Shown here one piece after another: positions 1-64,000 of a stretch of DNA of 64,000 nt. Below the pieces are notes generated by a model that did not search any database, had not been told where the DNA came from, and worked only from the letters and a program-made list of their open reading frames with translations. Both the position numbers and the translations under genes were made by a program. The number at the start of each line of letters is the position of its first letter. Position 1 is the first letter of the stretch. This DNA comes from Halobellus limi (lineage in GTDB: Archaea; Halobacteriota; Halobacteria; Halobacteriales; Haloferacaceae), in NCBI RefSeq assembly GCF_004799685.1, contig NZ_CP031311.1, positions 558,001 to 622,000 of the forward strand, written 5' to 3'.

Positions 1-59
1 TCGTCCGGACAGAGACGCCGACCGTCCGCGCTCGGCGGAGGCCGGATCCGAGCGTCTGG

Positions 60-848
60 TCACCGCGGAACCCCCTCCCCGTCCGTCGCGACCGGTCGCT
101 TCGTTCGGGCGAGTTGCGCCTCGAACGACGCTCCGGTGGACGAGCCCTCGCCCGCGAGCGCGCGCTGTTTCTCGACCTCCGCGTGAATCGCGTCGGTGAT
201 CCGTGGGTGTGCGCCGAGCGGGTCGGCGTACTCGATACCGCCGCGGTCGAGCTCCAACTCCGCGGGAATCCGCTCCTCGGTCGCCTCCGTCCGCGAGAAA
301 AAGAGGGGGACCGCGACCGACCGGCTCCCGGTCGCGTTGTACCGGACGCACTCGACGGCGGGGTTCTGGAGGAGGTAGCACGTCAACACCTCGCCGTACT
401 CCGACCCCTCGCGGAGGCGAGACGCGTGGTAGTCGGTCGTCTGCCGGTGGTACGGTTTCGAGCTACTGCCGAACCCGACGAGGACGAGAGAGACGTCCTC
501 GGCGGCGGGGAGCAGGTCGGCGCCCCGCTCTTCGATCACCTCGGTGACGACGGGGCTCCGCCCGATCGGTTCGCAGTAACGGACGTCCCCGGAGACGTAC
601 GAAAGCGCGGCGGGGACGGCGTCGATCGTCTCGTGAGTGTGTGCGGCACACACCGGAACCGCGTACACGACGTCGGCCGCGATCCGCTCGAACCGCTCGC
701 GGAGTTCGCGGACCGGTTCGCTCTCGTAGGTCGCCACCTCGACGGCGTCGACTGCCGCCCGCCGGCGGAGCCGGTCGGCGTGTTCTTCGAGCACTGCGCG
801 GGCGTTTCTCGTCTCGCGGGCGATGAGCAGGATTGCTTCGGATGTCAT
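60..848 (-). CDS. CbiX-like chelatase-fold protein
   Basis: A 262-residue protein built from two halves of the CbiX/CobN-type sirohydrochlorin chelatase fold, next to the cobalamin genes. The ATG at 848 is chosen over an in-frame start six codons upstream because the protein then begins MTSEAILLIA, the first strand of the fold. The usual GHGSR loop is missing: the first half has LLIARET and the second VGFGSSS. A second-site motif survives in half one (CAAHTHETIDAVP, H70/H72). It may be a partly degenerate cobaltochelatase or a tetrapyrrole-binding accessory protein. It lies downstream of cbiE on the same strand, separated by a hairpin repeat at 1053-1120, so it probably has its own promoter. 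The family fold is fairly secure, the activity is not. Confidence 0.7.
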   Translation of the reverse strand: MTSEAILLIARETRNARAVLEEHADRLRRRAAVDAVEVATYESEPVRELRERFERIAADVVYAVPVCAAHTHETIDAVPAALSYVSGDVRYCEPIGRSPVVTEVIEERGADLLPAAEDVSLVLVGFGSSSKPYHRQTTDYHASRLREGSEYGEVLTCYLLQNPAVECVRYNATGSRSVAVPLFFSRTEATEERIPAELELDRGGIEYADPLGAHPRITDAIHAEVEKQRALAGEGSSTGASFEAQLARTKRPVATDGEGVPR

Positions 849-889
849 GGATCGTCCATAAATCAACTAAGATTTAGCTACTCCAATCT

Positions 890-903
890 GGGTTTACTAA
901 CCC
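890..903. promoter_or_regulatory. Inverted repeat upstream of CbiX-like gene
   Basis: A perfect GGGTT-N4-AACCC inverted repeat lies 42-55 bp upstream of the start at 848. An AGATT...AATCT pair (870-889) lies between it and the gene. The whole stretch 849-930 is A/T-rich against the surrounding GC-rich DNA, as expected of a promoter. An operator role is only inferred. Confidence 0.3.
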
Positions 904-1052
904 GTGGAGACGGATTATAAAATAAGTTGTGGTGACGCCGAGGCGGGCCGATTCCGGCCGCGGTTCGGGGTCGACGAGGACGGCAGAGAGTAGGAGTCGC
1001 GGCGTCGTCGCCGGGGGTTCCGATGAGCGGGCGGTCCAGCGATTCATAATGA

Positions 1053-1120
1053 TTACTCTCGGCTCTTACCGCCGAGCGCCGCAAACGGGGGTGGCGCTCG
1101 GTGGTGAAAAGTGAGAGTAA
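1053..1120. repeat. Long intergenic hairpin, copy A
   Basis: Outer arms TTACTCTC/GAGAGTAA and a 13-bp inner stem (1068-1080 with 1092-1104, one G-T type mismatch) enclose a loop containing AAACGGGG. The element ends 6 bp after the cbiE stop codon (minus strand). A close relative at 27278-27342 sits in the same place relative to another minus-strand stop codon. It is probably a transcription terminator or a dispersed intergenic repeat. Confidence 0.7.
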
Positions 1121-1126
1121 GCATTA

Positions 1127-1891
1127 TCAGTCGACCCGGACCGCGAGCACGGAGAGGTCCGAGAACGGCGACTCGTCGTCCGCCGAGTCCGCCGCACGCG
1201 CTCCGAGCGCGCCCAGTGTCGTCCGCGTGATCGACTCGTCGGGGTGGGTCAACCGCTCGAGGACGAGCGCGTCGAGCGAGGGCGACGCGCCCGATTCGAG
1301 CAGGTCGGCCGCGACGTCCTCCGGCATCCAGTCGTAGGGGCGCGGGAGCACGAGGAGGTGCCGCCGCCCGACGGCACTGCGGAGTCGTCGCAGCCCGTCC
1401 GTGATGTCCCCGCTCCTGTGCAGCGTCACGAAGACGGTATCTTCCATCGGCGTCCGCGCTCGGCTGGCGGCCACCTGGAGCGACGAGACCCCCGGAACCA
1501 CCCGAACCGGCGGCCCGACGGCCTCCTGGACCTTCCCGACGAACTGATACCCCGAGTGGTTCGGATCGCCCATCAGGACCGCCGTCCCGCGTTCGCCGTC
1601 GGCGACGCGGTCGGCGAACGCCGACAGCGTCTCGCCCTCGTCGCGGTAGCCGCAGGCGAGCAGGTCGGCGTCCGTCTTCGCCTCGACGAACCCCACGACC
1701 GTCTCGAAGCCGACGACGAGGTCGGCCTCGCGGATCGCCCGCTCGGCTCTCGGCGTCAGATACGCCGGGTTCCCCGGTCCGATCCCGACGGCGTCCACCG
1801 GGTTTTCCCGCTCGTCCGGTTCCGACTCCGGTTCCGCGGCCGCGAGCGCCGCCGGGTCGGGGCCCTCGTCCAGGTCGTAGTCGTCGCTCAC
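1127..1891 (-). CDS. cbiE: Cobalt-precorrin-7 C5-methyltransferase CbiE
   Basis: SAM-dependent tetrapyrrole methylase of 254 residues that methylates C5 late in corrin ring synthesis. After a 30-residue acidic leader come the methylase motifs: VGIGPGNPAYLTPRA near residue 36, GDPNHSG near 108 and VVPGVSSLQVAASR near 132. The order and spacing fit CbiE rather than the other ring methylases, and CbiT is encoded separately at 17627-18247. The start overlaps the cbiC stop by four bases (ATGA), so the two are translationally coupled. It is the last gene of the cobN-cbiC-cbiE run and is followed by the hairpin at 1053-1120. Confidence 0.9.
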   Translation of the reverse strand: MSDDYDLDEGPDPAALAAAEPESEPDERENPVDAVGIGPGNPAYLTPRAERAIREADLVVGFETVVGFVEAKTDADLLACGYRDEGETLSAFADRVADGERGTAVLMGDPNHSGYQFVGKVQEAVGPPVRVVPGVSSLQVAASRARTPMEDTVFVTLHRSGDITDGLRRLRSAVGRRHLLVLPRPYDWMPEDVAADLLESGASPSLDALVLERLTHPDESITRTTLGALGARAADSADDESPFSDLSVLAVRVD

Positions 1892-2616
1892 GGGAGTTCG
1901 ACCTCGCCGCTCCGGACGTCGCTCGCGACGTGGACGAGTTCGTTCGTCAGGCCCGCCGCCAGTCCGCTCCCGCCGCGGCGACCGACGTTCGTGACCGCCG
2001 GGACGCCGCGGGCCGCCGCGACCTCTCGGAGGCGCTCGCGGCTCTCGGCGGCCTTGACGAACCCGACCGGCGTGGCGACCACGACGGCGGGCCGCGTCCC
2101 GTCTTCGATGCAGTCCGCCAGCGCGAGCGCCGCGGTCGGCGCGTTGCCGACGACGGCGACGGCGTCGTCGTAGACGCCCTCGCGGTCGAGTTCGAGGACG
2201 GACGCCGCCGTCCGCGTCATCCCGGTCCGCTTCGCCAGTTCGCTCCCGTTTCCGATGGCCTTCCGCACGGGGCAGTCGTGCCCGCGCCCCGTGATTCCCG
2301 CCTTCACCATCGTGATGTCGGTGACGATCGGCCGCTCGTCGAGGACCGCCCGAGCGCCGGCGACGACCGGTTCGTCCTCGGTGTCGCCGGTGAACCGCAC
2401 GAGGTGCTGGAACTCCGGATCGCCGGTCGCGTGGACGCTCTTCTGCCGAATCCGATCCGCGAGGGTCTCGTCGGGCACGAGTTCGCGCACGCGGTCCATA
2501 CTCGTCTCTGCGATCTCCATCGCGCTCTCGGTGGTCGCGCCGAGGTCGGCGTACTCGTCGACGCCGTCGGCCTCGGCTCCGGTGACGCCATCCGTGCTAC
2601 CGTCTTCAGTCGTCAT
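1888..2616 (-). CDS. cbiC: Cobalt-precorrin-8 methylmutase CbiC
   Basis: A 242-residue CbiC/CobH protein that moves the C11 methyl group to C12, giving cobyrinate. The N-terminal 25 residues are an acidic halophilic extension. The family motif carrying the catalytic histidine is seen as KSVHATGDPEF (H62), followed by VGNAPTAALAL and TPVGFVKA, which shape the substrate pocket. It overlaps the cobN stop by 11 bases at its start and the cbiE start by four bases at its end. All three genes are therefore co-transcribed. Confidence 0.93.
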   Translation of the reverse strand: MTTEDGSTDGVTGAEADGVDEYADLGATTESAMEIAETSMDRVRELVPDETLADRIRQKSVHATGDPEFQHLVRFTGDTEDEPVVAGARAVLDERPIVTDITMVKAGITGRGHDCPVRKAIGNGSELAKRTGMTRTAASVLELDREGVYDDAVAVVGNAPTAALALADCIEDGTRPAVVVATPVGFVKAAESRERLREVAAARGVPAVTNVGRRGGSGLAAGLTNELVHVASDVRSGEVELP

Positions 2617-5600
2617 CGCTCGACACCTCCGGGGCGGCCGCGCTTCCGGCCCGCGCTTCGAGGTCGCCGTCGACGCGGAGGTTGAGATCCCGGAGGCGGT
2701 CGGCCGTCGCCTCGTCGGCGTCCCACAGCCCGCGGTTGATCGCCTCTAAGAGCGTATCGGTGATGCTCTCCAGCGCCCACGGGTTCACCTCTCGCATCCA
2801 CTCCTGTCGACCTTCATCGAAGGCGTACTTCTCGGCGACGTCGCCCCAGAGCGTGTCGCTCACGACGCCGGTGGTCGCGTCCCAGCCGAGGACGACGTCG
2901 ACCGTCGTGGACAGGTCGCCGGCGCCCTTGTAGTCGTGTTCCTCCATACTGTCGAGCCAGTCGGGGTTGAGCACGCGGGCGCGCATCGCCTTCCGGACCT
3001 TCTCCTCGTTCGTGTAGACGGAGACGTCGTCCGGGTCGCTGGAGTCGCCGACGTAGGAGGCCGGCTCCTCGCCCGAGATCTCCGAGACAGCGGTGATGAA
3101 GCCACCGTGGAACGCGTACCAGTCGGAGCTGTCGAACTCGTCCTGCTCGGCGGTGTCCTCGATCTTGACCGTGGCGTCGACGCTGTCCAGCCGGCGCTCG
3201 AAGGCGTCGTGGGCCTCCGCGACGCGGCCGCGACTCCCCAGGGCGTACCCGCCCCACTGGACGTACACCTCGGCCAAGTCGGATCGGTCCTCCCAGTTCC
3301 CCTCGTCGACGGCCTTGTTCGTGCCCGCGCCGTACCCGCCGGGTCGGGTCGTGAACACGCGGTGTTTAGCAGCTTTCTCAGGATCGTCGACGCCTTGCGC
3401 GTCGAGTTCCTCGGTCTCCTCTTCGACGTGCTTCTTCACGTAGTTCATCTCGTATGGCTCGTCGAGCTCGCAGACCGCGTCGACGGCGTCGTGAACGACG
3501 CTCGCGGCCTGCGGGAACGCGTCGCGGAACAGCCCCGAGACGCGGGTCGTGACGTCGATCCGGGGTCGGCCGAGTTCTTCCAGCGGGATCGGCGAGACGT
3601 CGTCGACGCGGCCGGCGTCGGTCCACTCGGGTTCGACGCCCATCAGCGCGAGCACCTGCGCGACCGTCTCGCCGCGGGTCCGCACGGTCGGCGTCCCCCA
3701 CGCGACGACGCCGATCTCCTCGGGGTACGCGCCGTGCTCGTTGGCGTGGCGTTCGGCGGTGCCCTCCGCGACCTCGCGGCCGACGCGCCAGGCGCTCTTC
3801 GCGGGGATCTTTCGGGGGTCGAGCGTGTAGAAGTTCCGAGCGGTCGGCAGCAGGTCGACCCCGCCGCGCGTCGGCGCGCCGCTCCCGCCGGGCGGCACGT
3901 ACTCGCCGGCCAGCGCCTCGGCGGTTCGCGGGATCTCCTCGGACGCACCGCGGACGCGCGGGGCCACCTCCTCGCAGACGAAGTTCAGGGCCGCCCGGAG
4001 GTCCTCGTGCGCGCCCGACTGCACCCGCGCGTCCCCGAGCGGGTCGATATCGACGACCAGCAGGTTCATATTCGTCTCGTCGTCCGGCCCGGCGTCGACC
4101 TCCGAGGCCGGCGGGTCGAAGTCGTGTTCGGCGAGGGTTTCGACGAGGTCGAGGCTCGTCTCGTACACCTCGTCCGCGGCCTCCGAGAGCGTCATCCCGA
4201 GCTCCTCGTCGTAGTGTCCCGGCTCGTCGAGCATCCGCTCGTAGTCGACGCCGAGCACGCCCGCGACGCTTTCCCGAAGGCTCGGGCCGCCGGGGTTCTC
4301 CAGTCTGGTGAGCGCGACCAGATACTCGGTCAGTCGCTCCCCCTCGGGCGGTTCGCCCATCGTGTGCAGCCCCATCCGGATCTGGGTCGTCTTCACGTCC
4401 GTGAGGTACGCGTGGACGCGCTCGACGAGGTCGTCGACGTCCACGTCGTCGCCGTCGACCGCGCCCTCGGCGAGCGTGGATCCGGCTTCGTCGGGACCGC
4501 GAACGTCCGCTTTCTCGTCGACGTCGCCCGCGATGCCTAACTCCACCGCGAGGTCGAGTTCGTCCACCTTCTCTCGGAGCTGCCGTTCGAGGCCCTCGCC
4601 GTCGTCGCTTCGGGCGTCCTCCATCCCGGCCTCGCGGTACTGATCGGCGAGCTCCTCCAGCTCGGACAGCTCGTCGTACGTTCCGGCGTTGCGCATCACC
4701 GGCGTGAGGTAGTCGACGATCGCGGCGTAGGAGCGCCGCTTCGCCTGCGTGCCCTCTCCGGGGTTGTTGACGATGTAGGGGTAGACGTTCGGGAGGTCGT
4801 CGATCAGCTGGTCGGGGGCGCTCTCGCCGTCCAGCCCGACCGTCTTGCCGGGGAGCCACTCCAGGCTGCCGTGGGTGCCGAGGTGGACGACGGCGTCGGC
4901 CTCGAAGGCGTTCCGCAGCCAGCCGTAGAACGCCACGTAGTCGTGGGGCGGCTGGAGGTCCGAGTCGTGGTACACCTTCGAGGGGTCCATCCCGAAGCCG
5001 CGCGGCGGCTGGACGGTGACGAGGACGTTCCCGAACTCGACGCCCGGGATCGCGAAGGGCCGGTCGGGGGCCTCGCCCCACTCGTCGCGGACGTTCTCCC
5101 GGAAGCGCTCGTCCAGATCGTCGAACCACTCGCGGTACTGCTCGGGGGAGACGATGTCGACGCTCAGGTCGCGGACGTCCTCGGGGGCGACCCAGCGGTC
5201 GTCGAGGGTGAGCTGGTCGGTGAGCCGCTCGACGAGCGCCTGGCCGCTGTCGGGGAGCGACGGCGACGCGTCGCTGCCGTCGCCCCCGCCGAGGTCGTAC
5301 CCCCGTGCACCGAGTTCTTCCAGGAGGTTGACCGTGCTCTCGGGGCTGTCGAGGCCGAAGGCGGTGCCGATCCCGTCGTCGCTCGGCGGGTAGTTGTGCA
5401 GGACGACCGCGACGTCCTTCTCCCCGTTCGGGACGTGTCGCAACCGCGCCCAGTTGACCGCCAGCCGCGCGGCGTGGTCGACCCGGTCGTCGATCGGGAA
5501 GTGCTGCTTCGGGGCGCTCCCGATGCCCGCCTCGTCGTCGGTGCGCTCCTTCCCGCTGATCGGGTGGGTGACGACGTTGCCGTCGAACTCCGGGAGCGCG

Positions 5601-6532
5601 ACCGAGAGGGCGAGCTCGAAGCCCATCACGCCCGTGTCGCTCGACGCGTATCGAGAGCGAGAGCGCATCGTCGTGACGGTCTGGACCACCGGGACGCCCA
5701 GCCTGTCGAGGAAGACGTCCTCCGCGCTCTCGCCCTCGTCGTCGGCCGCGCGCCCCCGCTCGTCCATCGACAGCGAGAACATGAAGGAGGAGAGGACGGC
5801 GTCGACGACGGGGTCGCCGTCGTCGAGGAGCCACTCCTCCGTCACCCGCTCGGCGTCCCACTGCTCGTCGGTGTCGGTCGCCGGGTTACAGAAGATCGGC
5901 AGCGCGTCCGCGCCCTGGGCCTCGACGGCGCGAACCTGGGCGTCGACGTAACGCGTGTTCTCGTGGGTCCAGTGGGACTCGTAGAACCAGACCGCGACGG
6001 TCGGCGTCGACGGGTCGAGTTCGGCCGCCAGTTCCTCGTAAGATGCGCCCGGATAGTCCGGGTGGTAGACGCCCTCGGTCGGGAGCGTCACGGGGTCGTC
6101 GTACTCGCGGTCGATCCCGCCGTCCTCGCCATCGACCTCGCCGTACTCGTCGGCGAGGAAGCGGAGGCAGTTCGCGACGTTGACGGTCCCGCCGCGTTCC
6201 AGGTACTCGTAGACGCGGTCGCGGTCTTCCGCGGCGACGGACGTGTCTTCGAGCGCGTAGGCGTCACCGGTCGATTTGACCACGAGCGGCACGCCGGCGT
6301 CGTTCAGCCGCTCGACGGCGTGGTCGTATCCCGGCATACTGTCCTCAGCGCCGTGGAGCCAGAAGACCGCCGCCGTCGCGTCGTCGATCTCGTCGAGGAA
6401 CGCGTCGACGTCGGTCCCGTCGTCGAGGTCGCTCTCCGAGCGGACGACCAGATCGACGTCCGTCCGGGTCGCGGCGCGCTGGACGGCCCCGAGCTCGTTT
6501 TCGGTCGCGGTGTACAGGCCGATTGTTGGCAT
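2606..6532 (-). CDS. cobN: Cobaltochelatase large subunit CobN
   Basis: A 1308-residue CobN/ChlH-family subunit, the part that binds the corrin and receives cobalt in late-insertion (aerobic-type) chelation, or its archaeal equivalent. The family signature HLGTHGSLEWLPGK lies near residue 550, and YPYIVNNPGEG and CobN-type metal-site regions follow. Length matches CobN (about 1200-1400). Long acidic inserts are typical of halophiles. Its motor partner is encoded divergently at 6567 only 34 bp away, which strongly suggests coordinated expression. A few bacterial CobN relatives work on Mg, but the cobalamin context favours cobalt. Confidence 0.93.
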   Translation of the reverse strand: MPTIGLYTATENELGAVQRAATRTDVDLVVRSESDLDDGTDVDAFLDEIDDATAAVFWLHGAEDSMPGYDHAVERLNDAGVPLVVKSTGDAYALEDTSVAAEDRDRVYEYLERGGTVNVANCLRFLADEYGEVDGEDGGIDREYDDPVTLPTEGVYHPDYPGASYEELAAELDPSTPTVAVWFYESHWTHENTRYVDAQVRAVEAQGADALPIFCNPATDTDEQWDAERVTEEWLLDDGDPVVDAVLSSFMFSLSMDERGRAADDEGESAEDVFLDRLGVPVVQTVTTMRSRSRYASSDTGVMGFELALSVALPEFDGNVVTHPISGKERTDDEAGIGSAPKQHFPIDDRVDHAARLAVNWARLRHVPNGEKDVAVVLHNYPPSDDGIGTAFGLDSPESTVNLLEELGARGYDLGGGDGSDASPSLPDSGQALVERLTDQLTLDDRWVAPEDVRDLSVDIVSPEQYREWFDDLDERFRENVRDEWGEAPDRPFAIPGVEFGNVLVTVQPPRGFGMDPSKVYHDSDLQPPHDYVAFYGWLRNAFEADAVVHLGTHGSLEWLPGKTVGLDGESAPDQLIDDLPNVYPYIVNNPGEGTQAKRRSYAAIVDYLTPVMRNAGTYDELSELEELADQYREAGMEDARSDDGEGLERQLREKVDELDLAVELGIAGDVDEKADVRGPDEAGSTLAEGAVDGDDVDVDDLVERVHAYLTDVKTTQIRMGLHTMGEPPEGERLTEYLVALTRLENPGGPSLRESVAGVLGVDYERMLDEPGHYDEELGMTLSEAADEVYETSLDLVETLAEHDFDPPASEVDAGPDDETNMNLLVVDIDPLGDARVQSGAHEDLRAALNFVCEEVAPRVRGASEEIPRTAEALAGEYVPPGGSGAPTRGGVDLLPTARNFYTLDPRKIPAKSAWRVGREVAEGTAERHANEHGAYPEEIGVVAWGTPTVRTRGETVAQVLALMGVEPEWTDAGRVDDVSPIPLEELGRPRIDVTTRVSGLFRDAFPQAASVVHDAVDAVCELDEPYEMNYVKKHVEEETEELDAQGVDDPEKAAKHRVFTTRPGGYGAGTNKAVDEGNWEDRSDLAEVYVQWGGYALGSRGRVAEAHDAFERRLDSVDATVKIEDTAEQDEFDSSDWYAFHGGFITAVSEISGEEPASYVGDSSDPDDVSVYTNEEKVRKAMRARVLNPDWLDSMEEHDYKGAGDLSTTVDVVLGWDATTGVVSDTLWGDVAEKYAFDEGRQEWMREVNPWALESITDTLLEAINRGLWDADEATADRLRDLNLRVDGDLEARAGSAAAPEVSSDDD

Positions 6533-6566
6533 AACGTTGTTAAACCTCTATTGCGCTAATTCAACT
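6533..6566. promoter_or_regulatory. Compact divergent promoter of cobN and chelatase motor
   Basis: Only 34 bp separate the two divergent ATG codons. This forces leaderless transcripts with TATA elements overlapping or facing each other. Candidate A/T-rich cores are GTTAAAC (for the plus gene) and the complement of CTAATTCAA (for cobN). One regulator or nucleoprotein structure would control both chelatase components. Confidence 0.5.
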
Positions 6567-8792
6567 ATGATTGAATACGACGGACGCAAAAAAGCTTCGC
6601 ACGGCCGGGAGTCGAGGCCCTCGTTCTCCCGTATCGTCGGGCAGGAGGAACTCAAGCGAGCTTTACTCGCCGTCGCGGCGAACGACGGTCTGGACGGTCT
6701 CCTGATACGGGGCGAGAAGGGGACGGCGAAATCGACGGCGGTGCGGGCGCTGACGGAGCTGCTGCCGAAACAGGACGCTGTCGCTGACTGTCCGTACGGC
6801 TGTCCGCCCGACGCCCCCGAGCGGCAGTGCGAACGCTGCCGCGAGCGGCCGGATCCGCCGCGGACCGAGCGGCCGGTCCCGCTCGTGACGCTCCCGCTGG
6901 GTGCGACCCGCGAACGGGTCGTCGGGACGCTCTCGGTGTCGGACGCCCTCGAGGGTGAGCACGAGTTCGATCCCGGCCTACTCGCCCGCGCGAACCGCGG
7001 CATCCTCTACGTCGACGAGGTGAACCTCCTCGACGACCACCTCGTCGACGTGCTGCTGGACGCGGCGGCGAGCGGGGTCAACCGGGTCGAGCGCGACGGC
7101 GTCAGCGTCACCCACCCGGCCGAGTTCACGCTCGTCGGCACGATGAACCCCGAGGAGGGCGACCTCCGTCCGCAGTTGCGGGACCGCTTCGCGCTCCAGG
7201 CGACGGTGACGGCCTGCGAGGACGTGGATCGACGGGTCGACATCATCGACCGTGCGATCGGCCGCGATACGGGGGATACGACGTCAAGCACCGAAACCGA
7301 CGGCGAAGCGGGTCGCCGAGACCAGCTCCGAACGGCCCGCGAACTCCTCCCGGAAGTCGACCTCTCGACCGAATTCAAACGGGAGATCGCGGAGCTGTGC
7401 CGCGACTCGGGGGCGGAGGGACACCGCGCCGACATCGCCACGGCGCGTGCCGCGACTACCTTCGCCGCCCTCGACGGACGCTCGAAGGTCATCGAACCCG
7501 ACGTCCGACAGGCGGCGGAGCTCGCGCTCCCGCACCGGCTTCGCTCGCGCCCGTTCGAGGACGCGCCCGACCCCGAGGAACTCGTCGACGAGCACTTCGA
7601 CGGAGCGGGCGACGACGGCGACGAGAACGATGGGGGAACCGACGGGGAACGCTCCGAAGCGGGCGACGAAAGCGAAGCCGGAGGCGAGAACGGCGACTCA
7701 GCGGACGAGCGCGACGACCCGTCGAGTCAGACCGGCGACTCCGGTGACCGGGGCGACGGCGATGGATCGGAACCACCGACGGATCCCGGATCGTCGGACG
7801 AGGGGAACGACCCCGACGAGACCGGTGAGAGCGGTTCGCCGTCGGTCCGAGACGGCGACGGCGGCCCCGATCACGCCGAAGCGGCGGCGGAGAACGGGGA
7901 GCGGGAAGCGGACTCCGACGGGTCCGACGCGGACGCCGACGGCGACGACTCGGCGGGCGACTCCGACGACTCGACGGAGGCCAGTCCGCTCGTCCCGGGG
8001 CAGTCGCCCGCCGGGATCGGGGCCGGCCGCGCCCCCGACCTGACCGCGCCGGAGGCCGTCGCGGACGCGAAGACGGGGAGCGGCACTCGAACGCGGGCCG
8101 CCCCGAACGTCGACAGCGAGGGCGCCCGGGTGCGCACCCGTCGCGCGAACTCGGCGGGGGACGTCGACGCCGCGGCCTCGGTCCGCGCGGCGGCCGCCCG
8201 CGGCGCGACGTCCGTCGAATCTCGGGACCTCCGCCAGTCGGTCCGCCGGAGCGACGCCGCCGCGCTGGTGCTCTTCGTCGTCGACGCCAGCGCGTCGATG
8301 CGCCCGGCGATGCGCGCGGCGAAGGGGACCGTGCTCGAACTGCTGAAGGACGCCTACCGGCAGCGCGACGAGGTCGGGTTCGTCGCGTTCGCCGGCGACG
8401 GGGCGGAGGTCCTCCTCCCACCCACGGACAGCGTCACGCTGGCAGCGCGCCACCTCAAGGAGCTGCCGACCGGCGACCGGACCCCGCTGCCCGCGGGGCT
8501 CCGAACCGCGGCCGACGCCCTCGACCGGGCCGATCTCGCCGCCGCCGTCGTCGTGTTGGTCACGGACGGCCGGGCGAACGTCGCCGGGGGGAGCCCGGTC
8601 GGCGAGACCCGCGAGGCCGCCCGGCGACTGGCCGAACTCGGCGCACACGTCGTCGTCGTCGACGCCGGGGACGGCGGGGAAGCGGGAGTGGCCGGCCTGG
8701 TCGCCGACGAAACAGACGGGACGCGCGTTCCGCTCTCTGCGCTCTCCGCCGAGCGGATCGACGCCGCCGCCGGTGCCGCACGCGAAAGCTGA
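6567..8792 (+). CDS. Fused ChlI/ChlD-type chelatase motor subunit
   Basis: A 741-residue AAA+ plus VWA protein, the ATP-driven partner of CobN in archaea that lack CobS/CobT. The start is the ATG at 6567 (MIEYDGRKK). Seen in order: Walker A GEKGTAKST (about 48-56), a cysteine-rich loop with CPYGC and CERC (about 75-92), Walker B LYVDEVN (about 146-152), an acidic Gly/Asp/Glu/Ser linker of about 140 residues (335-475), and a VWA domain with the MIDAS motif DASAS near 572. This is the ChlI-linker-ChlD layout on one chain. Chelation of Co rather than Mg is inferred from the neighbours. Confidence 0.9.
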   Translation: MIEYDGRKKASHGRESRPSFSRIVGQEELKRALLAVAANDGLDGLLIRGEKGTAKSTAVRALTELLPKQDAVADCPYGCPPDAPERQCERCRERPDPPRTERPVPLVTLPLGATRERVVGTLSVSDALEGEHEFDPGLLARANRGILYVDEVNLLDDHLVDVLLDAAASGVNRVERDGVSVTHPAEFTLVGTMNPEEGDLRPQLRDRFALQATVTACEDVDRRVDIIDRAIGRDTGDTTSSTETDGEAGRRDQLRTARELLPEVDLSTEFKREIAELCRDSGAEGHRADIATARAATTFAALDGRSKVIEPDVRQAAELALPHRLRSRPFEDAPDPEELVDEHFDGAGDDGDENDGGTDGERSEAGDESEAGGENGDSADERDDPSSQTGDSGDRGDGDGSEPPTDPGSSDEGNDPDETGESGSPSVRDGDGGPDHAEAAAENGEREADSDGSDADADGDDSAGDSDDSTEASPLVPGQSPAGIGAGRAPDLTAPEAVADAKTGSGTRTRAAPNVDSEGARVRTRRANSAGDVDAAASVRAAAARGATSVESRDLRQSVRRSDAAALVLFVVDASASMRPAMRAAKGTVLELLKDAYRQRDEVGFVAFAGDGAEVLLPPTDSVTLAARHLKELPTGDRTPLPAGLRTAADALDRADLAAAVVVLVTDGRANVAGGSPVGETREAARRLAELGAHVVVVDAGDGGEAGVAGLVADETDGTRVPLSALSAERIDAAAGAARES

Positions 8793-8809
8793 GTTTCTCT
8801 CACACGCAA

Positions 8810-8840
8810 GATTTACAATCTAACTTGTCTTTGTCCAAGT
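8810..8840 (+). promoter_or_regulatory. cbtB promoter region with inverted repeats
   Basis: The A/T-rich stretch before cbtB holds AGATT-TAC-AATCT (8810-8822) and ACTTG-N8-CAAGT (8823-8840). The core TTTACAATCTAAC recurs, with one extra base, as TTTACCAATCTAAC in the cbiT upstream region (complement of 18301-18314). A shared regulator site is possible. Confidence 0.4.
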
Positions 8841-8850
8841 GTGATTTAGA

Positions 8851-9039
8851 ATGGCGGCAACCACCGACACCGTTCACGGCCGAATCGAAGGGGTCCGAAT
8901 CGAGCTGACGCCGACGCAACTCGCCGTCGGACTCGCGCTCGTCGCCGCGCTCGGATTCGCGCTCCTGTTCGTCCAGGAACCGATGCTGCACGACTCGATG
9001 CACAACTTCCGGCACGCCGCGGGCATCACCTGCCACTGA
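8851..9039 (+). CDS. cbtB: Cobalt transporter subunit CbtB
   Basis: A 62-residue one-pass membrane protein. Residues about 24-42 form a hydrophobic segment, followed by a histidine-rich tail with HDSMHNFRHAAG and a final CH pair, the hallmark of CbtB. CbtAB is a predicted cobalt uptake system usually placed with cobalamin genes, replacing CbiMNQO. The cbtA start follows two bases after the stop, so the two form one transcript. Metal binding by the His/Cys tail is inferred. Confidence 0.93.
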   Translation: MAATTDTVHGRIEGVRIELTPTQLAVGLALVAALGFALLFVQEPMLHDSMHNFRHAAGITCH

Positions 9040-9041
9040 GG

Positions 9042-9869
9042 ATGCTCACCGACTACCTGACGCGGGGCGTGAAAGCCGGCGTCGTCGCCGGCGTGGCGTT
9101 CGGCCTGCTGCTGGCGCTCGTCGCCAACCCGCTCGTCGCGTTCGCCGACGAACTCGGCCACGAGGGCGGCGACGCCGTCGGGCCCGCAGAGTCCGAGACC
9201 GGCGGCCACCACGACGAGGCGGCCGGCGGCCATCACAGCCACGCCGGAGCCACGGCCGGAGGCGGGCACCACGAGAGCGCCGTTCCCGCGGCGGTCACGA
9301 ACGGCGTGAGCGTCCTCTCCGGCGTGCTCTGGGGGGTCCTCCTCGGCGGCGTCGTCTTCGGCTTCGCCTTCTACCTCCTCGAACCCGCGATTCCGGGGCC
9401 CGAGGGCGCGAAGAGCTACCTCCTGGCGGCGGCCGGGTTCGTCACCGTCTCGGGCGCCCCGTGGCTCGTCCTCCCGCCGCAGCCGCCCGGAGTCACGCAG
9501 TCGCTGCCCACGGAGAACCGAACGCTCCTCTACGCCGGGATGATGGTCGCCGGCGCGCTGGTCTGTCTGCTCTCGGGGTACGCGTACCAGCGGCTCCGGG
9601 AGCGACGCGGACGGGGAGCCGCCGCCGTCGCGGCCGCGCTCCCGTTCGGCCTCCTGGCCTTCCCAGTCGCGTTCGCTCCGGCGAACCCGGTCGAGAGCGC
9701 GCTCCCCTCCGACCTGGCGTCGGCGCTCGTCGGGATGACCGTGTTCGGACAGGCGCTGCTGTGGGTGCTCCTCGCGGGGGCCCACACGCGATTCCGTCGT
9801 CGTTCGGGCGAGGACCGATCGTCCGACGTCGCGAGCGCGCGCTCGGACACGCCCGTTGCGGCGGACTGA
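9042..9869 (+). CDS. cbtA: Cobalt transporter subunit CbtA
   Basis: A 275-residue integral membrane protein with about six hydrophobic segments (near 10-32, 82-112, 128-147, 158-178, 190-212, 225-247). The loop after the first segment (about 45-80) is rich in histidines (GGHHDEAAGGHHSH), as expected for a metal-collecting loop. It is the larger partner of CbtB, directly upstream. Its TGA overlaps the ATG of the following ferredoxin gene, which ties that protein to the cobalt uptake transcript. Confidence 0.92.
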   Translation: MLTDYLTRGVKAGVVAGVAFGLLLALVANPLVAFADELGHEGGDAVGPAESETGGHHDEAAGGHHSHAGATAGGGHHESAVPAAVTNGVSVLSGVLWGVLLGGVVFGFAFYLLEPAIPGPEGAKSYLLAAAGFVTVSGAPWLVLPPQPPGVTQSLPTENRTLLYAGMMVAGALVCLLSGYAYQRLRERRGRGAAAVAAALPFGLLAFPVAFAPANPVESALPSDLASALVGMTVFGQALLWVLLAGAHTRFRRRSGEDRSSDVASARSDTPVAAD

Positions 9870-10204
9870 TGCGGTCGAGAACCGAGGACGTCGTCGACGG
9901 CGACTTCTCCGCTCACGTGCTCGTCTGCACCCACGCGCGGGACTCGGAGTACGCCTGCTGTGCGGAGGCGCGCGGTCGCGACGTGTACGAGGCGGTCAAA
10001 ACGTGGCTGCGCGACCGCGACGTCTTCTGGTCGCGCGTCCGCGTCGCGGAGACGAGCTGTCTCGGCCTGTGCAGCGCCGAGGGGACCGCTGTCGCGATCC
10101 ACCCCCGAAACCGCTGGTACTCCGACGTGGTTCCCGACGACGTGCCGGAACTGCTCGAAGCCGAGTTCGGCGCGGACGCGTCGCGGTTGCGCGATCCGCG
10201 GTAG
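9869..10204 (+). CDS. Thioredoxin-like [2Fe-2S] ferredoxin
   Basis: An 111-residue protein of the thioredoxin-fold [2Fe-2S] ferredoxin type. Cysteines are at 20, 30, 31, 64 and 68, the last two in ETSCLGLC, followed by VAIHPRNRWY. The same pattern (SSCLGRC then VAVYPDGVWY) makes up the tail of CbiX at 10600-11844, so the two are paralogous domains. The start overlaps the cbtA stop by one base. It probably supplies electrons or holds a metal cluster for a cobalamin step such as cobalt reduction, but no sequence evidence decides which. Confidence 0.82.
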   Translation: MRSRTEDVVDGDFSAHVLVCTHARDSEYACCAEARGRDVYEAVKTWLRDRDVFWSRVRVAETSCLGLCSAEGTAVAIHPRNRWYSDVVPDDVPELLEAEFGADASRLRDPR

Positions 10205-10227
10205 AAGGTGGATCGGGGCCCCGATCG

Positions 10228-10599
10228 CTACTCCTCGACGGGGAACGTCTCGTGCAGCACGTCGTGTGCCTCGCCCAGTCCGTCGAGGACGCTCTCGCCC
10301 TGAGCGGTCAGCCTGTGCACCGCGCGCTCGGCGTCGCGGACGGCCACGAGCCGCCCGCGGACGTAGCCGTACTCCGGGTCGTCGGGATCGGTCGCGGCGA
10401 CTTCCGCCTCCAGATCCACGAGCGCCGCGTCGAGGTGTCGCTCGATCTCCGAGAGCGTCTCCGCGTTCGCGAGGGCTTCGATCGGGCCGTCGAGGTGGCC
10501 CTCCAGTTCCTTCTCTGCGTGCTCGCGCGCGTTCCGATCTTCGGTTCCGAGCACGTTCATCAGTCCGAGTCGTAGCGCTTCGATTTCGTGACAGCTCAT
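10228..10599 (-). CDS. DUF3209 family protein of cobalamin cluster
   Basis: A 123-residue acidic, mainly helical protein starting MSCHEIEALRLGLMNVLG, which I recognise as the haloarchaeal DUF3209 family. Its function is unknown. It has one cysteine and a CHE motif near the N-terminus, no signal peptide and no membrane segment. The start codon abuts the cbiX stop (10600-10602), so it is translated from the cbiT-cbiX transcript as its last gene. It faces the ferredoxin gene 9869-10204 convergently, with 23 bp between stops. Confidence 0.8.
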   Translation of the reverse strand: MSCHEIEALRLGLMNVLGTEDRNAREHAEKELEGHLDGPIEALANAETLSEIERHLDAALVDLEAEVAATDPDDPEYGYVRGRLVAVRDAERAVHRLTAQGESVLDGLGEAHDVLHETFPVEE

Positions 10600-11844
10600 T
10601 TATAACACTTGGTCGACGAGGTCCGAGACGATGCGGTCCCGATCGAGGTGGGACGAGACGATTCGCTCCGCGTCGCTCCCGTCGACGCCGCCGTACCAGA
10701 CGCCGTCGGGGTAGACGGCCACCATCGGGCCGTCGCCGCAGCGCCCGAGACACGACGAGCGCGTGATCCGGGCGTCGCAGGCGTCGGAGTCGCGCGCGGC
10801 CTGCCGCAGCCCTTCGAGGACGGCCGGCGCGCCGTCGGCGGCGCAGGTCTGATTGGTACACACCGCGACGTGTTTCGCCGGCGCGTCGTGCGCGTGCGGC
10901 TCTTCGTCGACGTCGTCGCGGTCGGCGTGTGACTCCCGGTGGGTCAGCGCCCGCAGCGTCGCTCTCGCGCCGCCGACGTCCTCCTCGTAGCCGTCGAGTT
11001 CGACCTTGTACTTACAGGTGTCACACGACATGTCCACGCTCTCGGTCCGAGCCTCCTGCCAGCGGTCGCCGAGGACGTCCAGCAGCCGGCTGTCCGTTCC
11101 GAGCGGATCGCCGGCGGCCGCGTCGACGTACGGGTACTCGTCGTCGAACTCGGCGGCTCCCTCGCGGATCCGCCCGGTGAGGACGCCGTCGCCGAGCATG
11201 TACGGGAGGACGACGACGGCGTCGGGCCGGTGTTTGGCGGCGGCGTCCAGCGCCTCCTCCAGCCGCGGCTCGGTGATCCCGACGAAGGCCGTCTCGACGC
11301 GGTCGAACTCCCGTCCCTCGTACAGGAGTCGGGCGAGTTTGTGCGCGTCGCTGTTGGCGTCCGGGTCGCTGGACCCCCGGGCGCAGAGCACGACCGCGAC
11401 GTCGTCGGTCTCGCGATCGACGCCCAACTCGCCTTCGACGGCCGCCGCCCGGTCGTCGAGCAGGTCGACGAGCGCGGGGTGGACGCCGAGGTGTGCACCG
11501 TTCCGGATCGCGACGCCGGGGTGTTCGTTCCGGGCCCGCTGGACCGCCAGCGGGACGTCGTTCTTGACGTGGCTCGCGGCGAAGAGCGACAGTTGCACGA
11601 CGCTGATTCGCGAGACCGTCGCCGCGAGGCCGGCGATCGCGTCGGGTATCGAGGGCTTCGCGAGTTCCAGGAAGCCCGCGTCGACCGGCAGCCCGAGCCG
11701 GCTCTCCAGGTCGGCCGCGAGCGTCCGGACCTGTTCGTTCGACTTCTCGCGGCGGGAGCCGTGACCCGCCAGCAACACGGCCTCGTCGTCGAGCACGCCG
11801 GTGTCGTCCCGCGCGTCCGGCGCGGCTCTGGCGTTCGCGGTCAT
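10600..11844 (-). CDS. cbiX: Sirohydrochlorin cobaltochelatase CbiX with Fe-S tail
   Basis: Inserts cobalt early in corrin synthesis. The ATG at 11844 overlaps the upstream stop (ATGA), giving 414 residues. Half one has an intact active site: GHGSR with H28, and SHVKNDVP with H92. Half two is degenerate (ARGSS with R156, YMLGDG at the second site), so the protein is a long CbiX using one site. Residues about 270-414 add CDTCKYK (C274, C277) and a thioredoxin-like ferredoxin domain (C329, C334, C365, C369) matching the stand-alone protein at 9869-10204. Iron-sulfur tails are known on some CbiX proteins. Confidence 0.9.
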   Translation of the reverse strand: MTANARAAPDARDDTGVLDDEAVLLAGHGSRREKSNEQVRTLAADLESRLGLPVDAGFLELAKPSIPDAIAGLAATVSRISVVQLSLFAASHVKNDVPLAVQRARNEHPGVAIRNGAHLGVHPALVDLLDDRAAAVEGELGVDRETDDVAVVLCARGSSDPDANSDAHKLARLLYEGREFDRVETAFVGITEPRLEEALDAAAKHRPDAVVVLPYMLGDGVLTGRIREGAAEFDDEYPYVDAAAGDPLGTDSRLLDVLGDRWQEARTESVDMSCDTCKYKVELDGYEEDVGGARATLRALTHRESHADRDDVDEEPHAHDAPAKHVAVCTNQTCAADGAPAVLEGLRQAARDSDACDARITRSSCLGRCGDGPMVAVYPDGVWYGGVDGSDAERIVSSHLDRDRIVSDLVDQVL

Positions 11845-12557
11845 CCGGAGAGCTCGCCCACCTCGCTCCCCGTGGCGCGCTCGACGCTCCGGCGGAGTTT
11901 CCCCCGCCGCGCCGCCGAGTACAGCCCCGAGTCGTCGCTGCCGCTGTACACCCACCGCGCGAAGGCCGCCGCGTCCGCGTCGTCTGCCAGCCCGAACCAG
12001 TGGCCGCCCGACGACGTCGCAGAGAGGTCGTCGGTCGGGACGTCCGGCTCGGCCGCATCGAGCAGCGAGCGAACGGTCCGGAGCAGGGCCTCGTCGTCGT
12101 GGACGAACGACACGCCGACCGACTCCGCGGACTCCCGGAAGCAGACGGTGCCGCAGGCCTCGAGGACCCCTCGAACGAGCTGCGGACGGTGGTCGGCGAA
12201 CGCGTCGAAGCGGTAGCCGCCGGGCTGACCGTCGATCGGCAGGCCGAGTGCGGCCGCCGCGCGCTCGGCCGGCGCGCCGAACACCTGTAACTCGTACTCG
12301 TCCTCGAAACGGACGATCGAGGCGTCGTGCGCCGACTCGCGGGCCGCGACCCGGTGGTCGTGGTCCGTCCGACCCGCCCCGGCGACCGCCGCCAGCGCGT
12401 CGGCCGCCGTCTCGTCCCCTGCTCGGACGGTCACGCGATCCCGTGTCAGTTCGCCGTCGCCGGCGACGCGCCCCCAGAAGTACGCCGTCGTCGTCGCCGC
12501 CGCGAGCAGGTCGTCCACGGGCTCCGGCGTCGTCGCCCCCCGCTCCGCCTCACTCAT
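11841..12557 (-). CDS. LAGLIDADG-like protein in cobalamin operon
   Basis: A 238-residue acidic protein of unknown role within the cbi operon. It shows two LAGLIDADG-like helices: WGRVAGDGEL (about 28-37), followed by a strand and helix, and LVRGVLEACGTV (about 127-138), followed by SFVHDDEALLRTVRSLL. The C-terminal ARWVYSGSDD...GLYSAARRGKLRR resembles the last helix and basic tail of such domains. The first repeat keeps the catalytic-position Asp; the second has Cys instead, so cleavage activity is unlikely. It overlaps cbiX by four bases and the ferredoxin start by eight. It may be a domesticated DNA-binding domain or an unrelated small-molecule binder. Confidence 0.6.
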   Translation of the reverse strand: MSEAERGATTPEPVDDLLAAATTTAYFWGRVAGDGELTRDRVTVRAGDETAADALAAVAGAGRTDHDHRVAARESAHDASIVRFEDEYELQVFGAPAERAAAALGLPIDGQPGGYRFDAFADHRPQLVRGVLEACGTVCFRESAESVGVSFVHDDEALLRTVRSLLDAAEPDVPTDDLSATSSGGHWFGLADDADAAAFARWVYSGSDDSGLYSAARRGKLRRSVERATGSEVGELSG

Positions 12558-12855
12558 CGTCGCCCTCCGTCAGCACGTCGATGGCGTCGACGGGACAGGC
12601 GCGGGCGGCCTGTTTCGCGTCCGCGAGTCGGTCGTCCGCGAACGAAACGAGGAGTTCGTCGCTCCCATCGGCTCCGCCGGTGGCAACGTCGCCTCCGTCG
12701 CCCCCTTCCCGTCCGCCGCCGGTCGCCAGGCGGTCCGACGTCTCGACGGTCGCCAACCCGTCCGACGCCTCGACGAACCGATCGTCGCGCACGAGGCAGG
12801 CGAAGACGCCCTCGCACGCCTCGCGGTCGAGGCGAACTCGGTACTCAGTAGTCAT
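12550..12855 (-). CDS. Three-cysteine ferredoxin
   Basis: A 101-residue single-cluster ferredoxin. Cysteines at 14 and 20 (CEGVFAC) and 87 (ACPVDAI) give the C-x5-C...CP pattern of [3Fe-4S] ferredoxins; no fourth cysteine is present. A Gly-rich low-complexity insert (about 44-65) separates the two halves. Its start overlaps the cbiH2 stop by 11 bases and its end overlaps the next gene by eight. It probably donates electrons to a corrin-ring step, the neighbouring CbiH being the best candidate partner. Confidence 0.8.
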   Translation of the reverse strand: MTTEYRVRLDREACEGVFACLVRDDRFVEASDGLATVETSDRLATGGGREGGDGGDVATGGADGSDELLVSFADDRLADAKQAARACPVDAIDVLTEGDDE

Positions 12856-13936
12856 ACTTGGACTCGTAGCCGCGGGGGGTCACCATCCGGTCGTCCCAGA
12901 CGTACGTCTCCTCGTTGCCGACGAGGATGGTCGTCGTCATGTCGACGAGGTCGGTCTCGCCGAGTTCTTCTAACTCCCCGAGCTCGACGATGTCGACTTC
13001 CTCGTCGTCGCGACCCGCGCCGTGGACGATCCCGACCGGCGTGTCCGGCTCGCGGTGCTCTAAGAGGATCTCACAGCACTTCCGGAAGTTCTCCCGGCGC
13101 TTGCGGCTCCAGGGGTTGTAGATCGCGATGGTGAACCCCTCCTTCGCGGCCGCGTGGAGCCGCGACTCGATGGTCGGCATCGACGTCAGGTGGTCCGACA
13201 GCGAGATGCTGACGGTGTCGTTCACGAGCGGCGCGCCCAGCCGCGCCCCGCAGGACTGGGCGGCCGGGACGCCGGGGACGACCTCGAAGTCGACCATACT
13301 CGCGGTCGCGCCCTTCGATTCGAGGATCTCAAGCGCCAGACCGGCCAGCGCGTAGACGTTCGGATCGCCGCTGCCGACGATGGCGACGTCGTTGCCGGCG
13401 AGCGCCCGGTCGATCGCCTCCTCCGTTCGCGAGACCTCGCCGCACATCGGCGTGTCGTACAGCTCCTCCGCGGACTCGGTGACCTCGTCGGGCAGGAGGT
13501 CGACGTACGTGGTGTAGCCGACGATGTGCTCGGCCTCCAGCAACGCCCCGCGAGCCCGCTGGGTCATCCCTTCCGGCTGTCCGGGACCCAGTCCGACCGC
13601 GACGAGTCGTCCGGGGTCGGCGTCGAAGTCGTCGACGGTGGACTCGACCTTCTCGTCGGTCTTCGATTGCTTCGACCCGCCGCACTTCGAACCGGACGAC
13701 GAGGAGGAAGCGCCACACGTCGAGGAGGTCTCATCGGCGCTTCCCGACGCTCCCGAGGCGCTCGCGACGCCGCCGTCGGTCGTCGCGTTCGCGGTCGACG
13801 CGCCGCACTTTGTCTCGCCGTCCGTATCCGTGCTACTCGCACCGCACTCGCTCTCGTTTCCGGTAGTCGTCCGCTCGCTGTCTGTCGCTGCCTGTTCGAC
13901 GTCCGTACTCGGCTCTGTGGTGTCGTCCGTGTTCAT
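12845..13936 (-). CDS. cbiH: Precorrin-3B C17-methyltransferase paralogue 2 (CbiH2)
   Basis: Ring-contraction methylase of 363 residues. The methylase core runs from about 108: VAVGLGPGQPEGMTQRA, GSGDPNVYALAG and VVPGVPAAQSCGARLGAP. Ahead of it lies an unusual 105-residue Ser/Thr/Gly-rich extension with four short cysteine motifs, C31 (ECGASS), C44 (KCGAST), C74 (TCGASS) and C85 (KCGGSK). These could bind an Fe-S cluster or metal; this is inference, prompted by the ferredoxin gene that overlaps its 3' end. cbiH1 lies two bases upstream. Which paralogue does the C17 reaction cannot be told from sequence. Confidence 0.88.
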   Translation of the reverse strand: MNTDDTTEPSTDVEQAATDSERTTTGNESECGASSTDTDGETKCGASTANATTDGGVASASGASGSADETSSTCGASSSSSGSKCGGSKQSKTDEKVESTVDDFDADPGRLVAVGLGPGQPEGMTQRARGALLEAEHIVGYTTYVDLLPDEVTESAEELYDTPMCGEVSRTEEAIDRALAGNDVAIVGSGDPNVYALAGLALEILESKGATASMVDFEVVPGVPAAQSCGARLGAPLVNDTVSISLSDHLTSMPTIESRLHAAAKEGFTIAIYNPWSRKRRENFRKCCEILLEHREPDTPVGIVHGAGRDDEEVDIVELGELEELGETDLVDMTTTILVGNEETYVWDDRMVTPRGYESKYDY

Positions 13937-13938
13937 TG

Positions 13939-14901
13939 TCAGAAGTCGTCGACGTCACGCCCGCCGCGCGGGGTGACGAGGTGTTTCTTATACCGGTTCT
14001 CCCAGACCGCCGTCTCGTGGTTGCCGATCAGGATCGAGGTGCCCATCCCGCCGACCTCCTCCTCGTACTCGTCGGCCTCGCCGAGGGTGGTGATCGTGTG
14101 GGTCTCGTCGTCGCGGTTCCGGCCCGCGTCGCCGCGGCCGGCGTCGTTGAAGATCCCCACCGGAACGTCGTCGGCGCGTTCCTCTCGGACGACGTCGATG
14201 GCGCGCTGGTAATCGCGCCAGCAGTTGTACAGCACGATCACGAACCCGCTGATCGCCGCGGCGCGGAGCTTCTCCTCGATCTCCTCCCACCCGCGCCACT
14301 TGTCCGACAGCGAGACGGTACAGAAGTCGTTCGACAGCGGCGCGCCGAGGTTCGCCGCGCCGCCGAGCGCCGCCGTCACGCCGGGGACGACCTCGATCGG
14401 GACGTCCTCGGCGTCCTCCGCTTCGGCCATCGTGAACAGCAGGTCGCTCTTGCCGTAGACGTTCGGATCGCCGCCGGAGACGTGGGCGACGTCCTGGCCC
14501 GCTCTGACGCGCTCGAACGCCTCGCGGGCCAGTTCGACCTGCCGCCCCATCGACGAGCGGACGAGCGTCTGCCGGGTCCCGCCGGGTCGTTCGAGGACGG
14601 TTCCTCCCTCCGCGTCTTCCGTTCTCCCGCCGTCGGCCGCGGTGTCTCCCGCGCCGGCCGCCTCGACTTCGGCGCTCTCCGGCGGGAGCGTCCCGTCGCG
14701 TCGGAGGAACTCCTGATAGAGGTTCGAGGCGATCACGCAGTCGGCGGTCGCGACGACGTCCTTCGCTCGCTGGGTCATCGCGTGGGGGAGCCCGGGTCCG
14801 ATCCCGACGACGTACAGCGTTCCCAGCGAGTCGTCGTCGTCGGTGCCCCCGCCCGAATCCGACGTCCCCGTGTCGGCGACGGCGTCGTCCGTCCCCGCCA
14901 T
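13939..14901 (-). CDS. cbiH: Precorrin-3B C17-methyltransferase paralogue 1 (CbiH1)
   Basis: SAM-dependent tetrapyrrole methylase of 320 residues, starting at the ATG at 14901, two bases after the cbiG stop. Motifs: VVGIGPGLPHAMTQRA near 32, SGGDPNVYGK near 145 and VVPGVTAALGGAANLGAP near 175. A low-complexity acidic insert lies at about 75-105. It shares with CbiH2 the SLSDxW/L and YNxWxR segments and a common C-terminal signature (GNxETxVWxxR, VTPRG), so the two are tandem duplicates. Duplicated CbiH could let one copy take a different methylation or support the ring-contraction step. Confidence 0.87.
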   Translation of the reverse strand: MAGTDDAVADTGTSDSGGGTDDDDSLGTLYVVGIGPGLPHAMTQRAKDVVATADCVIASNLYQEFLRRDGTLPPESAEVEAAGAGDTAADGGRTEDAEGGTVLERPGGTRQTLVRSSMGRQVELAREAFERVRAGQDVAHVSGGDPNVYGKSDLLFTMAEAEDAEDVPIEVVPGVTAALGGAANLGAPLSNDFCTVSLSDKWRGWEEIEEKLRAAAISGFVIVLYNCWRDYQRAIDVVREERADDVPVGIFNDAGRGDAGRNRDDETHTITTLGEADEYEEEVGGMGTSILIGNHETAVWENRYKKHLVTPRGGRDVDDF

Positions 14902-14903
14902 TC

Positions 14904-15890
14904 TCACTGCCCCACCGCCACGGTCACGGCGTCGTCGAAGCGTTCTTTCTCCCGCGCGAGGTCGTGCTCGCGACCGCCCGCGATGGCCGACGCCTCGGCG
15001 ATACCCGGCCAGCCGATGAGTTCCTTCGACCGCGAGGGCGAGGGGCCCTCGAACGCTTCGAGCGTCTCCCTCTCGAAGAGGACGACGCCGGAGCTGATCT
15101 CCTGGGCGGCCTCGTAGAGGCCCTCTTCTCCCTCTTTTCGGGTGCCGGTCGCGACGAAATCGACGTCGGAGAAGTCCAACCCCAGGTCGTCGAGGGCGGC
15201 CGCCCAGGCGTCGAGCACCTGCGACTTCTTCACCCCCGAGACCGTCCCGGTCCCGAGGACGACTCCCCGCTCCGAGTTCCGCTTGAGGACGGTGACGTCG
15301 TCGTCGACGAGGACGGCGCGGGGACCGTCGAGCCGCGCGACGGGACCGAGTTCCTCGTTCAGGACCGCGAGGTTCGTCGCGACCGTCGAGTCGCCGTTGA
15401 CGACGTGCGCGTCCAACGCCTTCGCCTTGCTCTCGACGCCCTGTTTCCCCGCGGCCTCGCTCGCGGTCGTCATCGCGGGTACCGCGCCCAACTGCGAGAG
15501 GTCGTGAGCCACCTGATTCGCGCCGTGGTGCCCGCCCGTGATCGGGATGGCCCACGTGAGTCCCTCGTCGACGACGACGATCGCGGGGTCGTCCCACTTG
15601 TCGTCGAGCAGCGGCGCGGTCTTCCGTATCGCGATGCCGGAGGCCATCAGCCCGACGAAGCAGTCGTACTTGCCCCAGTGCTCTTCGAAGACGTCGCCGT
15701 GGTACTCGATTATGTCCACGCGTTCGTAGCCGTCGCCGATGCCGGCCTTGACCTCCTCGGCGACGTCGAGTTTCCGCTCGAAGCTGACGATCGCGATCTC
15801 CTCGGCCACCTCCCCGTCGGAGTCCGGCGTGGAACAGTGGCCGCTCGATTCGCCCGCGTCCGTCTCGGTGTCGTTCGTTTCCGTGCTCAT
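14904..15890 (-). CDS. cbiG: Cobalt-precorrin-5A hydrolase CbiG
   Basis: Opens the delta-lactone and releases acetaldehyde in the anaerobic pathway. The ATG at 15890 (MSTETNDTETD) gives 328 residues. The N-terminal domain has GIAIRKTAPLLDDKW and the signature GLTWAIPITGGHHGANQVA; a middle domain has ATNLAVLNEELGPV; the C-terminal CbiG domain has GTGTVSGVKKSQVLDA and ATGTRKEGEEGL. All three usual regions are present. It lies 13 bp after cbiF and two bases before cbiH1, on one transcript. Confidence 0.93.
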   Translation of the reverse strand: MSTETNDTETDAGESSGHCSTPDSDGEVAEEIAIVSFERKLDVAEEVKAGIGDGYERVDIIEYHGDVFEEHWGKYDCFVGLMASGIAIRKTAPLLDDKWDDPAIVVVDEGLTWAIPITGGHHGANQVAHDLSQLGAVPAMTTASEAAGKQGVESKAKALDAHVVNGDSTVATNLAVLNEELGPVARLDGPRAVLVDDDVTVLKRNSERGVVLGTGTVSGVKKSQVLDAWAAALDDLGLDFSDVDFVATGTRKEGEEGLYEAAQEISSGVVLFERETLEAFEGPSPSRSKELIGWPGIAEASAIAGGREHDLAREKERFDDAVTVAVGQ

Positions 15891-15903
15891 AGTTCGGTCG
15901 TCG

Positions 15904-16770
15904 TCAGTCGTCGGCCTCGCTCTCGGTTCCGCCTCGGTTCGCCCAGCCGTCGTACAGGTACGAGCGCTCGTAGCCCGCCTTCCGCGCGGCGTCGCCGATG
16001 ACGACCATCGCGGAGGCGCGGTAGCCCGCCTCTTCCAGCCGCTCGCCGATCGTCCCGATCGTGCCCTCGATGACCTCCTCGTCCGGCCACGACGCGTGGT
16101 AGACGACGGCGACCGGCGTGTCGGGGTCGTGGCCATCTTCGAGGAGCCGGTCCATCGTCTCGCCGACCGCGTGGGTCCCGAGGTAGACGCAGGTCGTCAC
16201 GTCGCCCATCCCGACGAACTCGCCGATGTGGTCGTCCTCGGGGTCGAGCGTCTTCCCCTGCGGACGCGTGAACGCGACGTGGTTCGAGACGCCGTTCAGC
16301 GTGAGTTGCGTTCGGAGCGTCGCGCTGGCCGCGAACGCGGAGGTCACGCCCGGAACGATGTAGGTGGGAACGCCCTCGTGCTCCAGCGCGTCCATCTGCT
16401 CTACGGCCGCCCCGTAGACCGCGGGATCGCCGCTGTGGAGACGGACGACGTCGCGTCCCGACTCGTGGGCGTCTCGCATCAGCGGTACGAGTTCCTCCAG
16501 GTCCTTGCCGATGCTCGACACCTGCTCCGCGTCCGCGCAGTACTCCGCGAGGAGTTCGCTGTTGACCAGCGACCCGGCGTGAACCACGAGGTCCGCAGAC
16601 TCGACGAGTTCCCTTCCGGTGACGGTGAGAAGCCCCGGGTCGCCCGGGCCGGCCCCGATGAAGGGGATTCCCCCCTGCACCTCGCCGGCGGTCTGCTCCT
16701 CGATTCTAGGGTCGCGTTCGTTCGCTCGCGCGGCCGACTCCGCGTCGATGGCCTCCTGCGGGTCGGTCAT
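15904..16770 (-). CDS. cbiF: Cobalt-precorrin-4 C11-methyltransferase CbiF
   Basis: A 288-residue methylase adding the C11 methyl group. After a 32-residue leader, the core begins with PFIGAGPGDPGLLTVTGREL, the wording typical of CbiF/CobM, then RLHSGDPAVYGA and YIVPGVTSAFAASA. The start overlaps the cbiL stop (ATGA-type). The family assignment is firm because CbiF and CobM share the distinctive HAGSLVN segment seen near residue 62. Confidence 0.94.
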   Translation of the reverse strand: MTDPQEAIDAESAARANERDPRIEEQTAGEVQGGIPFIGAGPGDPGLLTVTGRELVESADLVVHAGSLVNSELLAEYCADAEQVSSIGKDLEELVPLMRDAHESGRDVVRLHSGDPAVYGAAVEQMDALEHEGVPTYIVPGVTSAFAASATLRTQLTLNGVSNHVAFTRPQGKTLDPEDDHIGEFVGMGDVTTCVYLGTHAVGETMDRLLEDGHDPDTPVAVVYHASWPDEEVIEGTIGTIGERLEEAGYRASAMVVIGDAARKAGYERSYLYDGWANRGGTESEADD

Positions 16771-17630
16771 CGCGACGGACCCTCCCGGACCGCGTCGCCG
16801 CAGGCCTCGCCCTCCGCGCGCTCGACTGACGCGATGTCGGAGGCGGTCGCAGCGTCCGCGGTCGACTCCGCTCCCCAGTCGGTCTGTGCCGTCGGCTCCA
16901 CCCCTCCGTCGGTGTGTGCCGCCGGCTCGGACTCGGTCTCCGCCCCGTCGTCGAACGCCGCGGTCGCCGGCCGCGGATCCAGTCCGCGCTTCTCCGCGTA
17001 CGCGAGGGTGTAGTAGTCGCGGTCGGCGAGGGCCTCGGGGTCGTCGGTCACGACGGTCTCGCCCTGCTGCATGTACAGCCGACGACCGTACACGACGTCG
17101 TAGCCGGCGTCGACGAGTCCCTCGTGGGTCACGGGCACGTCGGTGACCTTGAACAGGACCATCCGGTCCGGACCGGTGGGGGACGCCCCGCGGGCGGCCT
17201 CGCGGAGCGCGATACTCGACCCCGAGGCGATCTCGACGCCGAGGGCGGTCGTGAAGGCCGTCACGGCGCTCACGCCGGGCACGACCTCGACGCCGACGTC
17301 CGGGTGGAACGCCGCGAGCGTCCGCCGCAGGTGGCCGAACGTCGAGTAGACGTTCGGATCGCCCAGCGTGACGAACGCCGCGGTGCCGTCGCGGGCGCGC
17401 GGCGCGATCTCCGCGGCGGCGGCCTTCCAGGCGCGCCGGAGCTCCTCCTCGTCGCGGGTCATCGGGAAGTCGACGTCGCCGATCCGCGCCTCCGGAACGT
17501 GCTCGGTCGCCACGGAACGAGAGAGGCGCCCGGGCGAGTACACGACGTCCGCCTCTTCGAGGACGCGACGGCCGCGCACGGTCACGAGGTCGGCGTCGCC
17601 GGGGCCGAGTCCGACGCCGTACAGGGTCAT
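16767..17630 (-). CDS. cbiL: Cobalt-factor II / precorrin-2 C20-methyltransferase CbiL
   Basis: A 287-residue methylase for the C20 position, the first methylation after sirohydrochlorin. It begins at once with YGVGLGPGDADLVTVRG, then FVTLGDPNVYSTFG and VVPGVSAVTAFTTAL. The C-terminal 65 residues are an acidic tail with imperfect repeats around TDGGVEPTAQTDWGAEST and look non-catalytic. The start overlaps cbiT by four bases. Confidence 0.93.
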   Translation of the reverse strand: MTLYGVGLGPGDADLVTVRGRRVLEEADVVYSPGRLSRSVATEHVPEARIGDVDFPMTRDEEELRRAWKAAAAEIAPRARDGTAAFVTLGDPNVYSTFGHLRRTLAAFHPDVGVEVVPGVSAVTAFTTALGVEIASGSSIALREAARGASPTGPDRMVLFKVTDVPVTHEGLVDAGYDVVYGRRLYMQQGETVVTDDPEALADRDYYTLAYAEKRGLDPRPATAAFDDGAETESEPAAHTDGGVEPTAQTDWGAESTADAATASDIASVERAEGEACGDAVREGPSR

Positions 17631-18247
17631 CGCCGTCCCCCGTCGACGCCGCGCGATGGCGACCGCCGCGAATCGGTGGGGCGCTCCCCGCCGTCGGCCG
17701 CGACCTCCCCGGCCCCGCCGACGAGCATATACACCGGGTTCTGGGAGTCGAAACTCGTCGCCCCGGCGAGTTCGTAGCCGTGGCTCACCTGGAACTGGAC
17801 GACCTCCTCAAGGAGGTCGCGCTCCCGGAAGGCCTCGGTGGCCGCCCCGGCGACCTCCAGCCGCGAGACGTTCATCACGACGCGGTCGATTCGGTGCGCG
17901 GCCGCGTGGTCGAGGACGGCCTCGTAGTTCCGGCTGCCGCCGAGGAACAGGGCGTCGGCGTCCGTCGGCAGGCCTTCCGGCGCCTCGGACTCGCGGAGTT
18001 CGACGTTCCCGCCCGCATCGTTGGCGGCGAGGTTCTTTCTGGTCGTTTCGAGTCGGTTCGGCTTCCGTTCCAGCGCGGTGACCCGCCCGGCGCGCCGCGC
18101 GGCCTCGACGGTGACCGCGCCGGTGCAGGAACCGACCTCGACGAAGTGATCGGTCGGTTCGAGAGCGAGTTTACCGAGAAGTACCGCCCGAACCTCCGGC
18201 TTCGTCGGACCGGCCTTCGCGTCGTGCGGGAGCGAGACGTGCGCCAT
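17627..18247 (-). CDS. cbiT: Cobalt-precorrin-6B C15-methyltransferase CbiT
   Basis: A 206-residue Rossmann-fold methylase, decarboxylating and methylating C15. The ATG at 18247 (MAHVSLPHDAKAGPTKPEVRA) is preferred over an upstream TTG, because the family starts with the HD..K.PTK.EVRA segment. SAM motif: FVEVGSCTGAVTVEAA near 35-50; later LFLGGSRNYEAVL. It leads the long cbi operon. Upstream are a TTTTAC element at a leaderless distance and the TAAAACAA/TTGTTTTA palindrome. The final 35 residues are a charged tail. Confidence 0.93.
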   Translation of the reverse strand: MAHVSLPHDAKAGPTKPEVRAVLLGKLALEPTDHFVEVGSCTGAVTVEAARRAGRVTALERKPNRLETTRKNLAANDAGGNVELRESEAPEGLPTDADALFLGGSRNYEAVLDHAAAHRIDRVVMNVSRLEVAGAATEAFRERDLLEEVVQFQVSHGYELAGATSFDSQNPVYMLVGGAGEVAADGGERPTDSRRSPSRGVDGGRR

Positions 18248-18272
18248 CGACGAATACAACTGTCGTAGGCCG

Positions 18273-18294
18273 TAAAACAATTTTGGTTGTTTTA
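18273..18294. promoter_or_regulatory. Palindrome in cbiT promoter
   Basis: TAAAACAA-N6-TTGTTTTA is a perfect 8-bp-arm palindrome 26-47 bp upstream of the cbiT start. It overlaps the expected TATA/BRE position of the leftward promoter and lies about 100 bp from the divergent regulator start at 18396. A dimeric repressor site is the natural reading; which protein binds is inferred. Confidence 0.6.
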
Positions 18295-18300
18295 GGAAAA

Positions 18301-18314
18301 GTTAGATTGGTAAA
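18301..18314 (-). promoter_or_regulatory. TTTACCAATCTAAC box
   Basis: Read on the minus strand, TTTACCAATCTAAC matches TTTACAATCTAAC at 8812-8824 before cbtB except for one extra C. A shorter match (CCAATCT, 883-889) lies before the CbiX-like gene. All three precede cobalamin or cobalt genes. Confidence 0.4.
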
Positions 18315-18395
18315 ACCGGCCGCTCTCCCGGCCGAAACTCAATCTCGCACGGATTAAGGCAAAGTTACTTTACTTTCCGGTCCGGACACCCGGCA

Positions 18396-19208
18396 ATGTC
18401 GAGGAACGCCGAGGACGCCGAGGAGTTCGGCGTTCTCCAGAGTAAACGGAACGCGACCCGCTATCAGATCCTCGTGCAGATCGCCGAGCGGCAACCGGCG
18501 GTCAACCAGCAGGAGATCGCCGACGCGATCGGCATCACCGCCCAGGCGGTCAGCGACTACCTCCAGGACCTCGTCGAACACGGCTACGTCAACAAGCACG
18601 GCCGCGGTCGCTACGAGGTGACCAAGGAGGGCGTCGACTGGCTGATCACCCAGACCGACGAACTCCGCGGGTTCGTCCGGCACGTCTCCGAGGACGTCAT
18701 CGGCCAGGTCGAGATCGAGACGGCGATCGCGACGACGGAGATCGAGGAGGGAGAGACCGTCTCGCTGACGATGCGCGACGGCGTCCTCCGGGCGATGGCC
18801 GGCGACACCGGGAGCGCGACCGCGGTCGCGGTGACCGACGCGGCGGCGGGCCGGGACGTCGGGATCACGAACGTCGAGGGCGTCGTCGACTACGAGCTGG
18901 GGACCGTGACGATCGTCTCGGTTCCGCAGGTCCAGAACGGGGGGAGTTCGGCGGTGGATCCCGATCGACTCTCGAAGCTGGCCGCCGACCACGACCTGAT
19001 CGCCGTCGGGGGCGCGGAAGCCGTCGTCGCGGCCGACGCGGCGGGGCTCGACCCGGACGTCCGCTTCGGCAGCAGCGCCGCCGTCCAGGAGGCGGCCACG
19101 AAGGGGCTCGACACACTCCTGTTGGTCTCGACCGACCTCCTCTCGGCGCACACCGACAAACTCCGAGAGCAGAACCTCAGCTACGAGGTCGTCGACGCAG
19201 CCGCGTGA
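18396..19208 (+). CDS. Winged-helix regulator, candidate cobalamin-locus regulator
   Basis: A 270-residue protein whose first 95 residues form a MarR/ArsR-like winged helix: LQSKRNATRYQILVQIAERQ, a recognition helix around GITAQAVSDYLQDLVEHGYV and the wing HGRGRYEVT. The remaining 170 residues are an uncharacterised regulatory domain with alternating strands and helices, ending in a Rossmann-like region (DHDLIAVGGAEAVVAADAAGL). No metal-binding cysteine cluster is evident. It is transcribed away from the cbi operon over a 148-bp gap holding a palindrome, the classic layout of a local regulator. It may instead be a conserved housekeeping regulator that happens to adjoin the cluster. Confidence 0.75.
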   Translation: MSRNAEDAEEFGVLQSKRNATRYQILVQIAERQPAVNQQEIADAIGITAQAVSDYLQDLVEHGYVNKHGRGRYEVTKEGVDWLITQTDELRGFVRHVSEDVIGQVEIETAIATTEIEEGETVSLTMRDGVLRAMAGDTGSATAVAVTDAAAGRDVGITNVEGVVDYELGTVTIVSVPQVQNGGSSAVDPDRLSKLAADHDLIAVGGAEAVVAADAAGLDPDVRFGSSAAVQEAATKGLDTLLLVSTDLLSAHTDKLREQNLSYEVVDAAA

Positions 19209-19359
19209 TGACGGTCGGACGGGCCGGCCTCGACGCCGCGTGAGCGACCGGCCGAGACGAATCGACTTCGCCGCCGCGTGGGCGACCGACGGTCTGACGG
19301 GTCGGCTCCGCCGACTCCGCCGCTGGGCTTATCTCTCGGGAGTGTCTGGACCCGAAGCG

Positions 19360-19998
19360 ATGAACGACGGCGTCGGCGAACCCGGCGGTTCGAGGCTGAC
19401 CGAGGTCGAAGACGCCCTCCAGCGGCTGTTCCGGGACGGTCGCACGAACGCCGTTCTCGCGTGGCTGCTGGTGGGCGTGCTCGGCACGGTGTTCGTCGAG
19501 AGCCTCCTCGACGTCGACTACGGCTGGATCCTGTTCGTCGGCGTCGTCGGGTTCGTCGTGCTGCTCCCGCCGGTCGCCCACCGCGAGTGGCGCGTGATGC
19601 TCCCCTGGGAACTGCTCGTCGTCGCCCTGTTCCCCATCCTCGTCCGCGGTCTCGTCGGCGGAACCGTGGGCACGTTCGCCACCTACCTCTCGCTTTCGGG
19701 GCTCGCGCTGCTCGTCATCGTGGAACTCCACACGTTCACGACGCTGCGAGTCACCCACTGGTTCGCCGTCGTGCTCGTCGTCCTGACGACGCTGGCCGCC
19801 GCTGCGGCCTGGACGATCTTCCGGTGGAACGCCGACCGGTTCCTCGGGACCTCCTTTCTCGTCGACAACGAGACGCTGATGATCGAGTGGCTGTACGTCA
19901 CGCTCGCCGGCCTCGCCGCGGGCGTGCTGTTCGACGGCTACTTCAGGCGGCGCGATCGCCTGCTCTGGCGGGCCCTCCGCCGGGTGATCCGGCGATGA
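19360..19998 (+). CDS. Membrane protein of unknown function, first of a pair
   Basis: A 212-residue membrane protein with about six hydrophobic segments and an N-terminal cytoplasmic helix of about 35 residues. The ATG at 19360 is chosen because a TATA-like CTTATCTC lies 24-31 bp upstream. No known catalytic motif. The last segment (MIEWLYVTLAGLAAGVLFDG) is placed like the last segment of its downstream partner, which overlaps it by four bases (ATGA), so the two products are made together and may form a complex. Confidence 0.7.
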   Translation: MNDGVGEPGGSRLTEVEDALQRLFRDGRTNAVLAWLLVGVLGTVFVESLLDVDYGWILFVGVVGFVVLLPPVAHREWRVMLPWELLVVALFPILVRGLVGGTVGTFATYLSLSGLALLVIVELHTFTTLRVTHWFAVVLVVLTTLAAAAAWTIFRWNADRFLGTSFLVDNETLMIEWLYVTLAGLAAGVLFDGYFRRRDRLLWRALRRVIRR

Positions 19999-20627
19999 CG
20001 CTCCTGCCCCGCCCGTCGATGGCGAACCAGCGGCGCATCACCCGTGGGATGCAAGTCGTCCTGCTCGCGCTCGTCGGCTACGGCTTCGTCGCCGGACAGC
20101 CCAAGGCGATCAGCAACGGCGGCATCGCACTGCTGATCACCTTTTTCCCCGCGCTGCTGCGGCGGAACTACGACTTCACGCTGGACTCGTGGCTCGCGCT
20201 GTGGATCACGACCGCGGTGTTCTTACACACGCTCGGCTCGGCCGGCCTCTACGGTCAGATCGACTGGTGGGACCACCTCACGCACGCGACGTCGGCCTCG
20301 CTCGTCGCGGCCGTCGGCTACACCGCCGCCCGCGCGATCGACCTCCACCACGACCGGATCCACATCCCGCGGCGGTTCTTCTTCGTGTACATCTTCGTGA
20401 TCGTGCTCTCCTTCGGCGTCGTCTGGGAACTGTTCGAGTTCGGTCTCGACATCGCGGCCGACGCGACGGGGATGACGATGCCGCTCGCCCAGCACGGCCT
20501 CGACGACACCGTCCGGGACACGATGTTCAACTCCCTCGGCGCGCTCCTCGTCGCCATCTTCGGACAGGTACATCTGACCGGCGTCGCAGAGCGGATCCGA
20601 GAACGGCTCGTCGCCACGGGGGAGTGA
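19995..20627 (+). CDS. YjdF/DUF2238-like membrane protein, second of a pair
   Basis: A 210-residue protein with about six membrane segments. The motif DWWDHLTHATSAS (near 90) and the later VVWELFEFGLD segment (near 140) resemble the WDHLLH...WELfE pattern of YjdF/DUF2238 inner-membrane proteins of unknown function. The acidic and histidine residues inside or at the edge of membrane helices suggest a metal or catalytic site. It overlaps the upstream membrane gene and is followed by a 177-bp gap with the DoxX promoter. Confidence 0.65.
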   Translation: MTLLPRPSMANQRRITRGMQVVLLALVGYGFVAGQPKAISNGGIALLITFFPALLRRNYDFTLDSWLALWITTAVFLHTLGSAGLYGQIDWWDHLTHATSASLVAAVGYTAARAIDLHHDRIHIPRRFFFVYIFVIVLSFGVVWELFEFGLDIAADATGMTMPLAQHGLDDTVRDTMFNSLGALLVAIFGQVHLTGVAERIRERLVATGE

Positions 20628-20720
20628 CCGCCCCACGCGACCGACGAGGTTGCGCTCTCCGGGTCCGACGGCCGACCGCTCGCGGAGAGAGCGACCCGAG
20701 CGCCGTGTGTATGGGACGCG

Positions 20721-20798
20721 TTCTCCCGATTTCTGAAAAATCGAGAACCATATTCCAGTTATAACCCCCGTCCGTGCAACTGTCCATCTGTAAGGTGA
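20721..20798 (+). promoter_or_regulatory. DoxX gene promoter with inverted repeat and Shine-Dalgarno
   Basis: TTCTC-cc-GATTT / AAATC-GAGAA forms an imperfect inverted repeat (20721-20747), 8 bp upstream of a clear TATA box GTTATAAC (20758-20765). The expected start is near 20785, giving a roughly 20-base leader that contains AAGGTGA (20792-20798), a good Shine-Dalgarno six bases before the ATG. This leadered promoter is unlike the leaderless ones nearby. Confidence 0.55.
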
Positions 20799-20804
20799 AC
20801 GATT

Positions 20805-21350
20805 ATGTCCACGAACCCAACCCAGACCTCGGCCGCTGAAACGACGTTCGGAAACGTCCTCGACTTCGACCTGCAGGGAACCCTCGCCGGCTACTGGATC
20901 GTCGCGCTGCGCGTGATCACCGGCTACTGGTTCCTCCACGCCGGCTTCACGAAATTCGCCTTCGTCTCGGGCGAGCCGTTCGACGCCAGCGGCTACCTCC
21001 TCAACGCCTCGGGCAGTCCGATCGCCGGCCTGTTCGCGTGGGTCGGTAGCACGCCGTGGATGCTCGAGTTCACGAACTTCATGATCCCGATGGGCGAGTT
21101 CCTGATCGGTCTCGGCCTCGTCGTCGGCGCGCTCGTCAGGCTGGCCTCGTTCTTCGGGGGCGTCCTGATGGTGTTCTTCTACCTCGGGAACGCCGACTGG
21201 GCGCACGGGCTGGTCAACGGCGACCTGATGGGCCTGATGCTGTTCGTCACGCTCGGGGTCCTCGGGGCGGGCCGCGTGTTCGGCCTCGACGCGATCCTCG
21301 AGAAGACCGAACTCGGCAAGAAGCGCATCGCGAAGTTCCTCCTCGGGTAG
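20805..21350 (+). CDS. DoxX family membrane protein
   Basis: A 181-residue four-helix membrane protein of the DoxX/DoxD group. The first helix has the family pattern LRVITGYWFLHAGFTKF, and later helices contain MGEFLIGLGLVVGALVRLASFFG. DoxX-type proteins are linked to respiratory quinone-dependent thiosulfate oxidation or to thiol stress in other organisms; the role here is not known. The N-terminal 35 residues are soluble and the C-terminus is basic (KKRIAKFLLG). It stands alone with its own promoter. Confidence 0.78.
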   Translation: MSTNPTQTSAAETTFGNVLDFDLQGTLAGYWIVALRVITGYWFLHAGFTKFAFVSGEPFDASGYLLNASGSPIAGLFAWVGSTPWMLEFTNFMIPMGEFLIGLGLVVGALVRLASFFGGVLMVFFYLGNADWAHGLVNGDLMGLMLFVTLGVLGAGRVFGLDAILEKTELGKKRIAKFLLG

Positions 21351-21490
21351 CCTCGAAACGTCCCTCCGATTTCCCCCGTCTCGTTCTCTCCGCTTTCTCC
21401 CGTCCCGCGCCGTCCGCTTTCTCTCGTCCTGTGCTACCGTTCTCTTCCGTCCTACGCCACTCTCGTTCCGTTCGGCGCCGCCGATCCGCG

Positions 21491-21498
21491 GATATTTT
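21491..21498 (+). promoter_or_regulatory. TATA box of threonine aldolase gene
   Basis: GATATTTT lies 24-31 bp before the ATG at 21522, in otherwise GC-rich DNA. This spacing predicts a leaderless mRNA and supports that start codon. Confidence 0.55.
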
Positions 21499-21521
21499 GC
21501 TTCAGCCGTCGAGGATCGAGT

Positions 21522-22553
<1,032 letters not shown>

Positions 22554-22561
22554 GTTGCCGC

Positions 22562-22643
22562 GGTCGGACACTTCCGATCGGTCTCGTTTGGTCGGACACT
22601 TCCGATCGGCCCCGTTTAGTCGGACATCAGATCGGCCCCGTTC
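22562..22643. repeat. Three tandem 28-bp repeats
   Basis: Units at 22562-22589, 22590-22617 and 22618-22643 share GGTCGGACAC...GATCGG...CCCGTTT; the third lacks two bases. They fill the space between the convergent threonine aldolase and CDF genes. They may form or tune a terminator, or be a slippage array. Confidence 0.85.
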
Positions 22644-22661
22644 TGTCGACTGCGATCCGAC

Positions 22662-23603
22662 TCACACCTCGGGCTCGACGTAGACGTGCTGGATCCGGTC
22701 GTCCGTCTTCAGCAGACGGTCCTCGATGTCCGAGATGATCCCGTCGATGTCGCCCGCCTCGGTCTGCGGGTCGAAACTCACGTCCATCGTGACGAGGACG
22801 GTCTGGGGACCGACGTAGACCGTCCGGAAGGTGTCGAGGTGGACGACGCGCGGAGTTCCGGTGACCACGTCTCGGAGGTCCGCCTCGACGTCGGCCGGGA
22901 GGCTCTCGCCGAGGATCAACCGCTTGTTCTCCCAGGCCAACGCGAGCGCGAAGCCCATCAGCATGAAGCCGATGAGGAGGGCAGCGACCGCGTCGTACAC
23001 CTCGTTGCCGGTCGCCTTCGAGAGCAGGATCCCGACGAGCGCCAGCGCCGCGCCGAGGAGCGCGATCGTGTCCTCGGTGAACGCCGTCAGCGTCGTCACG
23101 TCGCTCATCTTGTCGAACGCCTCGCGGATCCCGCTCCACCCGTAGTGGTCGATCTGCCGCTGCATCTCCGCGTTCGCCTTCGAGAGGGCGTAGGTCTCGA
23201 AGCCGATCGCGCCGAGCAGCACGACGACGTTCACGTACCACGAGGGGAACGTCGCGCCGGCGAGCGTGATCGTCCCGGCCGCGCCGTGACCGCCGTGGAC
23301 GATGGCGTTGTAGCCGTGCTTGGCCGACTCCCAGCCGGCGATGCCGAACAGCAACACGGCGACGAGAAAGGAGTAGAAGAACTGCGCCTTCCCGTAGCCG
23401 AACGGGTGCTCCCGGCTCGACTCCTTCTCGCTGAAGCGGATGCCGACGAGGAGGAAGATCTGGTTGCCCGTGTCCGATATCGAGTGATACGTCTCCGACA
23501 GCATCGAGGGGCTCCCGGTCAGGAGGAACCCGCCGAACTTCATTATCGCGATGGCCCCGTTCGCGAACAGTGCCGCGAGGACGACGCCCTTGCTTCCAGC
23601 CAT
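22662..23603 (-). CDS. Cation diffusion facilitator family transporter
   Basis: A 313-residue CDF metal exporter (Zn/Co/Fe/Mn group). Six membrane helices occupy the first 205 residues. The family metal motif is seen in helix 2 (SETYHSISDTGNQI) and its counterpart in helix 5 (AFTEDTIALLGA). HPFGYGKAQFFYSF between helices 2 and 3 is a CDF signature. The C-terminal 90 residues form the cytoplasmic ferredoxin-like domain. The metal cannot be fixed from sequence. The gene is single and faces the repeat array at 22562-22643. Confidence 0.9.
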   Translation of the reverse strand: MAGSKGVVLAALFANGAIAIMKFGGFLLTGSPSMLSETYHSISDTGNQIFLLVGIRFSEKESSREHPFGYGKAQFFYSFLVAVLLFGIAGWESAKHGYNAIVHGGHGAAGTITLAGATFPSWYVNVVVLLGAIGFETYALSKANAEMQRQIDHYGWSGIREAFDKMSDVTTLTAFTEDTIALLGAALALVGILLSKATGNEVYDAVAALLIGFMLMGFALALAWENKRLILGESLPADVEADLRDVVTGTPRVVHLDTFRTVYVGPQTVLVTMDVSFDPQTEAGDIDGIISDIEDRLLKTDDRIQHVYVEPEV

Positions 23604-23726
23604 ACCTCACACCTCCGCCGACGGGGATAAAGTGGTTTGCACCGGCGGGGGCCTCGGGGATCGACTCGGGCGACGATCGATACCCAGTCGGACGGTTCTT
23701 GGTCCCGGCCGGTGTAGACGGACCAA

Positions 23727-24260
23727 ATGCTCACGGTCGTCTCCGACACCCACAGCACCGATTCCCATCGCCTCACCGGGCGGACGCTGCAGGCCGTCCG
23801 CGACGCCGACGTGGTCGCGCACGCGGGAGACTTTATGCGCGAGTCCGTCCTCGACGACTTCGAGCGCGAGGCCTCCCGCTTCCTGGGCGTCACCGGCAAC
23901 AACGACGACGCCGGGATCCGATCGCGCCTGCCGGAGGCCCGGAACTTCGCGTTCGGCGGCCTCACGTTCGCGATGACGCACCGGCGACCCGGCGGCCCGA
24001 CTGCCCTCCCGTTCTTCGGCCGGCAGCGCGGTGCCGACGTCGTCGTCTTCGGGCACAGCCACCGGCCGACCTACGAGACGACCGACGACGTCGTCCTCCT
24101 CAACCCCGGAAGCCACGCGCAACCGCGCGGCAACCGGGCCGCGCACGCCGAACTCGAAGCGCGCGACGAGGGCGGCGTCGAGGGGCGGCTCGTCACCGTC
24201 GAGGGCGACGTCTTCGAGACGTTCACGGTCGCTCCGCGGGACGGATCGGCCGACGGGTAA
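23727..24260 (+). CDS. YfcE/MJ0936-type metallophosphoesterase
   Basis: A 177-residue phosphodiesterase with all five metal-binding motifs of the family: VVSDTHSTD (6-14), AHAGDF (33-38), GVTGNNDD (52-59), MTHRR (74-78) and FGHSHRP (104-110), followed by LNPGS. The compact size and the GHSHxP ending match MJ0936/YfcE, which hydrolyse phosphodiesters with Mn or Ni. The physiological substrate is unknown. It diverges from the CDF gene over 123 bp. Confidence 0.92.
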   Translation: MLTVVSDTHSTDSHRLTGRTLQAVRDADVVAHAGDFMRESVLDDFEREASRFLGVTGNNDDAGIRSRLPEARNFAFGGLTFAMTHRRPGGPTALPFFGRQRGADVVVFGHSHRPTYETTDDVVLLNPGSHAQPRGNRAAHAELEARDEGGVEGRLVTVEGDVFETFTVAPRDGSADG

Positions 24261-24636
24261 TCCGGCGTCGACTGCGGGGCAAAAACGGAAGCGCGGAGTT
24301 CGGGCCGCCGACCGGCTCCGGCTGGCGGACAGACGGTCGACACCGGACCGCCGTCGACACCCGATGGGTCGGTCTCGGGGGCAGGGGGAACCGGGATCGG
24401 TCGTCGGATGGGCCGTCCGGTGGTCGCGTACCCGGAGTGGCGTCGGTGGGGTGTTCGTTCGGGGAGGGGAGACGATTCCGGGTGGAGAGCCGAAGCGGCG
24501 GCGACCCTGCGTATCCACTGTCGGGGCGGTGAACAAAATAGGCGACGTAAACTCAAATTCTCGTTTCAGCGTTCCCTCGACCTTCGCGCCGGGTTCGGCG
24601 TCGCGTTCGACCCGCGGCGACCTGCGTCCGCTCCGG
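24261..24636. other. 376-bp gap without a gene
   Basis: It lies between the convergent phosphodiesterase and HTH-membrane genes. The reading frames here look like random GC-rich sequence. An A/T-rich patch at 24531-24563 (AAAATAGG...AAACTCAAATT) is the only distinctive part and could be a terminator for the leftward gene. Confidence 0.5.
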
Positions 24637-25593
24637 TCACTGGCGCCAGACGAGCGCGACGAACGACAGCGCGACGACGCCGCCGACGAAGAACAGCGCC
24701 CCGGGCGGGAGCGACGCGATCGCGGCCGACAGGGCTTCGAGCGGGCCGTCGCCGCCGCCCGCCGCGGTCTGGGTGGTCTCGACCACGGTCTGTGCCGCGT
24801 CCGCGGCGGTTCGCGTCGCCTCCGCGACGGTCTCCGTCGGCGTCGACGGCGCCTCCGTCGGTGCCGGCGTGGCGGTCGGTTCCGACGTCGGCGTCGCGGT
24901 CGGCTCTGCCGTGGGCGTCTCCGTCGCCTCCGCGATCTGGACCCCGCCGCCGTCGTCGGGCGTCTCGGTCGACGCCTGCTCCGGTGCGGGCGTCGCCGTC
25001 TCGGTTTCCGCGGCGGTCTCCGTCCCCGTTCCGGGGGGATCCTCCGTCTCGGTCGCGCCGCTGAGGTTCGCTCCGCCGTCCGCACTTCCCGCGCCGCCCG
25101 AGGCGCTCCCGCCGTCGCCGCCCGTCGCGCCGAGCGAGACGATCGGTCCGGTTCCGGTCCGGGCGAGTCGGTCGACGACGACGCTGCCGAGCGCGACGAC
25201 GCCGAGGCCGCCGAGCAGCTGCGTCAGCGCCGACTGCAGCCCCGTCGTGTCGTCCTCGTCGCCCGCGACGACGACGAGCGCTTGATCGGAGGGGGCGTAG
25301 ACGGTCATCTCCCGGCCCTTCTCGGAGTACGCCGTCCCGACGGATTCGATCAGGCCCGCGGTTTCGAGGCGATCGAGGTGGTACTGGGCGTTCTGGATCG
25401 ACGTGTCGACCCGGTCTGCGACGTCGGAGGGCGGCCCCGGTTCGTCGTGCAGTTCCGCGAGCAGCTCCCTCGCCGTCGTTGAGGAGATCGCCGCGAGCAG
25501 GTCGTCGACCTCCTCGCTGTCGAGGCCGACGACGCGCGGCTCTCTGTCGTCGTCGTCGGGGAGGTCTGGCCGGGAGGGCAGGATGTCGGCCAT
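24637..25593 (-). CDS. Membrane-anchored ArsR-type winged-helix regulator
   Basis: A 318-residue protein. The N-terminal winged helix (about 20-105) contains LLAAISSTTARELLAELHDE and the helix SIQNAQYHLDRLETAGLIESVG, common in haloarchaeal ArsR-like proteins. A long Thr/Ala/Glu/Pro linker (about 155-270, repeats of TETATP and TATPTSEPTATP) leads to a C-terminal hydrophobic helix ending WRQ, and a second hydrophobic patch lies near 122-140. A DNA-binding head on a membrane tether suggests response to an envelope signal. The ligand is unknown, and there is no partner gene beside it. Confidence 0.78.
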   Translation of the reverse strand: MADILPSRPDLPDDDDREPRVVGLDSEEVDDLLAAISSTTARELLAELHDEPGPPSDVADRVDTSIQNAQYHLDRLETAGLIESVGTAYSEKGREMTVYAPSDQALVVVAGDEDDTTGLQSALTQLLGGLGVVALGSVVVDRLARTGTGPIVSLGATGGDGGSASGGAGSADGGANLSGATETEDPPGTGTETAAETETATPAPEQASTETPDDGGGVQIAEATETPTAEPTATPTSEPTATPAPTEAPSTPTETVAEATRTAADAAQTVVETTQTAAGGGDGPLEALSAAIASLPPGALFFVGGVVALSFVALVWRQ

Positions 25594-25786
25594 CTCTCAC
25601 GTGGTTTCGTCGCGTGTATGATGAGTCTTGCTTTCGCCCGTCGGGGCGGGCCGTTCGGCCTCCCGTGCAGAATAGGCCGTTCGGTCTCCCCGTCGGGAGC
25701 GGGTACGTTCGGTCTCACGTCCGGAACGCGACGCCCGAGCCCGGGATCCGCGCAACGCACGCCGGCGGCGAAACGCATTTACTGAC

Positions 25787-25804
25787 GCCGGGGGAAGCCC
25801 CGGC
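25787..25804 (+). promoter_or_regulatory. Hairpin abutting a start codon
   Basis: A perfect 7-bp stem GCCGGGG/CCCCGGC with a GAAG loop ends one base before the ATG at 25806. CATTTACT (25776-25783) is a TATA-like element that puts transcription start near 25806, so the hairpin may exist only as DNA unless a longer transcript reads through. Confidence 0.4.
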
Positions 25805-25805
25805 T

Positions 25806-26027
25806 ATGCTTGCCCGTCAGCCGGGAGTTGTCGGTCGGTCCCGAGCCCTGCGTCCGGACGGCGATCCCGCGCAGGTCGACGTGGTCGTCGACTTCGTCGC
25901 GTCCAACCCCGCGTTGATCGTGCTTCTGGTCTTTCTCTTGGGGTTCGTCTTCTTCGCGTACCTCTTCGTCAGGCGGACGCTGACGGGGCTCCGCGACGGA
26001 TTCGACGAAGGGTACCGGGGGAAATAG
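25806..26027 (+). CDS. Small single-pass membrane protein upstream of PiT
   Basis: A 73-residue protein with one strong membrane helix (about 35-55, ALIVLLVFLLGFVFFAYLFV) followed by a positive then acidic cytoplasmic tail (RRTLTGLRDGFDEGYRGK). I recognise this as a small conserved haloarchaeal membrane protein without a known function. The start is set by a TATA-like element 23-30 bp upstream. It ends four bases before the PiT transporter ATG, so it is probably co-translated with it and may be an accessory subunit. Confidence 0.7.
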   Translation: MLARQPGVVGRSRALRPDGDPAQVDVVVDFVASNPALIVLLVFLLGFVFFAYLFVRRTLTGLRDGFDEGYRGK

Positions 26028-26031
26028 TCGG

Positions 26032-27222
26032 ATGGTCGTGGTCGCAACGCTCGCCACGCTCGTCGTCGCCGCGCTCGCGAGTCTCTTCATGGCCTGGTCG
26101 ATCGGCGCGGGCTCCTCGGGATCGACCCCGTTCGCTCCGGCGGTGGGCGCGAACGCGATCTCGGTGATGCGCGCCGGCTTCGTCGTCGGCGTGCTCGGCC
26201 TCTCAGGTGCCGTCCTGCAGGGCGCGAACGTGACGGAGGCCGTCGGGACCGAACTCGTCGTCGGCTCCGTCCTCACCGCCACCGCCTCGACCGTCGCGCT
26301 CATCGTCGCCGCGGCGCTGGTCGCGATCGGCGTCTTCGCCGGCTACCCGATCGCGACGGCGTTCACCGTCACCGGCGCGGTCGTCGGCGTCGGCCTCGCC
26401 AACGGCGGCGGCCCCGCGATCGCGAAGTACCAGCAGATCGTCTCGCTGTGGGTGCTCACTCCGTTCGTCGGCGGCGGGATCGCCTACGCGACGGCGCGCT
26501 TCCTCCGCAACGAGTCAGTCCCCGAACGCGTCGCCGTCCCCGCACTCGGCGGGGTCGTCGGGCTCCTCGTCGCGAACATCCGGTTCGCCGCGCTGGGCGG
26601 GGAGTCGGGGCGCTCGCTGGCGGAGGTCGGCGCGGCCTCGACGCCGCCGCTCTCGGTCGCGGGCGTCGACGTCGGCGTCGTCGCCGTCTCCGCGCTGTTT
26701 GTCCTCGTCTCGGTCGCGCTGGTGCGCCGCGAGATCGTCGTCGACCCCGCTCGCGGGCAGCGCCGGTTCCTGCTCGTTCTGGGCGGGCTCGTCGCCTTCT
26801 CCGCCGGCGGCAGCCAGGTCGGACTCGCGATCGGCCCGCTCGTCCCGCTCTTAGACGAGGTGGCCGTCCCGCTCCCGACGCTTTTGATCGGGGGCGGCTT
26901 GGGGCTGCTCGTCGGCTCCTGGACCGGTGCGCCGCGGATGATCAAGGCCATCTCGCAGGACTACTCCTCGCTCGGCCCGCGCCGTTCGATCGCCGCGATG
27001 ATCCCCTCCTTCGCCATCGCGCAGGTGGCCGTCGCGCTCGGCATTCCGGTCTCGTTCAACGAGATCATCGTCAGCGCGATCATCGGGAGCGGGTACGCCG
27101 CCGGCGGCGCGGGCGTCAGCCGCGAGAAGATGCTCAAGACGGTGCTCGCGTGGGTCGGGTCGCTCGCGCTCGCGTTCGGCCTGGCGTACGGTGCGTTCAG
27201 CGCGCTCGATCTGGTTCTGTGA
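26032..27222 (+). CDS. PiT family inorganic phosphate transporter
   Basis: A 396-residue integral membrane protein of the PiT/Pho4 family, sodium- or proton-coupled phosphate uptake. It begins directly with a membrane helix. The duplicated family signature is visible as FAPAVGANAISVMRAG with LQGANVTEAVG in the first half and GSGYAAGGAGVSREKMLK in the second. About ten hydrophobic segments are present. It forms a two-gene unit with the small membrane protein upstream. The hairpin repeat at 27278-27342 follows, between it and the convergent CNNM gene. Confidence 0.88.
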   Translation: MVVVATLATLVVAALASLFMAWSIGAGSSGSTPFAPAVGANAISVMRAGFVVGVLGLSGAVLQGANVTEAVGTELVVGSVLTATASTVALIVAAALVAIGVFAGYPIATAFTVTGAVVGVGLANGGGPAIAKYQQIVSLWVLTPFVGGGIAYATARFLRNESVPERVAVPALGGVVGLLVANIRFAALGGESGRSLAEVGAASTPPLSVAGVDVGVVAVSALFVLVSVALVRREIVVDPARGQRRFLLVLGGLVAFSAGGSQVGLAIGPLVPLLDEVAVPLPTLLIGGGLGLLVGSWTGAPRMIKAISQDYSSLGPRRSIAAMIPSFAIAQVAVALGIPVSFNEIIVSAIIGSGYAAGGAGVSREKMLKTVLAWVGSLALAFGLAYGAFSALDLVL

Positions 27223-27277
27223 ACGCGCGGTGGGGTGAGGCGGGCACGCCCCCCTCCGGCGGCCTCATACGGATTGG

Positions 27278-27342
27278 CTCTCACTTTTTACCGCCGAGCG
27301 CCGTCAACGGGGTGGCGCTCGGCGGGGAGAGACGAGAGTAAC
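27278..27342. repeat. Long intergenic hairpin, copy B
   Basis: A perfect 12-bp inner stem (CCGCCGAGCGCC at 27291-27302 with GGCGCTCGGCGG at 27313-27324) and outer CTCTC/GAGAG arms surround a loop with CAACGGGG. It ends 5 bp before the stop of the leftward CNNM gene, matching copy A at 1053-1120 in sequence, shape and position. Between convergent genes it may terminate both. Confidence 0.72.
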
Positions 27343-27347
27343 CCTTC

Positions 27348-28850
27348 TCACTCCTGCGTCGGCGACTCCGACTGCTCCTCGTCGGCCGTCGCGTCCGCCT
27401 CTTCGCCCTCCGGTTCCGGCGCCTCGGGGATGGTGATCCGCGCCTTCATAATGCGGGTGTTGTCGACCTGTTCGATGCGGATGGTGATGCCGTCGAAGGT
27501 GATCTCCTCGCCCTCCTCGACCAGACGGCCGGCGCGGTTGAAGATGAAGCCCGCGAGCGTCTCGAACTCCTCGCCTTCGGGGAGTTCGAGGCCGAGTTCC
27601 TCGTTGACCTCGTCGATGTTGACCTCCCCGCGGACGAGCGTCTCGCGCTCGTCGACGTACTCGAAGGACTCCTCCTCGTCGTCCTCGAGGATGTCGCCGA
27701 CGATCTCCTCGACCATGTCTTCGAGGGTGACGAGCCCCTCCGTGGTCCCGAACTCGTCGATGACGATGACCATCCGCAGGCGGTTGTCCTGGATCTCCGT
27801 GAGGAGTTCGTCGACGTTCTTCGACTCGGGGACGTGCAGCGTCGGCTGGACCAGATCCGTCAGCGACGCGGTCCCCGAGCCGTAGTTCTTCTCGCGGACG
27901 AGGTCCCGGATCGTGACGATGCCGATGATGTTGTCGAGGTTGCCGTCGTAGACCGGCACCCGCTCGTGGTCGGAGTGGACGCACGTCTCGATCGCCTCGT
28001 CGATCGTCGAGTCCTTCGCGACGGCCGTCATGTCGAGCCGCGGCGTCATCACCTCCTTGGCGATGGTCTGGTTGAAGCGGAAGATCCGATCGAGCATCTC
28101 CCGCTCTTCCTCCTCGATGACGCCCTCGCGCTCGCCGGTCTGGATGAGGTCCTGGATCTCGTCGCGCGTGATGTAGGACGTCTCGATCGCCGAGCGCCCG
28201 CCGGTCACCTTGTTGATCACGCGAGTGAGGTAGTCGAAGACGACGACCAGGGGCAACAGCGCGTACTCGGAGTACTTCAGCGGGCGGGCGATGCGGAGCG
28301 CCCACGACTCGGTGTTCTCGACGGCGTAGGACTTGGGCGCGCTCTCGCCGAACAACAGGACGAGCGTGGTGATCCCGAACGTCGACGCCAGGACCGCCGT
28401 GCCCGGGTCGAAGTAGAGGCTCACGAGCGCCGTCGCGATCGACGACATCGCGATGTTGACGATGTTGTTCCCGACGAGGATCGTGATCAGGAGCCGGTGG
28501 GGGTTCGACTTGAGTTCGCTGACGATCTCCGCTCTGGGAACGTTGTCCTCGACCAGGGAGTCGATGCGGTGTTTCGCCAGCGAGAACATCGCGATCTCCG
28601 AGGAGGAGAAGAAGGCCGAAAACCCGATCAGCACGAGTATCGCGATCGCACCGGCGACAGTTACCGTCGCGTCGTTGATCGGAATCACCTGGAGGATCGA
28701 GGCCGAGTCAGCGAGACGCGTCGCTGCGAAGGACGGGTCGACACCGGCGACCCCCGATTCGGCGCCGAAACTCGTCTCGATCACGGTCCGGTCGTCGATT
28801 CCGCTCGGACGTCGGGCGGCGAGAGACGCGAGTGGCGGAGACAAACCCAT
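27348..28850 (-). CDS. CNNM/HlyC-CorC family membrane protein with CBS domains
   Basis: A 500-residue protein with the standard layout: DUF21 membrane domain with four helices (about 60-250, including FSAFFSSSEIAMFSLAKHRI), two CBS repeats (about 270-395; VMTPRLDMTAV marks the first), and a C-terminal CorC/HlyC domain (about 410-480). Such proteins take part in Mg/Co homeostasis or efflux. About 60 residues upstream of the first helix are not conserved. It faces the phosphate transporter gene. Confidence 0.88.
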   Translation of the reverse strand: MGLSPPLASLAARRPSGIDDRTVIETSFGAESGVAGVDPSFAATRLADSASILQVIPINDATVTVAGAIAILVLIGFSAFFSSSEIAMFSLAKHRIDSLVEDNVPRAEIVSELKSNPHRLLITILVGNNIVNIAMSSIATALVSLYFDPGTAVLASTFGITTLVLLFGESAPKSYAVENTESWALRIARPLKYSEYALLPLVVVFDYLTRVINKVTGGRSAIETSYITRDEIQDLIQTGEREGVIEEEEREMLDRIFRFNQTIAKEVMTPRLDMTAVAKDSTIDEAIETCVHSDHERVPVYDGNLDNIIGIVTIRDLVREKNYGSGTASLTDLVQPTLHVPESKNVDELLTEIQDNRLRMVIVIDEFGTTEGLVTLEDMVEEIVGDILEDDEEESFEYVDERETLVRGEVNIDEVNEELGLELPEGEEFETLAGFIFNRAGRLVEEGEEITFDGITIRIEQVDNTRIMKARITIPEAPEPEGEEADATADEEQSESPTQE

Positions 28851-29007
28851 ATAACTACGTCACCTTGTCTGGCCCCGGAATTAAGAGTTACCCTCGACCG
28901 CCCCCGTGGCACGGCGGATCGGGGGCGTCGTTCGCGATAGTGGTCTCTCGTGTGCGCTGCGGACGAACCTCCGACAGCCTTAGGAGCGTTTCGACCCTAC
29001 CGCGGGT

Positions 29008-29271
29008 ATGAGCGATCAAGACCCGCCGATCACGCTGTATCGGCTTCAGGCGTGTCCGTTCTGCGAGCGCGTCGTCCGCACGCTCGACGAACTCGACCTG
29101 TCGTACCGGTCGCGCTTCGTCGAACCGATGCACGCCGATCGGAACGTGGTCAAGCGCGTCTCCGGCAAGCGCAGCGTCCCGGCCATCGTCGACGAGCACA
29201 CCGGCGTCACGATGTCCGAATCCGCGAACATCGTCGAGTACCTGACGAAGACCTACGGGGAGGGAGCGTAG
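29008..29271 (+). CDS. Glutaredoxin-like protein (GST N-terminal fold)
   Basis: An 87-residue thioredoxin-fold protein with the redox motif CPFC (16-19), the cis-proline segment RSVPAIVDEHTG and the glutathione-type GST ending ESANIVEYLTKTY. Haloarchaea use gamma-glutamylcysteine rather than glutathione, so the likely partner is that thiol; this is family-level knowledge. The next gene starts at the base after its stop, and encodes a peroxiredoxin-fold protein. Confidence 0.9.
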   Translation: MSDQDPPITLYRLQACPFCERVVRTLDELDLSYRSRFVEPMHADRNVVKRVSGKRSVPAIVDEHTGVTMSESANIVEYLTKTYGEGA

Positions 29272-29784
29272 ATGGACCTCGACTTCGAGGTCGTCGAACT
29301 CGGCGAGTCGGACCACCCGGACGTCGGCGAGACCGCGCCGGACTTCACGCGACCGCTCGTGAACCCCGAGTACTGGGAGGACGCGTCGCTGTCGGCGATC
29401 ACGGCCGAAGGGCCGACGCTCCTGGTCTTTCACCCGATGGACGGCGCGTTCCCGACGACGTACATCTGGAACGAGATCGACGAGCGGGGATTCGTCGACG
29501 ACGTCCAGGTCGTCGGCGTCTCCGTCTCCACGCCGTACGCACACGAGGACCTCCTCGACGAACGCGCCGAGGGCGTCCGACTCTTTTCGGACCCCGCGGC
29601 CGACCTCGCGGAGACGTACGGCATCGAGAACGACCTCGACGGGATGACCGGCGTGACCGAACACCGCCCCGCGGTGTTCCTCCTCGACGACTCGCGGACG
29701 GTGCAGTACGCCTGGGCCGCCGAAGAGTGGCCGGCGTTCCCCGACTACGACGCGGTCGAGGCCGCGATCGACGACCTCGTCTGA
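29272..29784 (+). CDS. Peroxiredoxin-fold protein without cysteine
   Basis: A 170-residue AhpC/TSA-like protein: GETAPDFTRPLVN opens the fold, LLVFHPMDGAFPTTYIWNEI lies where peroxiredoxins have FFPxxFTxxC, and VVGVSVSTPYAHEDLLDE follows. The peroxidatic position is occupied by residues other than Cys and the whole protein contains no cysteine, so it cannot use the usual chemistry. It is translated right after a CPFC glutaredoxin-like protein. It could be a scaffold or substrate-binding partner, or a degenerate member. Confidence 0.82.
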   Translation: MDLDFEVVELGESDHPDVGETAPDFTRPLVNPEYWEDASLSAITAEGPTLLVFHPMDGAFPTTYIWNEIDERGFVDDVQVVGVSVSTPYAHEDLLDERAEGVRLFSDPAADLAETYGIENDLDGMTGVTEHRPAVFLLDDSRTVQYAWAAEEWPAFPDYDAVEAAIDDLV

Positions 29785-29837
29785 TCGGGATCCCGATCCG
29801 CCACGCTCTTTTCGACCCGCCGCGTTCGCACACGCAG

Positions 29838-30575
29838 ATGACGGAGTTCGACGAGACGTCCGAATCCGACGCCGAGGACGCGTCCGAAACGGGACCCGAC
29901 GACGCCAACGACCCCGGACTCGGCGGTACCAGCGGCGCCGCGGCCGAACGCGACCTCGACGACGCCATCGACGCCGCGGCCGACGCGATCGGGAACGGCG
30001 AGGCCGTCGTCTACCCGACCGAGACGGTCTACGGTCTGGGGGCGGACGCCACCGACCCCGCGGCCGTCGAGCGCGTCTTCGAGGTGAAGGGCCGCGACCG
30101 ATCGAAGCCGCTCTCGCTCGGCGTCCCGAGCGTCGACGCCGCGCGCCGCTATTCCCGGCCGAGCGACCGCGCGCTCCGGTTTATGCGGGCGTTCCTCCCC
30201 GGGCCGGTCACCGTCGTCGTCGACGCCGACCCGTCGCTTCCGGAGGCGCTGACCGCCGGTCGCGACCGGGTCGGGATCCGGATCCCGGACCACGAGGTGG
30301 CGCTCGCGCTGTTCGAGCGCGTCGCGCCGACGCCCGTGACGGCGACGAGCGCGAACGTCAGCGGGTCGCCGAGCGTCACCGACGTCTCGACGCTGGACCC
30401 CGGGCTCCGCGACGCCGTCGCGGTCGTCGTCGACGCGGGCCCGACGCCCGGGACCGAGAGCACGGTCGTCGACCCCGAGCGGAACGTCGTCCACCGCCGC
30501 GGCGCGATGGCCGACGCCATCGTCGCGTGGCTGGAAGACGACGGCGGCGCGGCACCCACCGTCGAGGACGGCTGA
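29838..30575 (+). CDS. Threonylcarbamoyl-AMP synthase (Sua5/YrdC)
   Basis: A 245-residue Sua5/YrdC protein making threonylcarbamoyl-AMP for the t6A modification of ANN-decoding tRNAs. An acidic leader of about 35 residues precedes the YrdC domain: GEAVVYPTETVYGLGADATD (near 58), KGRDRSKPLSLGVPS, the LPGPVTVVV segment and TPVTATSANVSG. The C-terminal Sua5 domain is absent, so it is a YrdC-only form. The ATG at 29838 lies 53 bp after the redoxin gene. Confidence 0.92.
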   Translation: MTEFDETSESDAEDASETGPDDANDPGLGGTSGAAAERDLDDAIDAAADAIGNGEAVVYPTETVYGLGADATDPAAVERVFEVKGRDRSKPLSLGVPSVDAARRYSRPSDRALRFMRAFLPGPVTVVVDADPSLPEALTAGRDRVGIRIPDHEVALALFERVAPTPVTATSANVSGSPSVTDVSTLDPGLRDAVAVVVDAGPTPGTESTVVDPERNVVHRRGAMADAIVAWLEDDGGAAPTVEDG

Positions 30576-30651
30576 TCGGTCGCCCCGTCGAGGCAGCCGC
30601 TGCTCGCGACGTCGCCGTAGCTGTCACCCCACCGTCGACGTAGCCGTCGGC

Positions 30652-31458
30652 TCACCCGAGTCCGAGCAGCGTCTTCAGCGACCGCGTCTTCGTCCCGCAG
30701 GTCGTCCGGTAGTCGCAGGCGTCGCACTTCGACTCCTCGCGGATCCGACTCGGGACCCCCCGCATCGACCTGACCGTCCACAGCGTGCGACGGTACGCGC
30801 CCCGGTTTCGCGTCGTCAGTCGGACGCTCCGAACGACGCCGTGGGCGGGGTACTCGACGAGCGCGCGCGGAATCTCTCGCTCGCGTTCCCACGCGAGCGC
30901 CTTCGCGACGGCGACGGCCCGCACGCGCTGCGGTTCCCAGACCCCCTGCGGCGGCGGGTCGCCCGGCGAGACGACCGTCGGCGTCGGCGGCGCGGCGTCG
31001 TCGCGTCCGTCCGATCCGTTTCGTTCCTCGGCCCCGCGGTGTCCGTCCGCCCTGCCCGTCTCACCGCCCAGTCCGAGCACCTTGTGGGCGACCCCGTGGC
31101 AGTCGCGTCCGCGGAGAAACGCCTCTCGAACCGCCGGTGCCGCGAGCCGGTCGTAGTCGTCCCGCTCTGCGAGCGAAGCCAGGTTCGACCGGTACCGCCC
31201 GGGCGAGACCGCGATCGGCAGGCGACGGAGTTCCTCGTCGGTCGCGGTTCGATTCGCCTCGTACTCGAACGCGAGGTCGCGGACGGCCGCGACGTCCCTC
31301 GGCGGTCCGTGGTCGCCGTCGCGCTCGGCGTAGTAGTACTGCCGCGGGCAGTACGCCGCGCGGGCGAGGTGCGATATCGGGATCGTGTCGGACGTTACCG
31401 TGCTGTCGGCGGGGGAGGCGTCGCCGCTGCGGGCGGGCCGCTCGGCTGGAGATTCCAC
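30652..31458 (-). CDS. Orphan Cas4-like protein
   Basis: A 268-residue protein with the four Cas4/Dna2-type Fe-S cysteines: C37 in AAYCPRQYYYAER and C245, C248, C254 in KCDACDYRTTC. Between them, a region rich in Gly/Asp/Arg replaces much of the PD-(D/E)XK core: I see no clear GxxD then E-x-K active site, only ALAWEREREIPRALVEYPAHG as the outer part of the fold. No other cas gene or repeat array is in the window. It may be a stand-alone DNA-repair protein or a structural relative without nuclease activity. Confidence 0.72.
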   Translation of the reverse strand: MESPAERPARSGDASPADSTVTSDTIPISHLARAAYCPRQYYYAERDGDHGPPRDVAAVRDLAFEYEANRTATDEELRRLPIAVSPGRYRSNLASLAERDDYDRLAAPAVREAFLRGRDCHGVAHKVLGLGGETGRADGHRGAEERNGSDGRDDAAPPTPTVVSPGDPPPQGVWEPQRVRAVAVAKALAWEREREIPRALVEYPAHGVVRSVRLTTRNRGAYRRTLWTVRSMRGVPSRIREESKCDACDYRTTCGTKTRSLKTLLGLG

Positions 31459-31547
31459 GGCCTCTCTGGTCGCGTCCCCCTATTTGAACCCTCGGCGGAC
31501 CGGAGGGCGTTCGCCCCCCGGTTAGTCGCCCCGCCCCGCCGGTTCGC

Positions 31548-32036
31548 TCACTCGGATCGGTCGGGCCGGCGATCGACGACTTCGATCTCGAACACGAGCG
31601 TCCGCCCGGCGAGTTCGTGGTTGAAGTCCACTTCCACCGCGCCCTCGCGAACGGCGACGACGTCGCCGTGGAGCCCGTTCCGGGCGTGGACGTGGAGGCC
31701 GACTTCGGGCTCCTCGCCGACCATCCCCTCGAACGTCTCCCGGTCGTACTCGCGGATCCGATCCGACTGGACCTCGCCGTAGGCGGCCTCCGGGGGCACG
31801 CGGACGGTGCGCTCCTCGCCGACGGCCATCCCGCGTACCGCCTCGTCGAGGCCGTCGATCACGTCGCCGTCGCCCACCCTGAACGCCAGCGGGCCGTAGT
31901 CGTCGGCGTCGCGGTCCTGCGCCTCGTCGAGACCGTGCTCGGCGGCGACGGCGTGCTTCGAGGTACCGAAGACGGTTCCGTCCTCGAACCGGCCGACGTA
32001 CTCGACGGCGACGCGGTCGCCCCGTTCGACGGTCAT
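31548..32036 (-). CDS. SlyD-type FKBP peptidyl-prolyl isomerase
   Basis: A 162-residue prolyl isomerase and chaperone. The FKBP half opens VAVEYVGRFEDGTVFGTS and has VIDGLDEAVRGMAVGEERTV and PPEAAYGE; the inserted IF chaperone domain (about 90-135) includes VHARNGLHGDVVAV; it closes with EVDFNHELAGRTLVFEIEV, typical of SlyD-like archaeal proteins. No His-rich metal tail is present. Single gene, diverging from the DoxX-like gene at 32159. Confidence 0.92.
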   Translation of the reverse strand: MTVERGDRVAVEYVGRFEDGTVFGTSKHAVAAEHGLDEAQDRDADDYGPLAFRVGDGDVIDGLDEAVRGMAVGEERTVRVPPEAAYGEVQSDRIREYDRETFEGMVGEEPEVGLHVHARNGLHGDVVAVREGAVEVDFNHELAGRTLVFEIEVVDRRPDRSE

Positions 32037-32158
32037 ACCCGGGATTGGGAGGGCAGCCGAAATAGCCTGTCGTCTGCGCTCGATGCGTCGATCGGTTCCG
32101 GCCCGCCGACCGGAGCCGAACGCTAACGCTTATTGAGCGTCCGCGAGTGATCGTCTGT

Positions 32159-32563
32159 ATGACCGCCGACACCGATCACGGCGAGGCTTCCGAGGGACCC
32201 AACACCCTCTCGCGGCTCGGCCGGGTGCTTTTCGGCCTCGGCCTCGCCCTCCAGGCCTCCGAGGACTTCCGCGACATGGACGACACGATCGAGTACGCCG
32301 AGTCGGCGGGGGTTCCCCTCCCCGACCTCGCCGCGCCGTTCGCCTCCGGGATGATGTTCGTCGGCGGCCTCGGGATCGCCCTCTGGCGTGCACCCCGGAT
32401 CGCGACGGGCGCAGTCGTCACGTTCCTGGCCGTCGTGACGCCGACGATGCACGACTTCTGGAACGCCGAGGAGGGGTCGGGCAGCGGCGAACGGCTCGCG
32501 TTCTTCGGAAACCTGGCGATGTTCGGCGCGGCGCTGGTGTTCCTGCGCGAGGCGTACAAGTAG
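32159..32563 (+). CDS. DoxX-like small membrane protein
   Basis: A 134-residue membrane protein with four hydrophobic segments and the DoxX-type pattern: LGLALQASEDF in helix 1, VPLPDLAAPFASGMMFVGGLGIAL, and PTMHDFWNAEEG before a last pair of helices. The ATG at 32159 is chosen since GCTTATTGAG (32128-32137) provides a TATA element at leaderless spacing. Nine bases separate it from the lipoprotein gene, so they share a transcript. The role is unknown. Confidence 0.72.
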   Translation: MTADTDHGEASEGPNTLSRLGRVLFGLGLALQASEDFRDMDDTIEYAESAGVPLPDLAAPFASGMMFVGGLGIALWRAPRIATGAVVTFLAVVTPTMHDFWNAEEGSGSGERLAFFGNLAMFGAALVFLREAYK

Positions 32564-32572
32564 CCGCACATC

Positions 32573-34933
32573 GTGACGGACCCCAACACGCACCCCGACA
32601 CGCGGAACCTGGATCGCCGCACGTTCCTCGCGACGCTGGCCAGCGCCGGCGTCGGCTCGCTCGCCGGCTGTTCGTTCACCGAGCGAGAGCCCGATGGGGC
32701 GACCACCGAGACCGACCCAGAGACCGCCGAGTCGCTCGCCCGGCGGTTCGCTCCGACGCTGTATTTCGACGCCGCTGAACCGTGGTACCCGACGGACCCC
32801 CGGCCGTACGAGAGCGAGCGGGACGGCGACGCGGTCGTCGACGGCTTCGACGCCCTCGACGGCTACCACGAGCGCGTCGCCGACGCGGAGGGACCGCCGA
32901 ACCCGACGGTCTTCTACAACGCCGTCGAGTACGACGACTCCCCGCTCGCTGTCGTCCAGTTCTGGCTGTACTCCGCGTTCGATCAGTTCACCACGAACTT
33001 CCACTGGCACGACTGGGAGGTGCTGCACGTCTTCGTCGACACCGAGACCGACCGGCCGCAACTGTACGTCTCCAGTTCCCACTCCCGGCGGGTGCCGAAC
33101 AACGAGTTCCTCGATCCCGACCCCGAGATGGTCCCGCGGATCCTCTCGGAACTCGGCTCGCACTCCAGCGCGCTCTCGGTCAACGACGAACCCGACCAGT
33201 TCCAGCGCCTGCCGGGTGCGGACCTCCTCGCGGACATCACCAACTCCGCCATCGAGAGCGTCGAGGCGCTCTCGGAGATCCCGCTGGCCTACGGGCTCCC
33301 GCGGGACGAGGGCGCGCGGCTGCCCTACGTCGTCCCCGAGTACGAGGGTGTCCCTGTGTACGATCACGACCGACTGCCGAACGTCGACCGGACGTCGCTC
33401 GTCGACGAGGAGCTGACGGTGCGGTCCTTCGAGGCGCTCTCGTCGCCGCCGACTGACCTCCCGGCGCGTTCGACTGGCGTGGTGTTCCGCCACGAGGGTC
33501 GCGGGGATTCGGCCGCCGACGGAACGACCGAGTACGCGTACGAACTCGTCCCCACGGCGGAACTCGAACACATCACGGCGTTCACCGGACCGCAACTGAG
33601 CTTCGAGTTCTCCGTCCCCGAGTTCGCCGAGGACGCCATCGCGGGACACATCACGACGACGGGCGTTCCGTGGGAGCAACCGCGCTATGAGAACCCCGCG
33701 GCCGACATCACCGACCCCAACCACCGATCGTCGCTGTCCGAACGGTACGACGCCATCGGCGATGCGGCCCCGATCAACACCGTCGTGGCCGGCGTCACGG
33801 AGGCCGTCTCGAACGACGACGCGCCCGACGGGGAGGGGCTGACGACGCAGACGCCGACCGTCGAGGCCGTCGCGCTGCTCGAAAGCGACCCGACCGCCGT
33901 GCCCACGTTCGGCGGCGTCGTAGCGCTCCGCGACGTTTCCGAGGGCGACCACCGGCTCACGGTCAACGCCGCCGGACGGGCACCCTACAGCGAACAGTTG
34001 TCCGTCGGCGGCGAAGCGTCCTCGACGACGACTGCACCCTCGACGACCCCGTCCGATACGGGAGCGTCGACCGAGACGGAGACGACAGTGGCGACCGGGA
34101 CGGAGACGACAGCGTCGACCGGGACGGAGACGACAGCGCCGACCGAGACGGAGACGACAGCGGCGACCGCCGAAACGGAAACGGAGGCCGGGACGTCAGC
34201 GGACGCGACGGACCCGGACCGCGACGCACAGCGCGTGACGGCCGCTGGATCGGAGGGAGAGATCCCGCTCGTCGCCCGCGAAAACGCCCGGAAACTGGAG
34301 ATCGACGCCGACGGAACCGACGCCCACCTCACGAACCTCGCGATCGAAGACGACTTCGCCGGTCGGCTGTACGACTCGCCGCTCGACGGCTCCGACGCGG
34401 TGTACGTCCACCGCGGCGGCGCGTACACGACCGAAGTCAGAGACGCCGACGGCGCGGTCGGGGCGTTCCGCGTGAATCCGGACCCCGCTTCCGGGGCCGA
34501 CGGTGACGACGCCTCCGAGAGGGGACCGCCGATCCGGATCGAGCGCCCCGAGACCGGAAAGGCGTCGCTGTCGTCGTTCCTCGCGTCGATCACCGCGGAG
34601 ACGAGCGAAGAACTCAGCGGACTCTTAGACGACGGCGGGAGCGGCGGCAGCGGCGACACGCTCGTCGGGCGTGAGAACGCCCTCCGCGGCCTCGTTCGCG
34701 CCCTCGACGCCGTCGCCAGCGCGGCGGAGCGAGCGGCCGAGAGCGCCCGCGGCGGCGATCGGTCGAACGCGGACCGCCGGCTTCGGACCGTCACCACCGG
34801 CCTCGAACGCATCGTCGAACTGATCGACGAGGCCAGCGACGACCTCCCGGACCCGCTCGAACGGGCCGTCGAAATCCGAGTCGACGAGGCGACCCGGCGG
34901 GCAGAACAGGCACAGGACGCCGAAAAGCTCTGA
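32573..34933 (+). CDS. Tat-exported lipoprotein with Vps62-like domain
   Basis: A 786-residue protein starting at GTG. LDRRTFLATLASAGVGSLAGC combines a twin-arginine motif with a lipobox, so it should be exported folded and lipid-anchored. Residues about 50-380 resemble the Vps62/NPP1-like fold: RFAPTLYFDAAEPWYPTDP, then FHWHDWEVLHVFVDTETD and a following HSRR. After a small beta-domain comes a Thr-rich linker with four 8-residue repeats (about 499-531), and a C-terminal helical region of about 120 residues. Substrate unknown. It follows the DoxX-like gene by nine bases. Confidence 0.72.
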   Translation: MTDPNTHPDTRNLDRRTFLATLASAGVGSLAGCSFTEREPDGATTETDPETAESLARRFAPTLYFDAAEPWYPTDPRPYESERDGDAVVDGFDALDGYHERVADAEGPPNPTVFYNAVEYDDSPLAVVQFWLYSAFDQFTTNFHWHDWEVLHVFVDTETDRPQLYVSSSHSRRVPNNEFLDPDPEMVPRILSELGSHSSALSVNDEPDQFQRLPGADLLADITNSAIESVEALSEIPLAYGLPRDEGARLPYVVPEYEGVPVYDHDRLPNVDRTSLVDEELTVRSFEALSSPPTDLPARSTGVVFRHEGRGDSAADGTTEYAYELVPTAELEHITAFTGPQLSFEFSVPEFAEDAIAGHITTTGVPWEQPRYENPAADITDPNHRSSLSERYDAIGDAAPINTVVAGVTEAVSNDDAPDGEGLTTQTPTVEAVALLESDPTAVPTFGGVVALRDVSEGDHRLTVNAAGRAPYSEQLSVGGEASSTTTAPSTTPSDTGASTETETTVATGTETTASTGTETTAPTETETTAATAETETEAGTSADATDPDRDAQRVTAAGSEGEIPLVARENARKLEIDADGTDAHLTNLAIEDDFAGRLYDSPLDGSDAVYVHRGGAYTTEVRDADGAVGAFRVNPDPASGADGDDASERGPPIRIERPETGKASLSSFLASITAETSEELSGLLDDGGSGGSGDTLVGRENALRGLVRALDAVASAAERAAESARGGDRSNADRRLRTVTTGLERIVELIDEASDDLPDPLERAVEIRVDEATRRAEQAQDAEKL
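34069..34164 (+). repeat. Four exact-length 24-bp tandem repeats inside lipoprotein gene
   Basis: Units at 34069, 34093, 34117 and 34141 differ by only a few bases and encode eight-residue units of the type TGTETTAS. They lie in the Thr-rich stalk, whose length could vary by slippage without changing frame. Confidence 0.9.
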
Positions 34934-34960
34934 GCGGTCTCGACTTCGCCTCCGGGGCGC

Positions 34961-34968
34961 GATATAAA
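34961..34968 (+). promoter_or_regulatory. TATA box of MFS gene
   Basis: GATATAAA is a strong archaeal TATA element. It predicts a start near 34988-34993, so the mRNA would either be leaderless from an in-frame GTG at 34989 or carry a 20-base leader to the ATG at 35013. Confidence 0.6.
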
Positions 34969-35012
34969 CAGTTATTTTCGAACTGGGAGTGGTATCGACA
35001 CTGAGTTCTCGA

Positions 35013-36224
35013 ATGCGAGTCGCCGACACCATCCAGCACGAAGCGACGGAACTGTGGGGCGACGGGAAGGGGCCGCTTTTGGCCTCCATCGCGGGCGGGT
35101 GGGGCGTGCTCTTGGGGACGCGGATGATCTACCCCGTCCTCCTCCCGTACCTCCGATCGTCGTTCGACCTCTCGCTCACCGTCGGCGGACTCCTGGTGAC
35201 GGTCCTCTGGCTCGGGGTGTCGCTCGGACAACTCCCCGGTGGAATCCTCGCCGACCGCTACAGCGAGCGCGGCGTGATGGTCGCGGGCGCACTCGTCGTC
35301 GCGTGCGCGCTCGTCCTCGTCGTCACCGCGCCGACCCCGCTCGTCCTCTTCGCCGCCACGGGACTCGTCGGCCTCGGCCAGTCGCTTTACCCCATCGCGC
35401 GGATCACGATCCTCTCGAAGATCTACCCCGACCGCATCGGTAGCGCCCTCGGCGTGACGATGGCCACGGGAGACCTCGGACAGACGGTGCTCCCACCGAT
35501 CGGGGGTGCGATAGCCGCGGCGGCCGCCTGGCAGTTCGGCCTCGGGTTCGTCGTGCCGCTGCTCCTCGTCGTCGCCGGCGTCCTCTGGACCGTCCTGCCC
35601 GCACGCCCCTCGACGGCGAGCCCGGTCGACTCCCTCTCCGCGGAGAGCGCCTCGTCCGTCGTCGGGAAACTCCGCCGGGCCAACCTCGGGTTCGTCGCGT
35701 TCATCCTCTTTCTGTACATCCTGATCTGGCAGTCGTTCACCGGCCTCTATCCGACCTACCTCGTCGAACGGAAGGGGCTCTCCTCCTCGATCGCGGGGCT
35801 CCTCTTCAGCGTCTTCTTCGCGTTCGGCGTGCTCGTCAAGCCGCTGGCCGGCGCTGCCTACGACCGGATCGGGTTGCGCCGCGCGCTCGTCATCGTCCTC
35901 GTCGGGCCCGTCGCTGGGCTCGCGATCCTCCCGTTCGTCGAGCGCCTCTGGTTGCTGGTCGTGGTGACCGCGCTCGTGAGCACGATGCTCGGTTCGGGGG
36001 CGATCACCCAGTCGTACCTCTCCGATGCGATCCCCGAGGAGGTCCGAGGGACCGGACTCGGCGTCGTCCGGACGACGTCGGCGACGCTCGGCGCGCTCGG
36101 GCCGGTGCTCTTCGGGGCGCTCGCCGACCGCGGCTACTTCGACGAGGGGTATCTGCTGCTGGCGGGGGTGCTGGTCGTCGTGATCTTCCTCACGCTCCGA
36201 CTCCCGGAACGGTCGGGGGGCTGA
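35013..36224 (+). CDS. Major facilitator superfamily transporter
   Basis: A 403-residue carrier with twelve predicted membrane helices. The loop between helices 2 and 3 has the MFS signature GQLPGGILADRYSERG, and the matching loop in the second half is KPLAGAAYDRIGLRRALV. The substrate cannot be told. An in-frame GTG at 34989 would add eight residues; the ATG is preferred as it starts near the amphipathic helix before membrane helix 1. The inverted-repeat element at 36234-36315 begins ten bases after the stop. Confidence 0.88.
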   Translation: MRVADTIQHEATELWGDGKGPLLASIAGGWGVLLGTRMIYPVLLPYLRSSFDLSLTVGGLLVTVLWLGVSLGQLPGGILADRYSERGVMVAGALVVACALVLVVTAPTPLVLFAATGLVGLGQSLYPIARITILSKIYPDRIGSALGVTMATGDLGQTVLPPIGGAIAAAAAWQFGLGFVVPLLLVVAGVLWTVLPARPSTASPVDSLSAESASSVVGKLRRANLGFVAFILFLYILIWQSFTGLYPTYLVERKGLSSSIAGLLFSVFFAFGVLVKPLAGAAYDRIGLRRALVIVLVGPVAGLAILPFVERLWLLVVVTALVSTMLGSGAITQSYLSDAIPEEVRGTGLGVVRTTSATLGALGPVLFGALADRGYFDEGYLLLAGVLVVVIFLTLRLPERSGG

Positions 36225-36233
36225 CCGCGACCT

Positions 36234-36315
36234 ATAGTAGCGCTTGCACGTCTTCACTCACTCGATCGCACGACGGAATACGATCGGATGGGTGATCAGC
36301 TGCAAACGCTACTAT
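36234..36315. mobile_element. 82-bp element with 15-bp terminal inverted repeats
   Basis: Arms 36234-36248 (ATAGTAGCGCTTGCA) and 36301-36315 (TGCAAACGCTACTAT) match at 14 of 15 positions. The right arm lies inside the last codons of the histidine kinase gene, so the element supplies its stop codon. No open frame inside and no clear target duplication. It looks like a miniature inverted-repeat element or a terminator hairpin between convergent genes. Confidence 0.5.
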
Positions 36316-37483
36316 CGCTCTCGCCCTCGTCGAGGCCGGTGATCTCGAACCGCGCGCCGCCGTCGCTTCCCGCCGAGACGGCGACGTCCCACCCGTGCGC
36401 GTCCACGACTTTCTTCGTGATCGACAGTCCGAAGCCGGTACCGTCCTCCTCGGTGGAGTACCCGTCCTCGAACACGTGCGCTCGGTCGGCTTCCGGGATA
36501 CCGGCGCCGTCGTCTTCGACGTAGATTCCCCGCCCCTCCGACAGCGTGCCGACCCGGACGGTCACGTCGGCACCGCCGTGTTCGATCGCGTTCCGGAACA
36601 GGTTCTCGAACAGCTGCTGCAGTCGGGTCGGGTCCCCGTCGATCTCCAGGCTGTTCTCCACTTCGAGCGTCGCGTCCGCCGATCGGACGTGCGACCAGCA
36701 CTCGCTGACCAGGGCGGCCAGGTCTATCGACTCCGTGTCCGTGATCTCCTCGCCCTCCCGCGCGAGCACTAAGAGGTCCTCGATCAGCGCGTCCATCCGA
36801 TCGAGCGCGTCCCGACACCGCTCGATGTGTTCGGGATCGTCCGCCTCCTCCGCTAGGTCGAGATAGCCCTGGGCGACGCTGAGCGGATTCCGGAGGTCGT
36901 GTGAGACGACGCTCGCGAACTCCTCTAACTGGTCGCGCTGCCTCTCGATCCGCGCGGTGGCCTGTCGTTGGAAGAGTTCGTAGCTTACCCACTCGGCCAT
37001 CAGTTCGACGTAGGTCTCCTCGTCCTCGCTGAACTCCCGTTCGCGAGGCTCCGAATCGGCGAAGCAGAAGGTCCCGTACACGTCGCCGTCGACGACGACC
37101 TTCGTCCCGATGTAGGATTCGAGACCGAACTCCTCGTAGGCGGCGTCCCGCTCCCATCCTTCGAGTGCGGCGTGCTGCACCGTCAGCGCGTTCTCGCGCT
37201 TTACCGTTTTGCGACAGTACGCCTTGGACAACGGACACGACTCCCCCGCCTGTAGCTTCTCGTGGTCGCCGCTGGCCTCGACGATCACCTGCGTCCCGTC
37301 GGAGATCTCGGTGAGAAAACCGGCTTCGACGCCGAGGTACGTCCGCCCCAGCGTCAGGAGTTCACGGAGTCGCTCCTCGAAGGGCCGTTCGTGATCCGCC
37401 GTGATGCGGTACATCCGACGGAGCGCCTCTCCCTCAGACAGCACTCTCCCGTCGTCCGATCGATCGTCGTCTGAGAGAGACAT
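36296..37483 (-). CDS. GAF sensor histidine kinase, orphan
   Basis: A 395-residue soluble kinase. An N-terminal GAF domain (about 35-180) contains a CPLSKAYCRKT segment with two cysteines. The HisKA box is VVSHDLRNPLSVAQGY (about 195-210, His phosphorylated), followed by the ATPase with N box LFRNAIEHG, G1 DDGAGIP and G2 TGFGLSITKKVV. There are no membrane segments, so it senses a cytoplasmic signal. No response regulator gene adjoins. Its last codons lie in the inverted repeat element at 36234-36315. Confidence 0.92.
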   Translation of the reverse strand: MSLSDDDRSDDGRVLSEGEALRRMYRITADHERPFEERLRELLTLGRTYLGVEAGFLTEISDGTQVIVEASGDHEKLQAGESCPLSKAYCRKTVKRENALTVQHAALEGWERDAAYEEFGLESYIGTKVVVDGDVYGTFCFADSEPREREFSEDEETYVELMAEWVSYELFQRQATARIERQRDQLEEFASVVSHDLRNPLSVAQGYLDLAEEADDPEHIERCRDALDRMDALIEDLLVLAREGEEITDTESIDLAALVSECWSHVRSADATLEVENSLEIDGDPTRLQQLFENLFRNAIEHGGADVTVRVGTLSEGRGIYVEDDGAGIPEADRAHVFEDGYSTEEDGTGFGLSITKKVVDAHGWDVAVSAGSDGGARFEITGLDEGESDSSVCS

Positions 37484-37795
37484 ACGAACAGTAGTTGGAG
37501 AGTGGTCGTTTAGGTTTTTTCACCCCTGACGGGGAGCGTCTGTGACAACTCCGGCCCCCGGCCGGACGTGGCAGCAGAAGAGTGGGACTGCCGCGATTCG
37601 CTCCGCTCTTCCTCGTGTTCCCACTTCGACGGAGTCGAAGGTTGGACCGCCCGGATTCGAACCGGAGGAAGACGGACCACTCGCTTCGCTCGTGGTTGCG
37701 ACTTCCAGGGTTCGAATCGCGGGGGCGTCCACACAACACAGACACGTATCGCTCGCACACGCTATGCGGTGCTCGCTGAGTGGGCTGTGTAGAAG
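37484..37795. other. 312-bp region of tRNA-Pro 3' fragments
   Basis: No convincing gene. GGACCGCCCGGATTCGAACC at 37644-37663 repeats the 3' part of tRNA-Pro (37798-37817), with two more matching bases after it. A third, decayed copy is at 37582-37604 (GTGGGACTGCCGCGATTCG). A GGTTCGAATC motif like a T-arm occurs at 37709-37718 in plus orientation. It looks like scars of integration at the tRNA 3' end. Confidence 0.65.
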
Positions 37796-37868
37796 TGGGA
37801 CCGCCCGGATTCGAACCGGGGTCACGGGCACCCAAGGCCCGAAGTATACCAGGCTAACCCACGGTCCC
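37796..37868 (-). tRNA. tRNA-Pro (anticodon TGG)
   Basis: Read on the minus strand, the acceptor GGGACCG pairs with CGGTCCC and the discriminator is A. The anticodon stem CGGGC/GCCCG holds the loop CTTGGGT with anticodon TGG, and the T-arm is CCCGG-TTCGAAT-CCGGG. A TATA-like stretch (complement of GAGTAAAGGATT, 37893-37904) lies upstream. CCA is not encoded. Its 3' end is repeated downstream (37644-37665), marking it as an integration target. Confidence 0.95.
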
Positions 37869-37931
37869 GTAACTACCTCTGGAACGGTCACCGAGTAAAG
37901 GATTTCGTTCGGTTCGCGTCGCGATCGACCC

Positions 37932-39782
37932 TCAAACCCCCCAGATGGCGGCGATTCCGACGGTCGTCACCGCGGCGAACACCAGCTGTAAGGGCCCGCC
38001 CACGCGGATGTAGTCGCTGAATCGGTAGCCGCCGGGGCCGTAGACGAACAGGTTCGTCTGGTAGCCGACGGGCGTCATAAACGCCGTCGACGCCGCGAAC
38101 GTCACCGCCAGCACGAACGAGAAGGCGTTCGCGCCGAGGGCCCGTGCGGCCTCGACCGCGACGGGGACCATCAACACGACGCTCGCGTTGTTCGAGATCA
38201 CGTTCGTCAAGAGCGCCGTGAGGAGGTAGAACGCCGCCAACACGCCGACCAGCGGGAGCACCTCGCCGGTCGCGACGACGAACTCCGCGAGGAGCGCGGC
38301 CCCGCCGGTGGCCTCTAAGGCGATTCCGAGCGGGATGACGCCGGCCAGGAGAAAGACGACGTCCCACTGGACCGACTCGTAGATCTCTCCCGGGCGGAGA
38401 CACCCCGTCGCGACCATCGCGAGCGCCCCGGCGAGCGCGGAGACGACGATCGGAAGGACGCCGAGCGCGGCCAGCGCCACGACGGCGACGACGATCCCCA
38501 CGGCGACCGGGGTCTTCGAGCCGCGGTAGTCGTGCCGTTCGATCTCCTGGGCGACGATGAAGTCGCGGTTGGCGTCGAGGCGCTCGACGCTGTCTGCTGT
38601 CGCCTGCACGAGCAGCGTGTCGCCGACGCGCAGCGTGACGTTGTCCATCCGACGGCGAAAGAGCTCCCCGCCGCGGCGCAGCGCGAGCACCGTCGCGTCG
38701 TACCGCTGTCGAAAGCTCGCGGAGGCCAGCGACTCGCCGACGAGCGACGAACCGGGGGCGACGACGACCTCGACGAGGTTCTGTCGGGTCTGTCCGGCCT
38801 CCAACTCGGCCTCGTCGACCGCCGTCGGGACGAGATCGAGCCCCTCGACGTCGAGCAGTTCGACCAGCGTGTCGCGGTCGGTCCGGATCGCGAACACGTC
38901 GCCGGCGTGGATCTCCTTCGGCCCCAGCGGTTCGAGGAACACCTCCCCGTCGCGGATGAGCTGAATGAGATCGACGTCGAAGTCGGTCTCGACGAGCGCC
39001 CGCCGCACCTGCTGGCCCACGAGCGGGGAGTCCTCGCGGACGACGACCTCCGTCAGGTACTCGGCCATCTCGAACTCCTCGGTCAGGTCCTGTCGGGGCT
39101 TGATCCGCTCGGGCGTCAGCCACCGTCCCACGGTCAGCAGGTAGGCCGTCCCGACGACCGAGACGACGATGCCGAGCTGTGTGAACTCGAACATCGTGAA
39201 GGTGCGACCGATGAGTCGCCCCGACAGTTCCGAGGCGAGGATGTTCGTCGACGTCCCGATGAGCGTGAGCATCCCTCCGAACATCGACGCGTAGGAGAGC
39301 GCGAGCAGGAGCTTCGAGGGCGACGTGCCACCGCGCTCGGCCAGGTCCGTCACCATCGGAAGCAGGATCGCGACCGCCGCGGTGTTGTTGATAAAGCCGG
39401 AGATGGGCGCGACGACGCCGATCGTCGCCCCCAACTGCCGGTTCTGGCTCTCGCCGGTGAACGAGGCGATCCGCGCGCCGAGCCGCTGGATCACGCCCGT
39501 CCGCTGGACCCCGTCGCTGAGGACGAACATCGCCAGGACCGTCAGCGTCGCCCCGCTTGAGAACCCCGAGAGGGCGTCGCCGGGGTACTCGGCGAACAGG
39601 ACGATCGGCTCGGCGAGGGCCCCGACCGCGACGAGCGTCGACGACGCCGGCTGGATCAGCAGCAGCGCCACCATCACCCCGATCGCGGTGATGTCCACGG
39701 GCACCGGCTCGGTGACGAAGAGCACGAGCGCGCAGAGGACGACGAGGAAGACGACGGCGATCCCCGGCGATATCGGTGTCAC
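37932..39782 (-). CDS. SLC13-type anion transporter with two RCK_C domains
   Basis: A 616-residue member of the divalent anion:sodium symporter group. Two blocks of membrane helices (about 1-190 and 405-616) flank a cytoplasmic middle with two TrkA-C/RCK_C domains (about 210-290 and 300-380; EVVVREDSPLVGQQV and EVVVAPGSSLVGESL mark each). The C-terminal half has NVISNNASVVLMVPVAV and TPVGYQTNLFVYGPGG, the substrate-binding SNT-like and TPxGxQTN motifs. Sulfate, phosphate or dicarboxylate are possible substrates; the RCK_C domains point to ligand control. Confidence 0.9.
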   Translation of the reverse strand: MTPISPGIAVVFLVVLCALVLFVTEPVPVDITAIGVMVALLLIQPASSTLVAVGALAEPIVLFAEYPGDALSGFSSGATLTVLAMFVLSDGVQRTGVIQRLGARIASFTGESQNRQLGATIGVVAPISGFINNTAAVAILLPMVTDLAERGGTSPSKLLLALSYASMFGGMLTLIGTSTNILASELSGRLIGRTFTMFEFTQLGIVVSVVGTAYLLTVGRWLTPERIKPRQDLTEEFEMAEYLTEVVVREDSPLVGQQVRRALVETDFDVDLIQLIRDGEVFLEPLGPKEIHAGDVFAIRTDRDTLVELLDVEGLDLVPTAVDEAELEAGQTRQNLVEVVVAPGSSLVGESLASASFRQRYDATVLALRRGGELFRRRMDNVTLRVGDTLLVQATADSVERLDANRDFIVAQEIERHDYRGSKTPVAVGIVVAVVALAALGVLPIVVSALAGALAMVATGCLRPGEIYESVQWDVVFLLAGVIPLGIALEATGGAALLAEFVVATGEVLPLVGVLAAFYLLTALLTNVISNNASVVLMVPVAVEAARALGANAFSFVLAVTFAASTAFMTPVGYQTNLFVYGPGGYRFSDYIRVGGPLQLVFAAVTTVGIAAIWGV

Positions 39783-39873
39783 ACGCGGTCAGTCGGGGTG
39801 ACGAGTCAAAATACCGTGGGATTGCTCGCCTCACGTTCCGGGAACTGTCTTCTCCGCGAGGAACAGTCCCCGT

Positions 39874-41931
39874 TCAGAACTCGTCTTCCAGTTCCATCTC
39901 GGCGACCAGTTCGTAGGGCTCCGTGCCCGAGCGAATCAGATCCAGAATGCGGAAGGCGTCCGTCGGCGAGAGGAAGTGTCGACAGACCGCTCTCCCCAGC
40001 GGCGTCGGCTCGAAGCCGTCGATGAACTCCCACTGCAGCAGCTTTCCGAGCGCGTGCTTCGTCGGGACGTCGCCGACCATCCGATCGTTCAGCCGCTTCG
40101 CGCGCTTGCCGGCGACGACGACGTTCGCGAGCGTCTCCTCGGCGGCGGCGGTCTCGTCGTAGTGGGTCAGCACGTCCTCCATCTCGCCCTTCAGGAGCTT
40201 GAACGCCACCTCGTCTTCCGTCATCTCCATCGAGTTGTGGTAGACGCAGTCGGGTTCGACGAGCAGGTAGACCTTCCCCTGATCGTGGTAGTCGGGGCGG
40301 CCGGCGCGTCCGAGCATCTGCTCGAACTCCTGGACGGAGAGCCACTCGATGCCCATCGCCAGCGAGTCGAAGATCACCTGCGAGGCGGGGAAGTCGACGC
40401 CGGCGGCCAGCGCGGCGGTCGTGACCACCGCGGCGAGGTCCTGATCGCCGAACTGCCGCTCGACGCGCTTCCGCTGGCCGTAGTCGAGGCCGGCGTGGTA
40501 CGGCGCGGCGTCGTACTCCAGCTTCCTGGAGATCTCGTGACAGCGCCGCCGCGAGTTGGTGAAGACGATGGTCTGTCCCCGGTAGCCCTTCGAGGACTTC
40601 GAGTCGAACTCGCGTCTGACCAGTTTGTTCACGATGTCGGGCTTCTCGCGGCCGTCGGCGAACGTCACGTGCCGCTCGATCGGCACCGGGCGCTCCTCGA
40701 ACTCGATGAGCGTCGCGCGGAGCCGCTCGGCCAGCGACTCGGGGTTGCCGACGGTCGCCGAGAGGTAGACGTACTGCGCGCCGTCGTAGCTCTCGCGGCG
40801 CCGCTGTCGCCGCTCGTTGTAGTACTTTAATCGACTGATGAGACCGTCGAGGCGGTGGCCGCGCTCCTCCTCTTTCAGGGTGTGGATCTCGTCGATGACG
40901 ACGGTCCCGACGTCGCCGAGGTCCTTTCCCGTTCGAAGCGCGTGGTCGATCCCCTCGTAGGTCCCGACGACGACGTCGGCGTTCGGGTCGAAGCGGTTGC
41001 CGTCGTCGTTGATTCTGGACGCGCCGACGCGGATCGTCACGTCGAGGACGTCGCCGTAGCGCTCCTCGAAGTCCTCGTGCTTCTGATTCGCCAGCGCGAC
41101 GAGCGGGACCAGAAAGAGTAGCTTCCCGTCGCCCTTCAGCGCCCGGTCGATCCCGGCGAGTTCGCCGACGAGCGTCTTCCCGGTCGCGGTGGCGGACACG
41201 ACGAGCTGGTCGCGACCCTCGAAGAGGCCGTTGTCGACCGCGAGCGACTGGACCGGAAGCAGGGTGTCGAAGCGGTCCTCGACGCGCCGCTGGAGTTCGG
41301 GGTGGAGATCGAGCGTCGACGTCTCGACGAGGTCGACCTCGTCGGTCGTCGCGCTGACGGTGTCGAACTTCGTGAGGTCGGGGTCGAGACCGCCCGAGAG
41401 GAGGTTCGAGATCCGATCGAGGTCCTGGGTTTCGAGCAGCAGGTCCTCGAGGCGGTCCTGGGCCGCGCCGGTGAGCCGTCCCGACGCGGAGAAGTCGAGT
41501 TCGCGCTCCAGTTCGCGCTTCGCGCAGTCCGGACAGATGTGCTCTCTATCGGTCTTGATCGCCGTCTCCTCGGTGATCGGCGAGTAGCGGCCGTCGGAGG
41601 CGCAGTAGCGACACGTCCGGACGACGAGCGCCTCCAGCTGGTAGCCGTCGAGCATCTCCTGTAGCTCTTTTCGGCGGTGCTTGGCGGTCTGCTGGGAGAT
41701 GCGGATCCGCGCGGCGCGGCGGGCGAGTTCGACGAACTGGCTCGGGTCGCGCGGCTCCTCGGAGGACCCGCGCTTGACCCGGAACTTCGCGGGGCGGGGG
41801 CCGGCGTCCGTCTCCTTCAGTTCGAGCACCGCGCGGAAGACGCGCTCGCCGTCCCGCTCGACGACGACCAGGAAGTCGTCGCCGGATTCGTGGAGGAAGA
41901 GCGTGTCGACGCGGCCGACCTGTTGTGACAC
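39874..41931 (-). CDS. Ski2-like DEAD/DEAH helicase with zinc ribbon
   Basis: A 685-residue superfamily 2 helicase. The N-terminal 190 residues form an extra domain (DUF5814-like) with a zinc-ribbon pair CRYC and CPDC (about 105-140). The helicase core follows: Q-like region LLPVQSLAVDNGL, Walker A SATATGKT, DEIH box in VVIDEIHTLKEE, YLSATVGNP, and motif VI QMLGRAGRP. This fits Ski2/Hel308-like enzymes, but the ribbon and the short C-terminus set it apart from Hel308. The role is probably RNA or DNA remodelling; the substrate is unknown. Confidence 0.88.
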   Translation of the reverse strand: MSQQVGRVDTLFLHESGDDFLVVVERDGERVFRAVLELKETDAGPRPAKFRVKRGSSEEPRDPSQFVELARRAARIRISQQTAKHRRKELQEMLDGYQLEALVVRTCRYCASDGRYSPITEETAIKTDREHICPDCAKRELERELDFSASGRLTGAAQDRLEDLLLETQDLDRISNLLSGGLDPDLTKFDTVSATTDEVDLVETSTLDLHPELQRRVEDRFDTLLPVQSLAVDNGLFEGRDQLVVSATATGKTLVGELAGIDRALKGDGKLLFLVPLVALANQKHEDFEERYGDVLDVTIRVGASRINDDGNRFDPNADVVVGTYEGIDHALRTGKDLGDVGTVVIDEIHTLKEEERGHRLDGLISRLKYYNERRQRRRESYDGAQYVYLSATVGNPESLAERLRATLIEFEERPVPIERHVTFADGREKPDIVNKLVRREFDSKSSKGYRGQTIVFTNSRRRCHEISRKLEYDAAPYHAGLDYGQRKRVERQFGDQDLAAVVTTAALAAGVDFPASQVIFDSLAMGIEWLSVQEFEQMLGRAGRPDYHDQGKVYLLVEPDCVYHNSMEMTEDEVAFKLLKGEMEDVLTHYDETAAAEETLANVVVAGKRAKRLNDRMVGDVPTKHALGKLLQWEFIDGFEPTPLGRAVCRHFLSPTDAFRILDLIRSGTEPYELVAEMELEDEF

Positions 41932-42080
41932 GCACGGCGGTACGTCGAGGAGGTATTTCAGCGGTTCGTCTCCGAGCGTGCGGTCCGATCGGTCGCGCCG
42001 CGCGGCGGCGACGTCGAGGGCGGAACTCCGACGGCGACGCCGCGGCTGGACTTAAGTCCCGTGCCCGACTACGCCACGGT

Positions 42081-43256
42081 ATGCGAGGAATCCGTATCGG
42101 TAGCGCCTTCGGGATCCCGATCAAGCTCGATCTCACGTTTCTCATCGTTCTGCCGCTGTTCGCGTGGCTCATCGGGGCCGACGTCGGCCAACTCGCGGTC
42201 GTCGTCAACGACCTCTTCGGGTCGGCGATCGACGCCGGGCCGCTCACGACGGGCTCGATGCAGTGGGTGCTGGGCGCGGCCGCGGCGATCGGGCTGTTCG
42301 TCTGCGTGCTGCTCCACGAGTTCGGCCACTCGCTGGTGGCGATGCGCTTCGGCTACGAGATCGACTCGATCACGCTGTGGCTCTTCGGCGGCGTCGCGAG
42401 CTTCGCCGAGATGCCCGAAGACTGGAAGCAGGAGCTGTGGATCGCCATCGCCGGCCCCATCGTCAGCGTCGCGCTCGGCGTGCTCTCGTATCTCGTCTTT
42501 CTGGTGCTCCCTACCTCGCTCGATCCCGTGAAGTTCGTCGTCGGCTACCTCGCGCTGACGAACGTCGTCCTCGCGGTGTTCAACATGCTCCCGGGGTTCC
42601 CGATGGACGGCGGGCGGGTCCTGCGTGCACTACTCGCGCGTACGCGTCCCCACGCGCGAGCGACCCAGATCGCCGCGGAGGTCGGGAAGGTGTTCGCCTT
42701 CCTCCTGGCCATCTTCGGACTGTTCACCAACCTCTTCCTGATCGCGCTGGCCTTCTTCATCTACATCGGCGCCTCCTCGGAGGCCCAGCAGACGGTGATG
42801 AAGGCGGCGTTCCAGGACGTGACGGTCAAGGACGTGATGACGCCGCGGGAGGACCTCGACGTCGTGAGCGAGAACACGAGCGTCGCCGAACTCCTCGAAC
42901 GGATGTTCACCGAACGGCACACCGGTTATCCGGTGATGCAGAACGGCCGGCTCGTCGGGATGGTGACGCTCGACGACGCCCGGACGGTCAAGGAGGTCGA
43001 ACGCGACGCCTACCGCGTCGGCGACGTGATGTCGAACGAACTCACGACCATCTCCCCGGACGCGGACGCGATGACCGCCATCGAGGAGATGCAGCGGAAC
43101 GACGTCGGCCGGCTCCCGGTCGTCGACGACGCGGGCGAGGTCGTCGGGCTCATCTCGCGCTCGGACCTCGTCACGGCGTTCAACATCATCCAGTCCCGGG
43201 GGACGCTCTCGTCGATCACGCCGAGCGATCGGTCCAGCCTCCCCAACGCTCGCTGA
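42081..43256 (+). CDS. Site-2 protease (M50) with tandem CBS domains
   Basis: A 391-residue intramembrane metalloprotease. The zinc site HEFGH (79-83) lies in a membrane helix; the third ligand is in NMLPGFPMDGGRVLRAL (about 170-188). The CBS pair occupies about 250-375 (VKDVMTPREDLDVV; YRVGDVMSNELTTI). This matches the CBS-containing archaeal S2P group, cleaving membrane anchors of regulators; CBS domains may sense adenine nucleotides. The ATG at 42081 begins with MRGIRIGSAFGIPIKLD, the usual start of this group. Confidence 0.93.
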   Translation: MRGIRIGSAFGIPIKLDLTFLIVLPLFAWLIGADVGQLAVVVNDLFGSAIDAGPLTTGSMQWVLGAAAAIGLFVCVLLHEFGHSLVAMRFGYEIDSITLWLFGGVASFAEMPEDWKQELWIAIAGPIVSVALGVLSYLVFLVLPTSLDPVKFVVGYLALTNVVLAVFNMLPGFPMDGGRVLRALLARTRPHARATQIAAEVGKVFAFLLAIFGLFTNLFLIALAFFIYIGASSEAQQTVMKAAFQDVTVKDVMTPREDLDVVSENTSVAELLERMFTERHTGYPVMQNGRLVGMVTLDDARTVKEVERDAYRVGDVMSNELTTISPDADAMTAIEEMQRNDVGRLPVVDDAGEVVGLISRSDLVTAFNIIQSRGTLSSITPSDRSSLPNAR

Positions 43257-43349
43257 CCCGTTTCCGCGCGTCGCGGACGGGACCCGCCCCCCGATGGGTC
43301 GGTTCTCGACGCGGTGTTTCGACTGCGTTCGTACTTCTGCCGAGACCCC

Positions 43350-44120
43350 TCAGCCGTCCGGCTCCGCTGCTCTCTCACCGACGGGTTCGGCGCCTGCCCC
43401 GGTGAGCGAGAGGTCCGCGCTCTCGCGGAGCCACGCGACGGCCTCGTCGAGGACCGCCTCGTCGTCGCCGGTGAGCTTAATCCGCGTCTCGTCGGCCGCC
43501 CGGTTCGGATAGCTCCCGACGCGGACGCCGAACTCGTCGGCGACCTCGCCGAGTTGTGCGGCGAGTGCGCCCTCGGGTTCGGGCGAGTACAGCGTCCGCG
43601 TCGCGACGGTCCCGCCGAAGTCACCGGCGACGTTGTCGAACACCGCTTCCATCTCCTCGGGGATGCCGGGGAGGACGTACACGTTCTCGACGACGCAGCC
43701 GGGTGCGAGCCCCTCGGGGTTCGGGATCGGCGTCGCGCCCTCGGGCATCGAGGCGTACCACTCCGCCCGCAACTCGAAGTCGAGGTCGGGATTCTCCGCG
43801 AAGATGCGGTCCAGCGTCTCCTGAACGTCGGCCTCGGCCACGGCGTTGACGACCAGCTCTCGATCCAGTCCGGCCGCGACGGCCGGCATCGTCACGTCGT
43901 CGGGCGTCCCGCCGAGCCCGCCGGTGACGACGACGGCGTCGAAGCGCTCGCCCCACTCGCGGACGGTCTCGGCGACGACGGCCTCGTCGTCGGGGATCAC
44001 GATGATCCGCGCGACGTCGACGCCCCGTTCGGTGAGTCGCTCCGAGAGCCACGTCGCGTTCGTGTTCTCGATGTCGCCCGCGAGGAGTTCGTTGCCCACG
44101 GTGACGATCGCCGCGTTCAT
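43350..44120 (-). CDS. CinA N-terminal (molybdopterin-binding) family protein
   Basis: A 256-residue protein of the MoCF/CinA_N fold. It begins AAIVTVGNELLAGDIENTNATWL, then VVVTGGLGGTPDDVT, the MPT-binding-like segment, and YVLPGIPEEMEAVF, closing with a small alpha/beta domain. The C-terminal amidohydrolase domain of bacterial CinA is absent, as usual in archaea. Some relatives hydrolyse ADP-ribose or FAD-type pyrophosphates. No molybdenum genes are nearby, so a cofactor-recycling role is more plausible than molybdopterin synthesis. Confidence 0.9.
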   Translation of the reverse strand: MNAAIVTVGNELLAGDIENTNATWLSERLTERGVDVARIIVIPDDEAVVAETVREWGERFDAVVVTGGLGGTPDDVTMPAVAAGLDRELVVNAVAEADVQETLDRIFAENPDLDFELRAEWYASMPEGATPIPNPEGLAPGCVVENVYVLPGIPEEMEAVFDNVAGDFGGTVATRTLYSPEPEGALAAQLGEVADEFGVRVGSYPNRAADETRIKLTGDDEAVLDEAVAWLRESADLSLTGAGAEPVGERAAEPDG

Positions 44121-44247
44121 ACAGGCTCTCTCGAACGCTGGCGATTTAAGCCCCTTCCCACAGCGCAGGCGATCGCTTCACGACCGCTCGCGCCGACCTG
44201 ACGCCGAGAAGCGGAAAGTCCATATTCCGCGGCCCGTAGTGACGGGT

Positions 44248-44436
44248 ATGGGACTGTTCGATAGCACTCGCGTGCTCGCCGGGATCGGACTGATGATCGT
44301 CGGGTCGCTGCTGCTCCTGCCGGGCATCTTCCCGGGCACCACACAGCTCTTCACCTACGCGCTCGTCATCGGCGCCGGACTGCTCACGTACGGCACGTGG
44401 CTCGTCGGGACCTCGGAAGGCTCGCCGACGGTCTGA
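44248..44436 (+). CDS. Small two-helix membrane protein
   Basis: A 62-residue hydrophobic protein. Two membrane segments (about 9-29 and 34-52) are joined by a short PGTTQ turn. No family recognised. The ATG at 44248 is preceded by a CATATTCC element (44219-44228) at near-leaderless distance. It diverges from the CinA gene over a 127-bp gap, and is followed by the convergent pilin genes. Confidence 0.55.
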   Translation: MGLFDSTRVLAGIGLMIVGSLLLLPGIFPGTTQLFTYALVIGAGLLTYGTWLVGTSEGSPTV

Positions 44437-44537
44437 AGTTTCGTTTTCTGACGCGACTGTCGATCTGTAGGTACGCCGCGCTAACGACAGTTATCGACGC
44501 AAAAGAAACGTATTGGATCCGAAATCCGTTCGCCCGG

Positions 44538-44972
44538 TTAGGCGCTCGGTGCGGTGGACTGACTCAGCGTCGCGGAGTTTTCGCCGTTCTGGGAATTCCA
44601 GATGACGCGAACGGTCTGTCCGTCCCAATCGTCCGTGCTATTGTAGGTGGCTGACTCTCCTGCGGAGATGTCGCCACCGAGACTCTCGAAGGTCGTCGAA
44701 TTACCGTAGTCTATCGTGGCATCAGAGGTCACGTTCACCTGACTTGCGGAAACCGAATCTCCCGTTTCGTGCGTGACTGTGACGTTATCGGTGGATGTGT
44801 TGTAGTCGAATCCGAAGCTGGCCTGCGGTGCGCTCTGGTTGATCCCTTGGCCGAGGTTGAGCACGAAGGTGCCGATGACGGCCGCGAGGATGACCGTGAT
44901 CGCGACCATCAGGATCACGCCGATGACCGGCGAGACGGCGTCGTCGTCAGTGAAAAACTCTTTGAGTCTCAT
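44538..44972 (-). CDS. Archaeal type IV pilin, second of tandem pair
   Basis: A 144-residue pilin-like protein. A short charged leader (MRLKEFFTDDDA) precedes the prepilin peptidase site and the conserved H-domain VSPVIGVILMVAITVILAAV. A Ser/Thr/Asn-rich beta domain follows. The first 55 and last 25 residues are nearly identical to the upstream pilin at 44976-45407, whereas residues about 58-115 differ. It starts three bases after that gene's stop, so both pilins are co-expressed and probably share a filament or adhesion role. Confidence 0.92.
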   Translation of the reverse strand: MRLKEFFTDDDAVSPVIGVILMVAITVILAAVIGTFVLNLGQGINQSAPQASFGFDYNTSTDNVTVTHETGDSVSASQVNVTSDATIDYGNSTTFESLGGDISAGESATYNSTDDWDGQTVRVIWNSQNGENSATLSQSTAPSA

Positions 44973-44975
44973 ATT

Positions 44976-45407
44976 TTATGATCCTCCCGGCGCGGTGGAC
45001 TGGCTCAGCGTCGCGGAGTTTTCGCCGTTCTGGGAGGACCAGACGACGCGGATCGTCTCTCCCTCGAAATCTTCGTTAGGTGTCTTCTCGATTGAGGTCC
45101 CAGCGTCAACGGTACCTGTCCAGTAATCGGAAGCGCCCTCATTCCACGTGAGTCCACCACTCGCAGTCACGTTCAGCTGATTACCCGGAATCGAGTCGCC
45201 AGTCTGGTGTGTGACCGTAACGTTCGTCGTTCCGTTGTAGTCGAAGCCGAAACTGGCCTGCGGTGCGCTCTGGTTGATTCCCTGCCCGAGGTTGAGCACG
45301 AACGTGCCGATAACGGCCGCGAGGATGACTGTGATCGCGACCATCAGAATCACGCCGATGACCGGCGAGACGGCCGAATCGTCCGTGAAGAGTTGTTTGA
45401 GTTTCAT
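44976..45407 (-). CDS. Archaeal type IV pilin, first of tandem pair
   Basis: A 143-residue pilin-like protein: leader MKLKQLFTDDSA, then VSPVIGVILMVAITVILAAV and a beta-rich domain with several N-x-S/T sites (for example NGTTNVT). The ATG at 45407 is the first in frame before the leader; an earlier in-frame start would add unrelated residues. Duplicate of the next gene with a divergent middle (GNQLNVTASGGLTWNEGAS). Leaders of this type are cut by PibD and the H-domain packs the pilus core. Confidence 0.92.
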   Translation of the reverse strand: MKLKQLFTDDSAVSPVIGVILMVAITVILAAVIGTFVLNLGQGINQSAPQASFGFDYNGTTNVTVTHQTGDSIPGNQLNVTASGGLTWNEGASDYWTGTVDAGTSIEKTPNEDFEGETIRVVWSSQNGENSATLSQSTAPGGS

Positions 45408-45865
45408 ATTTGGATTTTGGATGCCATCCCACCACGGGGCGGTTCGTATCCCCTCCCCACCGGTTCGCTTCTGCCCGGTACCGCGAGTTCGTCGTGGGAC
45501 GCCTACTTCGGGATATTCAGTTACCAGTATTAAACCTAAGCCGCCAGTTATCAAATTCTATAACAGTAGACGGGCTAACGCCGGTGATTCCGAGGAGCCG
45601 TGGAACCGAACCCCACACCGCCACGGCGTCCCACACAAAGCCTATCATACAGTATCCTGATAGTAACAATGGACAGTCGACTGTGCGTTCGAGAGGGCTG
45701 CAACTCACGGTATCGGACGGTCGGTTGCGGGTTCCGGCCGGCAATCGAAGCACCGACGAAGCGATCGGTAGCCCTCCACTCGTTTCAGCCCCTCGGCGTC
45801 GACAGACGACGACTCCCCGCTAGGGCCCACGGTACGTGGGTCCGGACCCCACTAATCCCCCCACT
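45408..45865. other. 458-bp divergent intergenic region
   Basis: It separates the pilin pair (leftward) from the surface glycoprotein (rightward). An A/T-rich patch (45520-45566, TATTAAACC, TCAAATTCTATAACAG) is the likely pilin promoter, implying a leader of about 100 bases. CTATCA-N10-TGATAG (45642-45663) and a 9-bp-stem hairpin at 45823-45843 are further structures. A 65-codon frame from 45669 shows no protein-like features. Confidence 0.5.
45823..45843 (+). promoter_or_regulatory. Hairpin 23 bp before surface glycoprotein start
   Basis: GGGCCCACG-GTA-CGTGGGTCC forms a nine-pair stem with one G-T pair, in the presumed 5' leader of the surface protein gene. It may influence translation or mark an operator. 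Confidence 0.35.
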
Positions 45866-48800
45866 ATGACACGCTCAACGTTCCGAATCGGTGCCGTTCC
45901 GATCGCGGTGCTCGTGGTCCTGTCGGTCGTCGCCGGCAGCGTCACGTTCGCCGGGTCGGTCGCCGCCGTCGACGGTGTTTCAGCCGAATCGTCATTTTCA
46001 CCTGATACGGTCTACGAAGAGACCGAGACGACACATTCGTTCAACTATTCGTTTTCCGGTATAAACACGAGTGGAAACACCACCCTCACAGTCTCCATAC
46101 CGGGCGAATACCCACCGATCGTCGATCACGATATCACTGTCAAGAATTCGACTGGTGCCCAGTTGGACGCCATCTCAACTGAGGCCGACCGAGAGTTGTC
46201 GTTCGAGGTGAATTCCACGACGACTACAGTCTACCTTGATGGCTCCCTCACCTTGGAGAGTCCCTCGATCGACTCTGATCAGCAATACAATATCAAATTC
46301 AACGGGACAGACGACGACGGGGATACCCAGTCCCTCAACGAAGAGATTTCTGTCCAGAACTTCGGCGTAACGACGGTTTCACAGTTTGATCCAGTTGACG
46401 ACATCCCCGAGGAAACCGAGAACGAACACACGTTCAACTACTCGTTCACCGGTGTCAACACGAGCGACGACACGGAAGTATCGCTCTCGGTGCCGGGTGA
46501 ATTCACAGTCGAAGAGACGAACTTCGCACTCGAAGACGCCGACGGGAACGTGCTGAACGACTCTGTCGAGCAGTCAGACAACTCCCTCTCACTCGTCGCG
46601 AACGCGCCGCCGACGGAGACTATCTATCTCAGCGGGTCGGTGAATCTGACCAGTCCCCCGGTACCCGAGGGGCAGGAAGAAGAACAGTACACGCTCGATA
46701 TTGAAGCGAGCGACACGCAGGGACGGTCCGCTTCGACGAGTGAGACTCTCACGGTCAACTACCAGGGCGGCCAGCCCGGTGATCCCGAGTTCCTCAGCGC
46801 CACTCAGTACGTCCCCTCTCCTGGATCCGCTGAAATCGAAGTGGCGTTCTCCGAGGATATCGACAACGAGAGCTTCAAGAACAATTACGGTCTCTACACC
46901 GACGAAGAGGTGGAAGTGACGGGCGATATCGTTGAGGATGTCTCCGAAGCGCAAGGTCGGGTGACTATCGAACTCAACGATACGTACAGTCAGGGACTGA
47001 CGCTGCGACTCGAAGACGGAATCGTCGATTCCGATGGAAACGCTCTCGATAATCCCGGAGATAAGGACGTCACATTCGCGCCGACAACCGTGAGAGCGGA
47101 CGATGACGTCACCGCCTACCGCGGATCGGTCGTCTCGATCGTCGCAGACTCCTCGAACACGGACGTCACTCTTCAGGGAACCGACGACGACACGGACAAC
47201 TACTTCTTCGAGGGATCGACCGGAACCAACAGCCGCGTCTTCCTCTTCGATACGGAAGGCGAGAATATCGGCGACTACGAGGCCGAGATCGGAACCGAAG
47301 GACCTGCCACAATCAGAGTACTTAATCTCGATCTCTCGCTCGACATCGACGACCGAAACGTCACAACACTGCAAAATATTGAGGGAACCGTTGAGGCACG
47401 CTCGTCCGGTCGCGAGATCCAACTCGAACTCCTCGACGATAACGACGACGTCGTCGACGACAGGTTCGTCGACCTCTCCGGTCAGGGCGACCGCGACTTC
47501 AGTTACGACGTCGAATCCCTCCAGCTCGAAACCGGCGAGTACACGGTCCGCGCGACCGACACGGCGTCGGGCGTCTCCGTCGAATCGGAGACGATCACCG
47601 TCCGCGAGGCCGGAGACACGGAAGCGCTGCTCCCGAACGACGTCATCACCGAAGCCCGCGGTGACGTGGTTGCGATTCCCATCGAACTGCGGAACACCCG
47701 CGAGGCGACGCTGACCGTCGGCGACGACGAGGCCGGCTACCAGGCGAGCGTGACGGTCCGCGAGGACGATGACGACGCCGACGGCGAGGTGACCGTGTAC
47801 TTCAACAGCTACGAGGCGTCGAACGTCGAAACCGGATCGTTCGACGGCTCGAACGACCTGTTCAGCGTCGACGACGAGGCCGAGGTCGTCGACGGCGAGG
47901 TGAGCATCGGCGTCTCGGACCTCCTCGACGCCGAGGCGTACCCGATGTCAGTCGAGACCGAGGGTCGCGAGACCGACGTCCAACTGCTCTCGCTCGAAGA
48001 GCGTTCGACGACCGCGCTCCGCACCTGGACTGCGCCGCGGAGCCGCTACGGCGACCTCGACACCGGCGCCGACTTCCGCGAGGGCATCGACGAGGAGTGG
48101 GTGACGCAAGACTCCGACATCGCCGTCGGCGACACCGTCGTCTACGAGATCGAGGCCTCGGGACTCGAAGGCGCGCTCGACGCCCGCGGCGAGGACACCG
48201 TCACCGACGAGTTCTTCGAGTTCGCGAACGGCAGCGAGGACGAGCCGGCCGCCCGGTTCACCGTCGCACAGCAGGATCCGGGCCCGAACCGCGATCCCCT
48301 CCTGCTCGACTTCGATAGCTCCAACGCGGAGGTCGTCGCCGATTCGGCGAACGACACCTACTACGTGGTCGCCCAGACCGGCGAGGACGAACTCGAAGGC
48401 GTCCGCGACGAGGACGGAGACGGCGCGATCGACCCCGACGAGGACGAGACCGGAACCGTCGACGCCGACGACAGCCTCCGAGCCACCTTCACCGTCTTCG
48501 GCGAGGACGAGAACGACCTCGATCTGACGGCCGACGGCGAGGACGAGGTCGTCGAGACCACGCACTCGCTGACCGAACCCGAGTTCGACATGAACGAGCC
48601 GTTCAACGTCACCGAGGTGAGCGGTCAGGAGATCTTCGGCGAGGCGACGGTCGCGCCCGGGACGGAAGTGAACGTCCGCGTTCGGAGCGCCGACGGCGTC
48701 CGCCCGGCGTTCCTGAAGACCGCGACGACGACCGTCGACGCCGACGGGCAGTTCCTCGTGACGCTGTCGTTCAACGACACGACCCCCGGCGACGCGTACA

Positions 48801-49078
48801 CGATCAACGTCGACGACATCGGCCCCGCCTCCGAACTGAGCGTCGACGGGACGGTTCAGCCGGTGATCGAGACGGCGACGACCGACACGCCCGCCGAGAC
48901 GACGACAACGACGACGGCGACCACGACTGCGACGACCACCACGACGACCGAGACGCCGATCGCGACGACGACTGAGATCCCGACGGTGCAGACGCGGACG
49001 ACGACGCCCGGGTTCGGCGTCCTCGCCTCGCTCGTCGCGCTCGCCGGGGCGGCGCTTCTCGCCCTCCGGCGGGAGTGA
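45866..49078 (+). CDS. Mosaic PGF-CTERM surface glycoprotein
   Basis: A 1070-residue secreted protein. A signal peptide (VPIAVLVVLSVVAGSVTFAG) ends near residue 33. Two tandem beta domains of about 115 residues follow (each opening ETE..H.FNYSF.G.NTS). From about 410 comes a BGTF-like haloarchaeal surface region with DITAYRG/ITEARGDVV-type units. The Thr-rich stalk (about 1010-1045) ends in PGFGVLASLVALAGAALL and LRRE, the archaeosortase signal. The first 1.4 kb use far more A/T-ending codons than the rest, pointing to replacement of the exposed half. The ATG at 45866 fits the signal peptide. Confidence 0.85.
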   Translation: MTRSTFRIGAVPIAVLVVLSVVAGSVTFAGSVAAVDGVSAESSFSPDTVYEETETTHSFNYSFSGINTSGNTTLTVSIPGEYPPIVDHDITVKNSTGAQLDAISTEADRELSFEVNSTTTTVYLDGSLTLESPSIDSDQQYNIKFNGTDDDGDTQSLNEEISVQNFGVTTVSQFDPVDDIPEETENEHTFNYSFTGVNTSDDTEVSLSVPGEFTVEETNFALEDADGNVLNDSVEQSDNSLSLVANAPPTETIYLSGSVNLTSPPVPEGQEEEQYTLDIEASDTQGRSASTSETLTVNYQGGQPGDPEFLSATQYVPSPGSAEIEVAFSEDIDNESFKNNYGLYTDEEVEVTGDIVEDVSEAQGRVTIELNDTYSQGLTLRLEDGIVDSDGNALDNPGDKDVTFAPTTVRADDDVTAYRGSVVSIVADSSNTDVTLQGTDDDTDNYFFEGSTGTNSRVFLFDTEGENIGDYEAEIGTEGPATIRVLNLDLSLDIDDRNVTTLQNIEGTVEARSSGREIQLELLDDNDDVVDDRFVDLSGQGDRDFSYDVESLQLETGEYTVRATDTASGVSVESETITVREAGDTEALLPNDVITEARGDVVAIPIELRNTREATLTVGDDEAGYQASVTVREDDDDADGEVTVYFNSYEASNVETGSFDGSNDLFSVDDEAEVVDGEVSIGVSDLLDAEAYPMSVETEGRETDVQLLSLEERSTTALRTWTAPRSRYGDLDTGADFREGIDEEWVTQDSDIAVGDTVVYEIEASGLEGALDARGEDTVTDEFFEFANGSEDEPAARFTVAQQDPGPNRDPLLLDFDSSNAEVVADSANDTYYVVAQTGEDELEGVRDEDGDGAIDPDEDETGTVDADDSLRATFTVFGEDENDLDLTADGEDEVVETTHSLTEPEFDMNEPFNVTEVSGQEIFGEATVAPGTEVNVRVRSADGVRPAFLKTATTTVDADGQFLVTLSFNDTTPGDAYTINVDDIGPASELSVDGTVQPVIETATTDTPAETTTTTTATTTATTTTTTETPIATTTEIPTVQTRTTTPGFGVLASLVALAGAALLALRRE

Positions 49079-49125
49079 CCCCCGCCTGGGCCGGAATCAG
49101 GGCTGCTGGCTGATCATCGCTGGTC

Positions 49126-49440
49126 TCACTCGCCGTCGCCCCGCGCGGACCGCCCGAGGTGGGTCTCGACCGCCTCGACTTTCTCGCTCGCGCGTGCGTC
49201 GCTCGCCCGCTTGTCGTCGATCTTCAACACCGTGCTCACTCGGTCGGCGTCGACGGCCCGGTGGGCGGCTTCGGCGGCCGAGAAGAGCGTCCCGACGTCG
49301 TCGGCCTCGATCACGGTCCCCATCGGGTTCGTCTCGTACGCCACGTCGAACCCCTCCAACGCGTCGACCGCCTTGGCGACCTCTTCGGACATACTCCCCT
49401 CGATCACGGGCGCGACGCTCAGTAGTGCGACGACTGTCAT
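49126..49440 (-). CDS. MTH1187/YqgV family thiamine-binding-type protein
   Basis: A 104-residue ferredoxin-like small protein of the DUF77 family. Typical segments: VALLSVAPVIEG at the start, SEEVAKAVDAL, ETNPMGTVIEADDV (the conserved TxPMGT motif) and VSTVLKIDDKR. The family binds thiamine or related ligands and is often fused or linked to thiamine uptake; no thiamine genes are seen here. The ATG at 49440 gives the standard length. Confidence 0.92.
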   Translation of the reverse strand: MTVVALLSVAPVIEGSMSEEVAKAVDALEGFDVAYETNPMGTVIEADDVGTLFSAAEAAHRAVDADRVSTVLKIDDKRASDARASEKVEAVETHLGRSARGDGE

Positions 49441-49528
49441 ACGAACCGATTCGACGCCGGGGCGCAAAACGCTTGCTCGGAGCCGAGTAGTCCGCCACGG
49501 GAGGTGGCGGACCGCCGGGGGATCCGGG

Positions 49529-49948
49529 TCAGTACGCCGGCCGCTGGGCCCGGATGATCTCCGCGAGTTTCTGCTCTTCGTCTGCGAGCAATTCGGTCAG
49601 GTCGTCGGCGGTGATGATTCCGACCAGCGAATCGCCGTCCCGGACGGGCAGGCGTCGGACACCGTGTTCGCTCATCAGTTCGGCCGCCTCGTAGAACCCG
49701 GCATCGCGGTCGACGAGACACAGGTCTCCGCTCATCACGTCCGCGGCCGTCTGCGTTTCGGGATCCGCGCCGGCCCCCAGGACGCGCACCGCGAGGTCCC
49801 GGTCGGTGACGATCCCGACCGGCGTTTCGCCGTCAGTGATCACGATGCTCCCGACTTCCTCGTCTCGCATCGCGGTCGCGAGCGCGGCGACCGACGTGTC
49901 GCGATCGGCCGTTACGACGTCGCTGCGGGCTAGGTCTTCGATTGGCAT
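49529..49948 (-). CDS. Two-CBS-domain protein
   Basis: A 139-residue protein made only of a CBS pair: repeat one from SDVVTADRDTSVAALA to TPVGIVTDRDLAVRV, repeat two from DVMSGDLCLVDRDAGFYEAAELM to SLVGIITADDLTELL. Such proteins bind AMP, ATP or SAM-type ligands and regulate partners. No partner is fused and the neighbouring genes give no hint of one. Confidence 0.93.
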   Translation of the reverse strand: MPIEDLARSDVVTADRDTSVAALATAMRDEEVGSIVITDGETPVGIVTDRDLAVRVLGAGADPETQTAADVMSGDLCLVDRDAGFYEAAELMSEHGVRRLPVRDGDSLVGIITADDLTELLADEEQKLAEIIRAQRPAY

Positions 49949-50046
49949 TGTCTCTCACCGCGTGAACCCACGCGCCCGTCGGGCTAATTCCCCGCGTGCG
50001 CTTCCTATCTGTTGGGAATTAGAAAAGAAACTATCCGACGGCGTCG

Positions 50047-51207
50047 TCAGAGAGGTTCACCGACTTCGTCGCCGGCTTCCGGCGTTCCGCCTTCGTCCGT
50101 TGGGGCCGTCTCGGTTTCCCGTTCGCCCGTCGCGCTCTCCGAGGCGCCCACCTCGTTCTCCGGGTCGAGAAGCGGCGGGAGCGCCGTGTCCGCGAACGTC
50201 AACCCGACGACGAGGACGATCGGCGCGAAGAAGAGGCCGTAGAAGCCGAGCACCACCGGCCCCAGCGTGTAGGCGAGCATCAACAGGCCGACGTGCGTTC
50301 GCTTGCCGGACAGCAGCGGGCGGAGCACCAGGTCGGGGATCGTGTCGACGACGACGACGGCGACGACGAAGAAGGCCCCGACGTACGCCAGGTTCGCGGG
50401 GTCGCCGCCGAGGACGATCGGAACCGCGGTGACGAGCGTCAACGGGACGTAGACGATCTTCATCCCGACGACGGGGATCAGGCTCGCGATGCCGGTGAGC
50501 GCGCCGGCGAGGGCGGGGTACGGAACCTCGGCGGCGGCGGGGACGAACGTGTTGTAGACGCTGAACGAGCCGATGGCGATCAGCGAGACGGCCAGCACGT
50601 TCAGGAGGTTCCCGAACAGGACCGCCTCCAGTTCCTCGTCGACGGCGTCGAGGTACTCCCGCACGATGGCGTCCTCGCCGAACTCGTTGAGCCACGCTCT
50701 GATCCTGTCGCCGTCGACCAGCAGGTAGTAGGTGACGATCACGACAATAAACATGTTCAGGAAGAACCCCGAGACCAGCGTGGTCAGGAACTCCGCGTGC
50801 TGGGTCGCAAAGTCGATGAAGGGTGCCAGATCGCCCGACTGGTACGCGTCGTAGAGCCCCTGCACGGTGAACTCGGGGATCTCGTTGATCCCGCCGAACC
50901 ACTCGAGGTTCTCGTTGGCGACGTCGATCAGGGCGTAGTCCTCGATGAACTGCCGCGCCTCGATGATGAGGAGGACCGTGGCGTAACTCACGAGCAGTAT
51001 CAGCGGAACCGCGAGCGACGACATCACGATGACTGCGCGCACGTTCGCGGGGAGGTGGAAGCGCTTGAGCGCCTGGTGGTACCGCCGGGTCGAGTAGTAC
51101 AGGAACACCGAGACGGTCAGCGGGGCGATGAACTGGTAGGCGAGGAAGCCGATGACGACGGCGACGAGGAGGCCGAAGAGGGCGACGGCGAAGCGGTTTC
51201 CGTTCAT
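50047..51207 (-). CDS. AI-2E family transporter
   Basis: A 386-residue membrane protein of the PerM/AI-2E exporter family, with about eight helices. The long amphipathic region (about 85-170) and the C-terminal GIASLIPVVGMKIVYVPLTLV motif with GPVVLGFYGLFFAPIVLV are characteristic. The ATG at 51207 (MNGNRFAVALFGLL) begins at the first helix; a GTG six codons upstream is less likely. The last 45 residues are an acidic tail. In archaea the substrate is unknown; some family members export Na in exchange for H. Confidence 0.88.
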   Translation of the reverse strand: MNGNRFAVALFGLLVAVVIGFLAYQFIAPLTVSVFLYYSTRRYHQALKRFHLPANVRAVIVMSSLAVPLILLVSYATVLLIIEARQFIEDYALIDVANENLEWFGGINEIPEFTVQGLYDAYQSGDLAPFIDFATQHAEFLTTLVSGFFLNMFIVVIVTYYLLVDGDRIRAWLNEFGEDAIVREYLDAVDEELEAVLFGNLLNVLAVSLIAIGSFSVYNTFVPAAAEVPYPALAGALTGIASLIPVVGMKIVYVPLTLVTAVPIVLGGDPANLAYVGAFFVVAVVVVDTIPDLVLRPLLSGKRTHVGLLMLAYTLGPVVLGFYGLFFAPIVLVVGLTFADTALPPLLDPENEVGASESATGERETETAPTDEGGTPEAGDEVGEPL

Positions 51208-51328
51208 ACGCGTTGACGTTTTCACGGTTCGGTACTAAAACGTAGCTCTCTCGGGAACCCCACCGGTGCGAACCACAGGCCGCGGCGGAAAGACATTTAT
51301 TCCGTATCCGGGCTAGCGTTCAACCGAT

Positions 51329-52063
51329 ATGGTCCCCCTCGTTCGCCCCCTCCGACAGCTCGCCCTGTCGCCGACCCGGTTCTTCGAGGAGCGGCCGCCG
51401 TCGGAGACCCTGCCGGTCGCCGCGGCGCTGGTCGTGTTGTTCGCGGTCGCCCTCACCGCCGCCCTGCTCCTCGTTGGCTCGATGCTCGCGGGTGCGGTCG
51501 ACGCCACGGTCACGATGGACAACCCGGACCGCCCGCCCGAGACCATCTGTGAGCAGTACGAGGACGACCCCGACTCGCCGTTCGGCGAGAACTGCGACGA
51601 GCCGGCGACGGTCGAACGCGACGCGGGGCAGTTGATCCGCGAGGCCGTCGACGACTACCTCTGGATCGGCCTCGTCGGCCCGTTCGTCCTGTGGATCGTC
51701 GGGACCCTCGTCCTGTTCGCCGGCGGACGGCTGGCGGCCGGTGATCCTTCCTTCGCCGGAACGGCCGCACTCGCCGGCTGGGCGGCGCTCCCCGAGTTCC
51801 TGCGGGTCGTCGCCGGCCTCGCCGGGCTCTGGTACGTCCTCCGGGACCTCACGATCACGGACCCGGAACGCGCCGTCACGGTTCTGGAGACCGCGCTGGC
51901 CTCGGTCGAGCCCGTGCTGCTCGTCGTCTCGCTACTCACGCTCGGCTGGCAATGGTCGATTCTCTCCGCCGGTCTCAGTGAAGACGCGGATATCTCTCGC
52001 GGGGCTGCCGCCGTCGCCGTCGGCGTTCCGCTCGTGATCTTCTTCGTGGTGGGGGCGCTGTGA
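51329..52063 (+). CDS. YIP1-like membrane protein
   Basis: A 244-residue protein. RPLRQLALSPTRFFEERPP at the start is the amphipathic region seen before the first helix in haloarchaeal YIP1-domain proteins; five hydrophobic segments follow. Between helices 1 and 2 lies an acidic loop with two cysteines (ETICEQYEDDPDSPFGENCD), perhaps disulfide-bonded on the outside. Function unknown. The start fits a TATTCCG element about 30 bp upstream. Confidence 0.75.
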   Translation: MVPLVRPLRQLALSPTRFFEERPPSETLPVAAALVVLFAVALTAALLLVGSMLAGAVDATVTMDNPDRPPETICEQYEDDPDSPFGENCDEPATVERDAGQLIREAVDDYLWIGLVGPFVLWIVGTLVLFAGGRLAAGDPSFAGTAALAGWAALPEFLRVVAGLAGLWYVLRDLTITDPERAVTVLETALASVEPVLLVVSLLTLGWQWSILSAGLSEDADISRGAAAVAVGVPLVIFFVVGAL

Positions 52064-52112
52064 GCGTTCGGCGCGGGGACAATACAGAGCAACGTTTGCT
52101 GACTGGACAACA

Positions 52113-52140
52113 ATTCCAGAAGTAGTACCGCGAGGCGAGC
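52113..52140. repeat. 28-bp direct repeat, left copy
   Basis: ATTCCAGAAGTAGTACCGCG and the following AGGCGAGC are identical to 53418-53445. After this copy, two hairpins (GCGGGACC/GGTCCCGC and GCCGGCG/CGCCGGC types) precede GCGAGCCTC and CTCTTTTT. Confidence 0.92.
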
Positions 52141-52241
52141 CGGGCGGGACCGAAGGTCCCGCTGGAAGCCGGCGCTCCGCGCCGGCGACGGTAGCGAGCC
52201 TCACGCTCTTTTTGATCCAGTTTTTCGAGACGCGTTCGAAA

Positions 52242-53309
52242 TCACCAACCACCGGCGAACTCGCATTCTAGACCCACTTTCGCCGGAAGCTCCGATACGT
52301 ACCGCTTCTTGTCACCGGAGCTCAAGTTCGTGAGCAAATAGTACCCTCCCGACACCTGCTGTTGCCCTCGCATCTGGGAACCATTCGGATGCTCGGGTTT
52401 ATTGTTCAGAAGGGCACGACTCCCCCGTCCCGTACCCGGGACATACGGAATTTCGATCTCGTCCATAAGCCCTTCCTGCTGGATGAGGTACTCGACGAGT
52501 GATCCCATCGCTTCGGACTGTAAATCCTCAGATACCCGATATACTTCTCCACCATCTCGAATAAGTCGAATCACGTACTCTCCGTCTTCTGGTTTGCCGG
52601 CACCAGTCGAAAGTTCTTGGATAACGGCTGTCCGGTGGGCCTGTTCTTCCAGCGTCTCAATCAAATCATCGATGAACCCCTTCGCTTCGTTCTCGACCTG
52701 CTGTGACACCGCGTTCCCGGAAGTTTCCGTAACTACGCCCGTTACGTCCTCTGCGAGATCTTCCTTGTTACTTCGGAGGGAAGCAACCGCATTCTGTACT
52801 GCTTCGATCTTCTCTGCGATCTGTTGGGACTCTCCGGAGTCGATAGATTCCCGTGAGAGTGCTTTGAGAGGATGTTCGTTGTCCGGCACGTTGTCGATGG
52901 AAAACTCCGCGAGAGAGATTTCCTTCGGCCTGTTGCTGGATAGATCTCTTCGGTAGATCTCGAACGTGCGTCCGTTAGAGAGAAGTCCCCAATCGACGCC
53001 GACTTGCCGCATATAGCTTTTCAGTTGATTCTCGTGGCTTTGATCAAGCGGCGTGTCACACCCTTTCGCTTCGACGAACACAACGGGCGTTCCTTCCCGC
53101 TTGAGCGCGTAATCCACCTTCTTCGTCCCCGACCCCATTTGGACGGAATACTCCAGTTCGACGTCTGACGAGAGAACGTCCCATTCGAGGAGTTCGATCA
53201 GCGGCTCGATAATCTTCCGCTTGGTGTTTTCCTCGTCCATCTGTGGAGAGTTCTCGATAAGGCCCGCAGAGCGTTCCGTGTATTCAGATAACTCCTCACG
53301 AAGCGTCAT
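52242..53309 (-). CDS. A/T-rich PD-(D/E)XK nuclease-domain protein (HsdR_N-like)
   Basis: A 355-residue protein whose N-terminal 125 residues match the restriction-type nuclease domain of HsdR-like proteins: ENTKRKIIEPLIELLEWDV, then D66 in KKVDYALK, E80 and K82 in VVFVEAKG, and GLLSNGRTFEIYR. These are the expected catalytic residues. The rest (about 160-355) is helical with a C-terminal domain of unknown role, and there is no helicase or methylase. Base composition is clearly richer in A/T than its neighbours, and 28-bp repeats flank it, so it was probably acquired. It may be a solitary defence nuclease. Confidence 0.82.
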   Translation of the reverse strand: MTLREELSEYTERSAGLIENSPQMDEENTKRKIIEPLIELLEWDVLSSDVELEYSVQMGSGTKKVDYALKREGTPVVFVEAKGCDTPLDQSHENQLKSYMRQVGVDWGLLSNGRTFEIYRRDLSSNRPKEISLAEFSIDNVPDNEHPLKALSRESIDSGESQQIAEKIEAVQNAVASLRSNKEDLAEDVTGVVTETSGNAVSQQVENEAKGFIDDLIETLEEQAHRTAVIQELSTGAGKPEDGEYVIRLIRDGGEVYRVSEDLQSEAMGSLVEYLIQQEGLMDEIEIPYVPGTGRGSRALLNNKPEHPNGSQMRGQQQVSGGYYLLTNLSSGDKKRYVSELPAKVGLECEFAGGW

Positions 53310-53417
53310 TTCGAGTTGCTTTTTCGGGCAATCGGATAAAGATACGGAGAATCAGAACACCTCGAAGTAGTCCTCGATGACTCCCCTGTTCCTCATCGGG
53401 TTCACATTCTGTAGTGG

Positions 53418-53445
53418 ATTCCAGAAGTAGTACCGCGAGGCGAGC
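53418..53445. repeat. 28-bp direct repeat, right copy
   Basis: Identical to 52113-52140. Here it continues into a perfect stem CCGCGAGGC/GCCTCGCGG (53432-53461) followed by a T run (CTCTTTTT), a terminator-like structure. Similarity with the left copy resumes after that T run (TCCAG.TTTTT). Confidence 0.92.
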
Positions 53446-53535
53446 AGAGCGAGCCTCGCGGCTCTTTTTCCCTCCAGGTTTTTGCGCCGAGTGGTTCGCG
53501 AAGCGAACCCGAGGCGGAAAAAGGTGGGTGCGTGA

Positions 53536-53606
53536 TGCGCTGGCTGGGATTTGAACCCAGGTTGTGACCATGGCAAGGTCACGTGATACCACTACACTAC
53601 CAGCGC
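53536..53606 (-). tRNA. tRNA-Gly (anticodon GCC)
   Basis: On the minus strand the acceptor GCGCTGG pairs with CCAGCGC, discriminator A. The anticodon loop CTTGCCATG gives GCC; the T-arm is CTGGG-TTCAAAT-CCCAG. A TATA-like TAAATAAG (53648-53655, minus-strand CTTATTTA) lies about 45 bp upstream. CCA is not encoded. The A/T-rich nuclease segment lies downstream of its 3' end. Confidence 0.96.
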
Positions 53607-53838
53607 GTGTGTGGTCTGCGTCTGCATTTCTGAGAAGACGGGATTCGTAAATAAGACTTGCGAATCCGGGAGAAAAACCGCCGGATGGCGTGGGGCAATC
53701 TACCACGGGTCGGCGGACCACGAAACCGCCGCGGACGGCCGTGTGAACGGCTCACAGCCCCCGCTAGCTTTCGCTACTCTTTTAGGGTCCGCTCCGGTAT
53801 CGGAAGTACAGTCTAGACGTGACGCTGAAGGGACCGGT

Positions 53839-54672
53839 ATGACGCTGACCGTACTCGTGCCGTCCTCTCTCGTCCGGGAGGCCGAGGACAAACGCGAGGC
53901 AACTCGCAAACTCGGCTACGTCGCCCGCGCGGCGACGGTGTTCCGGGCGGATCGGCTCGTCGTCTTCCCCGACCGGGAAGGCGAGCGACGCTGGGGGGGC
54001 GAGTTCGTCGCGACGGTGCTGCGGTACGCCGCCACGCCCCCACACCTCCGAAAGGAACTGTGGGGGCGACGCGACGAACTCGAGTACGTCGGCGTCCTCC
54101 CGCCCCTCCGCGTCCCGTCTATGACCGGCTCCGAATCAGACGGTTCGGGGTCGTTAACACAGGGAATCGTGACCGAGGTCGGACCTGACGGCCGCGTTCG
54201 GGTCAATTGCGAACTGCAACACCCGGTCTCGCTGCTCGCACCTCCGTCGATGGAGGTGGAGGAGGGGACGCGCGTCGCCATCAGGATCTCTTCGCGAGAA
54301 CCGGTCCGTGCGCGGATCGTCGACGAGCCCGTTCCGGGCTTCGACGTGTCCCGCACGGACCTCGAGGAAGCACTCGGCCGCGCCGACGCGGGCGTCGCGA
54401 TCGCGACGTCCCGCCACGGCGAAGCGCTGACCACCTCGTGGCTGCCGCAGCTCGCCTCGCGTATCGAGCGCGAGGGCGCGACAGTCGCGTTCGGGTCGCC
54501 CGGTCGTGGGCTTCCGGCCATCCTCGGCGTCGACGTCGAGGATGCGGTCGAACCCGCAGACGGTCCGGGGTTCGATCTCTGGCTGAATACGATTCCGCGA
54601 CAGGGCAGCGAGGTGGTGCGAACCGAGGAAGCGATGTTCGCCTCCCTCTCGCCCCTGACACTCACGGAGTGA
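53839..54672 (+). CDS. SPOUT-class putative RNA methyltransferase (DUF171 type)
   Basis: A 277-residue protein of the archaeal SPOUT family that heads many archaeal ribosomal protein operons. The N-terminal part has [28 protein letters not shown] and [11 protein letters not shown]; an OB-like insert (about 105-155, [18 protein letters not shown]) follows, then the knot domain with [16 protein letters not shown] and [19 protein letters not shown], the SAM-binding trefoil. It ends four bases before the L3 start. The target is probably rRNA, not shown here. Its start at 53839 lies 26 bp after a TTTTAGGG region. Confidence 0.88.
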
Positions 54673-54676
54673 ACAC

Positions 54677-55692
54677 ATGCCACAACCAAGCAGACCACGA
54701 AAAGGTTCGATGGGCTTCAGCCCGCGTAAGCGTGCGGCCAAGGAGGTCCCACGCATCCGGTCGTGGCCCGACGACGACGGGTCCCCGGGAATCCAGGGTT
54801 TCGCCGGCTACAAGGCCGGAATGACCCAGGTGATGATGGTCAACGACGAGTCCAACTCCCCCGCGAAGGGATGGAGGAGGCCGTGCCCGTGACCGTCGTC
54901 GAGACGCCGCCGATGCGCGCCGTCGCCCTTCGAGCCTACGAAGACACGCCGTACGGAGCAAAGCCGCTCACCGAGGTGTGGGGAAGCGAGTTCGAGGAGA
55001 ACCTCGACCGCACGCTCGACCTCCCGAACGAGGACACCTTCGACGACGACGCCGACGACCTCCGAGCCGCGGTCGAGGCCGGCGACGTCGACGACGTGCG
55101 CCTCATCACCCACACCGTTCCGAGCGAGATGCAGAACGTCCCCAAGAAGAAGCCCGACGTGATGGAGACGCGCGTCGGCGGCGGATCCGTCGACGAGCGC
55201 GTCGACTTCGCGCTCGACCTCGTCGGAGAGGGCGGCGAGCACGAACTCTCCGACGTCTTCCGCGCCGGCGAGTACCTCGACGTCGCGGGCGTCACGAAGG
55301 GGAAGGGGACGCAGGGCCCCGTCAAGCGGTGGGGCGTCCAGAAGCGGAAGGGCAAACACGCCCGCCAGGGATGGCGGCGCCGGATCGGCAACCTCGGTCC
55401 GTGGAACCCCTCCCGCGTGCGCTCGACCGTCCCCCAGCAGGGACAGACGGGCTACCACCAGCGAACCGAACTGAACAAGCGCCTCATCGACATCGGTGAG
55501 GGTTCAGAACCGACCGTCGACGGCGGCTTCGTCGGCTACGGCGAGGTCGACGGACCGTACGCGCTCGTCAAGGGCTCCCTGCCGGGCCCGGACAAGCGCC
55601 TCCTGCGGTTCCGTCCCGCCGTCCGCCCCGGCGACCAGCCGCGTCTCGACCCCGAGGTGCGCTACGTGTCGACGGAATCGAACCAGGGCTAG
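54677..55692 (+). CDS. rpl3: 50S ribosomal protein L3 (uL3), split by a one-base frameshift
   Basis: The first 60 codons ([42 protein letters not shown]) and the remainder ([20 protein letters not shown] onward, with [23 protein letters not shown]) are both normal haloarchaeal L3 but in different frames. The shift lies at a run of five C at 54858-54862; adding one C restores a 338-residue protein of the expected length and the sequence NSPREGMEE. As L3 is essential, a sequencing or assembly error is by far the most likely cause. First ribosomal gene of the operon, four bases after the methylase. Confidence 0.93.
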
Positions 55693-55695
55693 AAC

Positions 55696-56442
55696 ATGAA
55701 GGCAACAATTCGCGACCTGAACGGCGACGACGCCGGCACGCTCGACCTCCCGGAGGTCTTTCAGACCCCGTACCGTCCAGACCTCATCGAGCGAGCCGTA
55801 GTCGCCGCGCAGGCCAACCGGAAACAGGCGTACGGTGCCGACCCCTACGCGGGGCTGCGAACTCCGGCCGAGTCGTTCGGCAGCGGCCGCGGGATGGCGC
55901 ACGTCCCCCGCGAGAACGGGCGCGCCCGACGCGTCCCTCACGCCGTCAAGGGCCGGAAGGCGCACCCGCCGAAGGCGGAGAAGGACCAGGGCAAGGAGAT
56001 CAACGACAAGGAGCGAAAGCTCGCCGTCCGCTCGGCGATCGCCGCCACGACGGACGAAGAGCTCGCCCGCGAGCGCGGTCACCGGTTCGACGACGACGTC
56101 GAACTCCCGCTCGTCGTCTCCGACGACTTCGAGGATCTGATCAAGACCCGCGAGGTCGTCGACCTGCTCGAATCGCTCGGCGTCCACGCCGACGTCGAGC
56201 ACTCCGACGAGAACAAGAAGGTGAAGGCCGGCCGCGGGAAGACCCGCGGACGGAAGTACACGCGTCCGAAGTCGATCCTCTTCGTCACGAGCGAGGAGCC
56301 CTCGAAGGCGGCGCGGAACCTCCCCGGCGCCGACGTGGTCACCGCGGCCAACGTGAGCGCCGAGGACCTCGCGCCCGGCACGCAGGCCGGTCGGCTCACG
56401 CTGTTCACCGAGAGCGCGGTCGAGGAGGTGGCGGACCGATGA
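55696..56442 (+). CDS. rpl4: 50S ribosomal protein L4 (uL4)
   Basis: A 248-residue archaeal/eukaryotic-type L4. Recognisable parts are QTPYRPDLIERAVVAAQANRKQAYG, the tunnel loop with GSGRGMAHVPRENGRARRVPHAV, and the C-terminal RGKTRGRKYTRPKSILFV. It starts three bases after the L3 stop, and its stop overlaps the L23 start by four bases. It binds 23S rRNA and lines the exit tunnel. Confidence 0.97.
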   Translation: MKATIRDLNGDDAGTLDLPEVFQTPYRPDLIERAVVAAQANRKQAYGADPYAGLRTPAESFGSGRGMAHVPRENGRARRVPHAVKGRKAHPPKAEKDQGKEINDKERKLAVRSAIAATTDEELARERGHRFDDDVELPLVVSDDFEDLIKTREVVDLLESLGVHADVEHSDENKKVKAGRGKTRGRKYTRPKSILFVTSEEPSKAARNLPGADVVTAANVSAEDLAPGTQAGRLTLFTESAVEEVADR

Positions 56443-56693
56443 GTTCGCTCATCGAGCACCCCCTCGTCACCGAGAAGGCGATGGACGAGATGGACTTCGA
56501 CAACAAGCTCCAGTTCATCGTCGACCTCGACGCCACGAAGGCGGAGATCGAAGACGAGGTCGAATCGCGCTATGAAGTGTCCGTCGTGAACGTGAACACG
56601 CAGATAACGCCACGAGGCGAGAAGAAGGCGACCGTCCGACTCCACGAGGACGACGACGCGCAGGAAGTCGCCTCGCGAATCGGGGTGTTCTGA
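56439..56693 (+). CDS. rpl23: 50S ribosomal protein L23 (uL23)
   Basis: An 84-residue L23. IEHPLVTEKAMDEMDFDNKLQFIVD and RYEVSVVNVNTQITPRGEKKATVRL are the standard beta-alpha-beta core. It sits at the tunnel exit, where it contacts SRP and translocon. It overlaps L4 by four bases and lies two bases before L2. Confidence 0.97.
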   Translation: MSSLIEHPLVTEKAMDEMDFDNKLQFIVDLDATKAEIEDEVESRYEVSVVNVNTQITPRGEKKATVRLHEDDDAQEVASRIGVF

Positions 56694-56695
56694 AC

Positions 56696-57430
56696 ATGGG
56701 ACGACGAATTCAGGGCCAGCGTCGCGGGCGCGGCACGTCCACGTTCCGGGCGCCGTCGCACCGCTACAAGGCCGAACTCTCGCACAAGAAGGACGAATCG
56801 AGCGACACGATCTCCGGGACGGTCGTCGACATCGAGCACGACCCCGCCCGCAGCGCCCCGGTCGTCGCCGTCGAGTTCGAGGACGGCGATCAGCGGCTCG
56901 TCCTCGCGCCCGAGGGCGTCGCCGTCGGCGACACGATCCAGGTCGGCGTCAGCGCGGAGATCAAACCCGGTAACACGCTCCCGCTCTCGGAGATCCCCGA
57001 GGGAGTTCCCGTCTGTAACGTCGAGAGTCAGCCCGGCGACGGCGGGAAGTTCGCACGGGCCTCCGGGACGAGCGCACAGCTGATGACCCACGACCGCCGC
57101 GTCGCGGTCGTGAAGCTCCCCTCCGGGGAGGTCAAGCGGCTGAACCCGCAGTGCCGCGCCACCGTCGGCGTCGTCGCCGGCGGCGGTCGGACGGAGAAGC
57201 CGTTCGTGAAGGCCGGCAAGAAGCACCACAAGATGAAAGCGCGCGGCATCAAGTGGCCGCGCGTCCGCGGTGTCGCGATGAACGCCGTCGACCACCCGTT
57301 CGGTGGCGGCGGCCGCCAGCACCCCGGTCAGCCGAAGTCCGTCTCGCGGGACGCCCCGCCGGGACGGAAGGTCGGCGACATCGCCTCGAAGCGCACCGGT
57401 CGCGGTGGCAAAGGAGGCAAGGATAACTAA
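56696..57430 (+). CDS. rpl2: 50S ribosomal protein L2 (uL2)
   Basis: A 244-residue L2. The N-terminus [20 protein letters not shown] and the C-terminal [21 protein letters not shown] are hallmark segments, the latter near the peptidyl transferase centre with its conserved histidine. The basic end ([12 protein letters not shown]) is usual. The S19 ATG overlaps its stop codon by one base (TAATG). Confidence 0.97.
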
Positions 57431-57852
57431 TGAGTTCGGAATACCGCACCGGCCGCGAGGGTGAGTTCACCTACCGCGGTCACACGCTCGACGAGCTGCA
57501 GGAGATGTCGCTCGACGAGGTCGCAGAACTGCTCCCCGCTCGACAGCGGCGAACCATCGAACGAGGACTCTCGGTCCAACAGGAGAAACTGCTGGAGGAG
57601 GCCCGCGAGGCCGGCGTCCAGGAGACGGCCAACGATCCGATCCGGACCCACCTTCGGGACATGCCCGTCCTCCCCGAATTCGTCGAGAAGACGTTCGAGG
57701 TGTACACGGGGCAGTCCTTCGAGCGCGTCCGCGTCGAGCCCGAGATGATCGGGCACTACCTGGGCGAGTTCCAGCTGACCCGAACGTCGGTCGAACACGG
57801 TCAGGCCGGCATCGGCGCGACCCGGTCCTCGAAGTTCGTGCCGCTCAAATAA
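57430..57852 (+). CDS. rps19: 30S ribosomal protein S19 (uS19)
   Basis: A 140-residue S19. The core motif is seen in [38 protein letters not shown] as short pieces ([11 protein letters not shown]) and the C-terminus ends [14 protein letters not shown]. The N-terminal 60 residues ([18 protein letters not shown]) are the archaeal/eukaryotic extension. It lies in the head of the small subunit beside tRNA. Three bases separate it from L22. Confidence 0.96.
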
Positions 57853-57855
57853 ACC

Positions 57856-58326
57856 ATGGGTATCAACTACAGCGTCGAGGCCGACCCGGAGACCACCGCC
57901 AAGGGGATGCTCCGCGATCGGCCCATCAGCCTGAAGCACAGCAAGGCCATCTCCCGTGAGATCAAGGGGAAGACCGTCGGCGACGCGGAGGAGTACCTCC
58001 AGGACGTCATCGACGAGAAGCAGTCCGTCCCGTTCCGACAGCACAACACCGGCGTCGGGCACCGCTCCGACATCGACGGCTGGGACGCGGGCCGCTACCC
58101 CGAGAAGGCCTCGAAGGCGTTCCTCGAACTCCTCGAGAACGTCTCGTCGAACGCCGACGAACAGGGGTTCGACGCCGCGGAGATGACGATCAAACACGTC
58201 GCCGCCCACAAGGTCGGCGAACGACAGGGCCGCAAACCCCGCGCGTTCGGTAGCGCCGACCCGTGGAACACGCCGGTCTGTGACGTCGAACTCATCGTCG
58301 AAGAACCCGAGGAGGTCGAAGCCTAA
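57856..58326 (+). CDS. rpl22: 50S ribosomal protein L22 (uL22)
   Basis: A 156-residue L22. It opens [20 protein letters not shown], has [18 protein letters not shown] and the tunnel-loop region [13 protein letters not shown]; the C-terminal [16 protein letters not shown] is archaeal. Its stop overlaps the S3 start by one base (TAATG). Confidence 0.96.
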
Positions 58327-59282
58327 TGGCCGACGAACACCAGTTCATCGAAGACGGGCTGCAGCGCTCCCAGATCGACGAGTTCTTCGCCGACGAACTC
58401 GGTCGCGCCGGCTACGGCGGGATGGACGTCGCGAAGACGCCGATGGGGACCCAGATCGTCCTGAAGGCCGAAAAGCCCGGGATGGTCATCGGCAAGGGCG
58501 GAAAGAACATCCGCAAGGTCACCCGCGAACTCGAAGAGCGGTTCAACCTCGACGACCCCCAGATCGACGTTCAGGAGGTCGACGAGCCCGACCTGAACGC
58601 CCGCATCGTCGCGGACCGACTGGCCAACGCACTCGAGCGCGGCTGGTACTTCCGCAAGGCGGGCCACACCACGATCGACCGCATCATGGAGTCCGGCGCA
58701 CTCGGCGCCGAGATCGTCCTGAGCGGGAAGGTCACGGGTGCGCGCTCGCGCGTCGAGAAGTTCAACCGCGGCTACATCAAGCACAACGGCGAACCCGCCC
58801 AGGAGATCGTCGACGAGGGCCAGGGCGTCGCCGTGATGAAGCTCGGCACGATCGGCGTGACCGTGAAGATCATCCCGCCGGGCGCCGAGCTGCCCGACGA
58901 CTTCGAGATCCACGAGGACGTCGACGTCGAACCCGTCGAGCAGGTCGCAGAGAGCGAGGGCGTCGAATCGCTCCTCGAAGAGGAGCCCGAGGAGGTCCCC
59001 GACGTCGGCGAGGCCGACGAGGACGTCGAGGTCCCCGACGAGGCCCCCGAGGAGGTCATCGACGAGGAGGTTGTCGAGGAAGTCATCGACGAGACCGAGG
59101 AGGAGCCCGTCGAGACGGGCGACGCCGAAGAGGCCGACGAGGCCGACGTCGAGGAGGAACTCGACGAACTCGACGAGGAGGTCGAGGCGGAAGCCGAGGA
59201 GCTCCTCGACGAGATGGAAGAGGCCGACGAGGAGTCGGCTGACGCCGACGACTCCGAGGACGAAACGGAGGACGACGAATAA
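58326..59282 (+). CDS. rps3: 30S ribosomal protein S3 (uS3) with long acidic tail
   Basis: A 318-residue S3. The KH domain carries [18 protein letters not shown] (near 58), then the C-terminal domain with [24 protein letters not shown] as short pieces ([10 protein letters not shown]). From about 200 the chain is a tail of over 100 residues almost entirely Glu/Asp/Val/Ala, the haloarchaeal extension. The mRNA entry-site helicase residues of S3 are in the conserved part. Its stop overlaps the L29 start by one base. Confidence 0.96.
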
Positions 59283-59488
59283 TGGCGATCCTCTACCCCG
59301 AAGAGATCCGCGATATGACGGCCGCAGAGCGCGAGGCCGAGCTCGAAGAGCTCGAGACCGAACTGCTCAACACGAAGGCCGTGCAGGCCGCCGGCGGCGC
59401 CCCGGAGAACCCGGGTCGCGTCGGCGAACTCAAGCGGACGATCGCGCGGATCAAGACGATCCAGGCCGAAGAAGGCGACCTCGAATAG
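59282..59488 (+). CDS. rpl29: 50S ribosomal protein L29 (uL29)
   Basis: A 68-residue two-helix protein: [20 protein letters not shown], then [15 protein letters not shown]. It has the length and motif of archaeal L29 with an acidic end. It overlaps S3 by one base and lies four bases before the RNase P protein gene. Confidence 0.96.
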
Positions 59489-59492
59489 ACCA

Positions 59493-60041
59493 ATGGCACT
59501 GACACCCGAGACGCTGACGCGACACGAACTCAACGGCCTCCGCGTGGCCGTCGTCGACGCGCCCAACCCCGACCTCGTCGGGATCGAGGGTCGCGTCGTC
59601 GTCGAGACGATGCGGACGCTGCACGTCGACGTCAGCGGAAGCGACGCGGACGCGGTCGCCGTCGAGAGCGACGCGACCGCGACTGCCGTCGGCGGCGATG
59701 CCGACGACGCGACCGAGACGCGTCGCGCTCGGGTGAAACAGGTGCCGAAGGGGGGCACGACGTTCGAGTTCGCGCTCCCCAGCCGGGACGAGAGGCCCGG
59801 ACGCACAGATGAAGCCGCCGACGCCGCGAAGGCGTCGGGGACCGCGTCCAAACTTCGATCGGAAACTGCCGGCGGATTCGAGGCCGGTCAGTCTGGTCGG
59901 CGCGCTGCGGACGCCGCAGCCGCTTCTCGGCGGAACGCCGAGAATTGCGAGGGCGTGGCCTACGTTACGGTGGATGGCACACGTCTGCTCTCACGACCCG
60001 CCTTGCGGACCGAGAAGGCAGGTGACACATTATGGCGATAG
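59493..60041 (+). CDS. rnp1: RNase P protein component 1 (Rpp29/Pop4)
   Basis: A 182-residue Rpp29 protein of the archaeal RNase P holoenzyme (tRNA 5' processing), in its usual place between L29 and S17. Conserved pieces: [36 protein letters not shown] as its first part ([10 protein letters not shown]), [16 protein letters not shown], and the end [15 protein letters not shown]. Between these two last pieces lies an insert of about 65 residues rich in Ala/Arg/Ser/Asp, and another acidic one lies at about 50-75. Archaeal relatives are usually much shorter. It overlaps the S17 start by ten bases. Confidence 0.9.
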
Positions 60042-60358
60042 GACTGAACGTAGAAGAACCGGAGGAGACCTGCTCCGACGAGAACTGTCCCTTCCACGGA
60101 ACGCTTTCCGTGCGCGGACAGACGCTCGAAGGAACGGTCGCCTCCACCGACATGGAGAAAACCGTCATCGTGGAGCGTGAATACGACGTTCACGTTCCCA
60201 AGTACGACCGCTACATGAAGCGGCGTAGTCGCATTCCGGCCCACGCACCCCCGTGCGTGGACCTCGAGGAAGGCGACACGGTGCGTATCGCAGAGACCCG
60301 ACCGCTGTCGAAGACCAAGGCCCACGTCGTGGTCGAGACCCTCGGAGGTGCCGAGTGA
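60032..60358 (+). CDS. rps17: 30S ribosomal protein S17 (uS17)
   Basis: A 108-residue S17. [21 protein letters not shown] is the archaeal N-terminal piece (two cysteines), then [29 protein letters not shown], seen as [11 protein letters not shown] and the OB-fold signature [20 protein letters not shown]. Its stop overlaps the L14 ATG by one base. Confidence 0.96.
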
Positions 60359-60756
60359 TGGAGGCGCTGAAAGCCGACGTCACGAAAGGCCTCGAACGGG
60401 GCTCGCTCATCACGTGCGCCGACAACACTGGCGCGCGCCAGCTGAAGGTCATCAGCGTGAAGGGTTCCTCAGGAACCAAGAACCGACACCCCAAGGCGGG
60501 CATCGGCGACCAGGTCACCGTTTCGGTGACCAAAGGGACGCCGGAGATGCGCCGCCAGGTGCTGCAGGCCGTCGTCGTCCGCCAGCGGAAGCCGATCCGC
60601 CGGCCGGACGGGACGCGCGTGAAGTTCGAGGACAACGCCGCCGTCATCATCGACGAGATGGACGAGCCTCGCGGGACCGAGATCAAGGGTCCCATCGCGC
60701 GCGAAGTGGCCGAGCGCTTCGGGAGCATCGCCTCGACGGCGACGATGATCGTTTGA
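60358..60756 (+). CDS. rpl14: 50S ribosomal protein L14 (uL14)
   Basis: A 132-residue L14. [41 protein letters not shown] and [21 protein letters not shown] are the family signature. The ATG at 60358 overlaps the S17 stop and gives the archaeal length. Part of the factor-binding side of the subunit. Confidence 0.97.
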
Positions 60757-60760
60757 ATCA

Positions 60761-61123
60761 ATGACTGAACAACCACGCAAACAGCGAACGCAGACGCAGA
60801 ACGCGCCCCTGCACGAGCGGCAGAACCAGGTCCGCGCGACGCTGTCCGACGAGCTCCGCGAGGAGTACGGACAGCGGAACGTTCGCGTCAACGCGGGCGA
60901 TACCGTCGAGGTGCTCCGCGGCGACTACGCCGGCACGGAGGCCGAAGTCGTCGAGGTGGACCTCACGGACACGGTCGTTCACGTCGAAGACGTGACGGTC
61001 GAGAAGGCCGACGGCGAGGAAGTGCCTCGTCCGCTCGACGCCTCGAACCTCCGCGTGACCGAACTGGATCTGGAAGACGACCGCCGCGAGGCGCGGCTGC
61101 GAGCGACGGAGGACGAAGCATGA
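60761..61123 (+). CDS. rpl24: 50S ribosomal protein L24 (uL24)
   Basis: A 120-residue L24. The KOW motif lies in [25 protein letters not shown]; the N-terminal [22 protein letters not shown] is the archaeal/eukaryotic L26e extension. It has the acidic halophilic end. Its stop overlaps the S4e start by four bases. Confidence 0.97.
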
Positions 61124-61884
61124 CCCGACACCAGAAGCGACTTTCGGCCCCGAACGCCTGGCCCGTCGAGCGGAAGACGGGCACGTTCACGGTCAAGGCC
61201 GGCGCGGGTCCGCACGGAGAGGCGGGGGTTCCCCTGCTCATCCTCCTGCGGGACGTGCTCGGTTACGTCGACTCGAAGAAGGAGGCGCGCTACGCCCTCA
61301 ACGAGGGCTCGGTCCTCGTCAACGGCGACGCCGTCTCCGACGAGCAGCGCCCGGTGGGGATGTTCGACATCCTCGCGTTCACCGAGCGCGAAGAGTACTA
61401 CCGCGTCTTCCCCGAGGAGGGCGGACGCCTGGCGCTGACGCCGATCGACGCCGACGCGGCAGACGGCCGACTCGGCAAGATCGTCCGAAAGCAGGACGTC
61501 AGCGGCGGCGACACGCAGCTGACGCTGCACGACGGCTCGAACCTCCGCGTCGAGGACGCGAGCGAGTACGCCACGAAGGACTCGCTCGTCGTCGACAACG
61601 AGACCAAAGAGATCGTCGCGCACTTCTCCTACGAGGAGGGCGCACTCGTCACCGCCGTCGACGGCTCGCACTCGGGCGAGATCGGCGAGGTCGACGAGAT
61701 CGTCGTGACCGCCGGCAGCGGCGACAACACCGTCGTCGTCGACACCGGCGAGGACGCCTTCGAGACGATCGAGGAGTACGTCGTCGTCATCGACGAGCAG
61801 TTCGTCGACGACGAGGACGCCGACGATTCGGACGTCTCGTCCGACGACGAGGCCGACGCCACCGACGGAGGTGACGACGAATGA
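61120..61884 (+). CDS. rps4e: 30S ribosomal protein S4e
   Basis: A 254-residue archaeal/eukaryotic S4e. [25 protein letters not shown] opens the protein; an S4-type RNA-binding part has [23 protein letters not shown]; the central domain has VGMFDILAF; the KOW follows. The last 30 residues are an acidic Asp/Glu/Ser tail not found in non-halophiles. It overlaps L24 and L5 by four bases each. Confidence 0.96.
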
Positions 61885-62408
61885 GCGAGGCGGAGTTCCA
61901 CGAGATGCGCGAACCGCAGATCGAGAAGGTCGTCGTCCACATGGGCGTCGGCGAGGGCGGTCGCGAGCTCGCGAACGCCGAGGAGATCCTCGAGGAGATC
62001 GCCGGCCAGGAAGCCGTCCGCACGCAGGCGACCCGCGCGGCGACCCAGTTCGGGTCCCGCGTCGGCGACCCCGTCGGCGCGAAGGTCACTCTTCGCGGCG
62101 AGGAGGCGGAGGCCTTCTTAGAGAAGTCGCTGCCGATCGCCGACCTCAAAGAGCGGCAGTTCGACGAGACGGGGAACTTCAGCTTCGGTGTCGAAGAGCA
62201 CACCGACTTCCCCTCTCAGGAGTACGACCCGCAGATCGGGATCTACGGGCTGGACGTGACGGTCAACCTCGTCCGCCCCGGATACCGGGTGAAAAAGCGC
62301 AACAAGGCGTCCCAGTCGATCCCGAACCGACACCGACTGACGCCCGAGGACGCGATCGTCTTCGTCGAGGACGCCTTCGACGTCGACGTGGAGGCCACAG
62401 ACTCATGA
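61881..62408 (+). CDS. rpl5: 50S ribosomal protein L5 (uL5)
   Basis: A 175-residue L5 that binds 5S r[41 protein letters not shown] and [22 protein letters not shown] are typical. Overlaps of four bases with S4e before and S14 after show tight coupling. Confidence 0.97.
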
Positions 62409-62581
62409 GCGAATCAGAGACAGAACAGACGGGCGAGCACGCGAGCCGGCGCACGGGCCAGAGCCACGAGTGCCGACGCTGCGGCCGCAATCAGGGTCTC
62501 GTCGGTAAGTACGAGATCTACCTGTGCCGACAGTGCTTCCGCGAGGTCGCCCGCGAGATGGGATTCAAGAAGTACCGATAA
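62405..62581 (+). CDS. rps14: 30S ribosomal protein S14 (uS14), zinc type
   Basis: A 58-residue S14. Two CxxC pairs, CRRC and CRQC, form the zinc site of the archaeal type, with [21 protein letters not shown] between and EMGFKKYR at the end. The ATG at 62405 overlaps the L5 stop. It binds the 16S rRNA head. Confidence 0.96.
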
Positions 62582-62583
62582 CT

Positions 62584-62976
62584 ATGGCAGGAAACGATCC
62601 ACTCGCCAACGCGCTCGCCGGCGTCGACAACGCCGAGAGCGTCGGGCACCTGTCCCACGAGATACAGCCCGCCTCCAACGTCATCGGCTCCGTCCTCGAG
62701 GTCTTCTACGACCGCGGGTACATCGACGGCTTCGAGTTCGTCGACGACGGCAAGGCCGGACGCTTCGAGGTCGAACTGAGCGGCGCAATCAACGAATGTG
62801 GTGCCGTCAAGCCCCGCTACTCGGCGGGCGCAGACGAGTTCGAGAAGTGGGAGAAGCGATACCTCCCCGCCCGCGACTACGGGACGCTCATCGTCACGAC
62901 GAGCCACGGCGTCATGAGCCACTACGAGGCCCGCGAACAGGGCATCGGTGGCCAAGTAATCGCCTACGTGTACTGA
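62584..62976 (+). CDS. rps8: 30S ribosomal protein S8 (uS8)
   Basis: A 130-residue S8. [19 protein letters not shown] opens; the C-terminal signature is [23 protein letters not shown]. The ATG at 62584, two bases after the S14 stop, gives the family length. Primary binder of the 16S rRNA central domain. Confidence 0.97.
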
Positions 62977-62980
62977 TACT

Positions 62981-63517
62981 ATGACCAGAGTAGAAATCGA
63001 AATTCCGGACGAGGTCTCCGCCGAGGTGTCCAACCTCGATCTGACGGTCGAGGGGCCGAACGGCAGCGTCACCCGGACGCTGTGGTACCCCTCCGTCAGC
63101 GTGAGCGTCGAGGACGAGCAGATCGTCATCGCCGCCGAGGAGGAGGACGCCAAGACGAACGCCACCGTCGGGACCTTCGAGAGCCACGTGTCGAACATGC
63201 TCCACGGGGTCACCGAAGGCTGGACGTACGAGATGGAAGTCTACTACGCTCACTTCCCGATGCAGGTCGACGTCGAGGGCGACGAAGTCGTCATCGAGAA
63301 CTTCCTCGGAGAGAAGTCCTCGCGACGGACGCCGATCCGCGGAGACACGGAGGTACAGGTCGACGGCGAAGTGGTCACCCTGACGGGCCCCTCGAAAGAG
63401 GACGTCGGGCAGACCGCCGCCGACATCGAACAGCTCACTCGCGTGACGGACAAGGACACGCGCGTCTTCCAGGACGGCGTCTACATCACGCAGAAACCGC
63501 AGACCGGAGGTGCCTGA
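62981..63517 (+). CDS. rpl6: 50S ribosomal protein L6 (uL6)
   Basis: A 178-residue L6. [29 protein letters not shown] is the first of two repeated domains (as EGPNGSVTR); the second has [14 protein letters not shown]-like residues and [20 protein letters not shown]. Archaeal-type spacing. Its stop lies one base before the L32e ATG. Confidence 0.97.
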
Positions 63518-63518
63518 G

Positions 63519-64000
63519 ATGTCCGAAGAAGACGCCGAGAACGAAGCCGAGATCGAGTCGCTCGAAGACATCAGCGGCGTCGGCCCCTCGAAGGCCGACG
63601 CGCTGCGCGAGGCCGGCTACGAGAGCGTCGCCGACGTGAAGGCGGCCAGCCAGTCGGAACTCGCAGACGTCGACGGCGTCGGCAACGCGCTCGCGGCCCG
63701 TATCAAGGCCGACGTGGGCGGACTCGAGGTCTCAGAGGAGACCGAGGCCGAAGTCGAAGACGAGACCGAGGAGGAGGCCGACGAGGACGTCGAGACGGAA
63801 CTCCGTCCCCGCGGCCACGCCGACAAGACGCCCGAACTCGACGACGAGACCGCGCGCGCCCTCGGTCAGAAGCACCGAGAGGGAAAGCCCGCGTTCCGTC
63901 GACAGAAGTACCACGCGAAGAAACGCGTGCCCGAATCCTGGCGGAAGCCCCGCGGCAACCTCTCGAAGCAGCGCCGCGGCATCAAAGGAAAGGGCGACAT
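63519..64000 (+). CDS. rpl32e: 50S ribosomal protein L32e, N-terminal part (cut by window end)
   Basis: At least 160 residues. An N-terminal helix-hairpin-helix domain ([37 protein letters not shown]) and an acidic linker precede the L32e core start ([21 protein letters not shown]). The HhH extension is a halophilic feature of L32e. The reading frame is open to the last base of the window, so the C-terminus is outside. L19e, L18 and S5 would be expected next by operon order. Confidence 0.95.

Follow-up and report, generated by a model that had tools for sequence, protein, structure and literature searches.

Introduction

The LAGLIDADG superfamily is known for proteins that cut or bind nucleic acids. 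Two described groups come close to the protein discussed here. Archaeal homing endonucleases of the LAGLIDADG_3 family (PF14528), either free-standing or housed in inteins, combine a double-repeat fold with LAGLIDADG helices and a basic C-terminal segment. In WhiA (DUF199, PDB 3hyi), a bacterial transcription factor, a nuclease-dead LAGLIDADG fold has been kept by the host.

The cobalt-early route of B12 synthesis is normally anaerobic. Among the proteins connected with cobalt, CobW is a GTPase serving CobN. Supplying cobalt to a chelatase is a role suggested both for the Co(II) chaperone CobW and for CbiX-L; CbiX-L is known to carry an Fe-S and a His-rich extension, and the His-rich part has been suggested as a store or source of cobalt (PMC7689651). 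In the cobalamin cluster of Haloferax volcanii, HVO_B0055 is listed as 'function unassigned', with neither fold nor function given (PMC8305020).

Here we describe a 238-aa LAGLIDADG-fold protein, hereafter LAG (the gene and its product), encoded in a 64,000-nt stretch of Halobellus limi DNA (the window). We assign LAG to the HVO_B0055 family by its position in the cluster (PMC8305020). Homologues in NCBI records are named only 'cobalamin biosynthesis protein', and our literature search found no paper linking LAGLIDADG to haloarchaeal cobalamin genes, in agreement with the initial annotation, which had regarded such a role as not previously described.

Results and Discussion

LAG lies in an operon with the order cbiT-cbiL-cbiF-cbiG-cbiH1-cbiH2-ferredoxin-LAG-cbiX-DUF3209 (Table 1). 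It overlaps the ferredoxin gene, probably of the HVO_B0056 type, by 8 nt, and its stop shares an ATGA with the cbiX start, so that both overlaps claimed from the first inspection are seen in the sequence. As listed, cbiT spans 17627-18280 with a TTG start inside the palindromic operator; translation more likely begins at the ATG at 18247, in line with the annotation of the Haladaptatus homologue. No Rfam element was found in window positions 1-24000, and hence no known B12 riboswitch in that part.

Table 1. Features of the cobalamin locus, in window coordinates
Feature	Position	Strand	Details
LAG (HVO_B0055 family), main finding	11841..12557	-	ORF, 238 aa, intact, ATG start
Repeat-1 LAGLIDADG-like helix, residues 22-34 (TTTAYFWGRVAGD)	12456..12494	-	model and alignment
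His77, repeat-1 loop joining strands 3 and 4	12327..12329	-	invariant, 77/77 sequences
Repeat-2 LAGLIDADG-like helix, residues 118-135	12153..12206	-	model and alignment
Cys139, first strand of repeat 2	12141..12143	-	invariant, 77/77 sequences
His153, end of strand 2 in repeat 2	12099..12101	-	72/77 sequences
Basic C-terminal helix, residues 215-229	11871..11915	-	R217 and K220 invariant; model and alignment
Fer4_15 ferredoxin gene	12550..12855	-	Pfam E 7.1e-16
cbiX, sirohydrochlorin cobaltochelatase	10600..11844	-	Pfam CbiX E 2.1e-49
[2Fe-2S] thioredoxin-like ferredoxin tail of CbiX	10600..10854	-	Pfam 3.6e-6
DUF3209 protein gene	10228..10599	-	Pfam E 2.6e-53
cbiT, cbiL, cbiF, cbiG, cbiH1, cbiH2 (remainder of operon)	12845..18247	-	
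Palindromic operator TAAAACAA-CCAAAA-TTGTTTTA, 22 bp	18273..18294	-	25 nt upstream of likely cbiT ATG (18247)

The AlphaFold2 model of LAG (pLDDT 83.4, pTM 0.83) adopts the complete two-repeat topology of the superfamily, built from two alpha-beta-beta-alpha-beta-beta-alpha repeats that both begin with a LAGLIDADG-type helix. Repeat 1 is modelled as helix 22-34, strands 36-38 and 41-46, helix 49-59, strands 68-74 and 82-93 and helix 96-104; repeat 2 as helix 118-135, strands 136-141 and 146-153, helix 156-167, strand 186-190 and helix 196-204. Both LAGLIDADG helices recognized in the initial annotation appear in the predicted structure at the places and in the order given there, together with the basic C-terminal helix it had described. 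The structural comparison that it had named as a check, and as a way to refute it, left the claim standing, with LAGLIDADG proteins making up 50/50 of the Foldseek matches listed against the PDB. Best among these are I-Tsp061I (6.4e-6), the TliVMA intein, the bI3 maturase (rank 4), WhiA (6.6e-5) and I-DmoI; endonucleases and inteins also make up most of the named structure matches from a viral library.

Profile comparisons point in the same direction. Pfam LAGLIDADG_3 matches 17/38 LAG family members (best E 2.1e-5), with no match to the window protein itself and ten members scored singly at <=22.3 bits for a cut-off of 22.5. Beyond its own family, the LAG profile searched against 393 genomes reaches an intein endonuclease in a haloarchaeal MCM gene (4.8e-5) as well as a LAGLIDADG ORF that stands alone (2.9e-5), and hhalign aligns it with four endonucleases over 144 columns (92.9%, E 3.7e-7). 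A sequence search of the PDB with LAG returned nothing real, and no NCBIfam model matches; matches to TrbL_3 (E 0.04) and to PHROG families were discarded as chance level. On the strength of the model and these comparisons, a double-repeat LAGLIDADG fold is near certain. The MCM helicase gene of the same genome, which lies outside the window (L094, L096; L- and G-numbers label loci and genomes of our survey), carries inteins with LAGLIDADG_3 endonuclease domains, and these are possibly related to the source of LAG.

The catalytic positions were compared across 63 LAG representatives sharing <90% identity and in a second set of 77 sequences. The window protein has D34 in repeat 1 and C135 in repeat 2, the Asp and Cys that had been read from the sequence at the outset. 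Among the 63 representatives, position 34 is occupied by Asp (39), Ser (15), Asn (4), Ala (3) or Gly (2), and position 135 by Cys (61), Ala (1) or Thr (1). An endonuclease would have an acid ending each LAGLIDADG helix; in repeat 2 it is replaced by Cys, Ala or Thr in 63/63 sequences, and the repeat-1 Asp is present in only 39/63. Judged from these residues, LAG is almost certainly not a nuclease, which strengthens the earlier suggestion of a probably non-cutting protein, and an active endonuclease was rejected. Besides having lost the catalytic acids, LAG differs from the LAGLIDADG_3 endonucleases in lying outside inteins and introns, as a fixed gene of a metabolic operon.

Repeat 2 is nonetheless strongly constrained despite the missing acid, with R129, G130, E133, G136, C139, G148 and S150 invariant (n=63). 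In the larger set, Cys135 is retained in 75/77 sequences, the two others having Ala or Thr. By analogy with I-CreI, residue 135 would stand where the acid that binds metal is expected, and residue 139 would face the groove.

Occurrence of LAG follows that of the B12 pathway. Raw counts over 292 Halobacteria genomes, with kinship ignored, give LAG with CbiG in 146, CbiG alone in 5, a weak LAG match alone in 1 and neither in 140. LAG is thus found in 146/151 CbiG-positive genomes versus <=1/141 others, and a family match of any kind in 147/292 genomes of the class. The one match in a CbiG-less genome (G216, 5e-4) may be an intein. LAG is a real, conserved haloarchaeal family and is tied by co-distribution to de novo B12 synthesis, which bears out the earlier proposal of its recruitment into cobalamin synthesis. 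Our confidence in fold, dead catalytic site and this tie, taken jointly, is very high.

Two loci depart from the usual arrangement. In G021, a divergent LAG (L044, 7826-8422) lies outside the cob cluster, between two cation-diffusion-facilitator-like genes and beside a rhodanese-like gene. In G014 (L045, L103), the cluster is split on one contig, with LAG, tailed CbiX and DUF3209 in one part and cbiT, L, F, G and a ferredoxin gene in the other.

The gene-neighbourhood survey suggested by the initial annotation revealed a fixed partner. In 103/104 loci, the next gene downstream of LAG encodes a ferredoxin-tailed CbiX. Wherever both genes are present (103/103 loci, comprising 76 distinct LAG sequences, with some genomes counted twice), cbiX follows immediately downstream on the same strand and encodes a C-terminal thioredoxin-like [2Fe-2S] ferredoxin domain. 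In a CbiX tree, the tailed proteins form one group (96/97 support), although long branches leave deeper placement unsure.

The five LAG-less clusters (G001, G007, G129, G269 and G052) all contain a CbiX with a very His-rich end. They are few and not independent: G001 and G007 come from a single genus, and in G269 the CbiX clusters with the CbiX proteins of those two. G001, G007, G129 and G269 are also without the ferredoxin gene and DUF3209, and retain cbiT, L, F, G, H1, H2 and X. In G052, the ferredoxin, the tailed CbiX and DUF3209 are present, and the slot of LAG is taken exactly by a His-rich CbiX that the tree places outside the tailed group. Two kinds of haloarchaeal CbiX are seen in the window and at L100, L101, L102, L116 and L117, a ferredoxin-tailed one with LAG and a His-rich one without it, and G052 holds both. 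This swap in G052 suggests related functions for LAG and the His-rich tail.

In Thermus and Leptospira, too, DUF3209 comes after a tailed CbiX, with no LAG in the region shown, so LAG is not an obligate companion of the CbiX tail. The DUF3209 protein (window 10228-10599; L119, L120) is itself predicted to be a helical bundle (pLDDT 96.4) with invariant Cys3, His27, His55, His112 and His116, and in the PDB it significantly matches only Thermus TTHB059 (2ehw).

Absence of LAG is partly accompanied by absence of a haem-copper oxidase. The small genomes of G001 and G007 led us to predict that they are anaerobes, and a terminal oxidase was looked for. Only 3/97 genomes lack COX1, namely G001, G007 and one CbiG-less genome. 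COX1 is also absent from the CbiG-positive G129, which belongs to another family than G001 and G007. A haem-copper oxidase is accordingly missing in 3/5 LAG-less CbiG genomes (G001, L101; G007, L102; G129, L116), and in these three the ferredoxin, LAG, DUF3209 and the CbiX tail are all missing together. Exceptions to the pattern are G269, where COX1 is present and the set is missing, and G052. Thermus and Leptospira are aerobes. Taken together, ferredoxin, LAG, tailed CbiX and DUF3209 seem to form a set that adapts the cobalt-early route to air, LAG being its haloarchaeal addition; this view draws on few independent events.

The computed fold, the loss of catalytic acids, the occurrence alongside de novo synthesis and the constant position beside ferredoxin-tailed CbiX frame our preferred reading, in which LAG would be a domesticated, nuclease-dead protein that has become a permanent accessory when haloarchaea insert cobalt early in making B12. 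We advance it tentatively, as possible rather than probable; that LAG acts at the CbiX cobalt-insertion step is our best inference, put forward with the same reserve. LAG would be co-translated with CbiX and may bind CbiX, the CbiX substrate or Co(II). It would then give tailed CbiX the service that the other type of CbiX gets from its long His-rich C-terminus, namely holding or handing over cobalt, and the set of ferredoxin, LAG, tailed CbiX and DUF3209 might let oxygen-respiring haloarchaea run the cobalt-early pathway. This would be the kind of cobalt supply proposed for the His-rich end of CbiX-L and for CobW, to neither of which LAG is related in sequence or fold.

A further guess concerns the old catalytic metal site, where Cys135 and Cys139 with His77, and perhaps His153, may now form a putative metal or ligand site. 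Conversion of the endonuclease metal site into a Cys/His site for cobalt (or for an Fe-S cluster or a corrinoid) in the service of CbiX is a speculation that we consider rather unlikely. Counting against a cobalt role are the G021 LAG off the cob cluster, the replacement of Cys135 by Ala or Thr in two members and the missing His153 in five.

A different role is hinted at by the operator upstream of cbiT. No such site is expected in 64 kb of shuffled sequence at <=4 mismatches, and the best site near cbiT was found in 46/46 clusters with 0-4 mismatches and the consensus TAnnnCAA-N6-TTGnnnTA. Weaker copies lie near other genes in some loci. The conserved cbiT operator possibly marks a haloarchaeal B12 regulon. 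LAGLIDADG proteins bind pseudo-palindromes of ~20 bp, and LAG could be a DNA-binding cob regulator, a one-domain analogue of WhiA whose saddle reads the strong 22-bp palindrome. WhiA offers a precedent (PMC11701221), and a second regulator of cob genes has been inferred in Halobacterium (PMC3794607).

We nevertheless judge such a regulator unlikely. The operator is retained upstream of cbiT in 5/5 LAG-less clusters, which weakens this reading, as a LAG that were its sole reader would predict its loss there. No operator-like site was found in the G021 LAG locus, and in the window a winged-helix regulator gene (18396-19208), found in 16 of the other loci examined, adjoins the operator and diverges from it. 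Where repeat 2 is most conserved, its residues are small ones and Cys, not basic, and LAG (pI 4.58) is as acidic as its enzyme neighbours. Unlike WhiA, LAG is without an HTH domain, since no Pfam HTH match follows the LAGLIDADG part and the protein ends in one basic helix (215-229); it also occurs in other organisms and another genome context, and displays no sign of DNA targets. The initial annotation had proposed a DNA- or ligand-binding protein. With the operator kept without LAG, and LAG co-varying with the type of CbiX, its DNA-binding half is weakened as far as a cob regulator is concerned, while binding of a ligand or partner at CbiX would fit better.

LAG might instead be a structural or assembly partner that binds no metal, either holding a complex of CbiX, ferredoxin and DUF3209 together or coupling translation of the operon via its RNA. 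Fixed gene order and overlapping genes are consistent with this, RNA splicing is the task of some LAGLIDADG proteins, and the fourth-ranked Foldseek match is the bI3 maturase. We find this doubtful, as the invariant His77 and Cys139 and the near-invariant Cys135 suggest a chemical site, and the unlinked LAG of G021 speaks against a role on operon RNA.

That LAG fills a missing pathway step, CbiD methylation or CbiJ reduction, appears improbable. To our knowledge, no LAGLIDADG protein binds SAM or NAD(P)H. The CbiD and CbiJ families are absent from 97/97 haloarchaeal genomes searched, in agreement with PMC6719526 and with PMC8305020, where HVO_B0055 is one of four unassigned candidates for the missing steps. 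LAG matches none of the Pfam and NCBIfam models of CbiD and CbiJ. G001, G007, G129 and G269 keep the rest of the pathway without LAG, which makes LAG an unlikely CbiD or CbiJ, and both families are absent in G001 and G007 too. The second CbiH copy, present in all four of these genomes, is a better candidate for CbiD. The joint absence of ferredoxin, LAG and DUF3209 from the oxidase-less, CbiG-positive G001, G007 and G129 likewise argues that none of the three is the missing CbiD or CbiJ. Despite its homology to intein endonucleases, a working or recently dead mobile endonuclease present in the operon by chance is extremely improbable for LAG, a single-copy gene that lies in no intron, intein or similar element, occupies the same slot in 103/104 loci, is kept across families and is strongly constrained without catalytic acids.

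Conclusions

LAG is a near-universal member of a vitamin cluster, class-wide in haloarchaea, that has no catalytic acids. A fold can now be given to one of the four haloarchaeal cobalamin cluster genes described as unassigned (PMC8305020). LAG as an accessory of cobalt insertion would offer a pointer to how oxygen-respiring archaea insert cobalt in the cobalt-early route, and, if its old metal site has indeed become a Cys/His site that serves CbiX, LAG would possibly be the first LAGLIDADG protein working in metabolism and not on nucleic acid.
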